Positions 1 through 64,000 are shown, counted from the first letter of the stretch. The stretch: DNA of 64,000 bases from Candidatus Cloacimonadota bacterium (GCA_012516855.1 JAAYWB010000016.1:1-64000); one strand, 5' to 3'. The notes: generated by a model not told the origin, from the sequence alone. Numbers and translations are program-made.

Positions 1-181
1 AACTGCTTTTTTTCTGTTGATTTCTATTCCATTATACCTGTTGGTTCTCATTTGCATGACGACAGCCAGGTTATGTTGCAATTCATTGCTGGATTGATGT
101 TTTGATGTTTATACTGGATTAGGTTAAGGGGCGAAATGGCAAAAAATCCACAGACGGCGTTGCAAAGAGTCAAAAAAAATC

Positions 182-210
182 TTGACACGAATATGCACTG
201 TGATTAGATT
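182..210 (+). promoter_or_regulatory. Candidate sigma70-type promoter for the secreted-protein gene at 369
   Basis: A perfect -35 TTGACA (182-187) is followed after 17 nt by TAGATT (205-210), a 4/6 match to the -10 consensus. Transcription would start near 217 and give a leader of about 150 nt, unusually long for this window. The 180 bases upstream show no gene. Inferred from sequence only. Confidence 0.5.
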
Positions 211-227
211 GATCCCAGAAAGTAACA

Positions 228-360
228 GACCCGGCTGGTTCGGGCCTATATGTATATTGTGTGAAACGAGGACAAACGCTGTAACAAGCGTGTTTTCAGT
301 CAGGCGGATTGATACGGGTTGCACAGACGCCTGGCATGCTCGATGCAACCTGAAAAGGAG
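228..360 (+). promoter_or_regulatory. Structured 5' leader with an H-type pseudoknot next to the ribosome-binding site
   Basis: Between the candidate promoter and the start codon lie several complementary segments. Small hairpins can form at 230-233/241-244 (CCCG/CGGG) and 276-280/287-291 (ACGCT/AGCGT). Two longer helices then interlock. GTCAGGCG (299-306) pairs with CGCCTGGC (328-335), 8 bp with one G-U. CGGGTTGCA (315-323) pairs with TGCAACCTG (344-352), 9 bp with one G-U. The 5' strand of the second helix lies in the loop of the first, which defines an H-type pseudoknot. Its last base sits directly before the AAAAGGAG Shine-Dalgarno (353-360), so folding could control ribosome access. It may be a riboswitch, a protein-binding leader or a translational regulator; it matches no class I recognise. 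Confidence 0.5.
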
Positions 361-368
361 AAAAAGGT

Positions 369-1304
369 ATGAAAAAATTTGTATTGTTAGCAGTAATTGC
401 AGCGTTAGCGTGCGGCGGTTTGTTTGGTGCTTACAAAGTAAGGATCATTACAAATGTGCCGGACATCTATGACATTTATCTGGGTGCTACTGACGTAGGA
501 AACACAGCCCCCACGCCCAACGTAGTTGATATCACCAGAGCTACAGCGGCAGAATTGTATGGGATTTGGAGTCTTGGAGCACCGCCTCCTGGAATGGTAT
601 GGGAACCTCTGTCACAAGCGGTTAACGCGAGCAGCTCCTTCTGGCCTGAAGGTAGTGATTTAGTCCATGTTATTTCATTCAACCTTCGTCCGCCTGAAAC
701 TACCCCAGTCGAGTTGAGCAGCTTCACAGCAACCCTTACAGCTCTGAATGACGTACAGATCAATTGGGTAACTCAGTCCGAAAGCAACATGCTTGGATAC
801 CGTGTTTACCGAAATGAGTCTTTGTCCGAGATCAATGCAGTGCTGATCACACCGACCATGGTTCCTGCCAGCAACACCAGTCAGCAGCACAATTACACAG
901 TTGTGGACAATGAAGTTGAGATTGGCGGCACCTATTACTACTGGCTGGAGAGCGTGGATGCCAATTCCAGCATGTTCTTTGGTCCTGTCGGCATCAAAGT
1001 CGAAGGCGAAGTGCCTCCGATCTATCCGGAAGCCACCGCCCTCAAGAATGCCTATCCGAACCCCTTCCGCGCCAACACCAGCACAAACATCGATGTTGAG
1101 TTGAAAGAAGGCGAAAACGGAACCGTGACCATCTACAACCTTCAGGGCAAAGTCGTGAAGGTTTACAATGTCACCCCGGGTTCCCACACCATCACCTGGA
1201 ACGGCAAGGACAGCAATGACAATGCCTGCAGCAGCGGTATCTACCTCTACAAGCTGAGCACTCCTTCTGCCAACGCCACCAAGAGAATGGTCATCATTAA
1301 ATAA
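369..1304 (+). CDS. Secreted protein with Fn3-like domain and C-terminal T9SS-type (FlgD-like) sorting domain
   Basis: A 311-residue exported protein of unknown specific function. The ATG follows an AAGGAG ribosome-binding site. Residues 1-20 form a Sec signal peptide (MKKF, hydrophobic core, cleavage near FGA). Residues ~20-105 match nothing I recognise. Residues ~112-210 look like an Fn3/Ig-like module beginning VELSSFTA with a W..TQSE motif; the same module recurs in the 830-residue protein encoded at 7373-9865. Residues ~225-311 form the tail: NAYPNPF, then IYNLQGK, then SSGIYLYKL and a terminal MVIIK. That is the pattern of C-terminal domains used for type IX secretion or surface attachment. 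It stands alone, with its own promoter, structured leader and strong terminator. Localisation is inferred from the signal peptide and tail. Confidence 0.8.
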   Translation: MKKFVLLAVIAALACGGLFGAYKVRIITNVPDIYDIYLGATDVGNTAPTPNVVDITRATAAELYGIWSLGAPPPGMVWEPLSQAVNASSSFWPEGSDLVHVISFNLRPPETTPVELSSFTATLTALNDVQINWVTQSESNMLGYRVYRNESLSEINAVLITPTMVPASNTSQQHNYTVVDNEVEIGGTYYYWLESVDANSSMFFGPVGIKVEGEVPPIYPEATALKNAYPNPFRANTSTNIDVELKEGENGTVTIYNLQGKVVKVYNVTPGSHTITWNGKDSNDNACSSGIYLYKLSTPSANATKRMVIIK

Positions 1305-1326
1305 CCCGTATTTCGATACCAAATAT

Positions 1327-1354
1327 AAGTCCCGGTGCAAACCGGGACTTTTTT
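1327..1354 (+). terminator. Rho-independent terminator after the secreted-protein gene
   Basis: A perfect 10-bp stem AAGTCCCGGT/ACCGGGACTT (1327-1336/1341-1350) closes a GCAA tetraloop of the stable GNRA type. A short T-run (1351-1354) follows. It lies 23 nt after the stop codon. Confidence 0.9.
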
Positions 1355-1467
1355 GTGCCCAGGTTTTGGCGGGCTTGAATCGACGCGGGACCGGATACGC
1401 TGAAGAAACGCCTGTGACCACTTTTCCAGTACGAAGAGTGGATGAGGGAAGGGTAAGAAAACCTGGC

Positions 1468-1504
1468 AAAAAAAGAAAACCCGTCCTGCAGAAAGCGGGA
1501 CGGG
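1468..1504 (-). terminator. Rho-independent terminator of the peroxiredoxin gene
   Basis: On the minus strand CCCGTCC (1504-1498) pairs with GGACGGG (1486-1480). A T-rich run, TTTTCTTTTTTT, follows. It starts about 24 nt after the peroxiredoxin stop codon. Confidence 0.85.
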
Positions 1505-1527
1505 ATGGTTGATTGTTTGTAGGGAAG

Positions 1528-2193
1528 CTAACTCAGCTTCTTATGGCAGAGCCACCAAGCCAGGCATTCGTAGTCACCGGTTTTGGCCCCTTCCATTCTC
1601 TCCCTGGCGCCGTGCACGTCTTTGGGAGGCGGGATGATCACGCTGTCACCGAACAATTCGCCTTTGGGCCAGTTGGCTGGCATGGCAACCTTGTTCTTGT
1701 CGGAAACCTGCATGGCTTCCACAGCCCTTAGGATCTCGTCCATGTTACGGCCAAGTTCCTGGGGATAGTAAAGCATGATGCGGATGGTACCCTCGGCGTC
1801 GACTATGAAAACAGCGCGAACTGTGTTTGTGTCTTTGCCGGGATGGATCAGGCCAAGCTTATTGGCCACGGCACCGGTGTCGGCGATGATGGGGAACTGG
1901 ATTTCCACGCCGAATTTTTCCTTGATCCATTCTTCCCACTTGATGTGCGAAAACACCTGGTCCACGCTCATGCCGATCAATTCGCAGTTGAGGGCTTTGA
2001 ACTTTTCATAGCGCTGCTGAAAGGCCACGAACTCTGTGGTGCAAACGGGGGTGAAGTCAGCCGGGTGGCTGAACAGCACGAACCATTTTCCTCTCATATC
2101 GTCCGGCAGGGTCATCATGCCGCGGGTGGTGACAACCTTCATTTGGGGGAATTTGTCGCCCAGAAGCGGTATTCCATGTCTTTCGTTTTCCAT
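1528..2193 (-). CDS. Peroxiredoxin, Prx6/AhpC-TSA family
   Basis: Thiol peroxidase reducing H2O2 or organic peroxides in the cytoplasm, probably for oxidative-stress defence in an anaerobe. An upstream in-frame ATG at 2223 exists, but the ATG at 2193 has an AAAGGAG site at the right distance and gives the family's usual start (221 residues). The peroxidatic cysteine is C51 in the [13 protein letters not shown] motif. The C-terminus has two further cysteines, C210 and C216, in ECLAWWLC. From memory, the archaeal thiol peroxidase of Aeropyrum pernix carries C50, C207 and C213 in a similar CLDWWFC context, so C210 is a likely resolving cysteine. The gene stands alone between its own promoter and terminator. 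Its physiological reductant cannot be told from the window. Confidence 0.93.
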
Positions 2194-2232
2194 TGTATAC
2201 TCCTTTGGTTGATTTGATAACATACTATTGAC

Positions 2233-2260
2233 ATGATACCCAGAATGTTCTTCCAGGCAA
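2233..2260 (-). promoter_or_regulatory. Candidate promoter of the peroxiredoxin gene
   Basis: On the minus strand TTGCCT (2260-2255, 4/6) and TATCAT (2238-2233, 5/6) are separated by 16 nt, about 40 nt upstream of the start codon. It lies in the 80-bp gap after mrp. Weak -35, inferred from sequence only. Confidence 0.35.
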
Positions 2261-2273
2261 GATATGTTTTACG

Positions 2274-3083
2274 TCAACCTTCGGCTTTGGCGATCACACC
2301 CTGGACAAAATCTTGCAGTATGCTGGCAGATTCGGTTTTGCCAAAATCATAGATGAAAGGCCTGCCTCCGTCACAACTGGCGGTGATATTGCTGTCGAAA
2401 GGCAGCCTAGCCAGCAGGTCCACATTATAATCCATCAACGCGTTGGCGATTCCGTCACCGCTGAACAGTTCCACTTTTTCACCGCAGTGGGGGCAGGCGA
2501 CCCAGGACATGTTTTCGACCAATCCCAGCACCGGCACTCCCAGTTTTTGAGCAAAGTCCAGATTTTTGCGAACATCCAGCAAAGCCACATCCTGTGCCGA
2601 ACTCACCACCACAGCGCCATCCACCCGGCCCAGCAGTTGGACCACGGAAAGCGGCTCATCTCCGGTGCCAGGAGGGCAGTCAATGACCAGATAATCCAAC
2701 TCGCCCCACTCCGTGTTTTGGATCATGTCTTTCAAAGCGCTCATTTTCATGGGCCCTCTCCAGATGAGGGCGGAATCGGCATTATCGATCAGATAGGCGG
2801 TGGAGAGGGCATGGAAATTGTCGTGCAGCCGCACTGGCAAAATCTTTCCCTCTGTATTTACAGAAGCTCTGGAGCTTTCGCTTCCGGTCATTTTGGCCAC
2901 CGAAGGCCCATGCAGGTCTGCATCCAACAGGCCCACTTGTTTTCCTGCCAAGGCCAGGCCATAAGCCAGATTCACGGCGATGGTCGATTTTCCCACCCCG
3001 CCTTTGCCGCTCATGACCATGATCCTGTGTTTGATGCCACTCAGATCGACTTCGGCTTGCTTTTCTTTTGTCTCCTCCGTCAT
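2274..3083 (-). CDS. mrp: Mrp/NBP35-type P-loop ATPase, iron-sulfur cluster carrier
   Basis: Mrp-family ATPases bind an Fe-S cluster between subunits and pass it to apoproteins in the cytoplasm. The 269-residue protein has the deviant Walker A GKGGVGKST near residue 27, the LLDADLHGPS Walker A' segment, a DCPPGTGDE stretch, and near residue 194 the CPHC pair that holds the cluster. Its ATG overlaps the stop of the upstream DUF5320 gene by 4 nt (ATGA), so translation is probably coupled. It is the last gene of an eight-gene operon with MinD-ferredoxin ATPases and Orp/NifX proteins. The same association of mrp with orp and two MinD-type genes is known in Desulfovibrio (recalled, not searched). 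Confidence 0.93.
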   Translation of the reverse strand: MTEETKEKQAEVDLSGIKHRIMVMSGKGGVGKSTIAVNLAYGLALAGKQVGLLDADLHGPSVAKMTGSESSRASVNTEGKILPVRLHDNFHALSTAYLIDNADSALIWRGPMKMSALKDMIQNTEWGELDYLVIDCPPGTGDEPLSVVQLLGRVDGAVVVSSAQDVALLDVRKNLDFAQKLGVPVLGLVENMSWVACPHCGEKVELFSGDGIANALMDYNVDLLARLPFDSNITASCDGGRPFIYDFGKTESASILQDFVQGVIAKAEG

Positions 3084-3385
3084 TTGTTCTCGTCCTCAAA
3101 CTTCGCAATCTGCTCATTCAGCCATTTGAGCTGCTCTTCCAAATTCTGTTTTTCAGCTTCCAGGATGGCTTTGTTATACGGATGAGTTCCGCTCTCCTGC
3201 CAGGGGGCTGCATTTTGCCAGTGTTTCGAGCCACCCCTGAACCTGTTTTGCCGGCCCCGGCCAAAACAGCGTCCGCGGCCAAAGCCTGGACCTCTGCCAA
3301 TGGCCTTGCCAAAGCGTCCACAAGGCCCCAACCCTCTTCCTGGGCGTCCATCCCTGAAGGGTCCTGTTCCATCATAATTAGGCAT
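3080..3385 (-). CDS. Small glycine-rich DUF5320-type protein with C-terminal coiled coil
   Basis: A 101-residue cytoplasmic protein of unknown function. The N-terminus MPNYDGTGPFRDGRPGRG is the DUF5320 signature. It runs into a Gly/Arg-rich segment with cysteines at about residues 22 and 40, then a heptad-like helix (~68-100) rich in E, K, Q and L. The ATG follows AAGGAG. A second member lies at the other end of the same operon; both keep the N-terminal motif and the C-terminal helix but differ in the middle. The family usually neighbours NifX-like and MinD-ferredoxin genes in anaerobes. A small scaffold or metal-site partner is possible but unproven. Confidence 0.85.
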   Translation of the reverse strand: MPNYDGTGPFRDGRPGRGLGPCGRFGKAIGRGPGFGRGRCFGRGRQNRFRGGSKHWQNAAPWQESGTHPYNKAILEAEKQNLEEQLKWLNEQIAKFEDENK

Positions 3386-3425
3386 TTTATTCTCCTTAAT
3401 CAGTTAATGTTTAGTTTCCAATTCA

Positions 3426-3450
3426 GCCTCTTCCGCTGTTGGTAAGAGGC
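3426..3450 (-). other. Intra-operon hairpin
   Basis: GCCTCTT (3426-3432) and AAGAGGC (3444-3450) form a 7-bp stem in the 73-nt gap between the NifX-like and DUF5320 genes. No T-run follows, so it is not a clear terminator. It could mark an mRNA-processing or stability boundary. Inference only. Confidence 0.35.
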
Positions 3451-3458
3451 AGAGTGTC

Positions 3459-3800
3459 TCAATCGCTCTGAGGCAGTTTGCCGTTCTTGTAAGCCTCATA
3501 GGCCTCGCGAACAGTCATTCCCCCTGCTCCTGTGAAGATTCTCAAATCCATCTGGCTCAGGATGGCGGCGGCATTGCCTCCGGGACCGTTTCCCGTGATC
3601 AGCACCTGTGGTTTGAACTCAAATAAATTTTGCGCGGTCTGCGGCCCGGCTCCGTGAGCGACTTTGATTATATTCCGGTTGTCAAAGCTGCTGATCTCAT
3701 CTTTTTCCTCATCATAGAAGATGATGAAATCCGCTCGCCCGAACCTGGGATCGATTTGCGCGTCCCAGTTCGTGCCTGCGCTGGTGAAAGCTATTTTCAT
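3459..3800 (-). CDS. NifX/NafY/Orp-type (dinitrogenase iron-molybdenum cofactor) family protein
   Basis: A 113-residue single-domain member of the family whose members bind Fe-Mo, Mo-Cu or related clusters (NifX, NifY, Orange Protein). The start MKIAFTSAGTNW at 3800 follows AAGGAG and overlaps the previous stop by 4 nt. A longer reading from 3851 would run into the upstream gene and was rejected. Visible family features are IDPRFGRADFIIFYD near the N-terminus, the GAGPQTAQNL helix, LITGNGPGGNA, and a TVREAYEAYKNGKL C-terminus. Its place directly after two MinD-ferredoxin ATPases and before mrp matches the Desulfovibrio orp unit, which makes an Orp-like role the best guess. No nif structural genes are in the window. 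Confidence 0.88.
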   Translation of the reverse strand: MKIAFTSAGTNWDAQIDPRFGRADFIIFYDEEKDEISSFDNRNIIKVAHGAGPQTAQNLFEFKPQVLITGNGPGGNAAAILSQMDLRIFTGAGGMTVREAYEAYKNGKLPQSD

Positions 3801-4669
3801 TGTAACTCCTTGATTATTGTTTGCCAGATCTTGGTGAACCTGGGCTGCCATTTGGCTGGGTTGAATTCCACCAAGCTCTGGCCGAGTGTGATGGCTTGGG
3901 AAAATTCTTCATCGTAGGGGATCTCATCCACCTGCAGGATGTCTTTTCCTTGGATATAAGCCCTGATCTTTTCAGTGACCTCGGGATTGATATCCGACTT
4001 GTTGATAAGGCATCCTGTCGGGATTTTGAACTGCTCGACAAGCTGATTTACACGCTGCATGTCTCCCAGTCCGGACAGTGTAGGTTCGGTTACCAGCAAC
4101 ACAAAGTCCGCTCCCGATAGTGAAGAGATCACCGGACAGCCGATACCGGGGGAACCATCCACCAAAATATAATTCATGCCTGTTTTCCGGGCAATCTCTT
4201 TGGCGTCTTTCTTCACCTTGGCCACCAGTTTGCCAGAGTTGTCTGCCCCAGCCTCCAGCTTGGCGTGAACCAACTGGCAATCATATTTGGTATCGGAGAT
4301 GTAGCAGTAGCCAACCTGTTGTTCCTGCAGGTCGATCGCGTCCACAGGGCAGATGTGATGGCAGTAACCACAACCTTCACAGTCCAGCGGGTCGATCCTG
4401 TAAACTGATCCCTGATGGCACACGGCGTCAAAGCGGCAAATATCCTGGCAGAGCCCGCAGGAGCTGCATTTATTGGGATCGATCACAGCCTTGACCCCGC
4501 TGAAAAAAGCTTCGCTCTTCCGCGTTTCCGGTTTCAAGATCAGATGCAGATCAGCCGCGTCAACGTCACAATCCGCCATCACTGTCTGGGAAGCGATCGT
4601 GGCCAAGGCCGCAGCGACAGAGGTTTTTCCTGTGCCGCCTTTGCCGGAGATTATGACTATCTCTTTCAT
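3797..4669 (-). CDS. MinD-superfamily P-loop ATPase with inserted two-cluster ferredoxin domain (second of pair)
   Basis: A 290-residue cytoplasmic ATPase. It starts with the deviant Walker A SGKGGTGKTS (residues ~8-17), followed by DCDVDAADLHL. Inserted at about residues 68-115 are two [4Fe-4S] motifs, CSSCGLCQDIC and CEGCGYCHHICP, each with a fourth, more distant cysteine. A DGSPGIGCPV stretch and the LVTEPT motif follow. The ATG overlaps the preceding homologue by 4 nt. In Desulfovibrio two such genes sit beside orp and mrp, and their products have been linked to the Orp complex and septum placement (recalled). Here the pair may load or regulate the NifX/Orp proteins in an ATP- and redox-dependent way; this is inference. 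Confidence 0.9.
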   Translation of the reverse strand: MKEIVIISGKGGTGKTSVAAALATIASQTVMADCDVDAADLHLILKPETRKSEAFFSGVKAVIDPNKCSSCGLCQDICRFDAVCHQGSVYRIDPLDCEGCGYCHHICPVDAIDLQEQQVGYCYISDTKYDCQLVHAKLEAGADNSGKLVAKVKKDAKEIARKTGMNYILVDGSPGIGCPVISSLSGADFVLLVTEPTLSGLGDMQRVNQLVEQFKIPTGCLINKSDINPEVTEKIRAYIQGKDILQVDEIPYDEEFSQAITLGQSLVEFNPAKWQPRFTKIWQTIIKELQ

Positions 4670-5529
4670 TCGGCCTCCCTTTTCATCAAATCCAGTTTAT
4701 CCAGAATGGAGTCCAGGCCTTCCCGGAATTCCTGCACTTTGGGATAGATGAGCTCACCTCGGGAATACAATTCCGCTATCTTGCATTGATTGGGGAAGAT
4801 AGCCCAGACAGGAAGCCGTTCAGTCTCACAAAAGCGTAACACTTTATCGTTGCCGATCCCCCAGCGGTTGATCACCACAGCCATTCTTTTATCCAGTTGG
4901 CGCATCGCCTCCACAGCCAGCTCAAGGTCGTGAAGGCCAAAGGGTGTGGGCTCGGTCACCAGCAGAACAAGGTCCGCGTCGCCGGTGGCGGCGATAACCG
5001 GGCATGACGTTCCGGGAGGGCAATCGCGAAACTGATATTCTGGCTCCGGCAGCTTGTCGTTCATGTAGGCGATGGTCTGTTTGATCATGGGCGCAGACAT
5101 TTCTTCTCCGACGTCAAGCTTGCTTTCCAGGAAAAAAAGCTTACCCTGCTCAAATACGCGCATCCAGCCTAGCGGTGTATTCCGCATGGGAAGGGCGTTC
5201 ACGGGACAGAGTTCACTGCAGGCAAAGCATGAATGGCAAAGCTTGGGCAACACCATGATGGTTTCCCCCAATTTGACCACAGCGTGGAACTGGCACACCT
5301 CAGCGCATTTGCCACAAAGCGTGCAGGCTTCTTTTTCCCAGTTGGGAACCGAACGGAAAAGCTGTTGTTCTATAAGCTTGTTTCCACTGATGAAGATGGA
5401 ACTGTTTGGCTCCTCCACATCCAGATCGGCCAGCACCACATTTCGTGTTTCAGATGCCCGCAGAGCCAGATTCACCGCCAGGGTGGTTTTCCCTGTTCCA
5501 CCCTTGCCGCTGGCAATGGCGATTATCAT
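4666..5529 (-). CDS. MinD-superfamily P-loop ATPase with inserted two-cluster ferredoxin domain (first of pair)
   Basis: A 287-residue paralogue of the next gene. A TTG one codon earlier is possible, but the ATG at 5529, overlapping the previous TGA by one base (TGATG), is preferred. The order is Walker A SGKGGTGKTT (~7-16), DLDVEEPNSS, then ferredoxin motifs CTLCGKCAEVCQF and CHSCFACSELCPVNA (~70-115), then RDCPPGTSCPV and LVTEPTPFGLHD. The two ATPases probably act together, as such genes nearly always come in tandem. It lies between the two NifX-like genes' partners in a tightly overlapping operon, so translation is likely coupled. Function as in the family: an ATP-driven Fe-S protein of unknown exact substrate. 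Confidence 0.9.
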   Translation of the reverse strand: MIIAIASGKGGTGKTTLAVNLALRASETRNVVLADLDVEEPNSSIFISGNKLIEQQLFRSVPNWEKEACTLCGKCAEVCQFHAVVKLGETIMVLPKLCHSCFACSELCPVNALPMRNTPLGWMRVFEQGKLFFLESKLDVGEEMSAPMIKQTIAYMNDKLPEPEYQFRDCPPGTSCPVIAATGDADLVLLVTEPTPFGLHDLELAVEAMRQLDKRMAVVINRWGIGNDKVLRFCETERLPVWAIFPNQCKIAELYSRGELIYPKVQEFREGLDSILDKLDLMKREAE

Positions 5530-5861
5530 CAATGGTCACACCTGTTTTGGCCGGATTCCAGATTCCCTTGCAGATATCGATCCACCAGTTCCTTCAGCGG
5601 CAGGTTTGGAACACCCACCACCACGGTGATGCCGTTTTGGCTCATCAGTTCCTGGGCCTTGAAGCCCATGCCCCCGGCAATCACCACATTGCAGCCAAGT
5701 TTGTGCAGAAAAGCCGGATGCGAGCCCGGTTCGTGCGCTGGTGGATCTACAATTTCCTCTTTCAGGATCTCTTTGTTGTCGATGGTGTAGATGGCGAATT
5801 TCTCGCAATGTCCGAAATGCGAGCTCAGTTCTCCATTGGTTAATGGTATGGCTATTTTCAT
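5529..5861 (-). CDS. NifX/Orp-type (dinitrogenase iron-molybdenum cofactor) family protein, second member
   Basis: A 110-residue protein of the same fold as the product encoded at 3459-3800 but clearly diverged. It starts MKIAIPLTNGELSSHFGHCEKF after an AAGGAAG site. The HFGHCEKF motif is typical of the subfamily that travels with MinD-ferredoxin ATPases. CNVVIAGGMGFKA marks the conserved core strand and turn. The tail ends CDH, so a cysteine and histidines are available as metal ligands. Operon position directly upstream of the ATPase pair suggests a cluster-binding partner of those ATPases. No enzymatic activity is implied. Confidence 0.88.
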   Translation of the reverse strand: MKIAIPLTNGELSSHFGHCEKFAIYTIDNKEILKEEIVDPPAHEPGSHPAFLHKLGCNVVIAGGMGFKAQELMSQNGITVVVGVPNLPLKELVDRYLQGNLESGQNRCDH

Positions 5862-5948
5862 TTCTTGCTTCCTTTATTGTTTTTTCAGTTTTTCATTTTG
5901 CTGATAGCGGCTTCCGTGATTTTACCATCACATATTTGGTGGGCGTTT

Positions 5949-6173
5949 TCAGCTTTCTTTTTCCAGTTCGCCGATCCTGTCATCGATCCAGCGGATTTCT
6001 TCTTCCAAAGCCTGCTTGCGTTCTTTAAGCTCTTCCAGGGCATATTCGTAAACATATCCTTGTTTTGGAAGAGAGTTTTTGCCGGCTTGTCCCTGGCCAA
6101 ATCTGTTGCGGCATCCCAAACCGCGTCCGGGCCGGCCTGAGCCCCTGGGTCCTGTTCCGTCAAATCCGGGCAT
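5949..6173 (-). CDS. Small glycine-rich DUF5320-type protein
   Basis: A 74-residue protein starting MPGFDGTGPRGSGRPGRGLG after a GAGGAGG site. Longer readings of this frame were rejected because they overlap the regulator gene extensively. After the Gly/Arg-rich segment comes a predicted amphipathic helix (~40-72) rich in E, K and L that could form a coiled coil. It is a short paralogue of the product encoded at 3080-3385. It overlaps the end of the DUF134 gene by 14 nt, so the two are co-translated. Function unknown. Confidence 0.83.
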   Translation of the reverse strand: MPGFDGTGPRGSGRPGRGLGCRNRFGQGQAGKNSLPKQGYVYEYALEELKERKQALEEEIRWIDDRIGELEKES

Positions 6174-6624
6174 TTCTACCTCCTCGGTGGCATTTTTTGC
6201 ACTTATGGCATTGATTTTGGTAACAATCGCCGAGAGATATGAGATGAGGCGATGTGCAGACTGGGCAGTGAAAAACATGCGGCGTGGCGCTTTCCGTGAA
6301 GGCTCCGCAATCCTCGCAAAGCCAGTCATGTTGTTTCAGCCGGATGTCGCCGCCTTCGATCAGCAAGAGGGCGCCCTCCACCAGCGCCGAGGCGAATTTC
6401 CGCCGCGCCCGGTCGTAGATGCGGGTAAGCGTGGGCCTCGAAACGTTCATGGCCTCCGCGGCCTCCTCCTGGGTGAGGTTTTCGTGGTCCAGCAGCCGGA
6501 TCGCTTCATACTCATCCAGCAGCATGATTATCTTCGGGCGCTTTCCCCCGATCCGGCCAAAGGGCCGAAAACCCTTCACCGCTGGTGTGGCTAAAACCTG
6601 TCTAAGAATTCTGTTTCTACCCAT
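6160..6624 (-). CDS. DUF134-type helix-turn-helix regulator with C-terminal zinc-ribbon-like domain
   Basis: A 154-residue predicted DNA-binding protein and first gene of the operon. The N-terminal part (GFRPFG, then LLDEYEAIRLLD) and the helix-turn-helix LTQEEAAEAMNVSRPTLTRIYDRAR (~48-72) are the hallmarks of DUF134 proteins. The extra C-terminus has paired cysteines (CEDC ~103, CPVC ~121) and a CHKCKKC tail, suggesting Zn or Fe-S binding and hence metal or redox sensing. The start at 6624 is chosen because the family begins MGRNR; the ribosome-binding site (GAGAAG) is modest. A perfect palindrome lies 15 nt upstream of this start, so autoregulation of the whole Orp/Mrp-type operon is likely but inferred. 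Confidence 0.88.
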   Translation of the reverse strand: MGRNRILRQVLATPAVKGFRPFGRIGGKRPKIIMLLDEYEAIRLLDHENLTQEEAAEAMNVSRPTLTRIYDRARRKFASALVEGALLLIEGGDIRLKQHDWLCEDCGAFTESATPHVFHCPVCTSPHLISLGDCYQNQCHKCKKCHRGGRNARI

Positions 6625-6639
6625 TGTCTTCTCGTTTAA

Positions 6640-6681
6640 TGAACATATGTTCAAAATCTGGAGCACCGGCTTTTCTGTCAA
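6640..6681 (-). promoter_or_regulatory. Promoter with perfect 14-bp palindromic operator upstream of the DUF134 operon
   Basis: On the minus strand a consensus -35 TTGACA (6681-6676) is followed after 17 nt by a poor -10 GATTTT (6658-6653). The perfect palindrome TGAACATATGTTCA (6653-6640) begins at the last base of that -10 and ends 15 nt before the regulator's ATG. A dimeric helix-turn-helix protein bound here would cover the transcription start. The DUF134 protein encoded next is the obvious candidate. Confidence 0.6.
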
Positions 6682-7319
6682 CACATTTCTGCGGATCCAT
6701 GCAACGCCCTGGCAATGAAACTCTTGCGTGACAGGGGATGTATCTGCGCGGCGCAGTAATGGCCTGAACCGTGTCAGACTCTATTTCTCCACCGGTTCCG
6801 ACGTTTTTTGTTCTTTGTCAACCCGGTGAGCTGTCTTTCTTGAGGTTTTCCACCTTCATTCCGCGAAGATTCTTGGTCGCCCGGGCCAAAAGGCTTTTCA
6901 AGTTCATTTGGGGTTGGAAAAACATGGTTCGAAGAAGCGATGCCGGCTGGCCGTTAAGGCCCTTTTAAGGATTCCGGATGCGCCTCCCGCACAATACCCG
7001 CATTTGATGCGAGGATTTAACGAGGGGCGTGAGAGGGGGAAAGGAACGAGCGCTAAGGGCCTGACTAACGGGATACATTGAGGTGGATAAGCAATTTTGG
7101 CTTTTTTTCAAAACAAGTGGATGCGGATTCCCAACCGGAAACAGTCTGAAGGGGGTACTTATCTTATTTTAGGTTCCCTTTTTAACGGAGTGGGCCGCCC
7201 TATGGGCTCGATCAATCAAAGATTACCAGTTTGGTTTGGAAGAGAGTCTTATTGTAACAAAAGCCTAACGCTATCCTGGGTTCCAGCCCGCTCCGGTCTG
7301 GGATATGGAATGTAGGGCA
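6682..7319. other. Intergenic region between the DUF134 operon and a secreted-protein gene
   Basis: Apart from the dispersed repeat copy at 6934-7163, no credible gene, RNA or promoter was seen in this stretch. The short open frames in it have no ribosome-binding site or recognisable protein features. Confidence 0.6.
6934..7163 (+). repeat. Dispersed intergenic repeat family 1, copy A
   Basis: One of four copies of a ~228-bp non-coding element in the window (others near 35.3, 43.8 and 61.9 kb). Shared blocks in order are TGGCCGTTAAGGCC, GCCTCCCGCA, the 13-bp palindrome CGCATTTGATGCG (6999-7011), GAGGGGCG, GCGCTAAGGG, CTGACT, CAACCGGAAA and a final CTTATC. No protein is encoded. It lies in the gap after the 830-residue secreted-protein gene. 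Confidence 0.75.
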
Positions 7320-7321
7320 AT

Positions 7322-7349
7322 AAAAAACCCCGGATATTGGCATCCGGGG
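7322..7349 (-). terminator. Rho-independent terminator of the 830-residue secreted-protein gene
   Basis: On the minus strand CCCCGGAT (7349-7342) pairs perfectly with ATCCGGGG (7335-7328) around a 6-nt loop, followed by six T (7327-7322). It starts 23 nt after the stop codon. Confidence 0.9.
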
Positions 7350-7372
7350 TTCAGGATTATTCAGGGGGGACT

Positions 7373-9865
7373 TTATTTCAGCAGCACCGCCTTGCGGAAG
7401 AAGCTTTCCGTGCCGGCGGTCATGTGAATATGATACACTCCGGTGCCGCAGTCGCGGCCCTGGTCGTCGCGGCCGTCCCACTCAGTTTGGTGGTGGCCTG
7501 CGGCTTTATCGCCGATGGGGATGCGGCGCACCAGTTGCCCGCGGCTGTTGTAGATCTCGAAGTTAACTGTGGCGCTTTCCTTCAGGCTGAAGGGAATGTA
7601 AGCTCTGGGATTGAAGGGGTTGGGATATACGGCACGCAGTTCGGTCACCAGCGGGATGTTGGGAATATCGGAACCGCCGCTTGTCCAGGCCACGGAGATG
7701 GGTCCATGGAAATCCACCGTGCCGTCGAGGTCCAGGTTTTGCAGCCAGTACCAGTAGGTTCCGTCCTCATATAGTTCGTTGTCAGTGTACATATAAGTCT
7801 GCTGCTGGGCCGTGTTGGTGGCGGGAATCAGCTCACTGAGGGTCAACGCGGTGGCCAAGTCATCCGTAGTGTTGCGCAACACGTAGAAGCCGGAAACCCC
7901 GGTCTCGGATTGGGTTATCCACATCAGGTTCACGAAGTTCGTGGCTGAAATGCTGGCTGTGAAAGAGGACAGTTCTACAGGTACAGGTCCCTCTATGTTG
8001 TAGAAAGCCCAGATCCTGTTATTGGTGGTGGAGCCCAGGGCATTCACGTTGGTCAAAGTCACATAGCCATTGGTCACAGTGGCGTCAGACTCATAGAGGG
8101 TCCAGGTGACGCCGCCGTCCTCGCTGTAATACACATCAACCGTGGGAACCGCGGAAGTCCACTCGGTTGGATTGTAGAAGGTAAGGTCCACACCGCCGGA
8201 CTGGGTGCCATAGGTTACCCAGGTGGTGTTGAAAGTGTATCCGTTGCCTGTGCCATCCACATCGTACTGGGTGACTTTATCGATCTCCACGGCAAAATCG
8301 TCCACGTAATCCGTTCCCTGCCCGGATATATTGAACCATTCGGCATTGTAAACCAGGGCATAGCCATTGAAATACAGCCTGCCTGACTGGAATAGTACCT
8401 CGTCTTCCATTGTATTGTTGTCAAAATAGCCAGAGATGTATATATTCTGGGTCAGGGTCAGAGTGTATTGCGTGCCGGAATTCATGTAAACCAGCATGAA
8501 GTCTATAACACCATCAGCCGGAACTTCAAATCCGGTGGAGTAATTGCTGTTGCCAGAGGCGTAAAGCAGCTGGATAAAGCAGCCATCGGCGTAGGTGGGA
8601 ATCTCGTCGAAACTGCCTGCAGGATTATCCTGCTCCACATTGCCGACCTGCACCACGGCGGAGGTTCCGTTGCTGCCCAGGGTAAGCTGGGAAGCGTTGG
8701 ACACCTGGCCTGTGAAGAGGTTTATCCTGCGAACCGGGATTTGGTTGCTGCCGGCCAGAGTAACACCATAGATGTTTTCAATTTCCAGATTGGTGATCAA
8801 GCCGGTTACCGAACCGTTGTTGGTAAAAGTCTGGGCAGCATCGCCGTTGAAATACAGGTCACAATTAGCAGCAGAGCAGTTTATGGTGCCGGTGCTGTTG
8901 TTAGTAAAGTCGCCTCCTACAAAGAGTAGGGTGGAATAACCTTCGCTACTGCTGGAGCCGGCGTTCCAGGTGATGGTTCCGCTGTTTGTTACATCGGTGA
9001 CCACCCCCAGCACAGCTTCGGAATCAATGATCAGCGCGCCTCCGGCTTGCACGGTCAGGGAATTGGCGCCGGCCTGCGATTCGTAATCGTAGAGGCCGTC
9101 ATAGGGTGGATCGTAGGTCACGCGGTCGCTGTCCACAATAATTGTGTGGCCATTCTGGATCACCACATCATCTGCAGAAGTAGGCACTATACCGGTACTC
9201 CAGGTGTTCGGATCGCTCCAGTATCCGCTCTGCACGGAATAGCATTGCATGGCGGGGCCGTTGATCGTTACATTGTCTACCATCAGACGAAATTGGTCAG
9301 CAGCAGAATAGCAGTTGAAGGCAAAATAATAGAAGCCGGTAGTAGTGGGCACAAAATTGCTGGAAGTCCGGGCGGTCCAGGTTGTATTGGTCAGGTTGTT
9401 GTTATTCCATAAGGTAGTGGTTTGGGACGCCTTTGTCTGAGCTGTGCCCACTGTAACTTTCAATCTTTCCGGATAATAAGCACTGGCTACGCGTTGGTCA
9501 AAACCCACCCAGTAGGTTTGGCCTGCCAAGCAGTAAAACTTGACAGTGAAAGCCCATGTATCTGCGGCATAGTTTTGATCATACTCATACATCATGATAC
9601 TGTTTGTCTGACTGCTTCCTGGTTCCCAGTACCATCCCCAATTATTGTTTCCATTGCCGTAGTTGATCACCGTCTCAAAGCCGAAGTTGTCTTCAAAGTC
9701 GTAAAGGGCGAGGACGGCCCTGCTATTTTTGTCGTCTGGGTCTGGGTATGAGGGTATCGCTTCCTTCTGGTAAGCGATACCTTCCGGATGCGTGGCAGCC
9801 GCTGCCGCGGAAAACATTCCCAACAACAGAACGAGCCACAAAATACATATAACATTCTTATGCAA
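7373..9865 (-). CDS. Large secreted beta-rich protein with C-terminal T9SS-type sorting domain
   Basis: An 830-residue exported protein of unknown target. It starts at TTG, chosen because a strong AAGGAGG lies 5-6 nt upstream and no early in-frame ATG exists; the resulting MHKNVICILW begins a clear signal peptide (to ~23). Residues ~35-205 resemble a jelly-roll domain. Residues ~205-375, starting SGYWSDPNTWSTGIVP, look like a G8-like or beta-solenoid segment common in surface proteins. Residues ~640-735 hold the VELSSFTA Fn3-like module shared with the product of the first gene. The last ~90 residues are the tail: AVYPNPFNPRAY, IYNSRGQLVRR, GTGVYHIHM, AVLLK. It is monocistronic, with its own terminator. 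A surface adhesin or polysaccharide-binding protein is likely; no catalytic motif was seen. Confidence 0.8.
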   Translation of the reverse strand: MHKNVICILWLVLLLGMFSAAAAATHPEGIAYQKEAIPSYPDPDDKNSRAVLALYDFEDNFGFETVINYGNGNNNWGWYWEPGSSQTNSIMMYEYDQNYAADTWAFTVKFYCLAGQTYWVGFDQRVASAYYPERLKVTVGTAQTKASQTTTLWNNNNLTNTTWTARTSSNFVPTTTGFYYFAFNCYSAADQFRLMVDNVTINGPAMQCYSVQSGYWSDPNTWSTGIVPTSADDVVIQNGHTIIVDSDRVTYDPPYDGLYDYESQAGANSLTVQAGGALIIDSEAVLGVVTDVTNSGTITWNAGSSSSEGYSTLLFVGGDFTNNSTGTINCSAANCDLYFNGDAAQTFTNNGSVTGLITNLEIENIYGVTLAGSNQIPVRRINLFTGQVSNASQLTLGSNGTSAVVQVGNVEQDNPAGSFDEIPTYADGCFIQLLYASGNSNYSTGFEVPADGVIDFMLVYMNSGTQYTLTLTQNIYISGYFDNNTMEDEVLFQSGRLYFNGYALVYNAEWFNISGQGTDYVDDFAVEIDKVTQYDVDGTGNGYTFNTTWVTYGTQSGGVDLTFYNPTEWTSAVPTVDVYYSEDGGVTWTLYESDATVTNGYVTLTNVNALGSTTNNRIWAFYNIEGPVPVELSSFTASISATNFVNLMWITQSETGVSGFYVLRNTTDDLATALTLSELIPATNTAQQQTYMYTDNELYEDGTYWYWLQNLDLDGTVDFHGPISVAWTSGGSDIPNIPLVTELRAVYPNPFNPRAYIPFSLKESATVNFEIYNSRGQLVRRIPIGDKAAGHHQTEWDGRDDQGRDCGTGVYHIHMTAGTESFFRKAVLLK

Positions 9866-9886
9866 AAGAGCCTCCTTAAAATGGCT

Positions 9887-9914
9887 TTAATATTTTGGTT
9901 AATTTCATTTGCAA
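9887..9914 (-). promoter_or_regulatory. Candidate promoter of the 830-residue secreted-protein gene
   Basis: TTGCAA (9914-9909, 4/6) and TATTAA (9892-9887, 4/6) with a 16-nt spacer on the minus strand, 20-odd nt upstream of the TTG start. Modest match; inferred. Confidence 0.3.
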
Positions 9915-10394
9915 TCTAAATCCGCGTTTCCCCATCGATGGGTCCGTAACGCATGCCGAAGCTTATTTTCGTCTTCTTGCTCCCGCATTTTTGATGCTGC
10001 ATTAATAAATAACACAGCTAAATATGGGTACAGTAACTTTCAGAGGCTAACTTGATGTCAAGGATTATCTCTCCATTTTCGTGTCTTTTACAGCAAAGAG
10101 AAATATATGAAATTAATTCATGTCCGAACTTATAAAACCTCTTTTCGAGCCGGGTAGGCTAGCCCGGAGGGGTGGTAATGTGTACCCGCTGAAATGCCCT
10201 GTTATTCAGGCTCTGAGCGTTCTCGCCCAGAGCCTTAATTGCCAGAAAGCATCGCTGCTATCCAGCCATTTTGCACACCCGATATCGTATGCTTGCCCCG
10301 GAAAACCCATCCGATTTGAAAAGGGCATAATGTGATGGAGGACAGTAAGATGGCATGGTGTTGAAGAATATCAACAGATTCAGCGAAAATCCAT
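9915..10394. other. Intergenic region with strong hairpins near 10.15-10.23 kb
   Basis: No gene was seen. Two notable hairpins occur: CCGGG/CCCGG (10150-10154/10163-10167), and an 11-bp stem with one wobble-type mismatch, GGCTCTGAGCG/CGCCCAGAGCC (10209-10219/10224-10234), around a TTCT loop. The second is followed on the plus strand by TTAATT. This could be a small RNA with a weak terminator, or an untranslated remnant. A single open frame on the minus strand runs through the terminator at 10395-10423 and is not credible. Confidence 0.35.
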
Positions 10395-10423
10395 AAAAAA
10401 ACGCCCCGGGGAATTCCCGGGGC
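10395..10423 (-). terminator. Rho-independent terminator of the first C25 protease gene
   Basis: GCCCCGGG (10423-10416 on the minus strand) pairs perfectly with CCCGGGGC (10410-10403) around a 5-nt loop. Seven T follow (10401-10395). It lies ~68 nt after the stop codon. Confidence 0.85.
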
Positions 10424-10490
10424 TGCTTTTCATTCAACGCATTCTGCTCTGTCAGGATGCCGTGTGGCACTAATCCTGAAGCTATTCGCT

Positions 10491-13400
10491 CTATTTCATC
10501 ATGATCATTTTCTGGGATTTGCTGTAGTCGCCTGCCTGCATGCGGTAGAAATAAACTCCGCTGGACAGGGGTTGGCGGTTGTTGTCCAGGCCGTCGAAGA
10601 CCACCAGATGATTGCCGGCGGCTTTTGGTTCATCCACCAGGGTGCGGACAAGCTGTCCCTTGATATTGTAGATGCCGATGAGAACGGGTGTGGCATCCTT
10701 GACGCTGTAAGCGATGGTGGTGCTGGGGTTGAAGGGGTTGGGATAATTTCCCTTCAGTTCTGTTACCACGGGGCTAATCTGATCGTTGGAGGCCAGGGGC
10801 TGTCCAACTCCCAGCAATTCCACGCTGAGGGTGGGATTGGCCGGGTCGTCCGTATTTATCAGCAGGGTCACGTTTTGGGCGGTTTCGTTCAGCGGCGTGA
10901 AGCTAAGGTTCACGGTGAGGAAGGATTGGGCCGGCACAACAATGTAGATGAAGTTGGCGGGCGCGCCGTTGCCCTGTTGGACAGCAAAGGGCGCACTCAG
11001 TTCCATGGAGCCGATCAGAACGGCATCGCCGTTGTTGTGAACTGTGAAAGGCAAAGAGGCCGTTTCCCCGATGGTCACACTTCCGAAATCCACGCTGGTG
11101 GCATCCAGACTGATGGCCGGCGCTCCGGTGACGCCTCCGGTTGAGGGGAAGACAATGTCGTCAATCCAGGCGCAGTCGCTTCCCGCAGAACTGTAGCCGT
11201 CTTTCGCGTATTCCCAGGTGAAGATGTTCATGCCGGGTTGGACGTCATAGGTGACCTGGCTCCAGATATCGTTGCTGCCGGACCACTGGTTCTTCAACTG
11301 GTTGTTGATGTAGAACTTGAGGAAATCGTAGTTCTGTTCGCTGGAAACCTTTTTCCAGAAGGAAACGGTGCCAACGGCAGGGCAGTTTAGGGTCACGCTC
11401 ATCGAGGTGCTCTGGTTGTGAGAGATGGTGGCGCTGCGTGCGGCGTTCGTTCCGTTATAGCTGCCGGATTCAATGGTCCAGTCGCCACCGGTGAAAGTCC
11501 AGTCGAAGGCTGAGAAATTGGTTTCGAAGTTTTCGGCAACGATGCCGGCGTTGACAACGTAGGCATTGGTGGAGACTATCTCTCCGGAAAAGAGCATGGT
11601 GTTGATATTGACAGTGGAGCCGCTGGGAATCTGGGAACTGAAGGTCACGAAATACTCAATGTAGCTTTCGCCGCCCGCGGGCAGGGCCGCGCAGGTAGTC
11701 TGCATAGGCTCGGAGACGTTCATTGCTCCGTCGATTACCATGGCAGTGGTGATTTCATTGGCTTGGGCGTGGCCGGTGTTGGTGTAGGGGAATTTGAGGG
11801 TCACGCTTTCGCCGGGATCGATCATGCCGTTGTTGTTGCCCAGAAAATCCTCGATCACTATCCCCCCCCAGGTGAAGGCTGGGGCGTTGAGGGTGAAACT
11901 GCGGTTGTATTCATAGGTTTCGGTGCCGGCGGTGGCCACGATGTGAATCTGAGCCACATGCTGGTCTGGAACGTTGCCAGCCACCTGAATGCTGAATCCG
12001 GTGACGGTGCTGCCGCTGGAGCTGGGGCCGATGTCCGCGATTGCTTCGCTGTTGCTCAGCACGGTGAGATACTGGTCATCGGTGCTGATGGCCACGTTCA
12101 CACCGGTGGCGGTGTCTGTGCCCACGTTGTCCAGAGTCACATTCACGGTTATGGTTTCGCCGTATTCAGGGATGTTGTTGTTGTCGTCAGAGACAACCAT
12201 GTCAGCCACGATCAGGTAGGGTCCGCTGGCCGGAAGCACTTGCACTGTGCCAAGATGGGTGACTTTATTGAAGGCTGTGATGGTGAGAGTGAGGTCCATC
12301 GGCTGCAGAGGCGGATTGGCCATGTTCAGGGTCAGGGAACCGGTAAGGTCCGCGATGCCGGTGGCATAGACAGTCCCGGCAGCGGACAGGGTTACTCTTG
12401 CGCCGGGAATCGTTTCCACCAGGAAGCTGCTCATGCCAAGGAAGAGCACGGGACTGTAAGTGGCCGTGAGGGTTTCGGGATTCTTGCTGCGCACCATCAA
12501 GGAGGCGTCGCCAAAGATGTGCCAGCATTTATACTCGCTGAACCCGTTGGTGCCGTAAACCTCTATCATCTTGGAGGAGCCGTTGTAAAACAATCCGCCC
12601 ATGGTCTCTTTCGCTTCCGCGATCAGGAGGTCAGTAACCTCGTCCTGGGCGCGCATCGGGGGTGCCCAGCTTTGGTTGACGCTGCTGGCATACATACCTA
12701 TGGCCCCGGCAGGAGCGTTCGTGTTCTCGTTCACAGAACGCAACCAGGCTTCGGCGAAGCAGGTCTGGCTAACGAAGTTGCCATTCACGCAGGCCACGCT
12801 GACGATGAAGGGCAGCATGTTATCGTTGGTGAGGGCGTTCACGTGGTTGTTGCTGAACCCGGTGGTGACCCAGGTAGTCTCTGACCCGTGGCCCACATAG
12901 TTGATGAATCCGCGTCCAGCGTTGACATTGGTGGCCACTTGGGTGGCAGTCGCCCCCATGGTTTGATACATCTGATCCACGCTTACATAGCCATAGTTCA
13001 ATAGATCGGTGCGAATGTTTTCCATGTGCTGCTGGTCGCTTTCGCCCATGTCGCCCTGGCCGCCGCCGCCTTCGTTGGAGGCGATGCCCATGGCACGCTG
13101 GATCCAGTCGCTGCCGGCTTGGATATCCCGTTCATAATAGACGGTGCGCTGTACCTGGGTTTGCATTTCGGCTTCGTTTTGGGCGGAGAACCTGCCCACA
13201 TAGATATCCGGATAATTATCAGCTCCCGCCAGCAAAGCATAGGAGGGGTCGGAACCGCCGCCACCGGATGAAAGGGACGGCACCTGGGGCGCGTCACCGA
13301 AAATCTGAACGAACATCAGGCCGTCGTTGAGGTCATACTGGTTTTGGATATAAGTCTTGATCTGGTTGGCGGTGGGGCCGGCAACCGTCACGTCCACCAC

Positions 13401-14186
13401 ATCCACCCGGTAGCCGTTCTGGCGTTTCCAATCCACCCAGGGCTGCATCACAGTATCGAACATTGAGTGCTTGATAGCCAGGATGCGTCCGGATTCAGCC
13501 AGGTCAGGATATTTGGCTTCGTTGAAATTGAGGAACATATTCCGGTAGATGCCGGCAAATTCGTTCGCGTGGGAGCTTTTTGCCACGGGCAGGGAATTGG
13601 TAAGGTCGGTGCCGGAAGCATCGATGGCCACGCTCAGCTTGGTGTAAACCCGCAGAGTTTGCGTTGCGGGAAAATATACAAAGGGTTGGAAGCGCACCGT
13701 GATGCCGCGGTAATCCCTTAAAATGAAAGGTTCGGTGAGGTAGGCGTTTTCCGTGGGCCAGGGCTGGTCGCCAAAATAGACATCGCCAAAGGTGTAGGGC
13801 ACCGAATCCGGATCAATATCGCGGGTGAGGTTGCCTTTGGAAGGGGCCACCGGCATCTGCAGCTCCACATATTCACTATCCACCAGGCTGAGCCGCATCA
13901 GGGCGGTGTTGGGTATGATCACGCTGCGTGCCAGCACGGGCAGGGTAGGGAAGCCTGCTTCCAGGGTGATGCCTTCTTTCTTCAGGCTCAGCTCGTGCCA
14001 GGTTGCGCCATTTATAGTAACAGGCTTGGCGTCGAATTGCCCCAAAGTCAGTTCCATCACCATATGGTCAGGCGTGCTCTGGGTAAGGCGGATCTGGTTG
14101 GGCATACTCCCAACCGTCACCTGTTCCGCGCTCAACGCCATTCCCAGCGCTATAAGCAGGGTTATAAGCAGAAAAATGCGTTTCAT
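10491..14186 (-). CDS. Secreted gingipain-family (peptidase C25) cysteine protease with T9SS-type tail
   Basis: A 1231-residue exported protease. The ATG follows GGAGAAAAG; residues 1-20 are a signal peptide. Residues ~25-225 resemble the C25 propeptide. The catalytic domain (~230-570) has His433 in NYVGHGSETTW and Cys466 in SVACVNGNF, the C25 dyad. Next come Ig/CARDB-like repeats (~650-880), a jelly-roll domain ending WIDDIVFP (~1012) and an ASH-like domain with VDFGSVTIG (~1030-1130). The tail from ~1147 has GNYPNPFNPSTT, IYNIKGQLVR, SSGVYFYRM and MIMMK. The product is probably cell-surface or released and degrades proteins or peptides for amino-acid fermentation (inference). A paralogue lies directly upstream, 116 nt away, likely from tandem duplication. 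Confidence 0.92.
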   Translation of the reverse strand: MKRIFLLITLLIALGMALSAEQVTVGSMPNQIRLTQSTPDHMVMELTLGQFDAKPVTINGATWHELSLKKEGITLEAGFPTLPVLARSVIIPNTALMRLSLVDSEYVELQMPVAPSKGNLTRDIDPDSVPYTFGDVYFGDQPWPTENAYLTEPFILRDYRGITVRFQPFVYFPATQTLRVYTKLSVAIDASGTDLTNSLPVAKSSHANEFAGIYRNMFLNFNEAKYPDLAESGRILAIKHSMFDTVMQPWVDWKRQNGYRVDVVDVTVAGPTANQIKTYIQNQYDLNDGLMFVQIFGDAPQVPSLSSGGGGSDPSYALLAGADNYPDIYVGRFSAQNEAEMQTQVQRTVYYERDIQAGSDWIQRAMGIASNEGGGGQGDMGESDQQHMENIRTDLLNYGYVSVDQMYQTMGATATQVATNVNAGRGFINYVGHGSETTWVTTGFSNNHVNALTNDNMLPFIVSVACVNGNFVSQTCFAEAWLRSVNENTNAPAGAIGMYASSVNQSWAPPMRAQDEVTDLLIAEAKETMGGLFYNGSSKMIEVYGTNGFSEYKCWHIFGDASLMVRSKNPETLTATYSPVLFLGMSSFLVETIPGARVTLSAAGTVYATGIADLTGSLTLNMANPPLQPMDLTLTITAFNKVTHLGTVQVLPASGPYLIVADMVVSDDNNNIPEYGETITVNVTLDNVGTDTATGVNVAISTDDQYLTVLSNSEAIADIGPSSSGSTVTGFSIQVAGNVPDQHVAQIHIVATAGTETYEYNRSFTLNAPAFTWGGIVIEDFLGNNNGMIDPGESVTLKFPYTNTGHAQANEITTAMVIDGAMNVSEPMQTTCAALPAGGESYIEYFVTFSSQIPSGSTVNINTMLFSGEIVSTNAYVVNAGIVAENFETNFSAFDWTFTGGDWTIESGSYNGTNAARSATISHNQSTSMSVTLNCPAVGTVSFWKKVSSEQNYDFLKFYINNQLKNQWSGSNDIWSQVTYDVQPGMNIFTWEYAKDGYSSAGSDCAWIDDIVFPSTGGVTGAPAISLDATSVDFGSVTIGETASLPFTVHNNGDAVLIGSMELSAPFAVQQGNGAPANFIYIVVPAQSFLTVNLSFTPLNETAQNVTLLINTDDPANPTLSVELLGVGQPLASNDQISPVVTELKGNYPNPFNPSTTIAYSVKDATPVLIGIYNIKGQLVRTLVDEPKAAGNHLVVFDGLDNNRQPLSSGVYFYRMQAGDYSKSQKMIMMK

Positions 14187-14265
14187 CTTTTCTCCATGGG
14201 TCCATTTATAATTTATCAGGCCGGACTTATGTTGCCCCGGCCAGAGATATATTCAATATCAAAGT

Positions 14266-14292
14266 CGGGCGGCGCTTTGAAAACGCCGCCCG
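14266..14292 (-). other. Strong hairpin between the two C25 protease genes
   Basis: CGGGCGGCG (14292-14284 on the minus strand) pairs perfectly over 9 bp with CGCCGCCCG (14274-14266) around a 9-nt loop, 11 nt after the upstream gene's stop. The following bases are only moderately T-rich, so it may terminate partially or protect the upstream mRNA. A second stem, GGCCGG/CCGGCC (14219-14224/14237-14242), lies just beyond. Confidence 0.5.
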
Positions 14293-14302
14293 CGTAACAC
14301 GT

Positions 14303-17300
14303 TTATTTCATTAACATCATTTTCAGGGTTTTGCTATAGCCGGGAGCGTCCATGCGATACATGTAAATGCCGCTGGATACGCCGCGGTTGCTGCTGTCCT
14401 TTCCGTCCCAAACCACTCTGTAATAACCGGCAGGCAGATTTCCATCCACAAGATCGCGCACCAGCTGGCCCTTGACATTGAACACGCGAACGCGCACGGG
14501 ACCGGCTTCTTTGGTGGAGAAGCTGATGGTGGTTTCAGGGTTGAAGGGGTTGGGATAATTGCCTTCCAGCTCGGTGACCAATGGTATGGAGCCGGGATCG
14601 TTATTGGCTGTACCAGCCTCAACGCGCACGGGGATGATCACAGCGGGGGTGGTGGTGTCGTTGGAAGTGATTATCATCTCCAAATCGAGGTTGACAGCGG
14701 GATTGGGCACTGTGTAGGTGAGCGTGTAGGTGTGGCTTTGGCCCACGGGGATGCTGTAGGCGGAATCGTTTGCCACAGCGCTGCCATTGTGCAACAGGCC
14801 CATGCAGGATGGATAGCTGATGGTCCCGCTCAGGGGCACTGTGCCAAGGTTGTTGATCACGAAGTCAGCCGCGAGTTGGTCATTGGGCTGAACATTCAGG
14901 AACTTGATCTCGGTCTGGGGAACATAGATCATGGCCACTTCACCGCTGCCGGCGCTGGGGAATACGATGTCGTCGATCCAGGCGCAGTCGCTGCCGGAAC
15001 TCACGGAAACATCCTTGCTATAGACCCATTTGAAGGTATGGGTGCCAGCGGAAACAGGATAACTCACTTGCAACCAGTCTTGGTTTCCACTCCAGGAACC
15101 GAGCTCTTCATTGTTTATGCTGAAACGGAGGAAATCCCAGCCATTTTCGGAGGAAACCTTACGCCAGAAGCTGATGTTACCAGCGGTACCAACGTTCATG
15201 GTGAGGGATAGTTCGGTGCTGCTGCTGTGGGAGATCGCGCCTGATTTGGCTCCGTAGAGGCCGCTGTGGGCGTTTGTAGAGCCGGACTGGATGGTCCAGG
15301 GCACGGTGCTGGTGTTTGTCCAGGGATAGGTGCTGAAATCGCCGCTTTCGAAGCCTTCGCCTGTTACGCCGATGGTGAGCAGGATGCAGTGGTTGATGTT
15401 CTGTGCGCCGGCGGAGATGGAAAGGCCGAGCGGAATCATTTCGCCGTTTTGCACCTGCGGGCTCAGGGAGGCGGTGAAGTTGATGGGAATTGTCACACCC
15501 ACTGCCATGGGCGGCAGGGTGAAGCTGGTGGCGCTGAGGCTAACCTCGGGATGGTTTACAACGAGGGTGAGGGTGCCGCTGTCGGTGGGCATGTGGCCGT
15601 TGTTAACTATATCCACACTGATGGAGATGTCTTCTCCTGGCTCCAGGAAGCCATCGCCGTCCGGGTCGAAGAGGATGGGATTGCCGAATTGCAGGTGGGG
15701 AGCGTTCACAGTGATGCTGCGGCTGGTGACCCACTGGTTGGTTCCGTCTGAAACAGTTATGTCGAACGGAACGCTTGTCTGGTCCGGAATGGCATTATGG
15801 ATCAGCACGCTGAACAGGTCTGTCTGGCTGGTGGTCCCGTTGGCGGGAATGTCGGGCAGGCTTTCAGTGGCTTCCAGGATGCTCACGTACTCGCAGGTGC
15901 TACTGAGGGTGGCGGTGAGGTTGGAGGCCTGCTGGATGCCCACGTTGTTGAAAGTAAGGTCCAGGCTGATGGTCTCGCCAGCTTCGGCGATGCCGTTGGC
16001 GTTGGGGTCGTTAACGGTGATGGGGCTTACGGTTACGTAGGGACCACTGTTCGGAACCACCTGCACGTTAGCTATCATCGGCTTGCGCAGGGAGCGCGTG
16101 AGCACGATCTGTGCGGTGCCGGGTTCGGTGAAGGGGGTGAAGTTCAAGGTTAACATTCCGGAGGCATCGGTAAGTCCTACGCCGTGCAGCTCGTTGTTCA
16201 TGGAGATGGCCACATAGCTGTAGGGATCGGCGACCACATCCAAAGTGCCGAGGCCCAGGAACATCGTTTGCGGAGCCTCAAAGCTGTTTTGGGCGGGAAT
16301 CCCCAGATAGGGAATGAGGCTGGGATCGCCCATCACGGAGTACACTTCCCAATAATAGTTGATGCGGTTGCTGTTGGACTGCACCACGGCCATGTTGCCC
16401 ATTGACATGGCGGAGGCGGCGGTGCTGCCCCAATCCGTGAAGGCTTCGTTGTGGTCGTGGAACAAGGCGTCATAATAGCCCAGTTTGTTGGCGTCGTAAG
16501 CCGGGGCTTGCCCGTTCGGATTGGTTTTGAAGCCCACGCCCCAATAGTAGTCTTCATTCCAATAGGTGCTGTTGGTACCGCCGATATAGATCACACCGCC
16601 CTTGTTCGGGGCACGCAGCCATGCTTCGGCGAAGCAGATGCCGATGTCGAACGCGCTGGTGAGGCAGCAGTTGCCCACCACGAAAGCGCTTTTATTCACA
16701 TTCTGCAAGTTGTTGATATCGGAGATGGTGAAAGTGGGGTCGGCCCAGGAGGTCTCGCTGCCGTGGGCTGTGTAGTTGACATAGCCCACGCCGTTGGAAA
16801 CATTCGCCACGATGGCTGCGTCGGAGGTTTGGGAAGCCGGGTAAAGATAGGTGTGGGAGGTTATTCCGTGGGTGGGGTTGAAATAGTTGGTGGTGCCATA
16901 GTTGACCTGGCCATTGGCATGGGTGGGAGCCCAGTAGCTGTCTGCGCCGGCGATCATCACCACTTCTCCCAGATAAGCGTCGCTGGGCATGGTGTACATT
17001 TCGTGCATGAGGGTCTTGTTCACCTGGTTAGTCACCTCGGCCTCGGTGGTGGCGGAAAAGCGGCCAAAATACATCTCGGGCATATAATCCGAGCCCTGCA
17101 GACGCACATAGGTGAGGTCGGTCACGTGGCTGCCAGTGGAGCCGGAATTGGACGGCACCTGAGGCGTATCGCCCACGATCAGCAGGTAGGTGGGGGCCGG
17201 GTTTTCGGCGGTGGCTGCGTTCCAGATGTTCTGGATATAGGTTTTGATGGCGCTGGCTGTGCTGCCGGTCTCGGCGGTGGTGGCCAGGATAACGTTGAAT

Positions 17301-18100
17301 CCCTCCTGCTTTTTCCAGTTCACAAAAGGCTGCATGGCGTTCACGAAGTTGGCAGGGGTGATGATCAGATAGCTCATCGGATAGCGGTTCAAAGACATTC
17401 TTTGGGGTTCGGGATTGAGCAATACGCTGCGCAGGGGGCCCTCAAACGCAGGGGAATAGGTGCGGGCGCGCAGCTCATCGGTGGCGATGTGGTCCGGATT
17501 GATGAACTGGACTTGCACTTCGGCGCTGTAGATCACCTCGATTTCGCCCCGGGCGGGGTTGTAGCGCACGGGCACAAAATCGAGAGCGAACAGTCTGTAG
17601 CCGCGCATGTGGCCCAATTCGGTCACGCTGATCGGGGCGTCGGTGGTCCAGGCATCGCGGTTATAAAAATCTCGGTTCACTTCAAAGGGAATCTTGGTCA
17701 GGTCAGCACTTTTGGAAACGGATTCCTGGCGTGGAAAAACGGGATAGTTCACACCCTCATCCGCCAGTATGAAGCTCTTCCTCAACAAGCTGGTGAAGCT
17801 TGGGACCACCTGCGCTCCTTCCGGAACGCTGATGATCTGGCGCATCAGGGGCAGCTTGGGCAGCCCGGTGTTATTGGTGGAAGTGTATTGGTCTACACTG
17901 AGGTCTGTAAAAACACCTTCCTTGGTCTGAACTTCCTGGTAGTCCAGTTTTTCAATGCTGTAGCGGACGCTCAGGCCGTCCCCGCTGCTGCGGGTAAGCT
18001 CAGCAGTGGTGGGAAAGTTTCCCAGTTTGATCGATCCTTGGGACGCGGCCAGAAACGCCGCCAATCCCAGGATTATGAGCATGATGAAAGTTTTCTTCAT
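14303..18100 (-). CDS. Secreted gingipain-family (peptidase C25) cysteine protease, paralogue, with T9SS-type tail
   Basis: A 1265-residue exported protease, first of the tandem pair. The ATG follows AAGGAGAG; a signal peptide covers residues ~1-20. The propeptide-like region runs to ~235 and includes LPLMRQIISVPEGA. The catalytic domain (~240-600) has His446 in NYTAHGSETSW and the cysteine pair 478-479 in VVGNCCLTSAF. Cys479 has the same 33-residue spacing from the histidine as in the paralogue and is the likely nucleophile. CARDB/Ig-like repeats (~650-905) follow, then a jelly-roll with WIDDIVFP (~1045), one more beta domain, and a tail from ~1180 with GNYPNPFNPETT, VFNVKGQLVR and SSGIYMYRM. 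Identity with the neighbour is clear in motifs but low overall, suggesting an old duplication and perhaps a different cleavage preference. Confidence 0.92.
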   Translation of the reverse strand: MKKTFIMLIILGLAAFLAASQGSIKLGNFPTTAELTRSSGDGLSVRYSIEKLDYQEVQTKEGVFTDLSVDQYTSTNNTGLPKLPLMRQIISVPEGAQVVPSFTSLLRKSFILADEGVNYPVFPRQESVSKSADLTKIPFEVNRDFYNRDAWTTDAPISVTELGHMRGYRLFALDFVPVRYNPARGEIEVIYSAEVQVQFINPDHIATDELRARTYSPAFEGPLRSVLLNPEPQRMSLNRYPMSYLIITPANFVNAMQPFVNWKKQEGFNVILATTAETGSTASAIKTYIQNIWNAATAENPAPTYLLIVGDTPQVPSNSGSTGSHVTDLTYVRLQGSDYMPEMYFGRFSATTEAEVTNQVNKTLMHEMYTMPSDAYLGEVVMIAGADSYWAPTHANGQVNYGTTNYFNPTHGITSHTYLYPASQTSDAAIVANVSNGVGYVNYTAHGSETSWADPTFTISDINNLQNVNKSAFVVGNCCLTSAFDIGICFAEAWLRAPNKGGVIYIGGTNSTYWNEDYYWGVGFKTNPNGQAPAYDANKLGYYDALFHDHNEAFTDWGSTAASAMSMGNMAVVQSNSNRINYYWEVYSVMGDPSLIPYLGIPAQNSFEAPQTMFLGLGTLDVVADPYSYVAISMNNELHGVGLTDASGMLTLNFTPFTEPGTAQIVLTRSLRKPMIANVQVVPNSGPYVTVSPITVNDPNANGIAEAGETISLDLTFNNVGIQQASNLTATLSSTCEYVSILEATESLPDIPANGTTSQTDLFSVLIHNAIPDQTSVPFDITVSDGTNQWVTSRSITVNAPHLQFGNPILFDPDGDGFLEPGEDISISVDIVNNGHMPTDSGTLTLVVNHPEVSLSATSFTLPPMAVGVTIPINFTASLSPQVQNGEMIPLGLSISAGAQNINHCILLTIGVTGEGFESGDFSTYPWTNTSTVPWTIQSGSTNAHSGLYGAKSGAISHSSSTELSLTMNVGTAGNISFWRKVSSENGWDFLRFSINNEELGSWSGNQDWLQVSYPVSAGTHTFKWVYSKDVSVSSGSDCAWIDDIVFPSAGSGEVAMIYVPQTEIKFLNVQPNDQLAADFVINNLGTVPLSGTISYPSCMGLLHNGSAVANDSAYSIPVGQSHTYTLTYTVPNPAVNLDLEMIITSNDTTTPAVIIPVRVEAGTANNDPGSIPLVTELEGNYPNPFNPETTISFSTKEAGPVRVRVFNVKGQLVRDLVDGNLPAGYYRVVWDGKDSSNRGVSSGIYMYRMDAPGYSKTLKMMLMK

Positions 18101-18841
18101 GTTCTCTCCTTAGCTTTGTATCAATGTTTTAAACTTGTATTCCTTAATATATGGCATCATGACGCAAGTTCAGTTCCGAAACAGGCTAAAGTTTTGAGCC
18201 TGTCATCTGGCGTGCCGCGCAACACCTTGCTCCACCGAATGATAGGACCTGTAAGCGCCACAGTTTCCGTTTGTGGGACGAATCTCTTCCACATCATTCA
18301 AATTAATCTATCAAATTCATTGGACCCAAGGAATCTGTCAATTTCTTTCTTTTGCCATCCGGCATAGGATTAACTTAAGAGAGGGTTTTTTTGCCGGTGG
18401 ATACTCCTGCGTTGCTCTGTTCCAGCGAATGGTTCAGTCCTTTCACCCCGACCGTCATGGTCGCTACCGGTCCGGATATGCATTCAATCAATTCTATCAA
18501 TTCATCAATTCCCTTTCCACGGCCCCTTTTCAAGCTTCCCGTCCAGGACCTGGATACAGGATAGCTAAGATATGGATAAATATACTATATAGATATAATA
18601 TATACTAATTTAGTAGGTATTAGTAGTTATATAGGTATTTATATGGTATATATGTAGTTACTCTTAATTATTGTCCTGATTGGTATGCTCTGTCCATCAC
18701 GGGGGCCGTATAAAGGGAATTGATGAATTGATAGAATTGATTGAACCGGAAAATCCCTCTCTCCGGCAGATGAGAAAAAAGCTCTCTTCGAACTGGGCGA
18801 CCCACTCTTTTTTAAACATGGGCCAAAACTTATATTTCCGC
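18101..18841. other. Long intergenic region upstream of the C25 protease pair
   Basis: This 741-bp gap contains no credible gene. It holds the inverted repeat described separately and a strongly A/T-rich core (about 18560-18670) with the palindrome TACTAATTTAGTA. Short open frames at both arms are by-products of the inverted repeat. Confidence 0.6.
18483..18745. repeat. 44-bp inverted repeat flanking an A/T-rich core
   Basis: The left arm (18483-18526) and right arm (18702-18745) are reverse complements over 44 bases with two mismatches. They are separated by about 175 bases that are very A/T-rich in the middle. The arms carry repeated ATCAATT/ATTGAT units. No transposase or phage gene is near. 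It may be a regulatory or replication-related palindrome, a mobile-element footprint or a cruciform-forming site; none is proven. Confidence 0.75.
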
Positions 18842-21800
18842 TCAATAGCTGAATAGCGCGCTGATTTCCTCCCGGCTGAGGGAGGAGAGCACGTTCTGGG
18901 ATTCGGAAACCACCTCGTCGAAAAGCTGCAGTTTGTGCTGTTGCAGGTTCATTATCTTTTCCTCCACGCTTCCTTTGGTGATCAGGCGAAAGACCTGCAC
19001 CTTGCGGGTCTGGCCAATGCGGTGGGTGCGGTCCACCGCCTGGTTTTCAACCATTGGATTCCACCAGGGGTCGTAGAGGATAACGGTATCGGCGGAGGTG
19101 AGGTTGATGCCGGTGCCGCCGGTTTTGAGGCTGATGAGGAAGAGTTTGAGCTCCGGGTCTGTCTCAAAGCGCCTCACCTCGTCCATGCGGTTTTTGGTAT
19201 GGCCGTCCATGTAGGCATAGCGCAGACCCTGGGCATCGAAGACGCGGCGGATGATCTTCAGCATCTTCACGAACTGGGAGAAAACCAGGATCTTGTGTCC
19301 GCTTGCCAGGGCGTCTGTAACCAGTTCCAAAAGGTGTTCCAGTTTGGCTGAGGCTTCCAGTTCCGGCAGGATGTCCGGGTTGGCCAGGTGGGGGTGGTTG
19401 CAGATCTGGCGCAGCTTCATCAGCGCGGCCAGGATGTGCACGAAGTTGAGGTTGGCGCTCTCCGGGGCGTTGAGCAGCTTTTTCTGCACCATGTCGATGA
19501 TTTGGAGGTAGAGCTTTTCCTGCACGGGGTGCATCCGGCACCAGGAAACTTGTTCCTGTTTGTCCGGAAGTTCCAGCAGCACCTCTTTCTTGGTGCGGCG
19601 CAGCAGGAAGGGCGCCACCGCGCGTTTGAGCTTCACGGCGCCTGTTTCGGGCTCTTCCAAGAATTCCTGTTTGAAGCGCTTGAGGCTGCCCAGATAACCC
19701 GGGATGAGGAAGTCGTAGATAGACCAGAGTTCGGTGAGGTTGTTTTCCACCGGGGTGCCGGTGAGGGCCAGTCTGTGGCGGGCGGAGAGCTTTTTGATGG
19801 CGTAGGTGCGTTTGGCGGCAACGTTTTTGATGTTCTGCGCCTCGTCCAGGATTATCCATTCAAATTCTTTTTCCTTGAGGGCCGCGATGTCGTTCAGCAC
19901 CACCGTGTAAGAGATGATGAAGAGCTTCGCGTTCGGGTCGCGCAGCAGCTCCAGCCGTTCGGCCTTGCCGCCTTCCACGATCAGGTAGGGGATGTTGGTG
20001 TGGAACTTCTCTATCTCCGCCGCCCAGTTGTAGAGCAGCGTTTTGGGACAGACCACCAGGCTTTGGCTGTCCTCCGGGGCCCAGTGGATGAGGGCCAGCG
20101 CCTGGATGGTTTTTCCCAGGCCCATTTCGTCGGCGAGGATTCCCCCCAGGCGGTAGTGCTGCAGCATCCGGATCCAGGCCACTCCCGCTTTCTGGTAGCC
20201 GCGGAGGATGGTTTGCAGATAAGTTGGAAGAACCATCTGGCCTTCAAGATGGCCGCGCACGAGGTCGCGGGAAAAGCTGTCCAGCCATTCGTCGCCCAAC
20301 ATGCGGAAAGCCGGGTTTTCCAGCATGTAGCGCTGGTAATAGGGCAGGTTCACCAGCCGGGAGCGGTAAACCTCGTCCGCCAGTTTTTCGCTGCGCGACA
20401 GCAGACGCTCGGTTTCGCGGAAGACCTCAGGATTGGAAATGAAGATAATGCGTCCGTCAGCGGTATGGAGGAAATCCTCTTCAGATTTGAAGAAGCGCCT
20501 CAGTTCCTCATGGGTAAAGTTTAGGTCCCGGTAGCGGTAGGAAACTTCATATTCGAACCAGTCGATCTCTTCGCTGCGCCTGGCCCGGATTTCCACCTGC
20601 AGCCCCACTTTCTGGATGAATTCGCCCCGCAGTTCCGGCGCGATTTCGATGTCCAGGGCCTCAGATTCCAGTTCAAAGAGGCTCTGGCGCAGCCTGGTTA
20701 GTTCTTCTCCGTCGCTGAAAACCAGTTGGGACTGGCGTTCCAGGCGGCCCTGCCCCGACCCGGGGATTCTGGCCGAGATCTGGCTCACCCGGTTGAAAAT
20801 CTCCGGCGGCAGGTAAAACCAGGCGTTGCCGCCCCCACCGGCGTCAATATAGTCGCTGCGCACCAATGGCGCCGAGAAGCAGGTCACAGCCAGCGGTATC
20901 TCCAAAGGCTGTTCCTCCTCCCCAGAGCGCGGCGAGGGATAGATCAACCGGCCGGAGAGGGCAACATTGTCGCCCAACTTTTCCACTTTCAGGCGGACGC
21001 GCGGTTCGCCGGAAACTATCTGAGGGAGGTCGATGGAGGGGTCGAAATCCAGGTAAATGTCCTGTTTGCGCAGTTCGCGGTTGACCACGGTGCGCCAGTA
21101 GATCAGGTCCTTGGCGCTGAGCAGCAGTTCATGGCTGAATAGTTGCTCCAGGGTTTCGTTGCCCAGAGGCAGAAAGACGGGGCGTGCCTCGTTGCGGAAA
21201 AGCAGCCAGGTGGGAAAGCCGGGATAGACCACTGAAAGTTCATCCAGGATAACCGGGATGACGCGGTAGTTTTTCTTGCCGGCCGGCTCCACCCTCAGGC
21301 TGAGGGGATAGGGCTGGGAGTTGAATTTTAGCGGTTCCCCGGTCTCGCGCACCGTCAGCCGCCCATCCAAATCCTGCATCAGCACCAAGGCCGGGGCCAG
21401 GTCTTTTTTATAGAGCGACCAGAATTTCGCCTTGGCGCTGTAGGCGGCCTTGTGCGCGTTCAGATAGCGGAAGAAAGCCAGCTCGGAATCGGACAGCACC
21501 TCAAGTTGGGCCCGGTATTCCTCCAGTTTCCGGTTGGAAATTCCCTCGGGACGCCCTCCGCTCTCTATTTGCAGCAGCTTCGGCAGGTCCAGCCGACCGT
21601 AGGCGGAATGGTAGAAGCGCGCTTTGTCGGATTCCGGGTCATAAAGCCGCTCCACCTCGATCACGGCGCGGTCATGCTCCCCCCGCCAGAACTCACTGCC
21701 CCTCAACACACTGCCGTCGCAGGTTTCCACGGCGGGGCTGTCGAAGATGTCGGTTTTCAGGTAAAGATAGGCGTAACGCAGCACCGAGAGGTAGTGGCGG

Positions 21801-22054
21801 CAGCTTTCCTCATCCCGGCACTCGTGGCAGTGGTGGCTGGCCACGGTTTGGGAAACGGGGTCGTAAACGATGTCAAGCTGGGTGGCGAAAAAATCGCGGC
21901 GCTCCCCGGAAGCGATGAAATGCAGATGATACAGGCCGTTCTCGTCGATGGATTTCCAGTATTGCAGGTCGCCCCGGTCAAGGGCGATCACGGCATGGTT
22001 GAAATACCACGAAGCCGATTTTTCATGGTAATCCTTGCTGAACAGGCGGGCCAT
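18842..22054 (-). CDS. SNF2/Rad54-family DNA translocase with N-terminal SWIM-like zinc motif
   Basis: A 1070-residue cytoplasmic ATPase that would move along double-stranded DNA and remodel protein-DNA complexes. The ATG at 22054 follows an AGAGGAAAG site. Residues ~60-95 carry a SWIM-like zinc motif (CHEC, then SCRHYL), common in bacterial SNF2 proteins. The large middle part (~150-600) is the SNF2-associated region. The helicase core follows: ADEMGLGKT (Walker A, ~645), VVCPKTLLYNW, DEAQNIKN (Walker B, ~735), LTGTPVENN, then the second lobe with VFSQFVKM, TGGTGINLT, DPWWNP and HRIGQ. Length and order match full-size bacterial SNF2 enzymes, so it looks intact. No methyltransferase or DISARM-like partner is adjacent, so a role in transcription or repair is likelier than defence. 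Confidence 0.93.
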   Translation of the reverse strand: MARLFSKDYHEKSASWYFNHAVIALDRGDLQYWKSIDENGLYHLHFIASGERRDFFATQLDIVYDPVSQTVASHHCHECRDEESCRHYLSVLRYAYLYLKTDIFDSPAVETCDGSVLRGSEFWRGEHDRAVIEVERLYDPESDKARFYHSAYGRLDLPKLLQIESGGRPEGISNRKLEEYRAQLEVLSDSELAFFRYLNAHKAAYSAKAKFWSLYKKDLAPALVLMQDLDGRLTVRETGEPLKFNSQPYPLSLRVEPAGKKNYRVIPVILDELSVVYPGFPTWLLFRNEARPVFLPLGNETLEQLFSHELLLSAKDLIYWRTVVNRELRKQDIYLDFDPSIDLPQIVSGEPRVRLKVEKLGDNVALSGRLIYPSPRSGEEEQPLEIPLAVTCFSAPLVRSDYIDAGGGGNAWFYLPPEIFNRVSQISARIPGSGQGRLERQSQLVFSDGEELTRLRQSLFELESEALDIEIAPELRGEFIQKVGLQVEIRARRSEEIDWFEYEVSYRYRDLNFTHEELRRFFKSEEDFLHTADGRIIFISNPEVFRETERLLSRSEKLADEVYRSRLVNLPYYQRYMLENPAFRMLGDEWLDSFSRDLVRGHLEGQMVLPTYLQTILRGYQKAGVAWIRMLQHYRLGGILADEMGLGKTIQALALIHWAPEDSQSLVVCPKTLLYNWAAEIEKFHTNIPYLIVEGGKAERLELLRDPNAKLFIISYTVVLNDIAALKEKEFEWIILDEAQNIKNVAAKRTYAIKKLSARHRLALTGTPVENNLTELWSIYDFLIPGYLGSLKRFKQEFLEEPETGAVKLKRAVAPFLLRRTKKEVLLELPDKQEQVSWCRMHPVQEKLYLQIIDMVQKKLLNAPESANLNFVHILAALMKLRQICNHPHLANPDILPELEASAKLEHLLELVTDALASGHKILVFSQFVKMLKIIRRVFDAQGLRYAYMDGHTKNRMDEVRRFETDPELKLFLISLKTGGTGINLTSADTVILYDPWWNPMVENQAVDRTHRIGQTRKVQVFRLITKGSVEEKIMNLQQHKLQLFDEVVSESQNVLSSLSREEISALFSY

Positions 22055-22246
22055 CTTTCCTCTCTGGTGCTTTAATCAGTCCATTGGCAAGCGGAAGTCC
22101 ATTTTTGTCAACTTATTTCCGCTCTGATTTCCTTTTTTCTGCAAGTTTCAGGCCAAATTTCCTGTTTCTTCTGCCGCCCCGCGATCCGTTACCCACTATT
22201 AAAGAACTGGCAAACCGGGCTTTTCCGGGTTTTGCTGGGCTGCCCG

Positions 22247-22365
22247 CTGGCTTCGCCGTTTGCCCCTTCCAATTCACATCCCATTCACTTCCCGCTGACT
22301 TCCCGTATGAGCCACGGGAACTCTACGGGAGGCGAAAGGGAGGCGGAAGGGCAGGGGCAAAGGGC
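22247..22365 (-). repeat. Palindromic intergenic repeat family 2, copy 1
   Basis: A 119-bp non-coding element found again, in opposite orientation, at 50215-50333. Read on the minus strand it starts GCCCTTTGCCCC and ends with GGGGCAAACGGC followed by GAAGCCAG; the ends are inverted repeats with one mismatch. Inside is an imperfect palindrome around TTCCCG/CGGGAA. It lies just after the terminator of the PDZ gene and upstream of the SNF2 gene. Confidence 0.75.
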
Positions 22366-22377
22366 CTGACTGTCGGC

Positions 22378-22412
22378 AAAAAAGAATCCCGGAGCCAGAG
22401 GCAGCCGGGATT
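22378..22412 (-). terminator. Rho-independent terminator of the PDZ/barrel gene
   Basis: AATCCCGG (22412-22405 on the minus strand) pairs perfectly with CCGGGATT (22392-22385) and is followed by CTTTTTT. It begins 22 nt after the stop codon. Confidence 0.85.
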
Positions 22413-22433
22413 TGGATGATTATCAAACAGCGG

Positions 22434-23579
22434 TTAGAAACCGAACCAGGGGCCGATGCTGAAGCTGAGGCCGCGGAATTTGGTATCGGGCGAGCCGGAG
22501 ATGGTGATATCGTCGCCGGCATCGGAATGGACCTTCCAGCCATTGTAGGTGGGGATTCCGCAGAAATAGCCCACTTCGGCGCGGAGTGAGAGCCAGGGAA
22601 TGAGGTTGAGGATCAGTTCCGCCCGGGGCTGGATGATGAAGTATTCGCGCTTGAGGGTGGCGGTGAAATTGTTTTCGGTGAAGATTTGGGGCCAGGTGAA
22701 CTCAGATTGGGTCTGGGTATAATAGACAGTGTGTCCACCCGCTCCAAACATCGCGCCCAGCGAGGCAGCGAAACCGTCGGTGATCAGGAAGCGCTTGTCC
22801 AGGGTGAGGCCGCCGAAGGAGGCTTCGTATCTCACGGAGGCGTGGGTGACTGGATCGACATCGCTGAACTCGTAGCCGGCGCCAACTCCGCCTAAGAAGA
22901 AGCCTTTGCCGATGTTGCCTTTGCCGGCGCCGCCATTCATGAAAATACCTTTGCTGCTGATGGGATTGAATCCGAAATCGTTGTTCTGGGTTTCGTTGTC
23001 GCCGATGCTGTTGAGCAAGCCGTTCACGTGTTCCATGGGCAGGATGGTATAGTAGGGCACCCAGCCTCCTCCGCCCCAGCCGAGGTCCTTTTTGCGGCTG
23101 GGTCTGTCTGTGGGGTCTTCAAGATAAGCGTCTTTGCGAATCACGCTGCCGAACCGCTTTCCCTCTTCTGGGCGCGGCTCCAGCACCAGTTCGAGGTCCG
23201 TTATTTCCACGTTTCGCCAAACGCGGAGGTTGATTTTCTGGCCGGGCCTCATCATTGAGCGCTGGCGGTCGAATTCCTCCATATTGGTAACCGGTTTGCT
23301 GTCTATCTCCATCATGATGTCGTTCTCTTTCAGGCCCGCCTTGTCGGCCGGGGAGCCTTTGGAGACTCCGGTCACGAGGATGCCGTAAAGGTATTTGTAG
23401 CCGAGTTCGTGGGCTGTGGGATAATCCAGGTCGTCCACGTAGATTCCGAAATAGACCGAAACCGGCTGTTCGGGCGCCTGGGTGGTCACCATTTCCATAT
23501 CGTAATCATCGCCGCTTTGGGCGAACAAAGCGCCCAGCGCGAGAAGCAGGATGGCCAAAATGAGCGTCGCTCTTTTCAT
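22434..23579 (-). CDS. Exported PDZ-domain protein with C-terminal outer-membrane beta-barrel-like region
   Basis: A 381-residue protein. The start MKRATLILAILLLALGALFA-like signal peptide at 23579 is preferred over an upstream ATG (23603) because AAGGAG precedes it. A PDZ domain spans ~45-125 (GILVTGVSKGSPADKAGL, then NDIMMEIDSKPV). From ~190 a Gly/aromatic-rich part with alternating strands (GAGYEFSDV, LTLDKRFLI, RAELILNLIPWLSLRAEVGYF) ends in GPWFGF. The terminal Phe and strand pattern suggest an outer-membrane barrel. No protease domain is seen, so the PDZ may bind peptide tails or anchor envelope partners. PDZ plus barrel in one chain is uncommon. Exact role unknown. Confidence 0.8.
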   Translation of the reverse strand: MKRATLILAILLLALGALFAQSGDDYDMEMVTTQAPEQPVSVYFGIYVDDLDYPTAHELGYKYLYGILVTGVSKGSPADKAGLKENDIMMEIDSKPVTNMEEFDRQRSMMRPGQKINLRVWRNVEITDLELVLEPRPEEGKRFGSVIRKDAYLEDPTDRPSRKKDLGWGGGGWVPYYTILPMEHVNGLLNSIGDNETQNNDFGFNPISSKGIFMNGGAGKGNIGKGFFLGGVGAGYEFSDVDPVTHASVRYEASFGGLTLDKRFLITDGFAASLGAMFGAGGHTVYYTQTQSEFTWPQIFTENNFTATLKREYFIIQPRAELILNLIPWLSLRAEVGYFCGIPTYNGWKVHSDAGDDITISGSPDTKFRGLSFSIGPWFGF

Positions 23580-23754
23580 GGGAAACTCCTTGAGTGTTTT
23601 CAAAGGAAATAATAAGGCAGGCAGGGTGAATCACAAGAAAAAATAGTGGCCGGAACAGAATTGCCGAATTCGGAACAAAAACCTTGACTGGAACGGACTT
23701 TGCATAATCTGGGAATGTCCGTGGCTTTCAAGCTGTGGAGATAATGGAGACACG

Positions 23755-26646
23755 ATGAAGAGATATCTGATCCTCGCGGCGCTGTTGCCGCTTTGCCTGG
23801 GCCTTTGGGCAAACCAATACGTGGCCGGGATTCCGGTGAGGCTGATCCGCTCCCCGTTCCAGGAGGAAAGCCTGAACCAGGCTATGCGCCGGCTTTCGGA
23901 AGAGGGCTGCGCCATCCTGCATTACGACGCTGACCAGGCCATCGCCCTGGTGCCGGAAGGCAAATATCAGGATTACAGGCTGGCTGAACTTGACACAGCC
24001 CAAAAGCTATATCTGGTGGGAAAAATACCCGGCCAAAGCCGGCCTGAGCTTGGCGCTGGGGGCAGGCTGCTGCTTGAACTGGCCGACGCCTACCTTTTCG
24101 AGAGCCCGCTGGACGAAATCCAACTGCGGGAACAGATTACCCATCCCTTCACCCGGCTGGGCCTGGAGCCTATGCGCTTCTCCCAGACGGCTTTGCCTGC
24201 CGCTTCCCCGAGGGCCGCGAGGACGGACATTGACCAGATGGTCGCCCTGGTGAACGCCGCTTCCGTGCAGAGCACCATCCAGAGCCTGCAGGACTTCCAA
24301 ACCCGCTACGCGCGGGCAGACAACCGCCTCCAGGTGGCGCAGTGGATCCAGCAGAAATTCATCAGCTACGGGGTGACAGACGCGGTGCTGCAGCAATTCA
24401 TGTGGCAAAACACAATCCAATACAACGTTGTGGCCACCATTCCGGGGACGACCTACCCCAACCAGTACATCGTTGTGGGCGGGCATCACGATTCGATCTC
24501 GAACAACAGCGACCCCTACCTTTTCGCTCCCGGAGCCGATGACAACGCCAGCGGCAGCGTGGCCGCCCTGGAAATGGCTCGGGTGATGATGGCCAGCGGC
24601 TACCAGCCCCGCAGCTCGATCCGCTTTGTGACCTTTGCCGCCGAGGAATTCGGCCTCTGGGGCTCAAAACACCACGCCCACACGGCCAATCTGGCCGGCG
24701 AAAACATCCGCCTGATGATCAATCATGACATGATCGCCAACCAAAGCGGGCCCCAGCCCTGGCAGGTGTGTCTGATGCCCTACGACGGATCGATTGACCA
24801 CAGCGCCTACGCGGCCCTGATCACGGAGCAGTACACAGACCTGGATACCTATTACGGAGGCTTGAACAGCGGCAGCAGCGACAGCCATCCCTTCTGGCAA
24901 AACGGCTTTCACGTCATCTACTTTTTCGAGGATGAGTTCTCGCCAGTGTATCACACCTCCCAGGACGTCGTGGCCAACCTCAATCCCGCTTACTGCGCCG
25001 AGGTGATCAAGGCCTCCGTGGCCTGCGCTGCCTCCTTTGCTGATATGCCTTCCTCCCCGGTAGGCCTTTCCGCCCAGGATTGGGGCGACGGATCCACCAT
25101 CCTGCTGACCTGGGAAAACTTGAACGATCCCCTGATCAGTTACTACAATGTCTATTACAGCACGGTTTTTGGCGACTGGGGCGCGCCGCTCACCACTTCC
25201 AGCAACTATCTGTCGGTACAGGGCCTCACCCAGGGCCAGTTGTATCATTTCGCGGTGGGCTCCGTGGATAACTTTGGCAACGAAAGCTATCTGGTCTATA
25301 CCACAGCGATGCCGCTCTCCGTTCCGCTGCAGCCGCAAAACTTCATTGACCAGCCCCTTTATCAGAGCATCTTGCTGGATTGGGACGACAACCGCGAGCA
25401 TGACTTCGCCGGCTACAGGCTCTACCGCTCTTCACAGCCTGACGAGCTGGGACAGCAAATTGGCGGTTTGCTCACGGAAAGCGAATATCTGGACAACGAT
25501 GTGGTGGGTTCGCCAAGCTATTACTATTACAGCCTTTGCGCGGTGGACCAGGACGGCAATGCCAGTCCTTTCACCCAGGTTGTGAAAAGCCGTCCCGTTA
25601 CTCTGGACCAGGGTGTGCTCATCGTTGACGAAACCGAGGACATGGGCGGAACGAATCCCTTCATGCCCACCGATCAGCAGGCGGACGATTTTTACGCTTA
25701 TGCCAGCGCGAACTTTACCACCACAGAGCTTGACATCAATTCTCTGGATGAAAACCTGCGCCTGGCCGATATCGGAATCTACTCATCCATCATCTGGCAC
25801 GGGAATGACCAGGCCAGCATGGATTATCCTTATTTCGCGCGGGATGCCCTGAACCAGTACATTCAGGCCGGGGGCAACGTCTTCTTCAGCGTGTATTTCC
25901 CCTCGCTGGCTTTCGAGCTGAATGTCAACTATCCGGGCAATTTCAACAGCGATTCCTTTATCTACGACGTGATTGGGATCGCGTCTGCTGACTACTCCGG
26001 CAACGCAGCCCGTTTTCGCTTCGCCATCCCGGCCCAAGGCCAGATTCCCGCTGTGAGCGTGGACCCGGAAAAGACCTTGTCAGTCATGAACGGACATATC
26101 ATCCGCGTTGAAAGCATCGGCGCCAGCCCCGGTTGCGCCACCATCTACAACTATGGCACGGATTACGCTGACGACACGCCCCAGGGAGCGATGGCCGGCA
26201 TGCCGGTGGGGGTGCTGAACCTGAACCAGAGCGGCAAGGTCTGCGTGGTTAGTTTCCCGCTCTACAACATCTACCAGGATGACGCCCGGAACCTCATTGA
26301 TTATGTGCTGACGGAGTATTTCGGCGAAACCTTCAGCCCTGCTGAAGACCCCGGCTTGGCGCCTGCTGGCGGGATTAGTATCTCGACGAACCATCCCAAC
26401 CCCTTCAAAGGCGAAACCAGCTTCCGGCTGGAGCTAAAAAACAACACTCGGCCTGTGCTGGTGGAGATTTACAACCTCCGCGGCCAGAAAGTGAGATCCC
26501 TCTTTGTTGGCTACAGCCCCAAATCCGTGGTGCATAGCTGGGACGGCCTGGACGATTTTGGCAGCGCCGTCTCCAGCGGGATTTACATCATCCGCACCAG
26601 CCAGGATGGAGTTGCGGCACAGCGCCGGATCGCCCTGGTGAAATAG
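23755..26646 (+). CDS. Secreted M28-family zinc aminopeptidase with Fn3 domains and T9SS-type tail
   Basis: A 963-residue exported metallopeptidase. The ATG follows GGAGA; residues ~1-19 are a signal peptide. Residues ~20-160 form a propeptide-like domain. The M28 domain (~165-425) shows all expected ligands of the two-zinc site: His245 (GGHHDS), Asp262 (GADDNASG), Glu297/298 (AAEEFG), Asp325 (NHDMIAN) and His400 (VYHTSQ). Two Fn3-like domains (~430-630) follow, then a GATase/flavodoxin-like alpha/beta region with VLIVDETEDMGG (~635-860), and the tail from ~873 (NHPNPFKGE, IYNLRGQKVR, SSGIYIIR, ALVK). It likely trims N-terminal residues from peptides made by proteases such as the C25 enzymes nearby. 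Monocistronic. Confidence 0.92.
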   Translation: MKRYLILAALLPLCLGLWANQYVAGIPVRLIRSPFQEESLNQAMRRLSEEGCAILHYDADQAIALVPEGKYQDYRLAELDTAQKLYLVGKIPGQSRPELGAGGRLLLELADAYLFESPLDEIQLREQITHPFTRLGLEPMRFSQTALPAASPRAARTDIDQMVALVNAASVQSTIQSLQDFQTRYARADNRLQVAQWIQQKFISYGVTDAVLQQFMWQNTIQYNVVATIPGTTYPNQYIVVGGHHDSISNNSDPYLFAPGADDNASGSVAALEMARVMMASGYQPRSSIRFVTFAAEEFGLWGSKHHAHTANLAGENIRLMINHDMIANQSGPQPWQVCLMPYDGSIDHSAYAALITEQYTDLDTYYGGLNSGSSDSHPFWQNGFHVIYFFEDEFSPVYHTSQDVVANLNPAYCAEVIKASVACAASFADMPSSPVGLSAQDWGDGSTILLTWENLNDPLISYYNVYYSTVFGDWGAPLTTSSNYLSVQGLTQGQLYHFAVGSVDNFGNESYLVYTTAMPLSVPLQPQNFIDQPLYQSILLDWDDNREHDFAGYRLYRSSQPDELGQQIGGLLTESEYLDNDVVGSPSYYYYSLCAVDQDGNASPFTQVVKSRPVTLDQGVLIVDETEDMGGTNPFMPTDQQADDFYAYASANFTTTELDINSLDENLRLADIGIYSSIIWHGNDQASMDYPYFARDALNQYIQAGGNVFFSVYFPSLAFELNVNYPGNFNSDSFIYDVIGIASADYSGNAARFRFAIPAQGQIPAVSVDPEKTLSVMNGHIIRVESIGASPGCATIYNYGTDYADDTPQGAMAGMPVGVLNLNQSGKVCVVSFPLYNIYQDDARNLIDYVLTEYFGETFSPAEDPGLAPAGGISISTNHPNPFKGETSFRLELKNNTRPVLVEIYNLRGQKVRSLFVGYSPKSVVHSWDGLDDFGSAVSSGIYIIRTSQDGVAAQRRIALVK

Positions 26647-26667
26647 ATTTGCCATCCATCAATAAAT

Positions 26668-26695
26668 AAAGCCGGCAGAACGATCCGCCGGCTTT
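26668..26695. terminator. Bidirectional terminator between the M28 peptidase and argF
   Basis: A perfect 9-bp stem AAAGCCGGC/GCCGGCTTT (26668-26676/26687-26695) is followed by GTTTC on the plus strand and by TTTATTTATT on the minus strand. It can therefore serve both convergent genes. Confidence 0.85.
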
Positions 26696-26716
26696 GTTTC
26701 TATACGGTGGAGGTGA

Positions 26717-27718
26717 TCAGCTGCCGAGGGTGGCAACCATCACGGCCTTGATCGTGTGCATGCGGTTTTCCGCCTCGTCGAAGACAACGGACTGGGGCGA
26801 TTCGAACACTTCGTCGGTGACTTCCATGGCGCTGATTTTGAACTTGTCATGGATTTGTTTTCCTATGGTGGTCTTGAGGTCGTGAAAAGCCGGCAGGCAG
26901 TGCATGAAAAGGGTGGTGGGCTTACCGGTCTTTTTCATCATGGCGGCATTCACCTGATAGGGTTTGAGCAGCTTGATGCGCTCGGCCCAAACGCTGTCCG
27001 GCTCGCCCATGGAGACCCAGACGTCGGTGTAGATCACATCGGCGTTTTTCACGCCTTTGGCGATGTCGTCGGTGATGGTGATGGTTGCGCCGGTGGTTTT
27101 GGCCACATCCTTGCATTTCTTCAGCAGAGAGGCTTCCGGGAACAGGGCTTTGGGGCTCACAATGCGGAAGTCCATCCCGGTTTTGGCGCCGCCGATCATC
27201 AGGGCGTTGGCCACGTTGTTGCGTCCGTCGCCAACATAAACGAAGGTCATTTCGTTCAGCGGCTTGTTCAGATGCTCCATGGCGGTGAGGAAATCAGCCA
27301 GCACCTGGGTGGGGTGGTCTTGGTCGGTAAGGCCGTTCCAGACAGGCACGCCGGCGTATTTTGCCAGTTCTTCCACGATTTCCTGGCCGAAGCCGCGGTA
27401 TTCGATTCCATCATACATGCGGCCAAGAACCCGGGCGGTGTCTGCGACGGATTCTTTTTTGCCCATCTGGCTGCCGGTGGGGCCCAGATATGTAACGTGC
27501 GCGCCCTGGTCGAGAGCGGCCACTTCAAAGGCACAGCGGGTGCGGGTGCTGTCCTTTTCAAAGATAAGGGCGATGTTTTTGCCTTTGAGGCGTTGCTGCT
27601 CGGTTCCCGCGTATTTGGCTTTTTTCAGGTTCAGCGCGAGGTCCAGCAGAAATCCGATCTCCTGCGGCGAAAAGTCCATCAGGGTCAGAAAATGGCGGTT
27701 TCTAAGATTGCAGGGCAT
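26717..27718 (-). CDS. argF: Ornithine carbamoyltransferase
   Basis: Makes citrulline from ornithine and carbamoyl phosphate in arginine synthesis, or runs in reverse in arginine fermentation. At 333 residues it has the normal family length. Carbamoyl-phosphate binding is shown by STRTRC (~57-62), the domain core by [12 protein letters not shown], and the ornithine/catalytic site by WVSMGEPD and MHCLPAFHD. The ATG follows AAGGAG. The gene stands alone, with no other arg gene in the window, so biosynthesis and the arginine deiminase route cannot be told apart. Sequence motifs favour OTC over the N-acetyl- or N-succinyl-ornithine enzymes, which lack the standard SMG loop. Confidence 0.95.
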
Positions 27719-27935
27719 AATTTCTCCTTAGCTTGATTTTTGTCTTTGGATGCCAAAGAAATTAGCATAGCTTTCCCGGCAAGAAATTTTCCTTGTCTGT
27801 ATCGCGGCTTTGAAAAAAAGTGCATCCAGAGATTGTTTCACCCAATAAATAATGCAGGGAAAGCCTCTGAAATAGGTAAAGAATAAGAAGGCTATCCTGC
27901 CTGATGCAACTGGACACCTTTATTTTGAAGGATAT

Positions 27936-29195
27936 ATGAAGATAATGAAAGCAATTTGGACCCTCCTGCTGTTGCTTCCGCTGGCCCTGCTGGCGCAGCA
28001 ATACACCTTGGACGAACTGGTTGAGCACGGCTTGGTGAATAGCTACGGCATGCTGCGCGGCGAGCTTGCCTACGAAACCAGCCGCTCCAACCTCAGCAGC
28101 GCCACTTGGAACCTGCTGCCCGAGGCTGGCGTGAGTTTTGGCATCACCAATAATTTCTACCATCCAAACACCCCCGCGGCTTCTGACCTGAGCAGTCAGG
28201 CCGGATTTTCCATCAGCAAAACGATCAGCCTCAACGATGACGCCTGGTTCAACTACAGATACGCCAAGCTGGATGCGGAGAAGGCTGAACTGACCCGTCA
28301 AAGCAGCGCCAGCGCCTATGCCTACGGCGTTTTCACAGCTTATCTGGACGTGTTGAGCACCCAGCGCCAGCTTTCATCGTTGCAGAAGAACCTGGAAATC
28401 CAGACCCGCGTGTGGGAACAAGCCCAAGTGTTGAACCAACTGGGCAAGAACACCAGCTTCGACCTCAAGGAAAGCGAAATTGCCGTGATGAACGCCCGCA
28501 TCTCCATCCTGCAACTGGAAAACACCATCGCCACCAAGCGCGCCCAGCTCTTCAGCCTCGCCCGGATGGACGACGCCGGCTATGAACTGGCAGAACTGGC
28601 TCCGGATATGAACTATGTCCTGCCTCAGACCAGCCCTGAACAGAGCAACCAGGTGAAACTGCTCAAGGCTGACCTCAAACGTGGGGAACTGGGCCTCACC
28701 CAGAACTTCCTGAACTACTTTCCCCGCGTGAGCCTGGCCTACAACTTCAGCCGCAGCGTGGGTGGAGAAAACTTCGACTTCGATACCTACGGCACCAACC
28801 ACACCCTGGGCCTGAACTTCAGCTACTCGCTCTGGAACCAGTTCAAACAGGGCCAGACCAATAAACGCGGCGACCTTGCCCAGCGCCTGGCTGAACTGGA
28901 GATTCGTCAGCAGATCGATGAGATCAACCAGCAGTATGCCACCCTCAGCCAGGAACTGGCCTACCTGACCCGCCTGGACGAGCTTTACAGCGAAAAACTG
29001 GCTCAGAGCGAAAGCCAGATCCGCATTGCCGAAGAACGCTTCCGCCTGGGCCTGATCGAGCTTTTGGAACTGGACAAGACCCGCGTGGAATTCATCAATT
29101 CCGAAATCGCCTACAACAACAACCGCTACCAAATCCTTGCCCGCCAGGAAGCCATCAACAACCTGCTTTCCCAAAAGATCCAGGGCAAGTGGTAA
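27936..29195 (+). CDS. TolC-family outer-membrane efflux protein
   Basis: A 419-residue outer-membrane channel of a tripartite exporter. The ATG follows GAAGGA; the signal peptide covers ~1-21 (LLLLLPLALLAQ). The two family repeats are seen as long alternating helix segments with coiled-coil heptads (~130-200 and ~325-400) and strand segments such as VSLAYNFSRS and LGLNFSYSLWNQF. The C-terminal segment ERFRLGLIELLELDKTRVEF is typical of TolC-like proteins. Length is near the family norm. It begins the operon that continues with the adaptor, ATPase and permease; spacing to the adaptor is 13 nt. Confidence 0.9.
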   Translation: MKIMKAIWTLLLLLPLALLAQQYTLDELVEHGLVNSYGMLRGELAYETSRSNLSSATWNLLPEAGVSFGITNNFYHPNTPAASDLSSQAGFSISKTISLNDDAWFNYRYAKLDAEKAELTRQSSASAYAYGVFTAYLDVLSTQRQLSSLQKNLEIQTRVWEQAQVLNQLGKNTSFDLKESEIAVMNARISILQLENTIATKRAQLFSLARMDDAGYELAELAPDMNYVLPQTSPEQSNQVKLLKADLKRGELGLTQNFLNYFPRVSLAYNFSRSVGGENFDFDTYGTNHTLGLNFSYSLWNQFKQGQTNKRGDLAQRLAELEIRQQIDEINQQYATLSQELAYLTRLDELYSEKLAQSESQIRIAEERFRLGLIELLELDKTRVEFINSEIAYNNNRYQILARQEAINNLLSQKIQGKW

Positions 29196-29208
29196 TAAAG
29201 GTTACACC

Positions 29209-30570
29209 ATGAAAAAATACCTTAAATACGTCATCATCGCGCTGCTGCTCATCGCGGCGGCGATCGTTTTCATCCAGCTCCGCAAAAGCAGCAACCGACC
29301 CGAATGGAAGATTGACAGCCCCTCAAAAGGCACCATCCGTGAAGTCGTTACCGCCACCGGCTCCCTCAATCCCACCGTTCTGGTGGAGGTGGGCACCGAG
29401 GTATCCGGAACCATCAAAACCCTTTACAAGGATTTCAATGACAAGGTGAGAAAAGGCGAAGTGCTGGCCCGGCTGGATACAGAAATCCTGGCCGCCAGCG
29501 TGGAATCCGCCCAAGCTGAAGTGAACAAGGCCCGCGTTTCCCGTGACGAAGCGAGCATGGAATACAACAATAGCGAGACTCTCTTCAGCCGCGACATGAT
29601 CTCATCCTATGAACTGCAGAAAGACAAATACAGCCTCGACCAGGCCAAACTCAATCTGGCCACCGCCCTGCTAAGGCTGCAAACCGCTGAGAAGAACCTC
29701 AAAAACGCCACCATCACCTCGCCCATCGACGGCGTGATCGTTTCCCGCGAGGTTTCGGAAGGGCAGACAGTGGCTGCCAGCATGAACTCGCCCACCCTCT
29801 TCACCATTGCCAACAACCTGGATCAGATGGAGATCACGGCTAGTGTGGACGAGGCTGACATCGGCAAAATCTCCGTGGGTCTGCCGGTGGAATTCTCCGT
29901 GGATGCCCATGCCGGCCAGATGTTCACCGGCTCTGTGCAGCAGATCCGGCTGAAATCCGAAACCGAGCAAAACGTAGTCAGCTACAGCGTGATCATCGAT
30001 GCCGCCAACCCCGACCACAAGCTGCTTCCCGGCATGACAACCAACGTGACCATCATCACTCAGTCCAAGGAAAACGTGATCCGCATCCCTGAAACCGCCA
30101 CCCGCTTCACCCCCAGCAAGGAGGTGTGGGAGCTTTTTGGCCTCAAATGGGAGGATGACCTGATTCCCAATGCCCGCAAAGCAGCTATGGAAAAGGTGAT
30201 GGTCTCCGCTCCCGGCGGCAGGGCTCCATCCCGCGACAATCCGAGGCCGGACAGCGCCAAAGCCCCTTCCGGACGTCCTCCACGTGGGTTCCCCGGCGGT
30301 ATGCCCCCCGGCGGAATGCCCGGTGGAGTGAATCGTGGCGGAGGCAATGGCCGCAACGGCGGCTCCGCCCTGATCTGGGTGCTGAAAGACAAGACGCCGG
30401 AATTGATTATGGTGCGCACCGGAGTTTCCGACGGCGCTTTTGTGGAGGTGCTCAGCCCCCTTGATCCGGATACGAAGATCATCACCGGCGTGAACTACAA
30501 AGACCCCTCCCAGGCCAAGGTTAACAGCGCCCTCCAACAGGGCAGGCCCGGCATGGGGCCAAGGTTCTGA
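29209..30570 (+). CDS. MacA/HlyD-type periplasmic adaptor with Pro/Gly-rich insert
   Basis: A 453-residue membrane-fusion protein linking inner-membrane transporter and TolC. The start MKKYLKYV at 29209, 13 nt after the previous stop with an AAAGG site, replaces a longer reading from 29137 that would overlap that gene. A single N-terminal membrane helix (~7-22) precedes a barrel-sandwich domain (SGTIKTLYKDFNDKVRKGEVLARLD, ~70-95), a coiled-coil hairpin (~95-165), the second lipoyl half (ITSPIDGVIVSREVSEGQ, ~173) and a beta-barrel domain. Near ~340-395 a collagen-like Pro/Gly/Arg-rich stretch (GGMPPGGMPGG) interrupts the C-terminal membrane-proximal domain. That insert is not usual in MacA and may be flexible. 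Confidence 0.9.
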   Translation: MKKYLKYVIIALLLIAAAIVFIQLRKSSNRPEWKIDSPSKGTIREVVTATGSLNPTVLVEVGTEVSGTIKTLYKDFNDKVRKGEVLARLDTEILAASVESAQAEVNKARVSRDEASMEYNNSETLFSRDMISSYELQKDKYSLDQAKLNLATALLRLQTAEKNLKNATITSPIDGVIVSREVSEGQTVAASMNSPTLFTIANNLDQMEITASVDEADIGKISVGLPVEFSVDAHAGQMFTGSVQQIRLKSETEQNVVSYSVIIDAANPDHKLLPGMTTNVTIITQSKENVIRIPETATRFTPSKEVWELFGLKWEDDLIPNARKAAMEKVMVSAPGGRAPSRDNPRPDSAKAPSGRPPRGFPGGMPPGGMPGGVNRGGGNGRNGGSALIWVLKDKTPELIMVRTGVSDGAFVEVLSPLDPDTKIITGVNYKDPSQAKVNSALQQGRPGMGPRF

Positions 30571-30572
30571 GC

Positions 30573-31334
30573 ATGACGGCAAGAACCCTGCTCAGCGCGC
30601 GCGGAATCACCAAAACCTACACCATGGGCGAAATCCAGGTTCACGCCCTGCGCGGGATCGATCTGGACGTTCAGTCCGGTGAATTCATCGCCATCATGGG
30701 CGCCAGCGGCTCCGGCAAGACCACCTTCATGAACCTGATCGGCTGCTTGGACAAACCCAGCTCCGGAACCTACATCCTGGACGGCTACGACGTTCACGCC
30801 ATGAATGATGCCGAGATCACTCAGGTGCGCAACCGCAAGATCGGTTATGTGTTCCAGAGTTTTTACCTCTTGCCCCGCACCACGGCGCTGGAGAATGTGG
30901 AACTTCCCCTACTCTATTCCAAAAACATCCATGCCAAAGACCGCCGCGCCATGGCCCTCAAAGCTCTCGAAACTGTGGGCTTACATGACCGAGCTCGCCA
31001 TTTCCCTAACCAGCTTTCCGGCGGACAGCAGCAGCGCGTCGCCATCGCCCGCGCCATCGTCAACGACCCCGTGTTCCTGCTCGCGGATGAGCCCACGGGC
31101 AATCTGGACACCCGCACCAGCGTGGAAGTGATGGAATTTTTTCAGAAACTGCACGCCGAGGGCAAAACCATTATCTTGGTGACCCACGAATTCGACATCT
31201 CCCAATACGCGACCCGGATCATCACTTTCCGCGACGGGCGCATCATCTCCGATTTGCCCAATCCCGATCCCCGCAATGCCACTGAAGACCTGAAGAAGCT
31301 GCCCCGCCTAGATGACAGCGAGGAGGTGGCCTGA
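30573..31334 (+). CDS. MacB/LolD-type ABC transporter ATP-binding protein
   Basis: A 253-residue ATPase that powers the tripartite exporter. The ATG lies 2 nt after the adaptor's stop. Walker A is GASGSGKTT (43-51), the Q-loop region is [10 protein letters not shown], the signature is LSGGQQQR (148-155), and Walker B is VFLLADEPT (167-175), followed by the H-loop histidine in VTHEFD. Sequence around the signature ([14 protein letters not shown]) and length are typical of MacB/LolD/FtsE ATPases. In this organism the ATPase and permease are separate chains, unlike E. coli MacB, which is fused. The end overlaps the permease start by one base (TGATG). Confidence 0.94.
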
Positions 31335-32551
31335 TGTCTGTTTTCGGAATTCTCCGCATCGCCCTTAAATCCCTAACCCGCAATAAAACCCGCACCTTTC
31401 TGACCATGCTGGGCATCATCATCGGCGTGGCTGCCGTGATTACCATGATCGCCATCGGCCAGGGCGCCAAAAAGGTGGTGGACGACCAGATCAGCACCAT
31501 GGGCACCAATGTGGTCTCCGTGATGTCCAATTTCACGAACACCCAAAGCACTGCGCGCCAGGCTGCCGGCTCCGGCAACACCCTCGAAGAGGAGGACGTG
31601 GACGCCATCCTCGACAAAGTGGACGGAGTTCTTTACGCCTCACCGGTTTACAATACTTTCGGCCAGCTTAAATACGGCAACAACAACTGGCGCGGACGCA
31701 TCATGGGTGTGGACGTGGATTATTTCCTGATCCGCGATATGAAGATGGAATCGGGCGACTTCTTCTACCCCTCCGAGGTGGAGAGCGGCGCCAAGGTCTG
31801 TGTGCTGGGCAAAACCGTGGCTGACAACCTGTTCGTGGGTGAGGACCCAGTGGGCAAGATAATGCGCATCCGCAACATCCCCTTCACCGTGAAAGGCGTG
31901 CTCAAATCCAAGGGCCAGGGCACAATGGGCAACGATCAGGACGACATTGTCCTAGCTCCTTTTACCACAACCTCCACCCGACTCATCGGACACCGCTGGC
32001 GCTTCCTTACCATCATCGTTTCCGCCGTTTCGCAAGAACGCATCCCCATTGTTCAGGAAGATATCTCCAACCTCATGCAAGCCCGCCACAGCGGCACCAC
32101 CGCCGCAGATTTCATGGTGAGTTCCCAAACCGACGTGGCTGAGGCCGCCAACAGCGTTTCCAACACCATGACCGTGCTTCTGGCCAGCATCGCCGGGATT
32201 TCGCTGCTCGTGGGCGGGATCGGCATTATGAACATAATGCTGGTCTCGGTTACTGAAAGGATCAAGGAAATCGGCATCCGCATGGCCGTGGGCGCCGGAA
32301 AGCGCGACGTATTGCTCCAATTCATCATTGAAGCCATCACCATCAGCATCCTCGGCGGGCTCATCGGCATCGTCCTGGGCTGGGGACTGGCAGTGATCCT
32401 GGGCAAAACCATGGGCTGGAGCATCGTGGTGACCTCCTGGTCGATCCTGCTCTCCGTCGGCTTTTCCTGCGTCATCGGCATCTTTTTTGGCTGGTATCCT
32501 GCCCGCAAAGCAGCGAACCTGAACCTCATCGACGCCCTCCGCTACGAATAG
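31334..32551 (+). CDS. MacB-type ABC transporter permease
   Basis: A 405-residue inner-membrane permease. It has one N-terminal membrane helix (~20-42, TFLTMLGIIIGVAAVITMIAI), a large periplasmic MacB core (~45-270, with NTQSTARQA and LGKTVADNLF), then three C-terminal helices (~283-400) within an FtsX domain, including VGGIGIMNIMLVSVTERIKEIGIRMAVGA. It ends ARKAANLNLIDALRYE, the classic MacB end. The set TolC-MacA-ATPase-MacB forms one operon. Substrates of such pumps are macrolides, peptides, lipids or toxins; nothing in the window selects among them. Confidence 0.94.
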   Translation: MSVFGILRIALKSLTRNKTRTFLTMLGIIIGVAAVITMIAIGQGAKKVVDDQISTMGTNVVSVMSNFTNTQSTARQAAGSGNTLEEEDVDAILDKVDGVLYASPVYNTFGQLKYGNNNWRGRIMGVDVDYFLIRDMKMESGDFFYPSEVESGAKVCVLGKTVADNLFVGEDPVGKIMRIRNIPFTVKGVLKSKGQGTMGNDQDDIVLAPFTTTSTRLIGHRWRFLTIIVSAVSQERIPIVQEDISNLMQARHSGTTAADFMVSSQTDVAEAANSVSNTMTVLLASIAGISLLVGGIGIMNIMLVSVTERIKEIGIRMAVGAGKRDVLLQFIIEAITISILGGLIGIVLGWGLAVILGKTMGWSIVVTSWSILLSVGFSCVIGIFFGWYPARKAANLNLIDALRYE

Positions 32552-32604
32552 CGTTTGATCTTGCTTATAGGACTGACCTGTGTCCCAAAGTTGTTCCTGA
32601 CACC

Positions 32605-35112
32605 TTATCTTAGCAGGACCGCCCTAGCCAGTTTGCTCTCCCCGCCTGATCGGGCGCGTATTAGATAGATGCCGGAGGAGAGCTTGCGTCCGCTTTCATC
32701 GCGCCCATCCCAGTCCACGCCGTGGTCACCTTGCTTGATGCCCTGAAACTGGAAAGAGCGTAGTTTCTGGCCTCGGAGATTGAAGATTTCCAAGCAGCAG
32801 TCGCCGCTTTGGGGTAGGCTGAAGCGAAGTTGGGCGTTGCCACGGAAGGGATTGGGGCTTATGCCGAGCCTTAGGGCTAGAGTGATTGCCGTGGGATCGT
32901 CTGCTGGAGAACCGGGTATCGTGTCACGCAGGTAGGGATAGCCATCGTTGCGCTGGTGCAGGTAGTCGGGGGCCCAAATACTATCGAAGTTCCAACCCAC
33001 ATAGGTGTCCGCGGAATGGGGAAAGATCATCTGTTCAGTGGTTCTGCCTGTTCCCACGATGCTAGTGGATTGCCCGGAGGTCTGGATGTCCCAGTAGCCT
33101 CCACCGCTGTAGCCGGAATTCCAAGTGGATCCCACCAAGCCACCCACTTGGGCACCACTACCACTCACCGCTCCAGTGCTGTAGCTTTTACTCAAGCTAC
33201 CCCATGAGTAATAATATCCCGTGATCGCGCCCAGCAAACCTCCCACTTGGTTCGTTCCGCTCACCGCTCCGCGGGCGTAGCTGTTGTCTATCGATCCGTA
33301 TGTGACTCCCACCAGCCCGCCCAACTGGGTTGAGCCAGAAACAGCCGCGTCGCTACAGCACTTGGAGATCTCGCCATCTTCATAATTCAAGCCCACTAGG
33401 CCTCCGGCTTCGTTGGTCCCCTGAACAGTTCCGGAGCTGTGGCAGCGGGTGATCAGGCTGTTGTTTTTGCCAACCAAGCCTCCCACCCTGAGTTCTCCGG
33501 AAACTTCAGCCTGGGTGTGGCAGGCCACGATCTCTGTCGCGTCGGCATACCCAACCAAACCTCCAGTCGCGGGTGAAGTACCGCCCACGTGGATGCCCAG
33601 GTTGGCAATCGTTCCTTGGTAATAGCTGCCCAAGATATCGCTGTATTCTGCCATACCGATCAAGCCGCCAGCCTTGTAAACGGTGTTTCCCGACACGGAT
33701 ATATTCACGGAACTCTGGCAGGAATCCACCACGGCGAGTACCGCGTATCCGATCAGGCCGCCCACGGCGGAATCGATGATCAGCATGTTGCCGCCGTGGA
33801 TGGTTCCGCTGGCCTGGCAGTTTCTGAATCTTGAATAGTAGGTGCCCATCCCGGCCATGGCACCGGTCTGCATGCCGCCGGTGATATCGCAGCCGCTTAT
33901 CTGAAGGTCCTGCACCACAGCGTCGTGCACAATGCCAAAGAAACCCACGCAGGTCCTGGCGCCGGAGCTGATGTTCAGATTCGCGATGCTGTGGCCGCCG
34001 CCGTCAAAATCACCTTTCAGCAGGGGGATGAAATAGCCGGGCAAACTGCTGAGGTCAAGATCGGCGGTCAGCCTGTAGTGAAAGCCGGCATTCTGGCCAA
34101 AGGCCATAAGCGGGAAAATGTCCTCTTCGTCTTGGATCAGGTAACGGCCGTTCTCCAGAGTTAGAAAGTCATTTATATCCAAACTCCTGTTTGAGGACAG
34201 CCATTGACTGAAAAGAGCCGCCGGCAACGCGCCTATAGTTATCTGATGTTCATTGTTGATCGTGTAGTCATCAAGGTCATAGTAGCTATTGGTGATAGTA
34301 TAATCCCCCAGATTGTTACATCTACCGACCAGGGCTCCCAAAAAATATCCGTTACCCGTCAGGGAACCGGTACTGTAGCAATTGCTCATCGTACCCGACA
34401 GCATCCCTACCAAGCCTCCGACGTTCGCGGCCCCGTTTCCGCTGACCTGGCCTCCGGCATAACACCAGTCGAGGACAGCTCTGCTTTCCAAAATGCCAAC
34501 CAAGCCGCCCATGCTGTGGGCGGGTGAATAAAATCCTGGCTGGATCTGTGCTGTACCGATAACCGTGGCGGTGGAGCCGCAATTATAGATCGTTGTGCCT
34601 GGGTAGGCTATTCCGATCAGCCCGCCTTGGAGATGTCCGGAACCGGTGACAATTCCGCTTATCTGGCAGTTGCTGATGTAGCTTTCCCGGGCGCTATAGG
34701 CCAGCAACGCAGCACTGCCGGCTGAGGTGGTGATCGATCCGTTTTCGATCTCCAGATCGGTGACGGTGGCGGAGATGAGGTTGCCAAACAGGCCGTATTT
34801 TCCCTGCAGGTTGGAGATCGTGTGCTGGTTTCCGTAATAGTGCCCTGTAAAAGGCGTCAGGCCGTATCCGATGCCGGGCCAGCCCTGCCCGCCAAACCAG
34901 GAGGAGGTCTCGGCGGCGTCGATATCTTGGGTTTGCCGGTAGATTAGATTCCAGCGGGCGGGATCTTCCGCGATCCAGTAAAGGTTGTTTAGGTTGGCAA
35001 TGCGATAGGGAGCGGCTACCGTGCCCCAACCATCGGGCTGCTGGGCGGTCTGGGCTCCCAGGAAGCAGGTAAACGTAAGGCTGGCTAAAAGGGCCAATAT
35101 GATCTTGTTCAT
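32605..35112 (-). CDS. Secreted GLUG-repeat surface protein with T9SS-type tail
   Basis: An 835-residue exported beta-helix-like protein. The ATG follows AAGGAG; residues 1-20 are a signal peptide. Residues ~25-700 consist of many repeats of about 25 residues built on GGLVG plus NCYSTG or a variant (for example VGGLVGMLSGTMSNCYSTG), the GLUG motif. A conserved YWDIQTSGQSTS segment near ~690 is typical of this class. Residues ~745-835 are the tail: SPNPFRGN, IFNLRGQKLR, SSGIYLIRA, AVLLR. GLUG proteins are mostly adhesins or proteases' C-terminal parts; no protease motif was found here, so adhesion or matrix binding is the better guess. It converges on macB with a 53-bp gap and no clear terminator. 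Confidence 0.87.
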   Translation of the reverse strand: MNKIILALLASLTFTCFLGAQTAQQPDGWGTVAAPYRIANLNNLYWIAEDPARWNLIYRQTQDIDAAETSSWFGGQGWPGIGYGLTPFTGHYYGNQHTISNLQGKYGLFGNLISATVTDLEIENGSITTSAGSAALLAYSARESYISNCQISGIVTGSGHLQGGLIGIAYPGTTIYNCGSTATVIGTAQIQPGFYSPAHSMGGLVGILESRAVLDWCYAGGQVSGNGAANVGGLVGMLSGTMSNCYSTGSLTGNGYFLGALVGRCNNLGDYTITNSYYDLDDYTINNEHQITIGALPAALFSQWLSSNRSLDINDFLTLENGRYLIQDEEDIFPLMAFGQNAGFHYRLTADLDLSSLPGYFIPLLKGDFDGGGHSIANLNISSGARTCVGFFGIVHDAVVQDLQISGCDITGGMQTGAMAGMGTYYSRFRNCQASGTIHGGNMLIIDSAVGGLIGYAVLAVVDSCQSSVNISVSGNTVYKAGGLIGMAEYSDILGSYYQGTIANLGIHVGGTSPATGGLVGYADATEIVACHTQAEVSGELRVGGLVGKNNSLITRCHSSGTVQGTNEAGGLVGLNYEDGEISKCCSDAAVSGSTQLGGLVGVTYGSIDNSYARGAVSGTNQVGGLLGAITGYYYSWGSLSKSYSTGAVSGSGAQVGGLVGSTWNSGYSGGGYWDIQTSGQSTSIVGTGRTTEQMIFPHSADTYVGWNFDSIWAPDYLHQRNDGYPYLRDTIPGSPADDPTAITLALRLGISPNPFRGNAQLRFSLPQSGDCCLEIFNLRGQKLRSFQFQGIKQGDHGVDWDGRDESGRKLSSGIYLIRARSGGESKLARAVLLR

Positions 35113-35134
35113 GGCTCACTCCTTTTCCAAATCC

Positions 35135-35163
35135 ATTCAGCTTCAAGACCCGAAATATGTCAA
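35135..35163 (-). promoter_or_regulatory. Candidate promoter of the GLUG-repeat gene
   Basis: A consensus -35 TTGACA (35163-35158) on the minus strand is followed after 17 nt by CTGAAT (35140-35135), only 3/6. It is 22 nt upstream of the ATG, so the mRNA leader would be short. Weak on the -10 side. Confidence 0.35.
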
Positions 35164-35304
35164 GTGAAATGTTGTAAAACATGCTTTTTATCATAGTTTT
35201 CCTTATATAAAAACAGAAATCTCAACTTCATTTATGGTGGGTTAGCCCTGATAGCTGTATGCCATAGCGAGGAAGTGAAGCGGTATGGTTCCCCATGGAG
35301 GATT

Positions 35305-35430
35305 GAAGCTATACCATCTCGCCGTTAACGCCCTGTATTGGGCTCCAGATGTGCCTCCCGCATGATGGCCGCATCTGATGCGGGGATTTGGCGAGGGGCG
35401 AGTGAGAGGGATAGGTTCGGGCGCTAAGGA
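35305..35430 (+). repeat. Dispersed intergenic repeat family 1, truncated copy B
   Basis: Shares CGCCGTTAACGCCC, GATGTGCCTCCCGCATGATG, CGCATCTGATGCG, GGATTTGGCGAGGGGCG and GCGCTAAGG with the other three copies but stops about 100 bases short of their 3' end. It lies in the divergent intergenic region, upstream of the transglutaminase-like gene. The remaining bases of this 407-bp gap hold only the two candidate promoters. Confidence 0.7.
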
Positions 35431-35459
35431 GGCATTAAGTTGGTTCAAACCCTTTTTCA

Positions 35460-35487
35460 TTGACAGCATTGGGCGGGAAATAATTAT
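35460..35487 (+). promoter_or_regulatory. Candidate promoter of the transglutaminase-like gene
   Basis: TTGACA (35460-35465, perfect) and AATTAT (35482-35487, 4/6) with a 16-nt spacer, 33 nt before the ATG. It lies about 30 bases beyond the end of repeat copy B. Confidence 0.5.
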
Positions 35488-35519
35488 GAGCATAAGAGTA
35501 TTTTGATCGAGGTGATTCG

Positions 35520-37769
35520 ATGAAAAAGCCTGCCCTGATTCTTTTGGTTTTCGCCCTGGCCGCTCTGAGTGCTGCTCCGCGCGGCCTCACCAGCCGGGAA
35601 ATAGTTATCGAGGACGCGGTGGTTGTGGTTCAGCCGGAAGCGGTTTTGACTATCCCCGCTCCAGCGCCTGCTAATCCGGGGTGCGGGCTCCGCGAGAACT
35701 GGTGCCCACTGCTGGAAATGTCGCTGGGTTTTGTGCTTCCGGCCGGAGAGCAGTTTGGCATCTATTTTGACAACAAGGAACAGTTTGCCAATCCCTATTT
35801 CACGGGCGGGAGTGTGGTTAACGAATCGCATTACAGACAAGCCGTGGCCAAGGCTCCGACCTGGATCCAGGCTGAACTGCACAAAACGCTGCTGCAGCTT
35901 GACTATTATCCCCGGATGCATTTCTCCACCCTGATAATCAACGCGCCGGACCCCATCGTGGACGAGATCGCTTTCTGCGTGGCGACAGCCTCGCCCCAGT
36001 ATCTGAACTCCAGTTTCGCTTACCCGGAACTGTTCACCGAAAACGCCGAGTGGATCTATTCCGTTGCCTCCCAACTGCCCTATGTGGAAATAGTGGATGT
36101 GGGTTCCGCCGCCACCGGCGGGGATTACTATTCCACCGCCCGCTACTGGAAAAAGGACGCTAATGGCCAATTTCAGCAGGTAACCGTCCCCAGGGAGATC
36201 TATTACTGGTATCTGGTGAATCCCAAGATAACTGACGAAATCCAGGCCTATATCGATCCCAACATTGTGGAAAACAACAGCACCCATTCCAACAATATCG
36301 CAGCTCCCTGGAATGGGGGAAAATTCTGGCGCTCATATTTTTACGACTTCGACGACGATGTCCATCCGGTGCTTTGCGATACCCTGACACAGTGCCTGAG
36401 CGTGTTCAACCGCGACGGATCACCCGGAGACGCCATCCGCGCCATCACTTGGTGGATAAACCAGAACATGAGTTTCACCTCAAACAACGAGCGCCCGCAT
36501 CAGCCGGTGCGCATTTTCGCCAAACGATTTGGACGCTGCGGCGAATACGCCGACTTCAGTTCCGCCGTGGCACGGACGGCCCTTATCCCCTGCACCAATA
36601 TCAGTTCCGTCTCCACCGACCACACCTGGAACGAGTTTTGGGAAGACGGCTGGGTTTCCTGGGAGCCGGTGAACGGCTATCTGAATAACCCGCTGGTGTA
36701 TGAAAACGGATGGGGCAGGGTGTTTGGCAGCGTGTTCGAGGAAAGGTCCGACGGCTTGTTCTCGCCGGTCACGGAGCGGTATTCGGAAGGCGTGGCCACC
36801 ATCAACATTCAGGTGGTGGATCAAGACATGCAGCCGGTGGACGCCGCAAGGGTGGTTCTGGCCATCTTTGAGTCCTCGCCCCGCTTCGATTGTGAGGCCT
36901 ATACTGACAACAACGGCATGGTGAGCTTCAAAGTGGGCGAAAACCGTGATTACCGTGCCCGGACGGAAACCATGTTCGGGCAATATCCTGCCATTCCTGG
37001 AACCTACACACAACTGGTGGCAAACACGGTGAACGGCGAAACCTATAATTACCAGTTCCAGATCGCCGCGCCGATGCCCCAGCCAACGATCGAGGCGTTG
37101 GCCACACCGCCTGATCCGGAGCAGGATTACCGTTTCACGGTGGATTTCCAGAGCCTGGGCTATTTTGTTACCGGCAGAACGCTTTGGGACGATATCGATG
37201 TTCTGGGCGCACCGGCCAGATATTACCAACATGTGTATGAGCCCTCCACCGTTTCCTTTTTGGTGGTTGACGCTGACAACGCCATCTTCCTGGATTTGGG
37301 CAATTTCTGCAGCGCCTACTCTTATACGGGCCCGGTTGCTTCCGGCAACGCGGTTTTTGACATTCCCGCGGGCCAGAACTGGTATGCCCTGCTGGATAAT
37401 TCGCACCGGCACGGCAACGCTGTTTTGCTCTCCGGAACGCTGGCCTTCGAATATTGGAACACCGCCGTCAGCGATCCGCAACTGCCGGTGGCGGTTTTCA
37501 GCCTGGACGCCATCGCGCCCAATCCTTTCAGCGAAAAGACCAGGATTGGCCTGCAACTGAAAGAGCCGGCGGAGATGGGGTTGAGCATTTACAACCTCCG
37601 GGGAGAGAAGGTTCGCGAGTTCAGCGCTCAGAAACTCTCCGCGGGTCAGCAATGGCTTGAGTGGGACGGAAGGAATGACCACGCCGAAGCCTTGCCCAGC
37701 GGGGTATATTTCCTGAAAGCGTCTGCGGGAAAGGATGTCCAGGTTCGCAAACTGCTGCTGCTGAAATAA
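35520..37769 (+). CDS. Secreted transglutaminase-like protein with T9SS-type tail
   Basis: A 749-residue exported protein. The ATG follows GAGGTG; a signal peptide covers ~1-20. The transglutaminase core sits at ~290-390: Cys340 in RFGRCGEYAD and His368 in STDHTWNEFW are the expected nucleophile and base. The third position, usually Asp in a W-x-x-DP context, reads WEP (Glu382) here. Members act as cysteine peptidases, transglutaminases or inactive binding domains. Residues ~425-500 resemble a carboxypeptidase-regulatory beta domain (TINIQVVDQDMQPVDAARV). The tail from ~657 has APNPFSEKTRI, IYNLRGEKVREF, PSGVYFLKA and LLLLK. It is divergent from the GLUG gene. Activity is plausible but unproven. 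Confidence 0.85.
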   Translation: MKKPALILLVFALAALSAAPRGLTSREIVIEDAVVVVQPEAVLTIPAPAPANPGCGLRENWCPLLEMSLGFVLPAGEQFGIYFDNKEQFANPYFTGGSVVNESHYRQAVAKAPTWIQAELHKTLLQLDYYPRMHFSTLIINAPDPIVDEIAFCVATASPQYLNSSFAYPELFTENAEWIYSVASQLPYVEIVDVGSAATGGDYYSTARYWKKDANGQFQQVTVPREIYYWYLVNPKITDEIQAYIDPNIVENNSTHSNNIAAPWNGGKFWRSYFYDFDDDVHPVLCDTLTQCLSVFNRDGSPGDAIRAITWWINQNMSFTSNNERPHQPVRIFAKRFGRCGEYADFSSAVARTALIPCTNISSVSTDHTWNEFWEDGWVSWEPVNGYLNNPLVYENGWGRVFGSVFEERSDGLFSPVTERYSEGVATINIQVVDQDMQPVDAARVVLAIFESSPRFDCEAYTDNNGMVSFKVGENRDYRARTETMFGQYPAIPGTYTQLVANTVNGETYNYQFQIAAPMPQPTIEALATPPDPEQDYRFTVDFQSLGYFVTGRTLWDDIDVLGAPARYYQHVYEPSTVSFLVVDADNAIFLDLGNFCSAYSYTGPVASGNAVFDIPAGQNWYALLDNSHRHGNAVLLSGTLAFEYWNTAVSDPQLPVAVFSLDAIAPNPFSEKTRIGLQLKEPAEMGLSIYNLRGEKVREFSAQKLSAGQQWLEWDGRNDHAEALPSGVYFLKASAGKDVQVRKLLLLK

Positions 37770-37947
37770 GCCGCCTACAGCCTGGGTGGTCTGAACCATC
37801 TGTCTGACAGGAAGATGGAGCAAGCATCTGAGAATTGTTCCACATTCTATTTGACAAAGACCGCCTCTCTGTAAATGTGTTCATTTCGTGCCCGCGGAAA
37901 GACAGTCCCGCTGGGCGTGACACTGAAATCAAAGTCAAGGAGTCGCG

Positions 37948-38421
37948 ATGGAACAGGACTTCAGCCGGCTGGACGCGTTGTTGCAAGAATACGAAGGCAG
38001 GAAGGGATCGCTCATACCCTTTTTACAAGCCGCACAAGAACTTGAGGGATACCTCTCCCGACCGGCACTCAAATATATATCTGAACGAATGAAAGTGCCG
38101 GCTGCCGAAATCTGCGGTGTGGTAACCTTCTACTCAATGTTTCGCCTGGAACCACAGGGCAAACACATCATCCGGGTTTGCAAGGGGACAGCCTGCTACG
38201 TGTCAGAAGCGGACGGGATCAAGGACGCGTTGATCGAAAACCTGAAGCTGGAGGACGGCAAATTGACCACTGACGACATGCTGTTCACGCTGATGGAAGT
38301 GTCCTGCCTGGGCTGCTGCTCGCTGGCGCCGGTGATCATGATAGACGACAAGACCTTTGGCAAACTCACTCCGGAAGCCATACCCGGAATCTTGGAAAAA
38401 TTCCGCAACAGGGAAGCCTGA
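37948..38421 (+). CDS. NuoE/HydC-type thioredoxin-like [2Fe-2S] subunit
   Basis: A 157-residue cytoplasmic electron-carrying subunit of a NAD(P)H-linked flavin enzyme. The ATG follows AAGGAG. A helical N-terminus (~15-60) precedes the thioredoxin-like fold with four cluster cysteines: the CKGTAC pair (~86, ~91) and the CLGCC group (~127-131). The AAEICGVVTFYSMF segment is typical of NuoE/HydC. It begins a three-gene operon with a NuoF-like and a NuoG-like partner. No complex I membrane subunit is present, so it belongs to a soluble enzyme such as the electron-bifurcating HydABC type (inference). Confidence 0.93.
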   Translation: MEQDFSRLDALLQEYEGRKGSLIPFLQAAQELEGYLSRPALKYISERMKVPAAEICGVVTFYSMFRLEPQGKHIIRVCKGTACYVSEADGIKDALIENLKLEDGKLTTDDMLFTLMEVSCLGCCSLAPVIMIDDKTFGKLTPEAIPGILEKFRNREA

Positions 38422-38463
38422 TGGGAGCGATCAAGCTTATAGATGCTTTATTAGAGATGGATA

Positions 38464-40353
38464 ATGCTTAATTTGGATCAAATCAAAAAGGACTATCAGG
38501 AAGCCCTTGCTCACTACAAGAAACGCATAGTTGTCTGCGCCGGAACAGGTTGCATAGCCAATGGTTCCCTGAAGATTTACAGTGCCCTGAAGGACAGCCT
38601 TGCCATGCACTCCCTGGATGTATCCATCGAGCTGAAAGCCCATGATGAACACGATCACGATGTATTGATCTCGGGAAGCGGCTGCCAGGGCTTTTGTCAG
38701 GTTGGTCCGCTGGTCACGGTCGAGCCGGATGGCGTCCTCTATGCTCACGTGAAACCTGAAGACGCCGATGAGATCGTGGGTCAGACCATTGTGCAGGGCA
38801 AGCTGATCGACCGTTTGCTCTATGTCAACCCCGCTGATGGCAGACACTGCAAGGGCGCGGGAGACATTCCCTTTTACACCCGGCAAAAGCGCACCGCGCT
38901 TAAAGAATGCGGTCACCTGGACCCTGAAAACGTGAACGAATACATCAGTCACGGTGGTTATTTTGCTGCTCGTGACGCCTATCAGAAATACAGCGCTGAA
39001 GAACTCTGCAAACTCTATCAGGATTCTGGTTTGCGTGGGCGTGGCGGTGGTGGATTCTCCACCGGCCTGAAGTGGGAACTTACCCGCAGACAGGTGAATG
39101 AGAAAAAATACATCGTTTGTAACGGTGACGAGGGAGACCCGGGCGCTTTTATGGATCGCAGCATACTGGAAGGAAACCCTCACAGTGTGGTGGAAGGCAT
39201 GATGATAGCCGCGGCGGCAGTTGGAGCCGATGAGGGCTATGTCTATGTGCGCATGGAGTATCCTCTGGCCTGCACCCGCATTCGCAAAGCTATCAGCGTG
39301 GCGGAAGAGCTCGGTATTCTGGGCGACAACGTCTTTGGCAGCGGCAAGAGCTTCCGTATCAGCGTTGTTGAAGGTGCCGGAGCTTTCGTCTGTGGGGAGG
39401 AAACGGCTCTGCTGGCTTCCATCGAAGGCAAGCGCGGCATGCCCAATCCCAAGCCGCCCTTCCCTGCTGAAAGCGGTCTCTATGGCAAACCAACTGTGAT
39501 CAATAACGTTGAGACTCTGGCTTTGGTGCCGGTGGTGATGCGGGAAGGCGTTGAGGCTTTCCGGAAAGTTGGCGTTGCCAAATCTCCGGGAACCAAGACT
39601 TTTGCGCTCACGGGACATGTTGCCAATACAGGTTTGATAGAAGTCCCCTTTGGCACCACTCTGCGTCAGATCATCTTTGAGATCGGTGGAGGAGTGCTGG
39701 ATAAGGATGGCAAGATCAATAACGAAGCCTTCAAGGCGGTTCAGATCGGCGGTCCTTCCGGTGGTTGCCTCACACGCGAACATCTTGATATGTCTCTGGA
39801 TTATGATTCTCTGGGGGCAGTTGGGGCCATGGTTGGTTCCGGTGGTCTGGTTGTGATGAATGACTCCAGTTGCATGGTTAAGATCGCTCATTTCTTCATG
39901 AGCTTCATCCAAAATGAATCCTGTGGGAAATGCACTTTCTGCCGCATTGGCACCAGGCGCATGCTGGAAATACTTACCCGCATCACGGAAGGCAAAGGGG
40001 TTTTGGAAGATATCGACCGTCTGGAGGAACTTTCCGTGAACATCAACAAAGCTTCGCTCTGCGGCCTCGGCCAGACGGGGCCAAATTCGGTGCTCACAAC
40101 CCTCCGCTATTTCAAACACGAATATCTGGCGCACATTGAGGAAAAGCGCTGCCCCGCCGGCGTTTGCACAGCCTTGCTGCGTTATGAGATAATACCGGAA
40201 AAGTGCATCGGCTGCACAGCCTGCGCGCGCAAGTGCCCAGCGCAATGCATAACCGGGACAGTGAAACAACCGCATGTGATAGATCAGGACAAATGCATAA
40301 AATGCGGCTCCTGCTACAAAGCCTGCAAGTTTAATGCCATCAGCAAAGGCTAG
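38464..40353 (+). CDS. NuoF/HydB-type NADH-binding FMN subunit with C-terminal ferredoxin domain
   Basis: A 629-residue subunit holding FMN and several Fe-S clusters. An N-terminal thioredoxin-like [2Fe-2S] domain (~1-110) has VCAGTGC (~25-31) and SGCQGFCQVGP. The FMN/NADH fold follows, with GLRGRGGGGFSTGLKWE (~189-205) and NGDEGDPGAFMDR (~220-232). An SLBB domain and the [4Fe-4S] motif ESCGKCTFCRIGTRR (~485-499) come next. The C-terminus adds two [4Fe-4S] motifs, CIGCTACARKC (~581) and CIKCGSCYKAC (~612). This extended layout is that of HydB from bifurcating hydrogenases rather than of complex I NuoF. It is the probable NAD(H) site of the enzyme. Confidence 0.94.
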   Translation: MLNLDQIKKDYQEALAHYKKRIVVCAGTGCIANGSLKIYSALKDSLAMHSLDVSIELKAHDEHDHDVLISGSGCQGFCQVGPLVTVEPDGVLYAHVKPEDADEIVGQTIVQGKLIDRLLYVNPADGRHCKGAGDIPFYTRQKRTALKECGHLDPENVNEYISHGGYFAARDAYQKYSAEELCKLYQDSGLRGRGGGGFSTGLKWELTRRQVNEKKYIVCNGDEGDPGAFMDRSILEGNPHSVVEGMMIAAAAVGADEGYVYVRMEYPLACTRIRKAISVAEELGILGDNVFGSGKSFRISVVEGAGAFVCGEETALLASIEGKRGMPNPKPPFPAESGLYGKPTVINNVETLALVPVVMREGVEAFRKVGVAKSPGTKTFALTGHVANTGLIEVPFGTTLRQIIFEIGGGVLDKDGKINNEAFKAVQIGGPSGGCLTREHLDMSLDYDSLGAVGAMVGSGGLVVMNDSSCMVKIAHFFMSFIQNESCGKCTFCRIGTRRMLEILTRITEGKGVLEDIDRLEELSVNINKASLCGLGQTGPNSVLTTLRYFKHEYLAHIEEKRCPAGVCTALLRYEIIPEKCIGCTACARKCPAQCITGTVKQPHVIDQDKCIKCGSCYKACKFNAISKG

Positions 40354-40362
40354 GTGAATCAG

Positions 40363-43300
40363 ATGATTGAAGTAACGCTGAACGGAACCCAAGTGCAGAC
40401 CGAAGCCGGGATCACCATCCTGGAACTGGCTCGCCGCAACGGGATCGAGATACCCAACCTTTGCCACGATGAAGAACTGAAACCATTCGGCTCCTGCTGG
40501 GTCTGCGCAGTTGAAGTGAAGGGCCGCCGCGGATTTGTGACTTCCTGCGGCACCAAAGTGCTTCCCGGAATGGAGATCATCACGGACAGCGAGGACATCC
40601 GCGCCGCCCGCAAGATGGCGCTGGAACTGCTGATCTCGGACCATTATGCCGATTGCGAAGCCCCCTGCAAGATCGCCTGCCCGGACCATGTGGACATCCA
40701 GAGTTACGTTTCGCTGATCGCCAACGGCCAGTATCACGATGCCGTGAAGGTGATCAAAGAAACCCTGCCCATGCCCCTTTCCATAGGACGGGTCTGCCCG
40801 GCTTTCTGCGAAAAGGAATGCCGCCGCCAGATCATTGAGGAACCCATCGCCATCCGCCAGCTGAAACGCTTTGCCGCGGATGAGGATCTCGGCGACGTCT
40901 GGAACTACGTTCCCGAGAAGGCTGAAGCCACGGGTAAAAAGATCGCCATTATCGGAGCCGGGCCTTCAGGGCTCACCTGCGGATTCTATCTTTCCAACCT
41001 CGGCCATGAGGTCACGGTCTTTGAATCAGCCCCCGCGGCTGGAGGCTGGCTGCGCTATGGGATTCCTGAGTACAGGCTGCCCAAAGACATACTGGACCGT
41101 GAGATCGAGCTGATGTGTGCCAACGGCATGAAGATCGAATACAACGTTCAATTGGGACGTGATCTACAGCTGGAAAAGCTGAGTATTGATTACGACGCCG
41201 TCTATCTGGCCATCGGGGCCCAAAAAGCAGTGCCCATGCCGGTTAAGGGCTCAGAACTCGCCGGCTGTTATCTGGGCGTGGATTTCCTCAAAGCCCACAG
41301 CTTGGGGAACACCCCGGTTCTGGGCAAAAAAGTGGCCATCGTTGGTGGCGGAAACACCGCCATAGACTGTGCCCGCACCGCCATTCGCCTCGGTTGCGAG
41401 GTGAGCGTTATCTATCGCCGCACCAAGGTTGAAATGCCCGCCGAACCCTTTGAAATAGAGGCTGCCGGACACGAAGGTGTGGTTTTCCACTACCTCTGCA
41501 ACCCGGTTGAGTATTTCGGTGAAAACGGTGCCCTGCGTGAAGTGAAGATCGAAAGGATGAGGCTCGGAGAACCCGATGCCAGCGGAAGAAGGCGTCCCGA
41601 ACCCACCGGCGAGTTTTTCACCGAAAGTTACGACTCCATCATTGCCGCCATCTCCCAAGTGCCGGAGATTGATATCTTCGCTGAGGAAGCCAACCGTGTG
41701 GAAGGAAAAGAACTTCCCATCAGCCGCTGGCAAACGGTCATGGTGGACGAAAGCACCATGCACACGGGTTTGGCCAACGTTTTTGCCGGGGGCGATTTCC
41801 GCCGCGGGGCTGCTACAGCCATCGAGGCCATAGCCGACGGGCGTCTGGCTGCGGAAGCCATCCACCGCTATCTGGCGGGCGAGGAAATCAAAGCGGATCA
41901 CTTCCGCTTCGACGCCAAGAAAGGCCACAAGGTGCAAGATATATCCCAGGAAGAATTCGCCCAATTCGAAATGATCGCGCGGAAAGTGATGCCAGAGATA
42001 CCTTTGGATGAGGCTAAAAGCACTTTCAACGAGGTGGAAACCGGCTTTGACGCAGACGAGGCCAAAGCCGAAGCCGCGCGCTGCCTGGAATGCGGCTGCC
42101 AGGTGAATGAAACCTGCAAGCTGCGTGAATACTGCACCGATTTCCGGGTCGACGCCCTCCACTTCCCTGGCAGCATCAACAAACATCCCATCGATTACAG
42201 CCACCCTTACATAGTGCGCGACGCCAACAAGTGCATTAATTGCGGCCGCTGTGTGCGCACCTGCACTGAGATCCAGGGCGCCGCGGTGCTGGGTTATATG
42301 TACCGCGGTTACACGGCTGAGGTGGCCCCGGAATTTGGCGAATCGCTAACCCAGACGAACTGCGAAAGTTGCGGCAAATGCATCGCCGTTTGCCCGGTGG
42401 GCGCGCTGACGGAGAGGAATCTGAATTACAAGCTGAATCCTCTGCCGAAAGAAAGCACCCTGCAAAGCTGCGGCATTTGCGGAACCGGCTGCCAAATCCT
42501 TTGTGAAACGCAGTCCGGCCTCCCCGTGCGGATTTGCACTGACGACAGCAAGCCCGGCTTCAACGACCGCAATCTCTGCTTCAAAGGCCGTTTCGGCTGG
42601 CAGGCCCTGTATGGCGCTGACCGTCTGAAAACGCCATTGGCATGGGAAAATGGCGTCTGGAAGGAACTGACCTGGCGCGAAGCACTGGATTTGCTGAGTG
42701 AAAGGTTCGAATCCGCAAACAGCAGGCGCTTCGAGCTTTCGCCGCATATCTGCCTGGAAGAGATGCTGATCCTGCGAAGAGTTGCTCAAAACACAGGCAC
42801 CGCCCTTCACGCCGATCCCTGTTACCGCCTGTTTAGCAGTGAGTTTCTGCCCTGGCAGCCCAATCTCGAGCCCTACGAAATTCTCGACCGCTTTGATGAA
42901 TATGTGGTGGTGGGAGAGATCAGCCACACCCTGCGCACCATTCTGCGCCTAAAACAGCGTCAGGGCAAGAGGCTTGTCAGCGTGGCCAGTTGCGGCTCCA
43001 AAGCTCTGATGTTTGCGGATAGCGTTCATTCCTCTATCGACTCGCTCAGCCCATCGCCACGCCAGCTCTTTGTCTATAACCTGAACAGGATCAGCGAGCA
43101 AAGCGTTGCCAGGGTGCTAAACGCCGCCCACAAGGTCGATCCGGCTCTGGGCAACGTGTTGGAAACCTCGGATTACCAGAACTACCGCGGCTTGCTGCTG
43201 ACGCAACCGGATTTTAGCCTGCCGGAACAAACGGACTTTTTGCTTGCCTGGGGCGCTCAAACATCTATGGCCACCTGTCCAGGCTTCAGGGTTGAAATCC

Positions 43301-43677
43301 AGCAGTTCGCGGACCCCGATTCCGAAGCTGACCTGTTGCTTCCGGGCCCCTCATATCTGGAAATCGAGGGCACAGCGCTGAGCAACAACGGAGGCATCAC
43401 CAGGTTCAAAAACCCCGCCCGTTCCAACCTCAGCGGCGAATTGCTGCGCCTCTTTTACGAACTGGGATGGATTTCACCCGCCACGGCGGACATCAACCAC
43501 TGGAACGACGCGGCGGAGCAACTGCTGAAAGCAGCTTCCGCAAATGAACCCAGGGCTTACGATCCTGCCGGGATCAAGATTAACGCTCTGCGAGACATGG
43601 TGTTGCCTCTGGACAACCTGCTCCAGCAACGCATTATCATGCTTTACGAAAAGCGCAAAATTCCCACCGGATTCTGA
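40363..43677 (+). CDS. GltD-like NADPH oxidoreductase fused to NuoG-like iron-sulfur and degenerate molybdopterin-type domains
   Basis: A 1104-residue fusion. ATG at 40363 is preferred over a GTG three codons earlier because AGGTGA then sits at ribosome-binding distance. Order: plant-type [2Fe-2S] (CHDEELKPFGSCWVC, ~34-65); cysteine-rich GltD linker (CEAPCKIAC, ~95); FAD motif GAGPSGLTCG (~198); NADPH motif VGGGNTAIDCA (~327) with YRRTKVEMPA; ferredoxin motifs CINCGRCVRTC (~624) and CESCGKCIAVCP (~667); CGICGTGC (~703), KGRFGW and a short molybdopterin-oxidoreductase-like region to the end. That last domain is ~400 residues, shorter than active formate dehydrogenases. H-cluster motifs of [FeFe]-hydrogenase are absent. 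It may link NADPH to the NADH/ferredoxin sites of its partners. Confidence 0.9.
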   Translation: MIEVTLNGTQVQTEAGITILELARRNGIEIPNLCHDEELKPFGSCWVCAVEVKGRRGFVTSCGTKVLPGMEIITDSEDIRAARKMALELLISDHYADCEAPCKIACPDHVDIQSYVSLIANGQYHDAVKVIKETLPMPLSIGRVCPAFCEKECRRQIIEEPIAIRQLKRFAADEDLGDVWNYVPEKAEATGKKIAIIGAGPSGLTCGFYLSNLGHEVTVFESAPAAGGWLRYGIPEYRLPKDILDREIELMCANGMKIEYNVQLGRDLQLEKLSIDYDAVYLAIGAQKAVPMPVKGSELAGCYLGVDFLKAHSLGNTPVLGKKVAIVGGGNTAIDCARTAIRLGCEVSVIYRRTKVEMPAEPFEIEAAGHEGVVFHYLCNPVEYFGENGALREVKIERMRLGEPDASGRRRPEPTGEFFTESYDSIIAAISQVPEIDIFAEEANRVEGKELPISRWQTVMVDESTMHTGLANVFAGGDFRRGAATAIEAIADGRLAAEAIHRYLAGEEIKADHFRFDAKKGHKVQDISQEEFAQFEMIARKVMPEIPLDEAKSTFNEVETGFDADEAKAEAARCLECGCQVNETCKLREYCTDFRVDALHFPGSINKHPIDYSHPYIVRDANKCINCGRCVRTCTEIQGAAVLGYMYRGYTAEVAPEFGESLTQTNCESCGKCIAVCPVGALTERNLNYKLNPLPKESTLQSCGICGTGCQILCETQSGLPVRICTDDSKPGFNDRNLCFKGRFGWQALYGADRLKTPLAWENGVWKELTWREALDLLSERFESANSRRFELSPHICLEEMLILRRVAQNTGTALHADPCYRLFSSEFLPWQPNLEPYEILDRFDEYVVVGEISHTLRTILRLKQRQGKRLVSVASCGSKALMFADSVHSSIDSLSPSPRQLFVYNLNRISEQSVARVLNAAHKVDPALGNVLETSDYQNYRGLLLTQPDFSLPEQTDFLLAWGAQTSMATCPGFRVEIQQFADPDSEADLLLPGPSYLEIEGTALSNNGGITRFKNPARSNLSGELLRLFYELGWISPATADINHWNDAAEQLLKAASANEPRAYDPAGIKINALRDMVLPLDNLLQQRIIMLYEKRKIPTGF

Positions 43678-43713
43678 AGCATCCTTGCGGATGAACCTGG
43701 CCCTATATCACAA

Positions 43714-43732
43714 GCCCGGCCTAATGCCGGGC
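43714..43732 (+). terminator. Hairpin after the redox operon, probable terminator
   Basis: A perfect 7-bp stem GCCCGGC/GCCGGGC (43714-43720/43726-43732) with a 5-nt loop lies 37 nt after the operon's last stop codon. The following ATATTTGC is only weakly T-rich, so termination may be partial. Confidence 0.55.
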
Positions 43733-43837
43733 ATATTTGCAACCCGGGTTTGGCGCAGACTGCTTTTGGCTCTCTTTCAAATCGGGTCGATAACGCTTTG
43801 GAACGATAGACGATAGCGATGGTGTGAAGTTGCTGAG

Positions 43838-44064
43838 GAGAAGGGATGTAATCTGGCTGTTAAGGCCCTATCCTGTGCCTGGGATGTGCCTCCCGCATGA
43901 TGCCCGCATTTGATGCGAGGATTTGGCGAGGGGCGGGGGAGAGGGATGGACGCAGGCGCTAAGGGTCTGACTGGCAGGATATTGGGGTGGGCTTATGGCT
44001 CACCATCAAATCAAGAGAATGCTGACGCTCAACCGGAAAGAGGACCGAAGGACTTTGCTTATCC
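43838..44064 (+). repeat. Dispersed intergenic repeat family 1, copy C
   Basis: Full-length copy (227 bp), closest in structure to copy A. It carries TGGCTGTTAAGGCC, GTGCCTCCCGCATGATGCC, the CGCATTTGATGCG palindrome (43905-43917), GGCGCTAAGGG, CTGACTGGCAGGATATTG and CTCAACCGGAAA. Its 3' end pairs with itself through AACCGGA/TCCGGTT (44031-44037/44062-44068), reaching into the end of the next gene's transcript. It sits between two convergent genes. Nothing else is seen in this 403-bp gap apart from the hairpin at 43714. Confidence 0.75.
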
Positions 44065-44080
44065 GGTTTGAATGAAAGAC

Positions 44081-46036
44081 TTACTTTTTCCGCACCACGC
44101 GAAAGCCGATATGATCTGCTTTGGCATAGGGTTTGCCGTGGGCGCGTGAGGTGACGCGGATATTTTCAGCGGGGTCTTTGAACGAACCGCCGCGGATAAC
44201 TTTGTCGGTGCCCTGTTCAGGTCCGGCAAAAGCCAGGTCCGTTACGCTCGCGTAGGACGAATACCAGTTCCAGACCCATTCCGCCGCGTTTCCGCTGAGG
44301 TCGTAGATTCCGATTTGGTTGGGTTGTTTTTGGCCAACGGGATGGAGGCTGCCACCGCTGTTTTCGGAATACCAGGCCACCACATTCGCGACAGAGGAAC
44401 CGCTGTAAGGGGTGAAAGCATCTGTGCGTCTGGCTTTGGCGACGTATTCCCACTCCGCTTCAGTAGGCAGGCGGTATCCGCTGGCGTTGAAATCGCAACT
44501 CACGCCGTTGCCAAGATATTCATAGCAGGGCTCCAAATTGTCAAGGCGGCTCTTTTCGTTGCAGAAAGCCACCACCTCATCAAAGGTGATGCCAGTGACG
44601 GGCAGGTCCTTGTCATTACCGGAAACCTTGTAGCCGGGATTGGCCATGGCCCACTGTTCACGCGTGATTTCACGGGGTGAGATCATGAACGAAGACAGCT
44701 TCACCTGCAGCAGCGGATACTCGTCGCTTTTGGCGTCGGGGCCGTTGTTGCCGATGACCGCTGTTTCTCCCAGGACTGAGATCATTTCCAGTGGCTCGTT
44801 TGCCACCTTCTGCTTCGCGTCGGCCACCTGTGCTGGAGAGTCGCCATCCCGGGCGCGACTGAAAATCGCCCCATCCCTGATCACGTAGTATTTCAAGATA
44901 ATGTAAACAAAGATGCAGGCTGAAATGATTCCCAGCACACGGAAGGTTTTCTGCAGTTTCTTGATTTCCGCAGAGGCAGCCTCGCTTTTAATGGGGATTT
45001 TATGGGCTGGACCTTCAACTGTAACATCTCCGGGACGCTTGACCGGCTCGGGGTCAACACCCCGGGACTGTCTGCCGATTCCTGGCTGGGTATCAGACAG
45101 GGAAGGCTCAGAATTAATAGCGGGAACGCCGAGCGGGGAGAATTGGTTGTCGCCAGGAAAGGTTGCCCCTGGTTTTGATGATGCAGGCCCGGCTCCGTCA
45201 ATTTCGAGAGCCACTTCCTCTTGGTTGGCGATCGCTTCCCTCATTTCCGCGGCACTGGCAAAGCGCCTGGCGGGATTAGGCTGCAAAGCCTTGTTGAGAA
45301 TACTGAAGAGCCAGGGGGGGATGTGCCTTCCAGGCTGGTCTGGACTGAGCGGGTATTGGGCTAATATTTGCTCTTTCTGGATGGAGGGGCTGTCACGACG
45401 GTCCAGTTCCCAGGGCAGTCTGCCCCGCAGCAGCAGCCAGGAAATCACAGCGGCGGACCAGATGTCCGAGCGTTCGTCCGGATTTTTCTCCGAAAAAACT
45501 TCCGGGGAGGTGAAAAGCACGGGATGGAAAGCGTGCTGCTCGGGATCGGCATTTTTCCACGCGTGGGGCGATTTGCCGAAGCCCAGCACCTTGAGGTCAT
45601 AGTCCGATGTGATGATGATGTTGGTGGGGTTAAGGTTCAGATGCAGGATAAGGTGTTTGTGCGCGTGTTCAAGAGCGTCCAGCAACTGCTGGGTCCACTT
45701 GATGGCCTGGCTGTAGCTGATGTCCACGCGCGGGATGCGCAGAATATCGTTGAGAGGATCGCCCTCAAGGTATTCGCTGACCATGTAAACGGTGCCGCCA
45801 TCCTCAAACAGACCTATGGTTTCACGTATGTTTGGATGTCTCAGCCGGAGGCCGGTTTCCGCTTCGTCGCGCAATTGGCTCACCTGGTCAGCGTCGCTCC
45901 GGAAGCGCTGTTCGTTGGTTTTGATGGTTACTATTCTGCCGCTGAAATAGTTGCGGGCTTTATAGACGCAAAACTGCCTCGATTTGTGCAGGGTTTCTAT
46001 GATGGTGTAAGCGTTTTCGCCGCTATTGCCGTTCAT
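44081..46036 (-). CDS. Membrane protein: predicted pseudokinase domain fused to an FGE/sulfatase-modifying-factor-like domain
   Basis: A 651-residue protein. The start MNGNSGENAY at 46036 overlaps hutI by 4 nt (ATGA); a longer reading is rejected because it runs through hutI. Residues ~10-285 are a Ser/Thr kinase fold: VAIK-like Lys39 is kept, but HRD reads H132-L-N134 and DFG reads G152-F-G, and no Gly-rich loop is visible. Both catalytic aspartates are thus lost. A Ser/Pro-rich linker leads to one membrane helix (~380-400, IISACIFVYIILKYYVI). The C-terminal domain (~430-651) is FGE-like: YRLPTEAEWEYVA, GIYDLSGNAAEWVWNW, IRGGSF, HIGFRVVRK. The catalytic Cys region of true FGEs reads NIRVTSR, so it is probably a non-enzymatic binding module. 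Confidence 0.88.
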   Translation of the reverse strand: MNGNSGENAYTIIETLHKSRQFCVYKARNYFSGRIVTIKTNEQRFRSDADQVSQLRDEAETGLRLRHPNIRETIGLFEDGGTVYMVSEYLEGDPLNDILRIPRVDISYSQAIKWTQQLLDALEHAHKHLILHLNLNPTNIIITSDYDLKVLGFGKSPHAWKNADPEQHAFHPVLFTSPEVFSEKNPDERSDIWSAAVISWLLLRGRLPWELDRRDSPSIQKEQILAQYPLSPDQPGRHIPPWLFSILNKALQPNPARRFASAAEMREAIANQEEVALEIDGAGPASSKPGATFPGDNQFSPLGVPAINSEPSLSDTQPGIGRQSRGVDPEPVKRPGDVTVEGPAHKIPIKSEAASAEIKKLQKTFRVLGIISACIFVYIILKYYVIRDGAIFSRARDGDSPAQVADAKQKVANEPLEMISVLGETAVIGNNGPDAKSDEYPLLQVKLSSFMISPREITREQWAMANPGYKVSGNDKDLPVTGITFDEVVAFCNEKSRLDNLEPCYEYLGNGVSCDFNASGYRLPTEAEWEYVAKARRTDAFTPYSGSSVANVVAWYSENSGGSLHPVGQKQPNQIGIYDLSGNAAEWVWNWYSSYASVTDLAFAGPEQGTDKVIRGGSFKDPAENIRVTSRAHGKPYAKADHIGFRVVRKK

Positions 46037-47289
46037 TCTGAAGAGGTGTGGACCAGCTTTCCCCTGGCGTAAACTGCTGTGATATACGATGATCCCAGAT
46101 GGTAGGGAATGAAGTTCAGGGAAGGGATGTCCCAGATGCAGAAGTCCGCCAGTTTTCCCGGCTCCAGCGAGCCTGTCTCTGCCCCCAGGCCAAGGGCGTG
46201 GGCGGCATTGATGGTGCAGGCGCAGAGCGCTTCCACGGGATTCAGGCCCATCTGCAGGCAGGCCAGGCTCATGGTGAAAGGCAGCGAGTCGCAGTTGCAG
46301 CTTCCGGGGTTGTAATCCGTGGCGATGGCCACCGGCAGGCCACAATCGATCATGTGGCGGCCACGGGCATATTTCTTGCTGGCCAGCGAATAGAGCGTGG
46401 CGGGCAGCAGAACGGGGATCACGCCGGATTCTTTCATGGCCTGGATACCCGCGTCGGAAGCGGCTCCCAGGTGGTCGGCTGACACGCAGCCCAGCTCAGC
46501 CGCGAGTTCCGCTCCGCCGATGGGCTCGATCTCATCAGCGTGCATTTTGAGCGACAAACCGTGGTCTCTGGCGCAATTGAGCACGATCCTGCTCTCTTCA
46601 ATGCCGAAAACGTGGGCTTCGGTAAAGATGTCGCAAAACCGGGCTATGCCTTGCTCAGCCACGGCGGGGATCATATCTTCGCAGAGGATTTTTACATAAG
46701 CCGCATGGTTATCTTTGAATTCCTCGGGAAATTCGTGCGCGCCCATGAAGGTGGGAACAGCGGTTACGGGCAATTCCTTGTTCAGCCGGGCGACAACGCG
46801 CAGTTGTTTCAGTTCGCTGGCTGTATCGAGGCCGTATCCGCTTTTGGCTTCCACGGTGGTGGTGCCCAACGCTATCATTTTGCGGATTCTTTTGGCGGCA
46901 AGCTCGAAGAGCAGGTCCTCAGAAGCATCGCGGGTGGTTCTTATCGTGCCCCGGATGCCGCCTCCGGCCAGGGATATCTCCACATAGGATTTTCCTTCCA
47001 GGCGCAGGGCAAATTCGTCCTCACGGGTGTGCACGAAAACCGGATGGGTGTGGCAGTCCACGAAACCGGGCAAAACCAGTTTGCCATCCGCGGAAACCAC
47101 TTCCGGGGCGGAATACGCGGCCATGATCTCAGCCGTTGTGCCCACAGCAAGGATCCGTCCGTCTTTAACGGCCAGAGCTCCGTCAGCTATGATACCGGGG
47201 TCGCTCATCGCAGATCCGGTGCGGGGTTCAGCGCCTCCCCTCAGCGTTACAAGTTGCCTGCAATCCTTTAGTATTAGGTTAGCCTGCAC
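46033..47289 (-). CDS. hutI: Imidazolonepropionase
   Basis: Third step of histidine degradation: opens 4-imidazolone-5-propanoate to N-formimino-glutamate in the cytoplasm. The 418-residue amidohydrolase starts at GTG, with GGAGG upstream. Metal ligands are seen in VDCHTHP (His80, His82), the LKMHADEIEP histidine and ATDYNPGS. TVEAKSGYGLD and the LGAETGSLEPGKLADF end region fit the family. The other histidine-degradation genes (hutH, hutU) are not in the window, so hutI is separated from them here. It probably is co-transcribed with the DUF1292 gene upstream (66-nt gap) and overlaps the pseudokinase gene downstream. Confidence 0.95.
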   Translation of the reverse strand: MQANLILKDCRQLVTLRGGAEPRTGSAMSDPGIIADGALAVKDGRILAVGTTAEIMAAYSAPEVVSADGKLVLPGFVDCHTHPVFVHTREDEFALRLEGKSYVEISLAGGGIRGTIRTTRDASEDLLFELAAKRIRKMIALGTTTVEAKSGYGLDTASELKQLRVVARLNKELPVTAVPTFMGAHEFPEEFKDNHAAYVKILCEDMIPAVAEQGIARFCDIFTEAHVFGIEESRIVLNCARDHGLSLKMHADEIEPIGGAELAAELGCVSADHLGAASDAGIQAMKESGVIPVLLPATLYSLASKKYARGRHMIDCGLPVAIATDYNPGSCNCDSLPFTMSLACLQMGLNPVEALCACTINAAHALGLGAETGSLEPGKLADFCIWDIPSLNFIPYHLGSSYITAVYARGKLVHTSSE

Positions 47290-47355
47290 TTTTCAACCTC
47301 CTGTTCATGCGCCTGACGCGTTTATTTGTATATTGTTCCCTTTGCCCGTTTCAGA

Positions 47356-47697
47356 TCAGTCTTCGGGCTCTTCGTTATCGCTTTTGAACAATTCTTCGAA
47401 TTTGGCTGCCACGGCATCGAACTCATCATCGTCTTCGATCACGCTCAGTTCAACGTTTTCGCCATCCACTTCCCAGCTCATGATGTCGTATTCCATGGAA
47501 TCGACCTCAGCCAAAGCTATGTACTGCTTGCCTTCGTGGGTGAGCACATCCAGCACGATGAAATCCTTGCTGCTGCCGTCATCCATTTCGATGGTGATGG
47601 TGTTGCAGTCGCATTCTTCGTTTTCGCAGTCGCAAAGTCCATCGTGTTCGTGGCAATCTTCGCCGCATTTGCAGCCGTTCTTTTCTTTATCGGTCAT
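47356..47697 (-). CDS. DUF1292-family protein with cysteine-rich N-terminus
   Basis: A 113-residue acidic cytoplasmic protein. The ATG follows AAAGGAG. Residues ~9-31 hold eight cysteines and two histidines arranged as CKCGEDC, HEHDGLCDC, ENEECDC, suggesting metal binding. The rest (~33-113) is the DUF1292 domain: TITIEMDDGS, IVLDVLTHEGKQYIALAE, then an acidic tail. Short DUF1292 proteins are common in Firmicutes; function is unknown in all cases I know. It lies between priA and hutI on the same strand. Confidence 0.83.
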   Translation of the reverse strand: MTDKEKNGCKCGEDCHEHDGLCDCENEECDCNTITIEMDDGSSKDFIVLDVLTHEGKQYIALAEVDSMEYDIMSWEVDGENVELSVIEDDDEFDAVAAKFEELFKSDNEEPED

Positions 47698-47768
47698 GGG
47701 GAACTCCTTTGTTTTTCACACTTTTTGCCGCTTGAGTATTTTGGCAAGGGAAAAATTGGCGGATGTTA

Positions 47769-50141
47769 TCACATCAGGTTTAGCGGGTCCACATCTGGAT
47801 GGGAATGAATGGCCGCGGGCGGGGTGTAGAGCTCTGAGATCCGCTTCAGGGCTTGCTTCAGGATAGAAGGGGTGCGGGCTTTGAGGATCAGATGCCAGCG
47901 GTTGAGCTTGTTAATTCTGGCAAAGGGTGCAGGTGCCGGACCTAATAGATAGAGATCATTCGCCCCGAAAGAGGCTGCTGCCAGCAGGGCTTTTTCCTGC
48001 AGGAAAGCCATTTCCTGCTCGAGCAGATTCCCGTCCGAACACTGGAACAGGATTCTGGCCAGCCTGTAGAAGGGCGGGTAGTTCAGGCGCCGGCGATGTT
48101 CCAGCTCTTCTTCCGCGAAAGCCTGGTAATCCTGATTTCCAGCGTGCACGATGGCGTAATGGGTGGGGTTATAGGTTTGGATAATCACTTCGCCACGCTT
48201 GTCTGCCCGGCCGGAGCGTCCCGCAACCTGGGTGCAGAGCTGGAAAGTACGTTCCGCGGAACGGAAATCCGGAACGTTTAGGCTGATGTCAGCGCTGATG
48301 ATTCCCACCAGGGTCACTGCCGGAAAATCCAAGCCCTTAGAAATCATCTGCGTGCCCAAAAGGATGTCCACGTCGCGGTCTTTCATGCGGCGGTACATGG
48401 TTTTATAGCTGTCCTGACAGCGCGCAGAATCTGAATCCAGGCGCAACACCCTGGCCTGGGGAAAGACAATTCGCAGAAGCTGTTCCACTTTTTGGGTGCC
48501 GGGGGAGCCGTAGGAAAAAGTGTAGCTGCCGCAGCTGGGACACTTGCGTGGGCTGGGATAAGCGTTTCCGCAGTAGTGGCAGTTCATTTCCTCACGGTCG
48601 CGGTGGTAATACATGCTGATGTCGCAGTTGGCGCATTTGATCAGCTCTCCGCATTTCAGGCACTGCATATAAGAGGAAAAGCCGCGTCGGTTCTGGAACA
48701 GGATCACCTGTTCCTTTTTCTCGAGGCGGGTGCCGATGGCGGCGATAAGTTCGTCGGAAAGCAATTGTTGCTGGTAGTCTTCCTGCAGCGAAAGGATGCG
48801 AACCTCGGGCAGCTTGATGTCCAGCGGTCTGCTTTTGAGGGTGTGAAGTGTGTATTTGCCGATGTTCTGATTGTGCCAGGATTCCAGCGAAGGGGTGGCG
48901 CTGCCCAGCACGATTTTTGCCCCTTCCAGCTTGGCCCGCATCACGGCGAGGTCGCGTCCGTTGTAGCGGGGGTTGTTGTCCTGTTTGTAAGATTGCTCGT
49001 GTTCCTCGTCCACGATGATGAGCCCCAACCTCTGCATGGGGGCAAAAACCGCGCTGCGGGCGCCGATCACTATCCGGCATTCACCTGCGGCTATCTTGTG
49101 CCACTGGTTCAGGCGCTGACGGTCGCTCAATTGGCTGTGGGAGATGGCGAGAGTGGCACCGAATTCGCCCTGGAAGCGCTCCACCATCTGCGGTGTGAGC
49201 GCGATTTCCGGGATCAGGAAGATAACTCCTTTGCCTTCTTGCAGGCAGGAACGGATCAAAGGGATGTAAACCTCTGTCTTGCCGCTGCCGGTAATGCCGT
49301 AAAGCAGATCAACCCTGAATTTCTCAGCTTGCCTCGATATCTCCTGCACCGCGAGCTGCTGCTCTGCATTTAGTGTTACGACCTTGGGCCCGGCACTGCT
49401 GTCGAAGCTGAAGAACTCACGTTCCACCTTTTTGGGGGTGATGCTCAGCAAGCCTTTCTTCTGCAGCGCTCGCACCACCGAATAGGATACGGTTTCGCTG
49501 ATTTCGGAGAGGGGAAACTCCTCTTTGGGGATGGCCAGAATCAGTTGCAGGGCTTCCTTTTGCTTGGGCGGGAACAACCCCAAGTCGGGCTCGCGGTCCA
49601 GCAGCCTGACGAAATTGACCGTTTTGGGTTTGTCCCTGGAGCTCAGCTTGCGTTTAAGCTCCAGCAGACCCAGATCCGACGCCTGTTCGATTAGATGCAG
49701 CACGGGCACGCCTTTCAACTGTTTGCGCAGTTCCGGGACCTTTATGGTTTCGCCTCCACCCAAAGCGGGTTGCAGCGCCCGGAAAGGCTCAGGAAAATCG
49801 GCCGCCAGCCATTTCACCTCAGCATCAATATCCGGCACCAGCCAGGCCGGCAACATCGCGAAACAAGCGCTGCCCAGGGAACAGGCATAGTATTCCGCCA
49901 TGAACTTCGCCAGCTCCAGCAGCCGCGGCCCCAGCACCGGTTCGTCGTCCAGAACCTCCAACACCGGCTTGTAGCGTATCTTGTCTGAAGGCTGTTCCTG
50001 CATCCGGTCACCACAGATGCCGATCATGTCCTTGCGGTTGAAACTCACCAAGACCCTGGCTCCGGGAGTGATCTCCACTTTGGAGCTGTAATGGAACGCC
50101 CGGGTGAGGGCCAGGGGCAGATGCACAGTGTAGTAATACAT
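47769..50141 (-). CDS. priA: Primosomal replication-restart helicase PriA
   Basis: Restarts stalled replication forks by binding branched DNA and loading the primosome. A 790-residue protein starting at the ATG at 50141; a TTG two codons upstream is less likely. An N-terminal 3'-DNA-binding domain (~1-105) is followed by a winged-helix region, then helicase lobe 1 with GITGSGKTEVY (Walker A, ~284) and DEEHEQSYKQD. The zinc-binding part (~494-540) has paired cysteines CLKC, CANC, CHYC, CPSC. Lobe 2 shows LGTQMISKGLDFP and QVAGRSGR. Length is slightly above average. It heads a group of four minus-strand genes with short spacings. Confidence 0.96.
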   Translation of the reverse strand: MYYYTVHLPLALTRAFHYSSKVEITPGARVLVSFNRKDMIGICGDRMQEQPSDKIRYKPVLEVLDDEPVLGPRLLELAKFMAEYYACSLGSACFAMLPAWLVPDIDAEVKWLAADFPEPFRALQPALGGGETIKVPELRKQLKGVPVLHLIEQASDLGLLELKRKLSSRDKPKTVNFVRLLDREPDLGLFPPKQKEALQLILAIPKEEFPLSEISETVSYSVVRALQKKGLLSITPKKVEREFFSFDSSAGPKVVTLNAEQQLAVQEISRQAEKFRVDLLYGITGSGKTEVYIPLIRSCLQEGKGVIFLIPEIALTPQMVERFQGEFGATLAISHSQLSDRQRLNQWHKIAAGECRIVIGARSAVFAPMQRLGLIIVDEEHEQSYKQDNNPRYNGRDLAVMRAKLEGAKIVLGSATPSLESWHNQNIGKYTLHTLKSRPLDIKLPEVRILSLQEDYQQQLLSDELIAAIGTRLEKKEQVILFQNRRGFSSYMQCLKCGELIKCANCDISMYYHRDREEMNCHYCGNAYPSPRKCPSCGSYTFSYGSPGTQKVEQLLRIVFPQARVLRLDSDSARCQDSYKTMYRRMKDRDVDILLGTQMISKGLDFPAVTLVGIISADISLNVPDFRSAERTFQLCTQVAGRSGRADKRGEVIIQTYNPTHYAIVHAGNQDYQAFAEEELEHRRRLNYPPFYRLARILFQCSDGNLLEQEMAFLQEKALLAAASFGANDLYLLGPAPAPFARINKLNRWHLILKARTPSILKQALKRISELYTPPAAIHSHPDVDPLNLM

Positions 50142-50214
50142 AGTCAAAGGCTAAGGGCAGGGGCATTTGTGTCAATGGAAATCTGCCAGCGTGGCTTCTG
50201 TTCCTGGCAAATTC

Positions 50215-50333
50215 GCCCTTTGCCCCAGCTCACTTGCCTCCTTTTCGCCTCCCGCTGAGTTCCCGCTGCCTAAACGGGAAGTCAGCGAGAAGTGAACGGG
50301 ATGTATATGGGATGGAGCAAACGGCGAAGCCAG
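50215..50333 (+). repeat. Palindromic intergenic repeat family 2, copy 2
   Basis: The same 119-bp element as copy 1, inverted. Ends GCCCTTTGCCCC (50215-50226) and GGAGCAAACGGC (50314-50325) are inverted repeats with two mismatches. The centre CGCTGAGTTCCCG/CGGGAAGTCAGCG pairs 12 of 13. As with copy 1, it lies between the terminator of one gene and the start of the next on the minus strand. The rest of this 350-bp gap contains only the terminator. Confidence 0.75.
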
Positions 50334-50442
50334 AGCGATTCTCAGAATTCCTGTGTATTATCAGTCTCTGGCTTCATTCATCAAGGGCTAGAGACGAGGC
50401 AGGGTCCAATCGGAAAATCAGAAACATCCATAATCCAAGGCA

Positions 50443-50470
50443 GAAAAAACCCCGCCGGTGGAGCGGGGTT
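50443..50470 (-). terminator. Rho-independent terminator of the envelope (ExbBD/TonB/TPR) operon
   Basis: AACCCCGC (50470-50463 on the minus strand) pairs perfectly with GCGGGGTT (50455-50448) around a 7-nt loop; the T-run continues to 50444. It starts 22 nt after the last gene of the operon. Confidence 0.9.
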
Positions 50471-50491
50471 GTGATATGTTCTCGTTTATGC

Positions 50492-52006
50492 TTAGGCTTG
50501 AGTGAGGTTCATTTTGAACTGGTATTTTGTGGGTTTGGTCACGTTGAAGCGCCAGGATTCCACTATGTTCTTGATCTCGTTCAAGAAGCTCTGCGTGAAT
50601 GTGGCGCTGTTTGAAGTTACACGGGCCGAAACACTGCCATTTTCTGCAATGTCCATTACAACAGTGATTGAACCGGTCTGCTTTTTAATGGCAACGTTTC
50701 TCTTGTAGGATTGCTCGATCTGGCCTTTTCGGGAGGCGATCTGGTTGTAGATGATGTCGGCGTCCGGAACGGAGGAAGCGGGCTTGGGTATCTTCACTTC
50801 CGGGGTGGGGAGCTTGGAGATTTCCGGGGCTTTCACAACGGATTGGGTAACTCTTTCAGTTTCTTCACGGGCTGAAGGAACGGCCGGCCACTGGCCGGTG
50901 GAAGGGGTTTTCAACCTGGAAGCGTCACCGGTGAAAGTCTGGGTGGGCACATTAGGCCGGGTGGTCAATCCGGGTCCGCCGGGTAGGGTTGTGGCAACCC
51001 TGCCAACATCAGAGGTTGAGGTGTTGAAACCTGAAGTGGCGTTGGGATCGAAGGAACCGGAGAAACCTGACGAAGCCTGGGGATTGAAGGATCCCGAAGC
51101 TCCGGATCCTGTGCCGGTGCCGGTTGCGGAACCCCTGGCTCCCGGGCGGGCAGTGATAAAATTCTGCAAGCCGGTGACGGCATAGGCAGTTTGGGGCCTG
51201 CTGGGGCCGGGAGTTCCTACTCCGGGTCTTCCGGTGCCAAAGATCTGGCCTCTATCGGGCACACCCTGGCTTTGCCTTCCGCCGGTGGTCCGGCCGGTAC
51301 CTCTGGCAGGTTGCGTTCCGCCGGGTTGCTGTTGTCCACGGGTATCACTGACTTGCGCTTCTGGTGGGGTCTGCGGCATGGTTGCTTCCGGAGGGGTCAA
51401 ACCAAGCTGCGGCTCTATCCTGCGCACTCTTTCCAGTTCCGCCAGAGTTTCCGTGAGGGTTTTTTCCTGGTCCATTTTGGGCTTGATCACGAGGTCGTAA
51501 ATCAGCACGAAAGCGAGGCCAAAAATCAAGAAGAGCAGGATGAGTCCAGTTTCCGTGCGTTCCGAAGAAGATAACGGGGCCGGCTTCAGGCTGTTGTTCA
51601 CCACAGCTTGTTCTTCCGGGCGCAGAACCGTTATCCGAGGCTCGGTATAACCGAACTGGATGTCGTAATCAGGGTTTAACTGCGCGGTTCCGCTGAGGTC
51701 GTTGCGCAGCTTGAGCAGCGAGCCTGATAGGATGCCGTTTTGCTGCAGGGCATTGGCATCCAGCGGATTGCCATCCTTGCTGCAAGTCAGGTTCGAGCCA
51801 TCCGGCAGTTGCAGATAGAAGTCTTCTCCACGCTTGATCAGAAGCTTATGCCTGACTGGGAACTTCTGCGAATCGTCCAGGATTTGCCAGAACAGGTGTT
51901 TATCTGTTCCAATGTACCATTTGTTGGTAAAATCCAATCCCTGGCGGATGGTATCCAGATGTTTTCCCCGGTAATTAAGGCTTATATTCAGTATCGTCTT
52001 TGCCAT
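50492..52006 (-). CDS. TonB/AgmX-like energy-transduction protein with FHA-like N-terminus
   Basis: A 504-residue inner-membrane protein. ATG at 52006 is chosen because GGAGG sits 4 nt upstream; the ATG one codon earlier is too close. Residues ~1-125 resemble an FHA-type beta sandwich (IGTDKHLFWQILDD, YLQLPDGSNLT). A single membrane helix lies at ~155-175 (LILLFLIFGLAFVLIYDLV). A very long Pro/Gly/Thr-rich stretch (~190-400) would span the periplasm. The last ~100 residues match the AgmX/PglI-type C-terminal domain (IASRKGQIEQSYKRN, GSITVVMDIAENGSV, ESWRF), but its usual cysteine is Ser here. With adjacent ExbB and ExbD it likely transmits energy to the outer membrane. Confidence 0.85.
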   Translation of the reverse strand: MAKTILNISLNYRGKHLDTIRQGLDFTNKWYIGTDKHLFWQILDDSQKFPVRHKLLIKRGEDFYLQLPDGSNLTCSKDGNPLDANALQQNGILSGSLLKLRNDLSGTAQLNPDYDIQFGYTEPRITVLRPEEQAVVNNSLKPAPLSSSERTETGLILLFLIFGLAFVLIYDLVIKPKMDQEKTLTETLAELERVRRIEPQLGLTPPEATMPQTPPEAQVSDTRGQQQPGGTQPARGTGRTTGGRQSQGVPDRGQIFGTGRPGVGTPGPSRPQTAYAVTGLQNFITARPGARGSATGTGTGSGASGSFNPQASSGFSGSFDPNATSGFNTSTSDVGRVATTLPGGPGLTTRPNVPTQTFTGDASRLKTPSTGQWPAVPSAREETERVTQSVVKAPEISKLPTPEVKIPKPASSVPDADIIYNQIASRKGQIEQSYKRNVAIKKQTGSITVVMDIAENGSVSARVTSNSATFTQSFLNEIKNIVESWRFNVTKPTKYQFKMNLTQA

Positions 52007-52016
52007 CATACCTCCC

Positions 52017-52568
52017 TTACCCACTGGTGTTCGATTTACTTTTTTCAAGCCAATCAGTTTCCAGGAGGGTGGCAAAATAGATGTATTCGTAGAAAGAACT
52101 GGTCCCCAAGCTCACGAATTCCGTTATATACCAGCAGGGGATGCTTTTATCCGCCTGTATGAGCAAGGCTGTGGTGGTCGGATTACCGTCGGCATCGGGA
52201 GTTTTAACAATTTCCGTGGCAGTGCTTTGCAAGTAAGTGAGGATTTCGGTGCGTTTATCAGGATCAGAAGCAAACTCTTCCAGGCTGCCAAAATAGATTC
52301 CCTGTTCGCCAAGGAGTATCCGGTCAGGGTAGATCTGAACCACGGTGGTACCTTTGTTTTCCAGCAAGTCCCGCTTTTCCATGGTGACCGGGAAGGTCAT
52401 GTTGTTAGGCATGGTCAGTTTTTGCACTTCCATGGATACGTTCTTGAGCAGGAACACCAGCAGGATGGTGAGGATATCCACCAGTGAAATGATGGACAGC
52501 GAAGTTCCTTCTTTGAACTTGCGCCGCACCCGGCGGTTCGTGTCTTTGGGCTTAATGACGTTGCTCAT
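52017..52568 (-). CDS. ExbD/TolR-type protein 1 (retains membrane Asp)
   Basis: A 183-residue protein with one N-terminal membrane helix (~25-45, SLSIISLVDILTILLVFLL). Asp31 is the residue essential for proton use in ExbD/TolR/MotB-type motors. The periplasmic remainder has the usual short domain (VVQIYPDRILLG, TTALLIQADKSIP). Overlaps the preceding ExbD gene by 4 nt (ATGA). Together with the ExbB-like protein encoded upstream it should form a proton-driven motor complex. Longer than the typical ~140-residue ExbD because of insertions near residues 60-130. Confidence 0.9.
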   Translation of the reverse strand: MSNVIKPKDTNRRVRRKFKEGTSLSIISLVDILTILLVFLLKNVSMEVQKLTMPNNMTFPVTMEKRDLLENKGTTVVQIYPDRILLGEQGIYFGSLEEFASDPDKRTEILTYLQSTATEIVKTPDADGNPTTTALLIQADKSIPCWYITEFVSLGTSSFYEYIYFATLLETDWLEKSKSNTSG

Positions 52569-53101
52569 TTTCCCCCCATCACGTAGTAGCGAACCTGCGG
52601 GGCTTTGTAGTGAACATTGGCAAAGTTGTTGCTCCGGCAGATATCTATGGTTTTGATCAGGACGTCATACTTCACATCATCATAAGGGGCCACACTAATG
52701 TCCAGCAGGTCCGGAAACCTTTCCCGGACAGCCTTGAGGGCGGCATCGAGCATGACATAGTCATATTGTCCAAGAGACAATTTCACGATACCGGGGTCGC
52801 GTCCGGGTTCCCTGATCTCGAAACCAGGTATGGTGGTGAGCAGTGAATCCTGCGAGGCCGTTATGATTACGGTTACTTCCGGAACATCCTTATTCAAGCC
52901 TTCCGTGCCGTCAACCGTCGCGGACTGGCCGGGAGGGGCGGCAGAGAAGTTGAAGGCCACCAGCGCCACCTGCGTGATCACCAGCATCAGCAATAGAAAT
53001 GGGATGACGGTGAGAAACAAGTTCATGAGGGGCACCAAATCCGGAATTTTCGGATCTGAGACCGGATGCTGGTTCCTTCTTGCTGAAGGACGGTATGCCA
53101 T
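52565..53101 (-). CDS. ExbD/TolR-type protein 2 (membrane Asp replaced by Asn)
   Basis: A 178-residue ExbD-like protein. The membrane helix (~22-47) reads PDLVPLMNLFLTVIPFLLLM, so the conserved membrane Asp is Asn27. The periplasmic part (PEVTVIITASQDSLL, VKLSLGQYDYVMLD, PYDDVKYDVLIKTID) keeps the fold. Having one Asp-bearing and one Asn-bearing ExbD in the same operon suggests a heterodimer in which only one subunit uses the proton path. In Myxococcus the AglR-AglQ-AglS motor also has two ExbD-type subunits (recalled). Start ATG, 5 nt after the ExbB-like gene's stop. Confidence 0.88.
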   Translation of the reverse strand: MAYRPSARRNQHPVSDPKIPDLVPLMNLFLTVIPFLLLMLVITQVALVAFNFSAAPPGQSATVDGTEGLNKDVPEVTVIITASQDSLLTTIPGFEIREPGRDPGIVKLSLGQYDYVMLDAALKAVRERFPDLLDISVAPYDDVKYDVLIKTIDICRSNNFANVHYKAPQVRYYVMGGK

Positions 53102-53105
53102 GATT

Positions 53106-53876
53106 TTATCCTTTAGCTGAGATATTGATGAAGTTGATTAGTTTAACGCTATATTCGTCGATCTCGTTGATGAGTTTTTGGGCTTTGCCCATCAGCCAAC
53201 CTTTGATCAGAGTGAGCGGAATGGCGGCGATCAAACCGAGGGCGGTGGTGCCGATGGCGGTTTTGATGCCGGCAGAAAGCATGATGTTCTTCTGGCTGTC
53301 AAGCACGTCAGGACGGCTGAGGGCGTTGAAAGCTGCCAGCAATCCCCAAATGGTTCCCAGCAGACCGAGATAGGTGCAAACTTGGGCAAGGGTGTCGAAC
53401 CAGAAAAGGCCCGCGTCGAGTTTGTAAACTTTTTGCAGCACGGCTTCGTCGAGTGCGTTCTGCACTTGGTCGCTCATGTCTTCTTTGGAGGCAGTCTTGC
53501 GCACGTCCTTATAGACGGAAAGTCCGCTGAAGAAGATGAAGCCGAGGGTGGTGTCCTTCAATTTTTCCGTGATCTTGATGGCTTCTTCGATCTGGTCGTT
53601 CTTGATGTAGCCTTTCAGGCTTTTGTACAGGTTCTGGGCGTTGATCTTTTCTTTATGGAACAACTGGATGTAGCGGACGACCGCGTAAACGATACCGATT
53701 ATGAAAACCAACAGGATGAGGTATCCGAAATAACCTTCCTGATTGCTGTCATCAAATATGGTGGCAAGGTTTACGGGGCTTGTTTTGATATCTGTTAGCT
53801 GTGTTACCTGCGCCGACAGGGCCCCAAGGCTGATCACCAGGGTTAGGATTACGAGAACGATGTGCTTGGCATTCAT
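53106..53876 (-). CDS. ExbB/TolQ/MotA-type proton-channel protein with signal peptide
   Basis: A 256-residue inner-membrane protein. MNAKHIVLV at 53876 follows GAGGAG and overlaps the preceding stop by 4 nt. An N-terminal hydrophobic segment (~4-22) looks like a cleavable signal or first helix (GALSAQ). It is followed by a helix ~50-70 (YLILLVFIIGIVYAVVRYI), a cytoplasmic domain, and the two conserved helices ~165-185 and ~205-225 with LLGTIWGLLAAFNAL and IGTTALGLIAAIPLTL. These last are the MotA/TolQ/ExbB signature and hold the polar Thr residues. It is the stator of the motor built by the two ExbD proteins encoded downstream. Confidence 0.92.
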   Translation of the reverse strand: MNAKHIVLVILTLVISLGALSAQVTQLTDIKTSPVNLATIFDDSNQEGYFGYLILLVFIIGIVYAVVRYIQLFHKEKINAQNLYKSLKGYIKNDQIEEAIKITEKLKDTTLGFIFFSGLSVYKDVRKTASKEDMSDQVQNALDEAVLQKVYKLDAGLFWFDTLAQVCTYLGLLGTIWGLLAAFNALSRPDVLDSQKNIMLSAGIKTAIGTTALGLIAAIPLTLIKGWLMGKAQKLINEIDEYSVKLINFINISAKG

Positions 53877-54181
53877 TTTGACTCCTCTAGCCATGTTAAT
53901 ATTTCTTGTTTCCAATTTGTAAGTTGTTTTTTGCTTTCAGCCTGAATCGCTGCCAGGCTGATCGTGAAATCGTATTTTGCCGCCGGAGCATAGGTATCGG
54001 TCTTGACCTGGACCACGCTGATATCAGGCATCATGGTCTTGATCTGGATCTGCAGGTCGCGTCCTTCTATCAATTCTGTTTCCTGGGGTTCCGCAACAGC
54101 GGTTTCGCCACTGTCCACCTGCGCAAGGCAAACGGAGGTTCCCAGCAGGATCAGGAGGCTGATCAGTAAAGTCTTTTTCAT
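53873..54181 (-). CDS. Small exported protein of the envelope operon, function unknown
   Basis: A 102-residue protein I do not recognise. A signal peptide covers ~1-20 (LLISLLILLGTSVCLAQ); the VCLA-Q end resembles a signal peptidase I site more than a lipobox. The mature part is acidic at first (GETAVAEPQETELIEGRD), then has strand-like stretches (DLQIQIKTMMPDISVVQVKTD, YDFTISLAAIQAESKK) and ends in a helix. Overlaps the ExbB-like gene by 4 nt and follows the giant TPR gene by 4 nt, so it is translated with the motor genes. It may be a periplasmic accessory of the motor complex (inference). Confidence 0.8.
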   Translation of the reverse strand: MKKTLLISLLILLGTSVCLAQVDSGETAVAEPQETELIEGRDLQIQIKTMMPDISVVQVKTDTYAPAAKYDFTISLAAIQAESKKQLTNWKQEILTWLEESK

Positions 54182-54185
54182 CTCT

Positions 54186-57100
54186 TCACTCCTTGGCGGA
54201 TACTGTTATGCCCAGCTCGGCGAGCATGCCGCGGTTGGGCGAATTGTTCCTAACTTCCATGCGCAGCTTGTTCAAGCCGGGCTTCAGAAGGCCAACGGGC
54301 AAACCGGCCCTCACCGGATACACCAGGAAAGGCTCAGTATCGTAGTTCAGTTCGTAAACAGGACCCAGGGGCTGGCCATTCAGGAACAGCTTGGCGTTGT
54401 CCGGGGCGACAAAATCAAGATAACCTTCCCCAAATCCTGCTTGCAATTCAAATTCCTTTTCAAATATTACCAGTGTCTGTTGGTTTTCCTGCGTCTCATC
54501 TATCCAGATTGGCTTCGCAGAGGTATTTTGCAGGAAAGTTGATCTGTCCATGGGAAGATCGAAGTTCGGTGCCAAACTGGCGTAGGAACTGATCTCCTCT
54601 CCTGTTGCGGGGTCTTTCCCGATCACTATCCAGTCTGTATTTGACACCAGGGTTTTCACATCGGTGGGGCTGGTGGTGACCATTTCGGCCGCGTCAAAGA
54701 AGAAACTTGTGCTGAAATGGATGGGCTCTTCCGAAACACCGGTGTTGGGGAAAACGCCTCGGAAAAGGTTCTTACCACTTTTCAAGCCCTCGCCTTCGAT
54801 GCGGATCGCGAAGACCGTGCCAAAATCTTCCCTGTAAACGGGAATATAGACCGGATCTATCTTGGTGCCGTTGAAAACGATGTTGGGGTCCTGCTCATAA
54901 GCCAGATAAACATAGGCAAAGAGGGGGGCGACCTCAAAATCGAACTCACGTTCCAAAACTAGTTCGTGACGGGAGGGAACGCTATAAGTCGAGAGCATTC
55001 TTCCGTCATCCAGGGTTAGGGAACCGAATGCGTTGAGCTTCTGAGAACCACCCTGGGGTTTTTCCAGTCTGGCGGTCCAGGTTTTGTCCAGTGTGTGCCG
55101 GATTTCTGTGTATTCCGGCAACAGGTTGCGTTCGATAAGTTTATCTTCGGCCTTGGTGGTGTACTTGTCGTAGTAACCGGCTGTGAAATACTTGTTGTAG
55201 ATATCCTGGTAGATCAGGCTCGAGTTGGCGTGAAACACATCTATATAGGGTTGAGAATGTGGTTTGATATCAGTGTTGACCATTTTGTCAAACTCACGCT
55301 CGCTGACCCTTTTGCGGTCGCGGAAGGGAGCAAGTTCATTGGCTACCTGGATGTATTTATTGATCTGGGTTTCCACAACTTCTGCAGCACGGTCATTGAT
55401 CTGGCAGATCAAGCTGAGCGCCCTAAGACGACGTTCGTTGTCCAGGATGTCAGCTTCCTGCTGATCAAGCAGTTTAACAATCTTTGCAACCTCGAGTTCG
55501 GCTTTGGTTTGCAAGGATGGAACCAGGTTTTGGGTTCCGCCGAAGAGGTGTTTTTGCCAGGTGGTGCCGGCACTCACGGGCAGCAGTTTGTTGGCTGATG
55601 CGGTGAGGAAATTTCCTTTTTCGATGCTGTTCATTTGGCGGTCGAATCCATCCAGGAAGGCTTGGCGTGCTTGCAGGATGGAGTGTTCGGATTCAGCGAA
55701 GGCAAAGGCTTCATAAGCTTTGGCGCTTTCCACGGGCAGACCTTCTTTTCGATACTCAGCTTCCTGGCGTTTGAACTCGTCCCTTTTCTGGAAGGCCAGG
55801 TCCCAATTCTTGGCTGCGTAAGCAGCATCAAATTCTTGTGCCAGTGTTCCCAGTTTGCGGTTGGCAACCGTCAGATATCGTTCGGATTTGGTTTTGTCAT
55901 TCAGATATAGTTCGCGCGCGTAATACTCAAAACGCTGCTGATCCTGCCGGGCAAGGTAAGAATCAGCCAGGATGGTGAGGAAGCCGGGAGTTTCTTTGTG
56001 TTTGGGGTAGGTTTGGGTGAAGTAGGTAAGGGTCTCCACTACTTTATCCTGATTCTTCTCACTGCTGTAGATCTCCACAGCCCAGAGATATATCTCTTCC
56101 GGATTTATGTCGCCGCTGTCAATGCGTCCGGCCCGCACGTCTTTGTGCAGGTCGATGTAAGCCGCAGCCGCGTTTCCACGCTGGGCGGGGTCCTTGCGCA
56201 TTTCCTCAATGAGGTTTACCCTAAGGGCAAAGGCGAGGTTGCTCTCTGGAAACTGCTGAATGAATTCGTTTTTCAGGTTCCTGGTTCTGACGGGGTCTTT
56301 AATCTGGTTTTGGGCAATGTTCCAGCTCTGTTCATAGAGGGCATATTTCTCATTCATGGAGGGTTTTACAGCGGCCAGATCCGTTTTCAGTTCGATAGCT
56401 TCAGGGTAGAGCCTGGCTTTGATGTATGCTTCGGAGGCTAGGAACAGGTAACCTTGGCTGCGGGACGGCTCATTGGTAAATTTGTCCGCCAAACGGATCA
56501 GCTCAGTGGCAACGGTCTTATGGTCACCCTGCTTCTCGGCCTGTTCATAATTGTTCTGGATCTGCAATCTCACGAAGTTTTCGATCTCAGCGGCGTCGGC
56601 GGTATTTTCAGAGAAGCCTTTGGCGGCTATGTACATCCGTTCCGCTTCACTGAAGTTGCCGGCATCCTCCTCTATCTTGGCCAGGTTCAGGTAGATGCTT
56701 CTGCTGGTTGCCCGATCGATATCGATCCCACTTGCCAGAATTGTGTTGTAATGTACTTTGGCCTGTTCCGGATGGCCATGGTGCATTTCAACCGCTGCCA
56801 GGTCCATCAGAATGGCTGGTGCCCCCTTTCTGGCTTCCGGATTCTGGGAGGCCTTCAACACATCGTAGAACCTGAGCGCTGAAGTCCGGTACTGGGTGTG
56901 GGAAGCTTGATCTTTCGGAGCGGGTTTGGAGAGCGAGTATATCCGCTGATTGTATTTGTAGATGAGGCCTTCGTTATTGAAGAAATCAGGGTTTCCCTGA
57001 TAATCTTCGTTGTATTTTGTCAGCTTCATCGCGGCGTTGCTATAGCTTTCAACATCATTGCGTTTTTCAGCCAAAATGCTGGCCAGCAGCACTTCGGTTT

Positions 57101-60017
57101 GTCTGTTACTGTCAATGAAAGTCTGAAGTTCCGAGGTATTAGTGAAAAGCTCAGTGTACTGCTGATACGCCACTATATGAGACTCGTACAGTTGTTTGTC
57201 CCTGTTGGAGGCAGAGTCGATCAGGTTGTTGTAATGGCGGATGCGGATTTGTTCATAGGCATCGCGGATGATATTCAGCTGCGCTCTCAGGTCAGGCATT
57301 GCGGGGTCTGCATTCTTAACATTATCCTGATACCACTTGGTGCCTTTGCCATAAGAGGCTTTAATGAAGTCGAGCTTTTCATCGCGAATCTGGGAAAGAT
57401 TCATGCCGGAACGCAGTTCCAAGCCAGGGGTGTAATATAGTTTTATGATTGAATCGACTACAGCCGGATTTTGCAGCTCATTGGGAGAGGTCTGGAGCCG
57501 GAGTTCCATAAAATCTATTGCCTGCAACGGCGCTTCCATATCCACTTTCATGCCTGCGGCTTTATCCAGGATCAAGGTTTTCACCTTGATATCGGAATAC
57601 TCAGCCATCGCTCTGCGGATCTCTGTCACACCCTTGGATTCCTGGGTGAATTCTATGCCGTCGAGAGCGATAAGTGAATAAGCGATGTTGTCAATGGAGT
57701 TGTCCCGGTAATCCTGAGCCAGATAGGCATCCGTGATCTCTTTGCTATCAGCGGCTCCGATGAGAGTGACAAAATCTGCCAAGGCTGATTTCAGGGATTG
57801 CTCGTCTCCCTGATTCAGATTTACCCAAGCCCTCTGGTACAAAGCGTCATGGTGATAGGCGCTGGAAGGTTTATTCACAAGGGAGTTAAAACGACGGTTC
57901 GCCTCCGCGTAATGAGTAATGGGTTCATCCGCGTCCGAGCCGATCAGAAAATGGAGTATGCCAAGCCGATAGACAGCCTCGTCGTAATAGGGCGAATCGT
58001 CATACTTGCCGGAATCCACCAGTTCTGTGTAGGCATTGAGTGCTTCGCTGAAATCAGCCTCAGTGAATTTTAGGCGGTCCGGCCTCTCCCGATTGGGGTT
58101 GGTAGCACGGAACTGCTCTATCTGTGAGTATCTGGATACTTTTTTGGCCTCGCTGCTCAGATAGCCGATATTATAAAGTGCTCGGTCACGCAGATAAAAA
58201 TCAGGTTCGATTTCCAAGGCCTTTTTATAGTTGGCGAGGGCTTTCTCTGGTTTGTCCAGATCAACCGCGTATTGCAGTTCCGCCATATTGTAATAGATAA
58301 TGGCATTGTTCAGAAGGTATCCGCCGCTGGGCTGTTCCATGGCTTGGAAATAGGGATTGGCGTTAACAAAAGCCTCATACCTTTTCAGCAGTTCAGCTTT
58401 GTCCTGCACTATCTTCTGATACTCAGCCCGCTGCTGCTCCTCACCCAGCGCATCCACCTTGGCCAGACGCTGCTGCTCCTGATATCGGATCCTGCGATAA
58501 TCCACCATCAAACCCAAAAAATCCAGATTGGCAATGAAGGTGTCATCGATGGGAAAATCCTCCAGTCCAACCTTATGGGCCAGCGCGTATTGTTTTTCGA
58601 TCACGCCTCGTTGGTCTTTGGGATAGTTTTCCTTAATCATGGCAAGCATCACGTCTTCGACTTCAGGAAGTAGTTCATCCAGGGAGCGTTTGTCGCGGTA
58701 AGTGGCGTAGTATTCGTCTAAAAGTTCTGTGAAAATCGCTTCTTCAACGCTGTCCTGGTGCTTGCGGAAAGCCAGGTAGCGTTCCTTGCGGTTTTGCAGG
58801 TCGGCGATTTTTTCCACATATTCCTGCCGCTCAGGGCCAAGATCGATGTTCAGGCTTGGGTAATTTGGCTGAGCCATGATTTGGTCGATCTCTGCCACAA
58901 CGTCTGTGTATGTGTTGATGTTGCGCTCGATGTCCATGAGGCGCTTCAACTCCATGTCGCTGAAGCCCTTGCCTACCACGGATTCATCTTCGTTAACAAA
59001 AAGCTCGTAGCGCCGCTCGAAAAAGCGGTCCATTACATCCAACACCCTTCCGTAGAATACGGATGTATCTTTCAATTGTTTTAGCAGAATCGCACCTTCA
59101 CGGTAACGGTTGAAGGCTGCGGATTCGGGCCCGATGTAGTCAGGTGAGGCCAGCAGGTCCAGATCGATTGGGGGCAGCGATTCGAAAGGCCGGATTTGGG
59201 CCTTGAAATCCTCCAGCAGGAGCATCTCCTCTTCCGCGATCCTGTTCAAAGCTTCGGTAAACTGCAGTCCAGGAAGGGATTTAAACTCGTTGTAGAGGTC
59301 CTGCAAATCACGCTGGATAAGAGAGACCTGTTCCTTTAAAACATTGGCTTTGATGGTATCTGGTTTCGCGTAAAACGATTCCAGATCGAGATCATCCAAA
59401 CGGGAGATCACACTCCTTCGGCGGTTGACAAAAGTGTTTTTTATCCAATCTTTGCTGTTTTGATAGGCGTCAACATAGCCTTGTATCCTGGCTTCTTCAG
59501 CATCCTCGGCCAGGAGGTCAGCCCATAAAAACATGTAGGTGGGGTAATATTTGCCCGTCGAGAAACGATTCATCACGTCTTCAAGGAACGGTGCCGCTGA
59601 TGATTTTTCTTTGTTTTGGATGTAATCCACCGCTCTGTAATAGAGCAACAAATTGAGCATCATCCTGGCGTCATCGCCGAGCTTGGGGTCGTTGATCAAA
59701 ACATCGAAATATGGGATGGCTTTGGTTGGATCGTCCACCACAGAGTAAAAATGCCCCACCAGATAGAGAAGGTCCGCTTCATCGAGTTTGCTCAGGCTCT
59801 CATAATGCAGCATGTATTCTTCCACAGCCTGAGCCTTATTATTCTTCACCAGTTGGGGAAGCCTGTCTTTAAGGAAATCTATCGCTTCCATCACTTTGTG
59901 GTCGGCGTAAACAGCGCTTCGCACATCTGTTCCGGGCGTCGTGTTTTGAGCAAATGCCAGCGCGAAAGGAACCACTGTCAGCGTCAGCAACAGATACAGT
60001 TTGATGAGTTTTTTCAT
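54186..60017 (-). CDS. Giant exported TPR-repeat protein with C-terminal jelly-roll domains
   Basis: A 1943-residue envelope protein. A signal peptide spans ~1-24. Almost the entire length to ~1640 is helical repeat sequence with TPR-like signatures, for example ALANYKKALEIEPDFYLRDRALYNIG near ~600 and clusters at ~1090-1300 with AEQAK and YLFLASEAYIKAR. The last ~250 residues change to beta-rich modules resembling galactose-binding-type jelly-rolls (LFLNGQPLGPVY, KPGLNKLRMEVRNN, two copies). No lipobox cysteine is seen, so it is periplasmic or exported to the surface. It precedes the small protein and ExbB-ExbD-TonB genes with 4-nt spacing. The likely role is a periplasmic scaffold joining motor and outer membrane. 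This is inference. Confidence 0.87.
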   Translation of the reverse strand: MKKLIKLYLLLTLTVVPFALAFAQNTTPGTDVRSAVYADHKVMEAIDFLKDRLPQLVKNNKAQAVEEYMLHYESLSKLDEADLLYLVGHFYSVVDDPTKAIPYFDVLINDPKLGDDARMMLNLLLYYRAVDYIQNKEKSSAAPFLEDVMNRFSTGKYYPTYMFLWADLLAEDAEEARIQGYVDAYQNSKDWIKNTFVNRRRSVISRLDDLDLESFYAKPDTIKANVLKEQVSLIQRDLQDLYNEFKSLPGLQFTEALNRIAEEEMLLLEDFKAQIRPFESLPPIDLDLLASPDYIGPESAAFNRYREGAILLKQLKDTSVFYGRVLDVMDRFFERRYELFVNEDESVVGKGFSDMELKRLMDIERNINTYTDVVAEIDQIMAQPNYPSLNIDLGPERQEYVEKIADLQNRKERYLAFRKHQDSVEEAIFTELLDEYYATYRDKRSLDELLPEVEDVMLAMIKENYPKDQRGVIEKQYALAHKVGLEDFPIDDTFIANLDFLGLMVDYRRIRYQEQQRLAKVDALGEEQQRAEYQKIVQDKAELLKRYEAFVNANPYFQAMEQPSGGYLLNNAIIYYNMAELQYAVDLDKPEKALANYKKALEIEPDFYLRDRALYNIGYLSSEAKKVSRYSQIEQFRATNPNRERPDRLKFTEADFSEALNAYTELVDSGKYDDSPYYDEAVYRLGILHFLIGSDADEPITHYAEANRRFNSLVNKPSSAYHHDALYQRAWVNLNQGDEQSLKSALADFVTLIGAADSKEITDAYLAQDYRDNSIDNIAYSLIALDGIEFTQESKGVTEIRRAMAEYSDIKVKTLILDKAAGMKVDMEAPLQAIDFMELRLQTSPNELQNPAVVDSIIKLYYTPGLELRSGMNLSQIRDEKLDFIKASYGKGTKWYQDNVKNADPAMPDLRAQLNIIRDAYEQIRIRHYNNLIDSASNRDKQLYESHIVAYQQYTELFTNTSELQTFIDSNRQTEVLLASILAEKRNDVESYSNAAMKLTKYNEDYQGNPDFFNNEGLIYKYNQRIYSLSKPAPKDQASHTQYRTSALRFYDVLKASQNPEARKGAPAILMDLAAVEMHHGHPEQAKVHYNTILASGIDIDRATSRSIYLNLAKIEEDAGNFSEAERMYIAAKGFSENTADAAEIENFVRLQIQNNYEQAEKQGDHKTVATELIRLADKFTNEPSRSQGYLFLASEAYIKARLYPEAIELKTDLAAVKPSMNEKYALYEQSWNIAQNQIKDPVRTRNLKNEFIQQFPESNLAFALRVNLIEEMRKDPAQRGNAAAAYIDLHKDVRAGRIDSGDINPEEIYLWAVEIYSSEKNQDKVVETLTYFTQTYPKHKETPGFLTILADSYLARQDQQRFEYYARELYLNDKTKSERYLTVANRKLGTLAQEFDAAYAAKNWDLAFQKRDEFKRQEAEYRKEGLPVESAKAYEAFAFAESEHSILQARQAFLDGFDRQMNSIEKGNFLTASANKLLPVSAGTTWQKHLFGGTQNLVPSLQTKAELEVAKIVKLLDQQEADILDNERRLRALSLICQINDRAAEVVETQINKYIQVANELAPFRDRKRVSEREFDKMVNTDIKPHSQPYIDVFHANSSLIYQDIYNKYFTAGYYDKYTTKAEDKLIERNLLPEYTEIRHTLDKTWTARLEKPQGGSQKLNAFGSLTLDDGRMLSTYSVPSRHELVLEREFDFEVAPLFAYVYLAYEQDPNIVFNGTKIDPVYIPVYREDFGTVFAIRIEGEGLKSGKNLFRGVFPNTGVSEEPIHFSTSFFFDAAEMVTTSPTDVKTLVSNTDWIVIGKDPATGEEISSYASLAPNFDLPMDRSTFLQNTSAKPIWIDETQENQQTLVIFEKEFELQAGFGEGYLDFVAPDNAKLFLNGQPLGPVYELNYDTEPFLVYPVRAGLPVGLLKPGLNKLRMEVRNNSPNRGMLAELGITVSAKE

Positions 60018-60178
60018 AACCCCGCTCGCTTAAATCGTCCTATGTTATCAATCCTGCCAGTTATAAGCAGGATTCAGGATGCAGCTGGGGTGTGCATCCT
60101 GAATCTCAAGCTTGACCAAGGGAAATATGTACGTATTGACCTGCACATTCACCATGAGGTGGAATAGTGCGATAATTA

Positions 60179-61333
60179 TTATTGATTTTCTTCCTTGAGC
60201 TCCTGCAGCCATTTGCGCAAATCTTCCAAAGCCTTTTGCGCTTTCTGGCGTTCTTCGCGAAGGAGTCGCAACTCAGCCAGCAAGTCTTTCACTTCCGGGG
60301 AAAGCTCTTTGTAGGCGCTGGCTTCAACAATGCCTGGAGTGGGAAGCTGGGTGCCGGGAGTTACAATGGCGACCTCAGAGGGTTTGCCAGATTCAGTGGG
60401 CGCCACAGCCACGGGTTCCGTGGTAACGACCACAGGCTCGGTGCCGATGCTGGTGGCGTAGAGGCTCAAATCCGGGCGTATCGTGGCGTTCTTGTCAGAG
60501 TATCTGTCGAAAAGGTATGAAAGCCCCAGGGCAATGCGGAGGTTGTTTTCATATCCGTTGCCTTCGGAGCCTTTGGCCATGTCTTCAACCGCTTCCGCGC
60601 CAAGGCGGATGCCAAAATTCTTGTAGGAATACTTGAGGCCGGCATTGAAATCTTTACCGTCGTATTCACCCTGAATAGCAAAATTGTCCCAAGGCGAGAT
60701 CTCAACTGAAGTAAAGAAACCGCTGAAGAAACGGGAACGGGGAACCTGTCCAGTATATCTGTTTGATCCGAATCCCGCGTTGAACATCCAGTCGATGCCG
60801 CCCATCACCACCTGCTTGGAGGCGACGATGTAGGGGGAGAAATGCTCGTAGTCTGTTTTGTCAGGATGATCAATCCAGCCCAAATCATGGGGATCATATA
60901 CAGCGGAAGGAGCGCCATCTTCACCTATTTCAGGATCCCAATAGGGTTTGTAATCCTGGGCTCGACGCCGGTTGATTGGCGAGAAGATGTTGTCCATGCC
61001 AATAGCGATTTGAGGGAACTTGGGCGTTTCCTGCAAAAGCTTGACCTTGGCGTTGAGGAAATAAACGTAATCACCGCCGAAGAAATCCATCTGGACCCGG
61101 TCGAATAGTCCCACCCCCAGCATACCGTAGAAATTTAGCCCATTCTTGTCCATATCAACGTAAGAAGGCTTTTCCACGTTCCTGTAATAGCCTGCCAGAA
61201 CCAGTTGTGCCGATTTGTGTGGAATAACATACGCGTCTGGCGTGCGCAATAATCCCATCGTTTGGAACGGCGCAGCTTCTATGATACCGATCACGGCTGC
61301 CAGAACAATTACACTCAATATAACTTTTTTCAT
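60179..61333 (-). CDS. Outer-membrane beta-barrel-like protein with C-terminal coiled coil
   Basis: A 384-residue exported protein, first gene of the envelope operon. ATG at 61333 follows GGAGGGA; a GTG four codons earlier overlaps that site and is rejected. After the signal peptide (~1-20) comes PFQTMGLLRTPDAYVIPHKSAQ, then alternating strands (LVLAGYYRNV, VQMDFFGGDYVYF, IGMDNIF, GIDWMFNAGFGSNRY, GLKYSYKNFGIRLGAE) up to ~290, as in a barrel of 12 or so strands. A Pro/Thr/Val-rich linker (~290-340) leads to a coiled coil at the end (~345-384, LLAELRLLREERQKAQKAL). A periplasmic coiled coil would suit contact with the TPR partner. A 161-nt gap without terminator separates it from the giant gene. 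Confidence 0.82.
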   Translation of the reverse strand: MKKVILSVIVLAAVIGIIEAAPFQTMGLLRTPDAYVIPHKSAQLVLAGYYRNVEKPSYVDMDKNGLNFYGMLGVGLFDRVQMDFFGGDYVYFLNAKVKLLQETPKFPQIAIGMDNIFSPINRRRAQDYKPYWDPEIGEDGAPSAVYDPHDLGWIDHPDKTDYEHFSPYIVASKQVVMGGIDWMFNAGFGSNRYTGQVPRSRFFSGFFTSVEISPWDNFAIQGEYDGKDFNAGLKYSYKNFGIRLGAEAVEDMAKGSEGNGYENNLRIALGLSYLFDRYSDKNATIRPDLSLYATSIGTEPVVVTTEPVAVAPTESGKPSEVAIVTPGTQLPTPGIVEASAYKELSPEVKDLLAELRLLREERQKAQKALEDLRKWLQELKEENQ

Positions 61334-61374
61334 ACTTCCCTCCACCTTTCGGTGTTTTTTCTTAGTCTTGGGTC

Positions 61375-61403
61375 ATTAATATCGTTGACAGATTATCCGT
61401 CAA
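61375..61403 (-). promoter_or_regulatory. Promoter with near-perfect 19-bp palindrome for the envelope operon (divergent from yraN)
   Basis: On the minus strand TTGACG (61403-61398, 5/6) and ATTAAT (61380-61375, 4/6) are 17 nt apart. The region 61385-61403 reads TTGACAGATTATCCGTCAA, a palindrome matching 17 of 19, which overlaps the -35 and the spacer. A plus-strand TTGACA also lies at 61385-61390. A dimeric regulator could control both directions from here. Inferred from sequence. Confidence 0.5.
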
Positions 61404-61418
61404 GCTTTTTTTTGCCGT

Positions 61419-61799
61419 ATGCAACAGCAAAAAGCAAAAGAAATATTCCATGTTGGGGAGGATCTTGCCGCCAAATTTCTGGCTAACAAGGGCTATGCCA
61501 TCGTTGCCAGGAATTTCAGGGCGAGCACTGGCGAGATCGATATCATCGCCACCCGTGACGACCTTTTGGTCTTCGTGGAGGTCAAAACCCGCTCCAAACA
61601 CTCTATCAAACAAGCCTTGATGAATGTATCTTTCACCAAGCGCAAACGTATAACGCTAACTGCTCAGCGCTATACTATTCAACATCCTGAATGTGTCAAG
61701 TCAAGAATAAGGTTCGATTTGATAGTGGTGTTGTATTTTTGCCACACCGACAGCTATCAGATTGAACACCTTGAAGATGCGTTTTTGCCCGAATTGTGA
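61419..61799 (+). CDS. yraN: YraN/UPF0102-family predicted endonuclease
   Basis: A 126-residue restriction-endonuclease-fold protein, usual family length. The motif GEIDIIA (Gly38, Glu39, Asp41) and VFVEVKTR (Glu54, Lys56) form the PD-(D/E)xK-like active-site set; the N-terminal GEDLAAKFLANKGY and RIRFDLIVV segments match the family. YraN proteins are widespread and poorly understood; resolvase-like or genome-maintenance roles have been suggested. The ATG at 61419 lacks a strong ribosome-binding site. It is transcribed away from the envelope operon and is followed by repeat copy D. Confidence 0.93.
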   Translation: MQQQKAKEIFHVGEDLAAKFLANKGYAIVARNFRASTGEIDIIATRDDLLVFVEVKTRSKHSIKQALMNVSFTKRKRITLTAQRYTIQHPECVKSRIRFDLIVVLYFCHTDSYQIEHLEDAFLPEL

Positions 61800-62295
61800 T
61801 TTATCTGAGGCTTTTTGCTCATAGCGGTTGTGGAATCGGAAGTTAAAGCGATCGGTCTGTAAATGCGAAATCTGTAGTTTTTCAGGCTCTCTTTCAAGCC
61901 GGATGGGTAAAACCCACCGAATTGGTTTCTGGTTGAGCGCCAGTATCCACTTGATATTAAAGAGAGCAATAAACCCACCGCAATATCCTGTCAGTCACGC
62001 CCTGAGCGCTCGCATTTATTCTTCTCTCACACCACACGCAAGATCCTCGCATCTAATGCGGCTATTATGCGGGAGGCGCTTTTGGGCCCTGGGACGAGGC
62101 CTTAACGGCCAGATGACATCGCTTCGTACAACTACTTCACAGCCTGCCGTATATGTTGACCTACGGGATTGAAGCCATTTGGTTACCTACTGAATTTGAG
62201 AGAGATCTGTTTTCAGATTAACTGACAGATAACCAGCCCTTCCTCCAGCTCGGCTTGAATATTAATTCTTGCAGATATAAAGATCTTATTATCTG
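61800..62295. other. Convergent intergenic region between yraN and the GWxTD gene
   Basis: Apart from repeat copy D it contains one notable inverted repeat: TGACAGATAA (62223-62232) and TTATCTGTCA (62289-62298), perfect over 10 bp with a 56-nt interval. The right half overlaps the stop codon of the GWxTD gene. No gene was seen. Confidence 0.55.
61900..62126 (-). repeat. Dispersed intergenic repeat family 1, copy D (inverted)
   Basis: Full-length copy (227 bp) on the minus strand. In order it shows GAAGCGATG, TGGCCGTTAAGGCC, GCGCCTCCCGCATAATAGCC, GCATTAGATGCGAGGAT, GAGCGCTCAGGG, GTGACTGACAGGATATTG, GTGGGTTTAT, AAGTGGATACTG and CGCTCAACCAGAAA. It is the most diverged of the full-length copies. 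It sits between convergent genes. Confidence 0.72.
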
Positions 62296-63630
62296 TCAAT
62301 TGTAGAGTTTTCTGGTGTCGAAGTCGTCCCCCAGGTAATAGAGGTAATCCGGATTCGAACTTTCCCTCTGATCACCCTCGACGTAAATCAGGCGGTAATT
62401 GCCGTTCATCTGAATGTCCAGGAAGAGGTAAACCGCTTTTTGCCTGCCCTGGTATTTCCATATCTGATAGTCTTTGCGAACGAAGCGGGCTTCATCAGAA
62501 GAGGTGCCTACTTCTATATCATCGGGTTTGCCCCTGCGGATGTGGATGCGGCCCATGTCAGAGGTCCAGCCCCGCTCAAAATGGCTGTAATAGTAGTTCG
62601 CGTAGTCAACCCTTTCGCTGATCTGGTCGAGCATGGTTTGAGTGTTCATATTGCCTGCTCCGGCCAGGGCTTTCCATTTTTGACTCAGGTATCTTCGCTT
62701 TGTATCAAGATCATAGGTTTTCCAATCGCTGGTCGAGGTGGCTCCTGTGAAGTATTTGAGTAGCCTGAAATCATCCTCGGGATCGGTAAAAACGCAGAAC
62801 TGCTCCTGCTTGGGCTCTGTCAGGAAAAACTCGAACTGTTTTTCCTGGCTGAAGTCCCCAAGTTGAAATTCCACCGATCCCGTGTATTTGCCTGGGTTCA
62901 ACTTTTCCAGAGGGATGCGCAGGGAAACTCCTTCGATGCTGGAGGTCGGTATGTAGTCCAGAAACTGGTCAAACACCATCACGCTGTCTTTTGATACGGT
63001 CAGAACCAGCAGCCCGGTTTCGTCAGCCAGGCCTTCCGGCTTGTAAGTCTCAAAATAGATGGTGAGGTCTTCGCTCTCCGTTTTATCGAAGATCAGCGAT
63101 GGCTGGGTCTGGTAGAGGATTCCGCCACGGTGAAACCGCTCCAGAAAACTGCTGCTGTCAGGCTTCGCGTAACTGCATAATTCCAAGTCGCTGAGCAGAT
63201 CCTGTTCGCCCAGTGGAGTGACCTGGTAGGTCCAGGTGGCGGTTTTTCTTGAATTGATGTCTTTCGCGTTCAGGCGCAGAAGGTAGGGCTCGCTTTCCAC
63301 GCTGAAGGTCAACCGGTTGAGATAGCTTTTGTTGGAGCGGGCGTCGTTTTTATCCGAGATTCCAACATTGTCGCGGAAGGTTTGGCTATAGATAATTTGA
63401 TTGTCAACCACCATCTCAACCTGCAGGTTCAACTCAGCAAAATAACCGCCTTTTTGGGCAAGGAACCAAAGATTTCCGTAAGGGATCTGGTAATCGACGT
63501 TGATAATGGTGTTTTTATCCTTGTCCAAAAAGCGCTGCGGGGACACATGCATGTTGAAAGAGTCAGCTGTAGCCGTCCCTGCCAGGCTGGCCAAAGCCAG
63601 ACAAAGCAGTGATGCTTTAGTATTCTTCAT
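62296..63630 (-). CDS. Secreted GWxTD-domain protein
   Basis: A 444-residue exported protein of unknown function. The ATG follows AAGGAAC; a signal peptide covers ~1-22 (CLALASLAGTATA). The N-terminal two thirds are beta-rich (IPYGNLWFLAQKGGYFAELNLQVEM, VSLRIPLEKLNPGKYTG). The GWxTD domain at ~325-400 has ERGWTSDMGRIHIRRGKPDDIE and DYQIWKYQG. Such proteins occur in Bacteroidota, Acidobacteriota, Cloacimonadota and relatives, usually exported. It overlaps a second GWxTD gene upstream by 14 nt, so the pair is co-translated. No enzymatic motif was found. Confidence 0.85.
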   Translation of the reverse strand: MKNTKASLLCLALASLAGTATADSFNMHVSPQRFLDKDKNTIINVDYQIPYGNLWFLAQKGGYFAELNLQVEMVVDNQIIYSQTFRDNVGISDKNDARSNKSYLNRLTFSVESEPYLLRLNAKDINSRKTATWTYQVTPLGEQDLLSDLELCSYAKPDSSSFLERFHRGGILYQTQPSLIFDKTESEDLTIYFETYKPEGLADETGLLVLTVSKDSVMVFDQFLDYIPTSSIEGVSLRIPLEKLNPGKYTGSVEFQLGDFSQEKQFEFFLTEPKQEQFCVFTDPEDDFRLLKYFTGATSTSDWKTYDLDTKRRYLSQKWKALAGAGNMNTQTMLDQISERVDYANYYYSHFERGWTSDMGRIHIRRGKPDDIEVGTSSDEARFVRKDYQIWKYQGRQKAVYLFLDIQMNGNYRLIYVEGDQRESSNPDYLYYLGDDFDTRKLYN

Positions 63631-64000
63631 CTTTGTTCCTTAGTTTGTATTGGCCAAAACCACCGGTGTCGGCGAAGATGAACTCTAGATTCTGGTTATA
63701 ATAAATCCAGACAATATATGGATGCAGGTCCAGGGGATGCACTTCGCTGTGCACCTCATCCGGTTCGCCGTATTTGATGTAGATTCTACCTCTGTCGCTC
63801 TTCCAACCCTGCAGCCTTTTATGGATGGTGAAGCGTTCGTCGGCTGTGATCACGCGCTTGTAAAAGGATTCGCGTGCTTCGTTGCGCAGGGTTCCCGGGC
63901 TCGGATCGTGTACCTGCCAGTATTTGTCTATAACTTCGTGCATTTTCTCATCCGGAACGGCCCGCAGGCTTTTCCATTCATTTTGTGTGGCGATATAGCG
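63617..64000 (-). CDS. GWxTD-domain protein, C-terminal part only (cut by window edge)
   Basis: The frame is open to the window edge, giving 127 residues before the stop; the start lies outside. The visible part is the end of a GWxTD domain: KYWQVHDPSPGTLRNEARESF, RVITADERF, LQGWKSDRGRIYIKYGEPDEV, PYIVWIYYNQNLEFIFADTGGFG. An internal ATG at 63943 exists but would cut into the domain, so it is not taken as the start. It is upstream of and overlaps the complete GWxTD gene by 14 nt. It is more conserved than that gene and may be the founding copy of a duplicated pair. Confidence 0.85.
   Translation of the reverse strand, partial: RYIATQNEWKSLRAVPDEKMHEVIDKYWQVHDPSPGTLRNEARESFYKRVITADERFTIHKRLQGWKSDRGRIYIKYGEPDEVHSEVHPLDLHPYIVWIYYNQNLEFIFADTGGFGQYKLRNKDEEY

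Follow-up and report, generated by a model that had tools for sequence, protein, structure and literature searches.

Organization of the gene cluster

The window analysed here, 64,000 nucleotides of contig C16 from a 2.25 Mb Cloacimonadota genome, carries seven co-directional genes on its minus strand between positions 61333 and 50492 (ATG of the barrel gene to stop of the FHA-TonB gene). Their order is outer-membrane barrel, TPR protein, small exported protein, ExbB, ExbD1, ExbD2 and FHA-TM-TonB transducer, with likely start codons refined for three of them (barrel, ATG 61333; ExbB, ATG 53876; FHA-TonB, ATG 52009). Five of the six junctions span 7 nt or less: the TPR and small genes lie 4 nt apart, the small gene overlaps ExbB by 4 nt at its own TGA, ExbB and ExbD1 are separated by 4 nt, ExbD1 and ExbD2 overlap by 4 nt, and 7 nt separate ExbD2 from the TonB-type transducer. 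The exception is the 161 nt gap between barrel and TPR genes. All seven ORFs are thus present on one strand and tightly spaced, as the initial annotation had it. Past the last stop lies a terminator-like hairpin of 9 pairs followed by a T-run (50470-50448, minus strand); terminator matches across the whole region did not exceed chance, this one having the most G-C pairs and the expected place. A consensus scan upstream of 61333 gave no convincing promoter, counts being equal to those in shuffled sequences. Judged by eye, the TPR, small and barrel proteins all begin with signal-like sequences.

The gene at the head of the operon (60179..61333, minus strand) encodes a predicted outer-membrane 12-strand beta-barrel of 384 aa with a C-terminal periplasmic coiled coil. 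It matches the YjbH-type Pfam family (E 1.6e-5), as do 24 of its 36 relatives. In the AlphaFold2 model (pLDDT 75.7) the chain forms 12 strands and, at its C-terminus, a helix (346-383); the model contains no plug domain, the Pfam match likewise being to YjbH and not to Plug. FapF and the oligosaccharide porins NanC, KdgM and VhGalP are among the best Foldseek matches, at modest TM-scores.

Next comes the putative scaffold, a TPR protein of 1943 aa (54186..60017, minus strand; Pfam TPR_12, E 5.6e-7) with the signal-like N-terminus MKKLIKLYLLLTLTVVPFALAFAQ. In the window's family it is a single gene, whereas most other families have two adjacent genes of ~670 and ~1450 aa in its place; hhalign placed the profiles of these two on residues ~83-520 (E 1.2e-15) and ~522-1951 (E 5e-193) of the long protein. 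TPR proteins start with signal-like sequences, in keeping with the export on which the initial annotation depended. The C-terminal region (residues 1620-1943; 54189..55160, minus strand) is predicted from its family profile to form jelly-roll carbohydrate-binding-like domains; the profile hits lectin chains (E 1.4e-5) and a rhamnosidase (E 2.4e-4), and the C-termini of some relatives carry GH2_N, Bac_rhamnosid_N or CBM-like domains. TPR parts score with YbgF/BamD models. Exported TPR proteins are present, but no Glt-specific model matched them. The small protein (102 aa; 53873..54181, minus strand) has a signal-like N-terminus and a conserved place between TPR and ExbB, and appears to resemble GltF (89 aa) in size and position.

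Three genes encode the candidate motor. ExbB (256 aa; 53106..53876, minus strand) is a proton-channel subunit of the ExbB/TolQ family (Pfam MotA_ExbB PF01618, E 7.7e-23) with an N-terminal signal-like helix, and its membrane residues Thr174 and Thr210 (numbering of the aligned ORF) are invariant in 53/53 aligned sequences. The two members of the ExbD/TolR family, ExbD1 (52565..53101, minus strand; PF02472, E 2.1e-6) and ExbD2 (52017..52568, minus strand; PF02472, E 1.3e-5), differ at the position of the proton-carrying Asp: ExbD2 keeps the membrane Asp (Asp31; 51/51 aligned Cloacimonadota sequences), whereas ExbD1 has Asn (Asn27; 52/52), the ExbB and ExbD alignments including a few loci duplicated from one genome. 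This invariant Asn in one ExbD against Asp in the other, across the phylum, is new here, and we found nothing relevant in the literature on an Asn-bearing ExbD. A Zorya reading was dropped, ZorA models matching at E 0.007 or worse.

The transducer (505 aa; 50492..52009, minus strand) comprises an FHA-like domain (6-122), a TM helix (148-175) and a TonB/AgmX-PglI-like end (417-502). In its AlphaFold2 model a confident beta domain (6-122, pLDDT > 90) is followed by one helix, about 200 disordered residues and the end domain. Foldseek retrieved FHA domains (afadin, Chk2, kanadaptin, KAPP) and TonB C-terminal domains with high probabilities and mostly weak E-values; weak values are to be expected where the model has 505 residues and the two domains are small. 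The structure model alone revealed the FHA domain, which Pfam found in no member of the transducer family. Of the 37 transducer relatives, 33 matched the AgmX/PglI C-terminal domain NF033768 (NCBIfam; best 6e-18), the window's own protein scoring E about 1.6e-8, below the 40-bit cut-off; PglI is GltG and AgmX is GltJ (PMC3169522). Along with the FHA and TonB-CTD folds, these matches agree with the earlier description of an AgmX-like transducer with a cytoplasmic FHA-like domain. The GltG model was matched by one divergent relative only (L092, residues 9-468, E 5.5e-24, 84.7 bits against a cut-off of 650), mostly through the tail, the N-terminal part alone being weak (E 0.029). This most GltG-like transducer gave no tblastn match against plasmids.

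Canonical FHA domains bind phosphothreonine through an Arg and a Ser. In the 37 members, the residue after the conserved Gly is S, T, K or N in place of this Arg, and Pro occupies the Ser site in every one (37/37). Since both residues are absent, the domain appears non-canonical, and phospho-binding is unlikely. A His anywhere in the TM segment occurs in a single one of the 37 members.

Conservation across the phylum

A search of 125 Cloacimonadota genomes found the TPR protein in 85, in most of them with an operon-type ExbB adjoining, and all relatives of the window's ExbB belong to Cloacimonadota. We read 57 loci, 52 from genomes plus L004-L008, several repeating the same genomes. The barrel-TPR-small-ExbB-ExbD1-ExbD2-transducer order is kept wherever the contig reaches, except in G082, G087 and G089 (see below) and in L097 (where the TPR gene alone was recognised); the small gene was missed by automatic detection in some divergent loci. 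Such conservation of order places the operon grouping beyond chance, and the genes do stay together in related genomes, as the initial reading of the locus presupposed.

Co-occurrence was counted by hand from tables for 71 high-quality genomes (ExbB, E < 1e-30; barrel, E < 1e-20). The operon-type ExbB was present in 51 and the operon-type barrel in 55: both in 51, the barrel only in four (G082, G085, G087 and G089), ExbB only in none and neither in 16 (Fisher p 1.5e-12, relatedness ignored). Three loci (L095, L096 and L099) lack the motor genes, ExbB as well as the two ExbDs, together with the TPR end-domain, the profile of which was found in every other long TPR protein examined; the rest is kept, the transducer being represented only by a shortened TonB-tail gene. 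This joint absence of motor and end-domain in three genomes is also new here, and suggests the place at which force may be passed to the scaffold. The three motorless loci belong to two genera of family f10.

PriA often lies just downstream of the operon and GWxTD genes upstream. Given that PriA also sits in conserved synteny, neighbourhood alone is no proof of function; overlapping genes and shared losses are stronger evidence than a stable neighbourhood.

Relationship to known envelope motors

A core complex of GltC/D/E/G and AglR/Q/S has been described in Delta-/Gammaproteobacteria and Fibrobacter by Luciano et al. (PMC3169522), and in the Nfs system of Myxococcus a surface glycan is moved by the Agl motor at the spore surface (PMC3858216). 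The Agl-Glt and Agl-Nfs systems have in common with the operon described here an ExbB, two ExbDs, an FHA-TM-TonB transducer, exported TPR proteins, a small exported protein and an outer-membrane barrel, as well as the AgmX/PglI tail domain. The channel subunit AglR has its match in ExbB, with its PF01618 hit and invariant Thr residues, and the FHA-TM-TonB architecture and folds of GltG are found here too, although the score with the GltG equivalog is far below cut-off. In Agl-Glt both ExbD-type proteins have the TM Asp (PMC9389320), whereas ExbD1 here has Asn throughout; the operon is also single, unlike Agl-Glt. As the two-Asp feature is missing and the GltG-model match is equivocal, we do not claim formal membership of Agl-Glt.

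In Fibrobacter succinogenes, FSU_2396 encodes an OmpA protein, FSU_2397 and 2398 exported TPR proteins of 84 and 147 kDa, 2400 ExbB, 2401-2402 ExbD and 2403 a TonB family protein; one study found higher amounts of all of these on cellulose, and a complex isolated together with cellulases is reported to contain FSU_2396/2397 (PMC6851124, PMC4619616). The gene types stand in the same order as here, judged by the published locus numbers, and FSU_2396-2403 is presumably the Fibrobacter cluster counted by Luciano et al. Its two TPR proteins are comparable to the split scaffold genes (~670 and ~1450 aa) of Cloacimonadota families. The TPR genes are separate there and fused in the window's family, and the head gene is of the OmpA family there, in contrast to the 12-strand barrel with a coiled coil. 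The arrangement is thus not wholly new, resembling both the Myxococcus gliding and spore-coat motor and the Fibrobacter cellulose-adhesion cluster. The initial annotation went too far in calling the machine undescribed, since its layout agrees with that of the published Agl-Glt core complex and of FSU_2396-2403 (PMC3169522, PMC6851124).

Other systems share some of the parts. The analogous PVC clusters combine TPR, TolQ, two TolR and a vWA transducer (PMC12204202); common to both are the TPR gene, a tolQ-like gene, a heterologous tolR-like pair and a TM-tethered transducer, which ends in a vWA fold in the PVC clusters but is TonB/AgmX-like here. Their SHLS/His TM motif (PMC12204202) was not seen among our 37 members, of which one has any TM His. 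The canonical Ton and Tol-Pal systems have the ExbBD/TolQR motor and the TonB-like end fold in common with the operon, while the second ExbD with Asn, the FHA-like domain and the giant TPR protein are features of the operon. The TM His conserved in TonB is likewise absent in all but one of the 37 members, no paired plug-bearing receptor is encoded in the operon, and neither TolB nor Pal matched any of the seven operon proteins.

Possible functions of the operon

An energised uptake or export of oligo- or polysaccharides, in which the barrel would be the pore, the TPR end-domain would bind the sugar and the arm would open the pore, agrees with the likeness of the barrel to the porins KdgM, VhGalP and NanC (Foldseek) and to the exopolysaccharide protein YjbH (Pfam), and with the carbohydrate-binding-like domains on the TPR protein. 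We nevertheless regard it as unlikely: the barrel model is without a plug domain, no transporter or glycan enzyme occurs among the ORFs adjoining the operon, and the large TPR scaffold is left unexplained. The own genome encodes two further ExbB proteins. One, on contig C67, is accompanied by ExbD- and TonB/TolA-like genes, and the other, on contig C60, adjoins a TonB-dependent-receptor-like gene and a TonB-like gene. This separate set beside a receptor-like gene makes the general outer-membrane energisation suggested initially less likely.

Gliding as in Myxococcus, where the complex drags a surface adhesin against the substrate and the cell moves, was another initial suggestion, and the component types are indeed the same as in Agl-Glt. 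Agl-Glt gliding needs MglA, however, and in the own genome an indirect test with the Ras/Arf model PF00025 found no MglA-like GTPase, the sole match falling within a frame of 894 aa that has the size of IF-2. Myxococcus-type gliding is disfavoured on this account, and Agl-Glt core genes are also found in non-gliders (PMC3169522), so that we hold this role to be quite improbable.

We give slightly less credence still to a Tol-Pal-like tether or outer-membrane stability device, in which TPR proteins would tie the barrel to wall and motor. The YbgF/BamD scores of TPR parts are in its favour, and the retention of barrel and TPR without a motor in three genomes would allow a passive role; against it stand the absence of TolB and Pal from the seven genes, the second ExbB-ExbD-TonB/TolA-like set on contig C67 and the lack of the operon in many near-complete genomes.

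A type IX secretion motor in place of GldLM is very improbable, and the link to this system that the initial annotation proposed to check found no support: SprA_N is present in 71/71 high-quality genomes, as such a role would allow, but the operon ExbB in only 51/71, which leaves 20/71 with SprA and no operon ExbB, and the silence of the GldL/GldM models is uninformative, as control searches were equally silent. TonB-dependent receptors (Plug) also occur in 71/71, so neither SprA nor Plug tracks the operon.

A probable proton-driven transducer across the envelope

We consider it fairly likely that the operon encodes a PMF-driven trans-envelope transducer of the Agl-Glt/Nfs/FSU_2396-2403 kind, with an arm that works a periplasmic scaffold under the barrel. 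To this extent the multiprotein machine proposed initially is supported as a conserved unit, with a motor in the inner membrane, a TPR scaffold that is exported, an FHA-like domain on the cytoplasmic side and a barrel in the outer membrane. We infer how the parts would assemble, in which stoichiometry and with which contacts, how protons would move them and on what cargo they would act. ExbB would make up the ring of the proton channel, with ExbD proteins as the axle inside it. Motion of this motor would drive the FHA-TM-TonB arm, whose flexible linker of ~200 residues would let the TonB-like end cross the peptidoglycan and reach the TPR scaffold in the periplasm. This scaffold, with its sugar-binding-like end and accompanied by the small protein, would dock on the coiled coil that the 12-strand barrel of the outer membrane carries. 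The machine would most likely serve to move, assemble or force-load a glycan or adhesin complex at the surface. By analogy, movement or loading of such a cargo is the most likely role, favoured by the glycan movement of Agl-Nfs, the connection of the Fibrobacter cluster with cellulose and the sugar-binding-like end of the scaffold.

A split between Asn and Asp that never varies would be difficult to account for if the two ExbDs did not work in one complex, and we infer that the axle pairs ExbD1(Asn) with ExbD2(Asp), probably as an obligatory heterodimer. More tentatively, the motor might be a natural asymmetric 5:1:1 assembly in which the permanently uncharged Asn of one subunit leaves each axle a single working proton site. 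Such a motor would differ in step, direction or tension behaviour from the known 5:2 motors with two Asp, and would serve a surface machine specific to the phylum. For AglQ and AglS, Asp is described in both, and whether they form homo- or heterodimers is stated to be unknown (PMC9389320). The split bears directly on this open question for two MotB-like subunits, and with it nature provides a way to test whether one proton site is enough for a 5:2 motor. With this operon, the force-transmitting envelope machines of the Agl-Glt/Nfs class would also be represented in a candidate phylum, encoded compactly in one operon whose gene types correspond closely to those of the Fibrobacter cluster raised on cellulose.

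A motorless version of the operon was found at three loci, L095, L096 and L099 (genomes G082, G089 and G087, respectively), where the barrel and both TPR genes are retained and ExbB and both ExbDs are absent. The C-terminal domain of the TPR protein was not detected at these loci either, and the sole remnant before PriA is a short gene with a TonB-like tail.

Loci L092, L100 and L101 (genomes G117, G116 and G107, respectively) carry a second, divergent operon type, identical in gene order to the window operon and with a transducer nearer to GltG, the transducer of the Myxococcus Agl-Glt machinery. Operon-type barrel matches lie on the contigs carrying the divergent type, and in G116 there are two, in tandem. 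By eye, the gene after the L092 operon resembles one for a GGDEF-domain response regulator.

Canonical phosphothreonine-binding residues were absent from the FHA-like domain of the transducer (window 50492-52009) in 37/37 relatives. Genome G091 (contig C118, 50485-51825) presents a single 505-residue frame with three tandem matches to the AgmX/PglI tail, a TonB-like end domain.

Upstream of the operon, most Cloacimonadota loci have a tandem pair of GWxTD-domain proteins (e.g. window 62296-64000 and locus L105, 2297-4733; E 2.4e-9 and 4.8e-17), separated in the window from the barrel gene by one divergent gene that, by eye, looks YraN-like.
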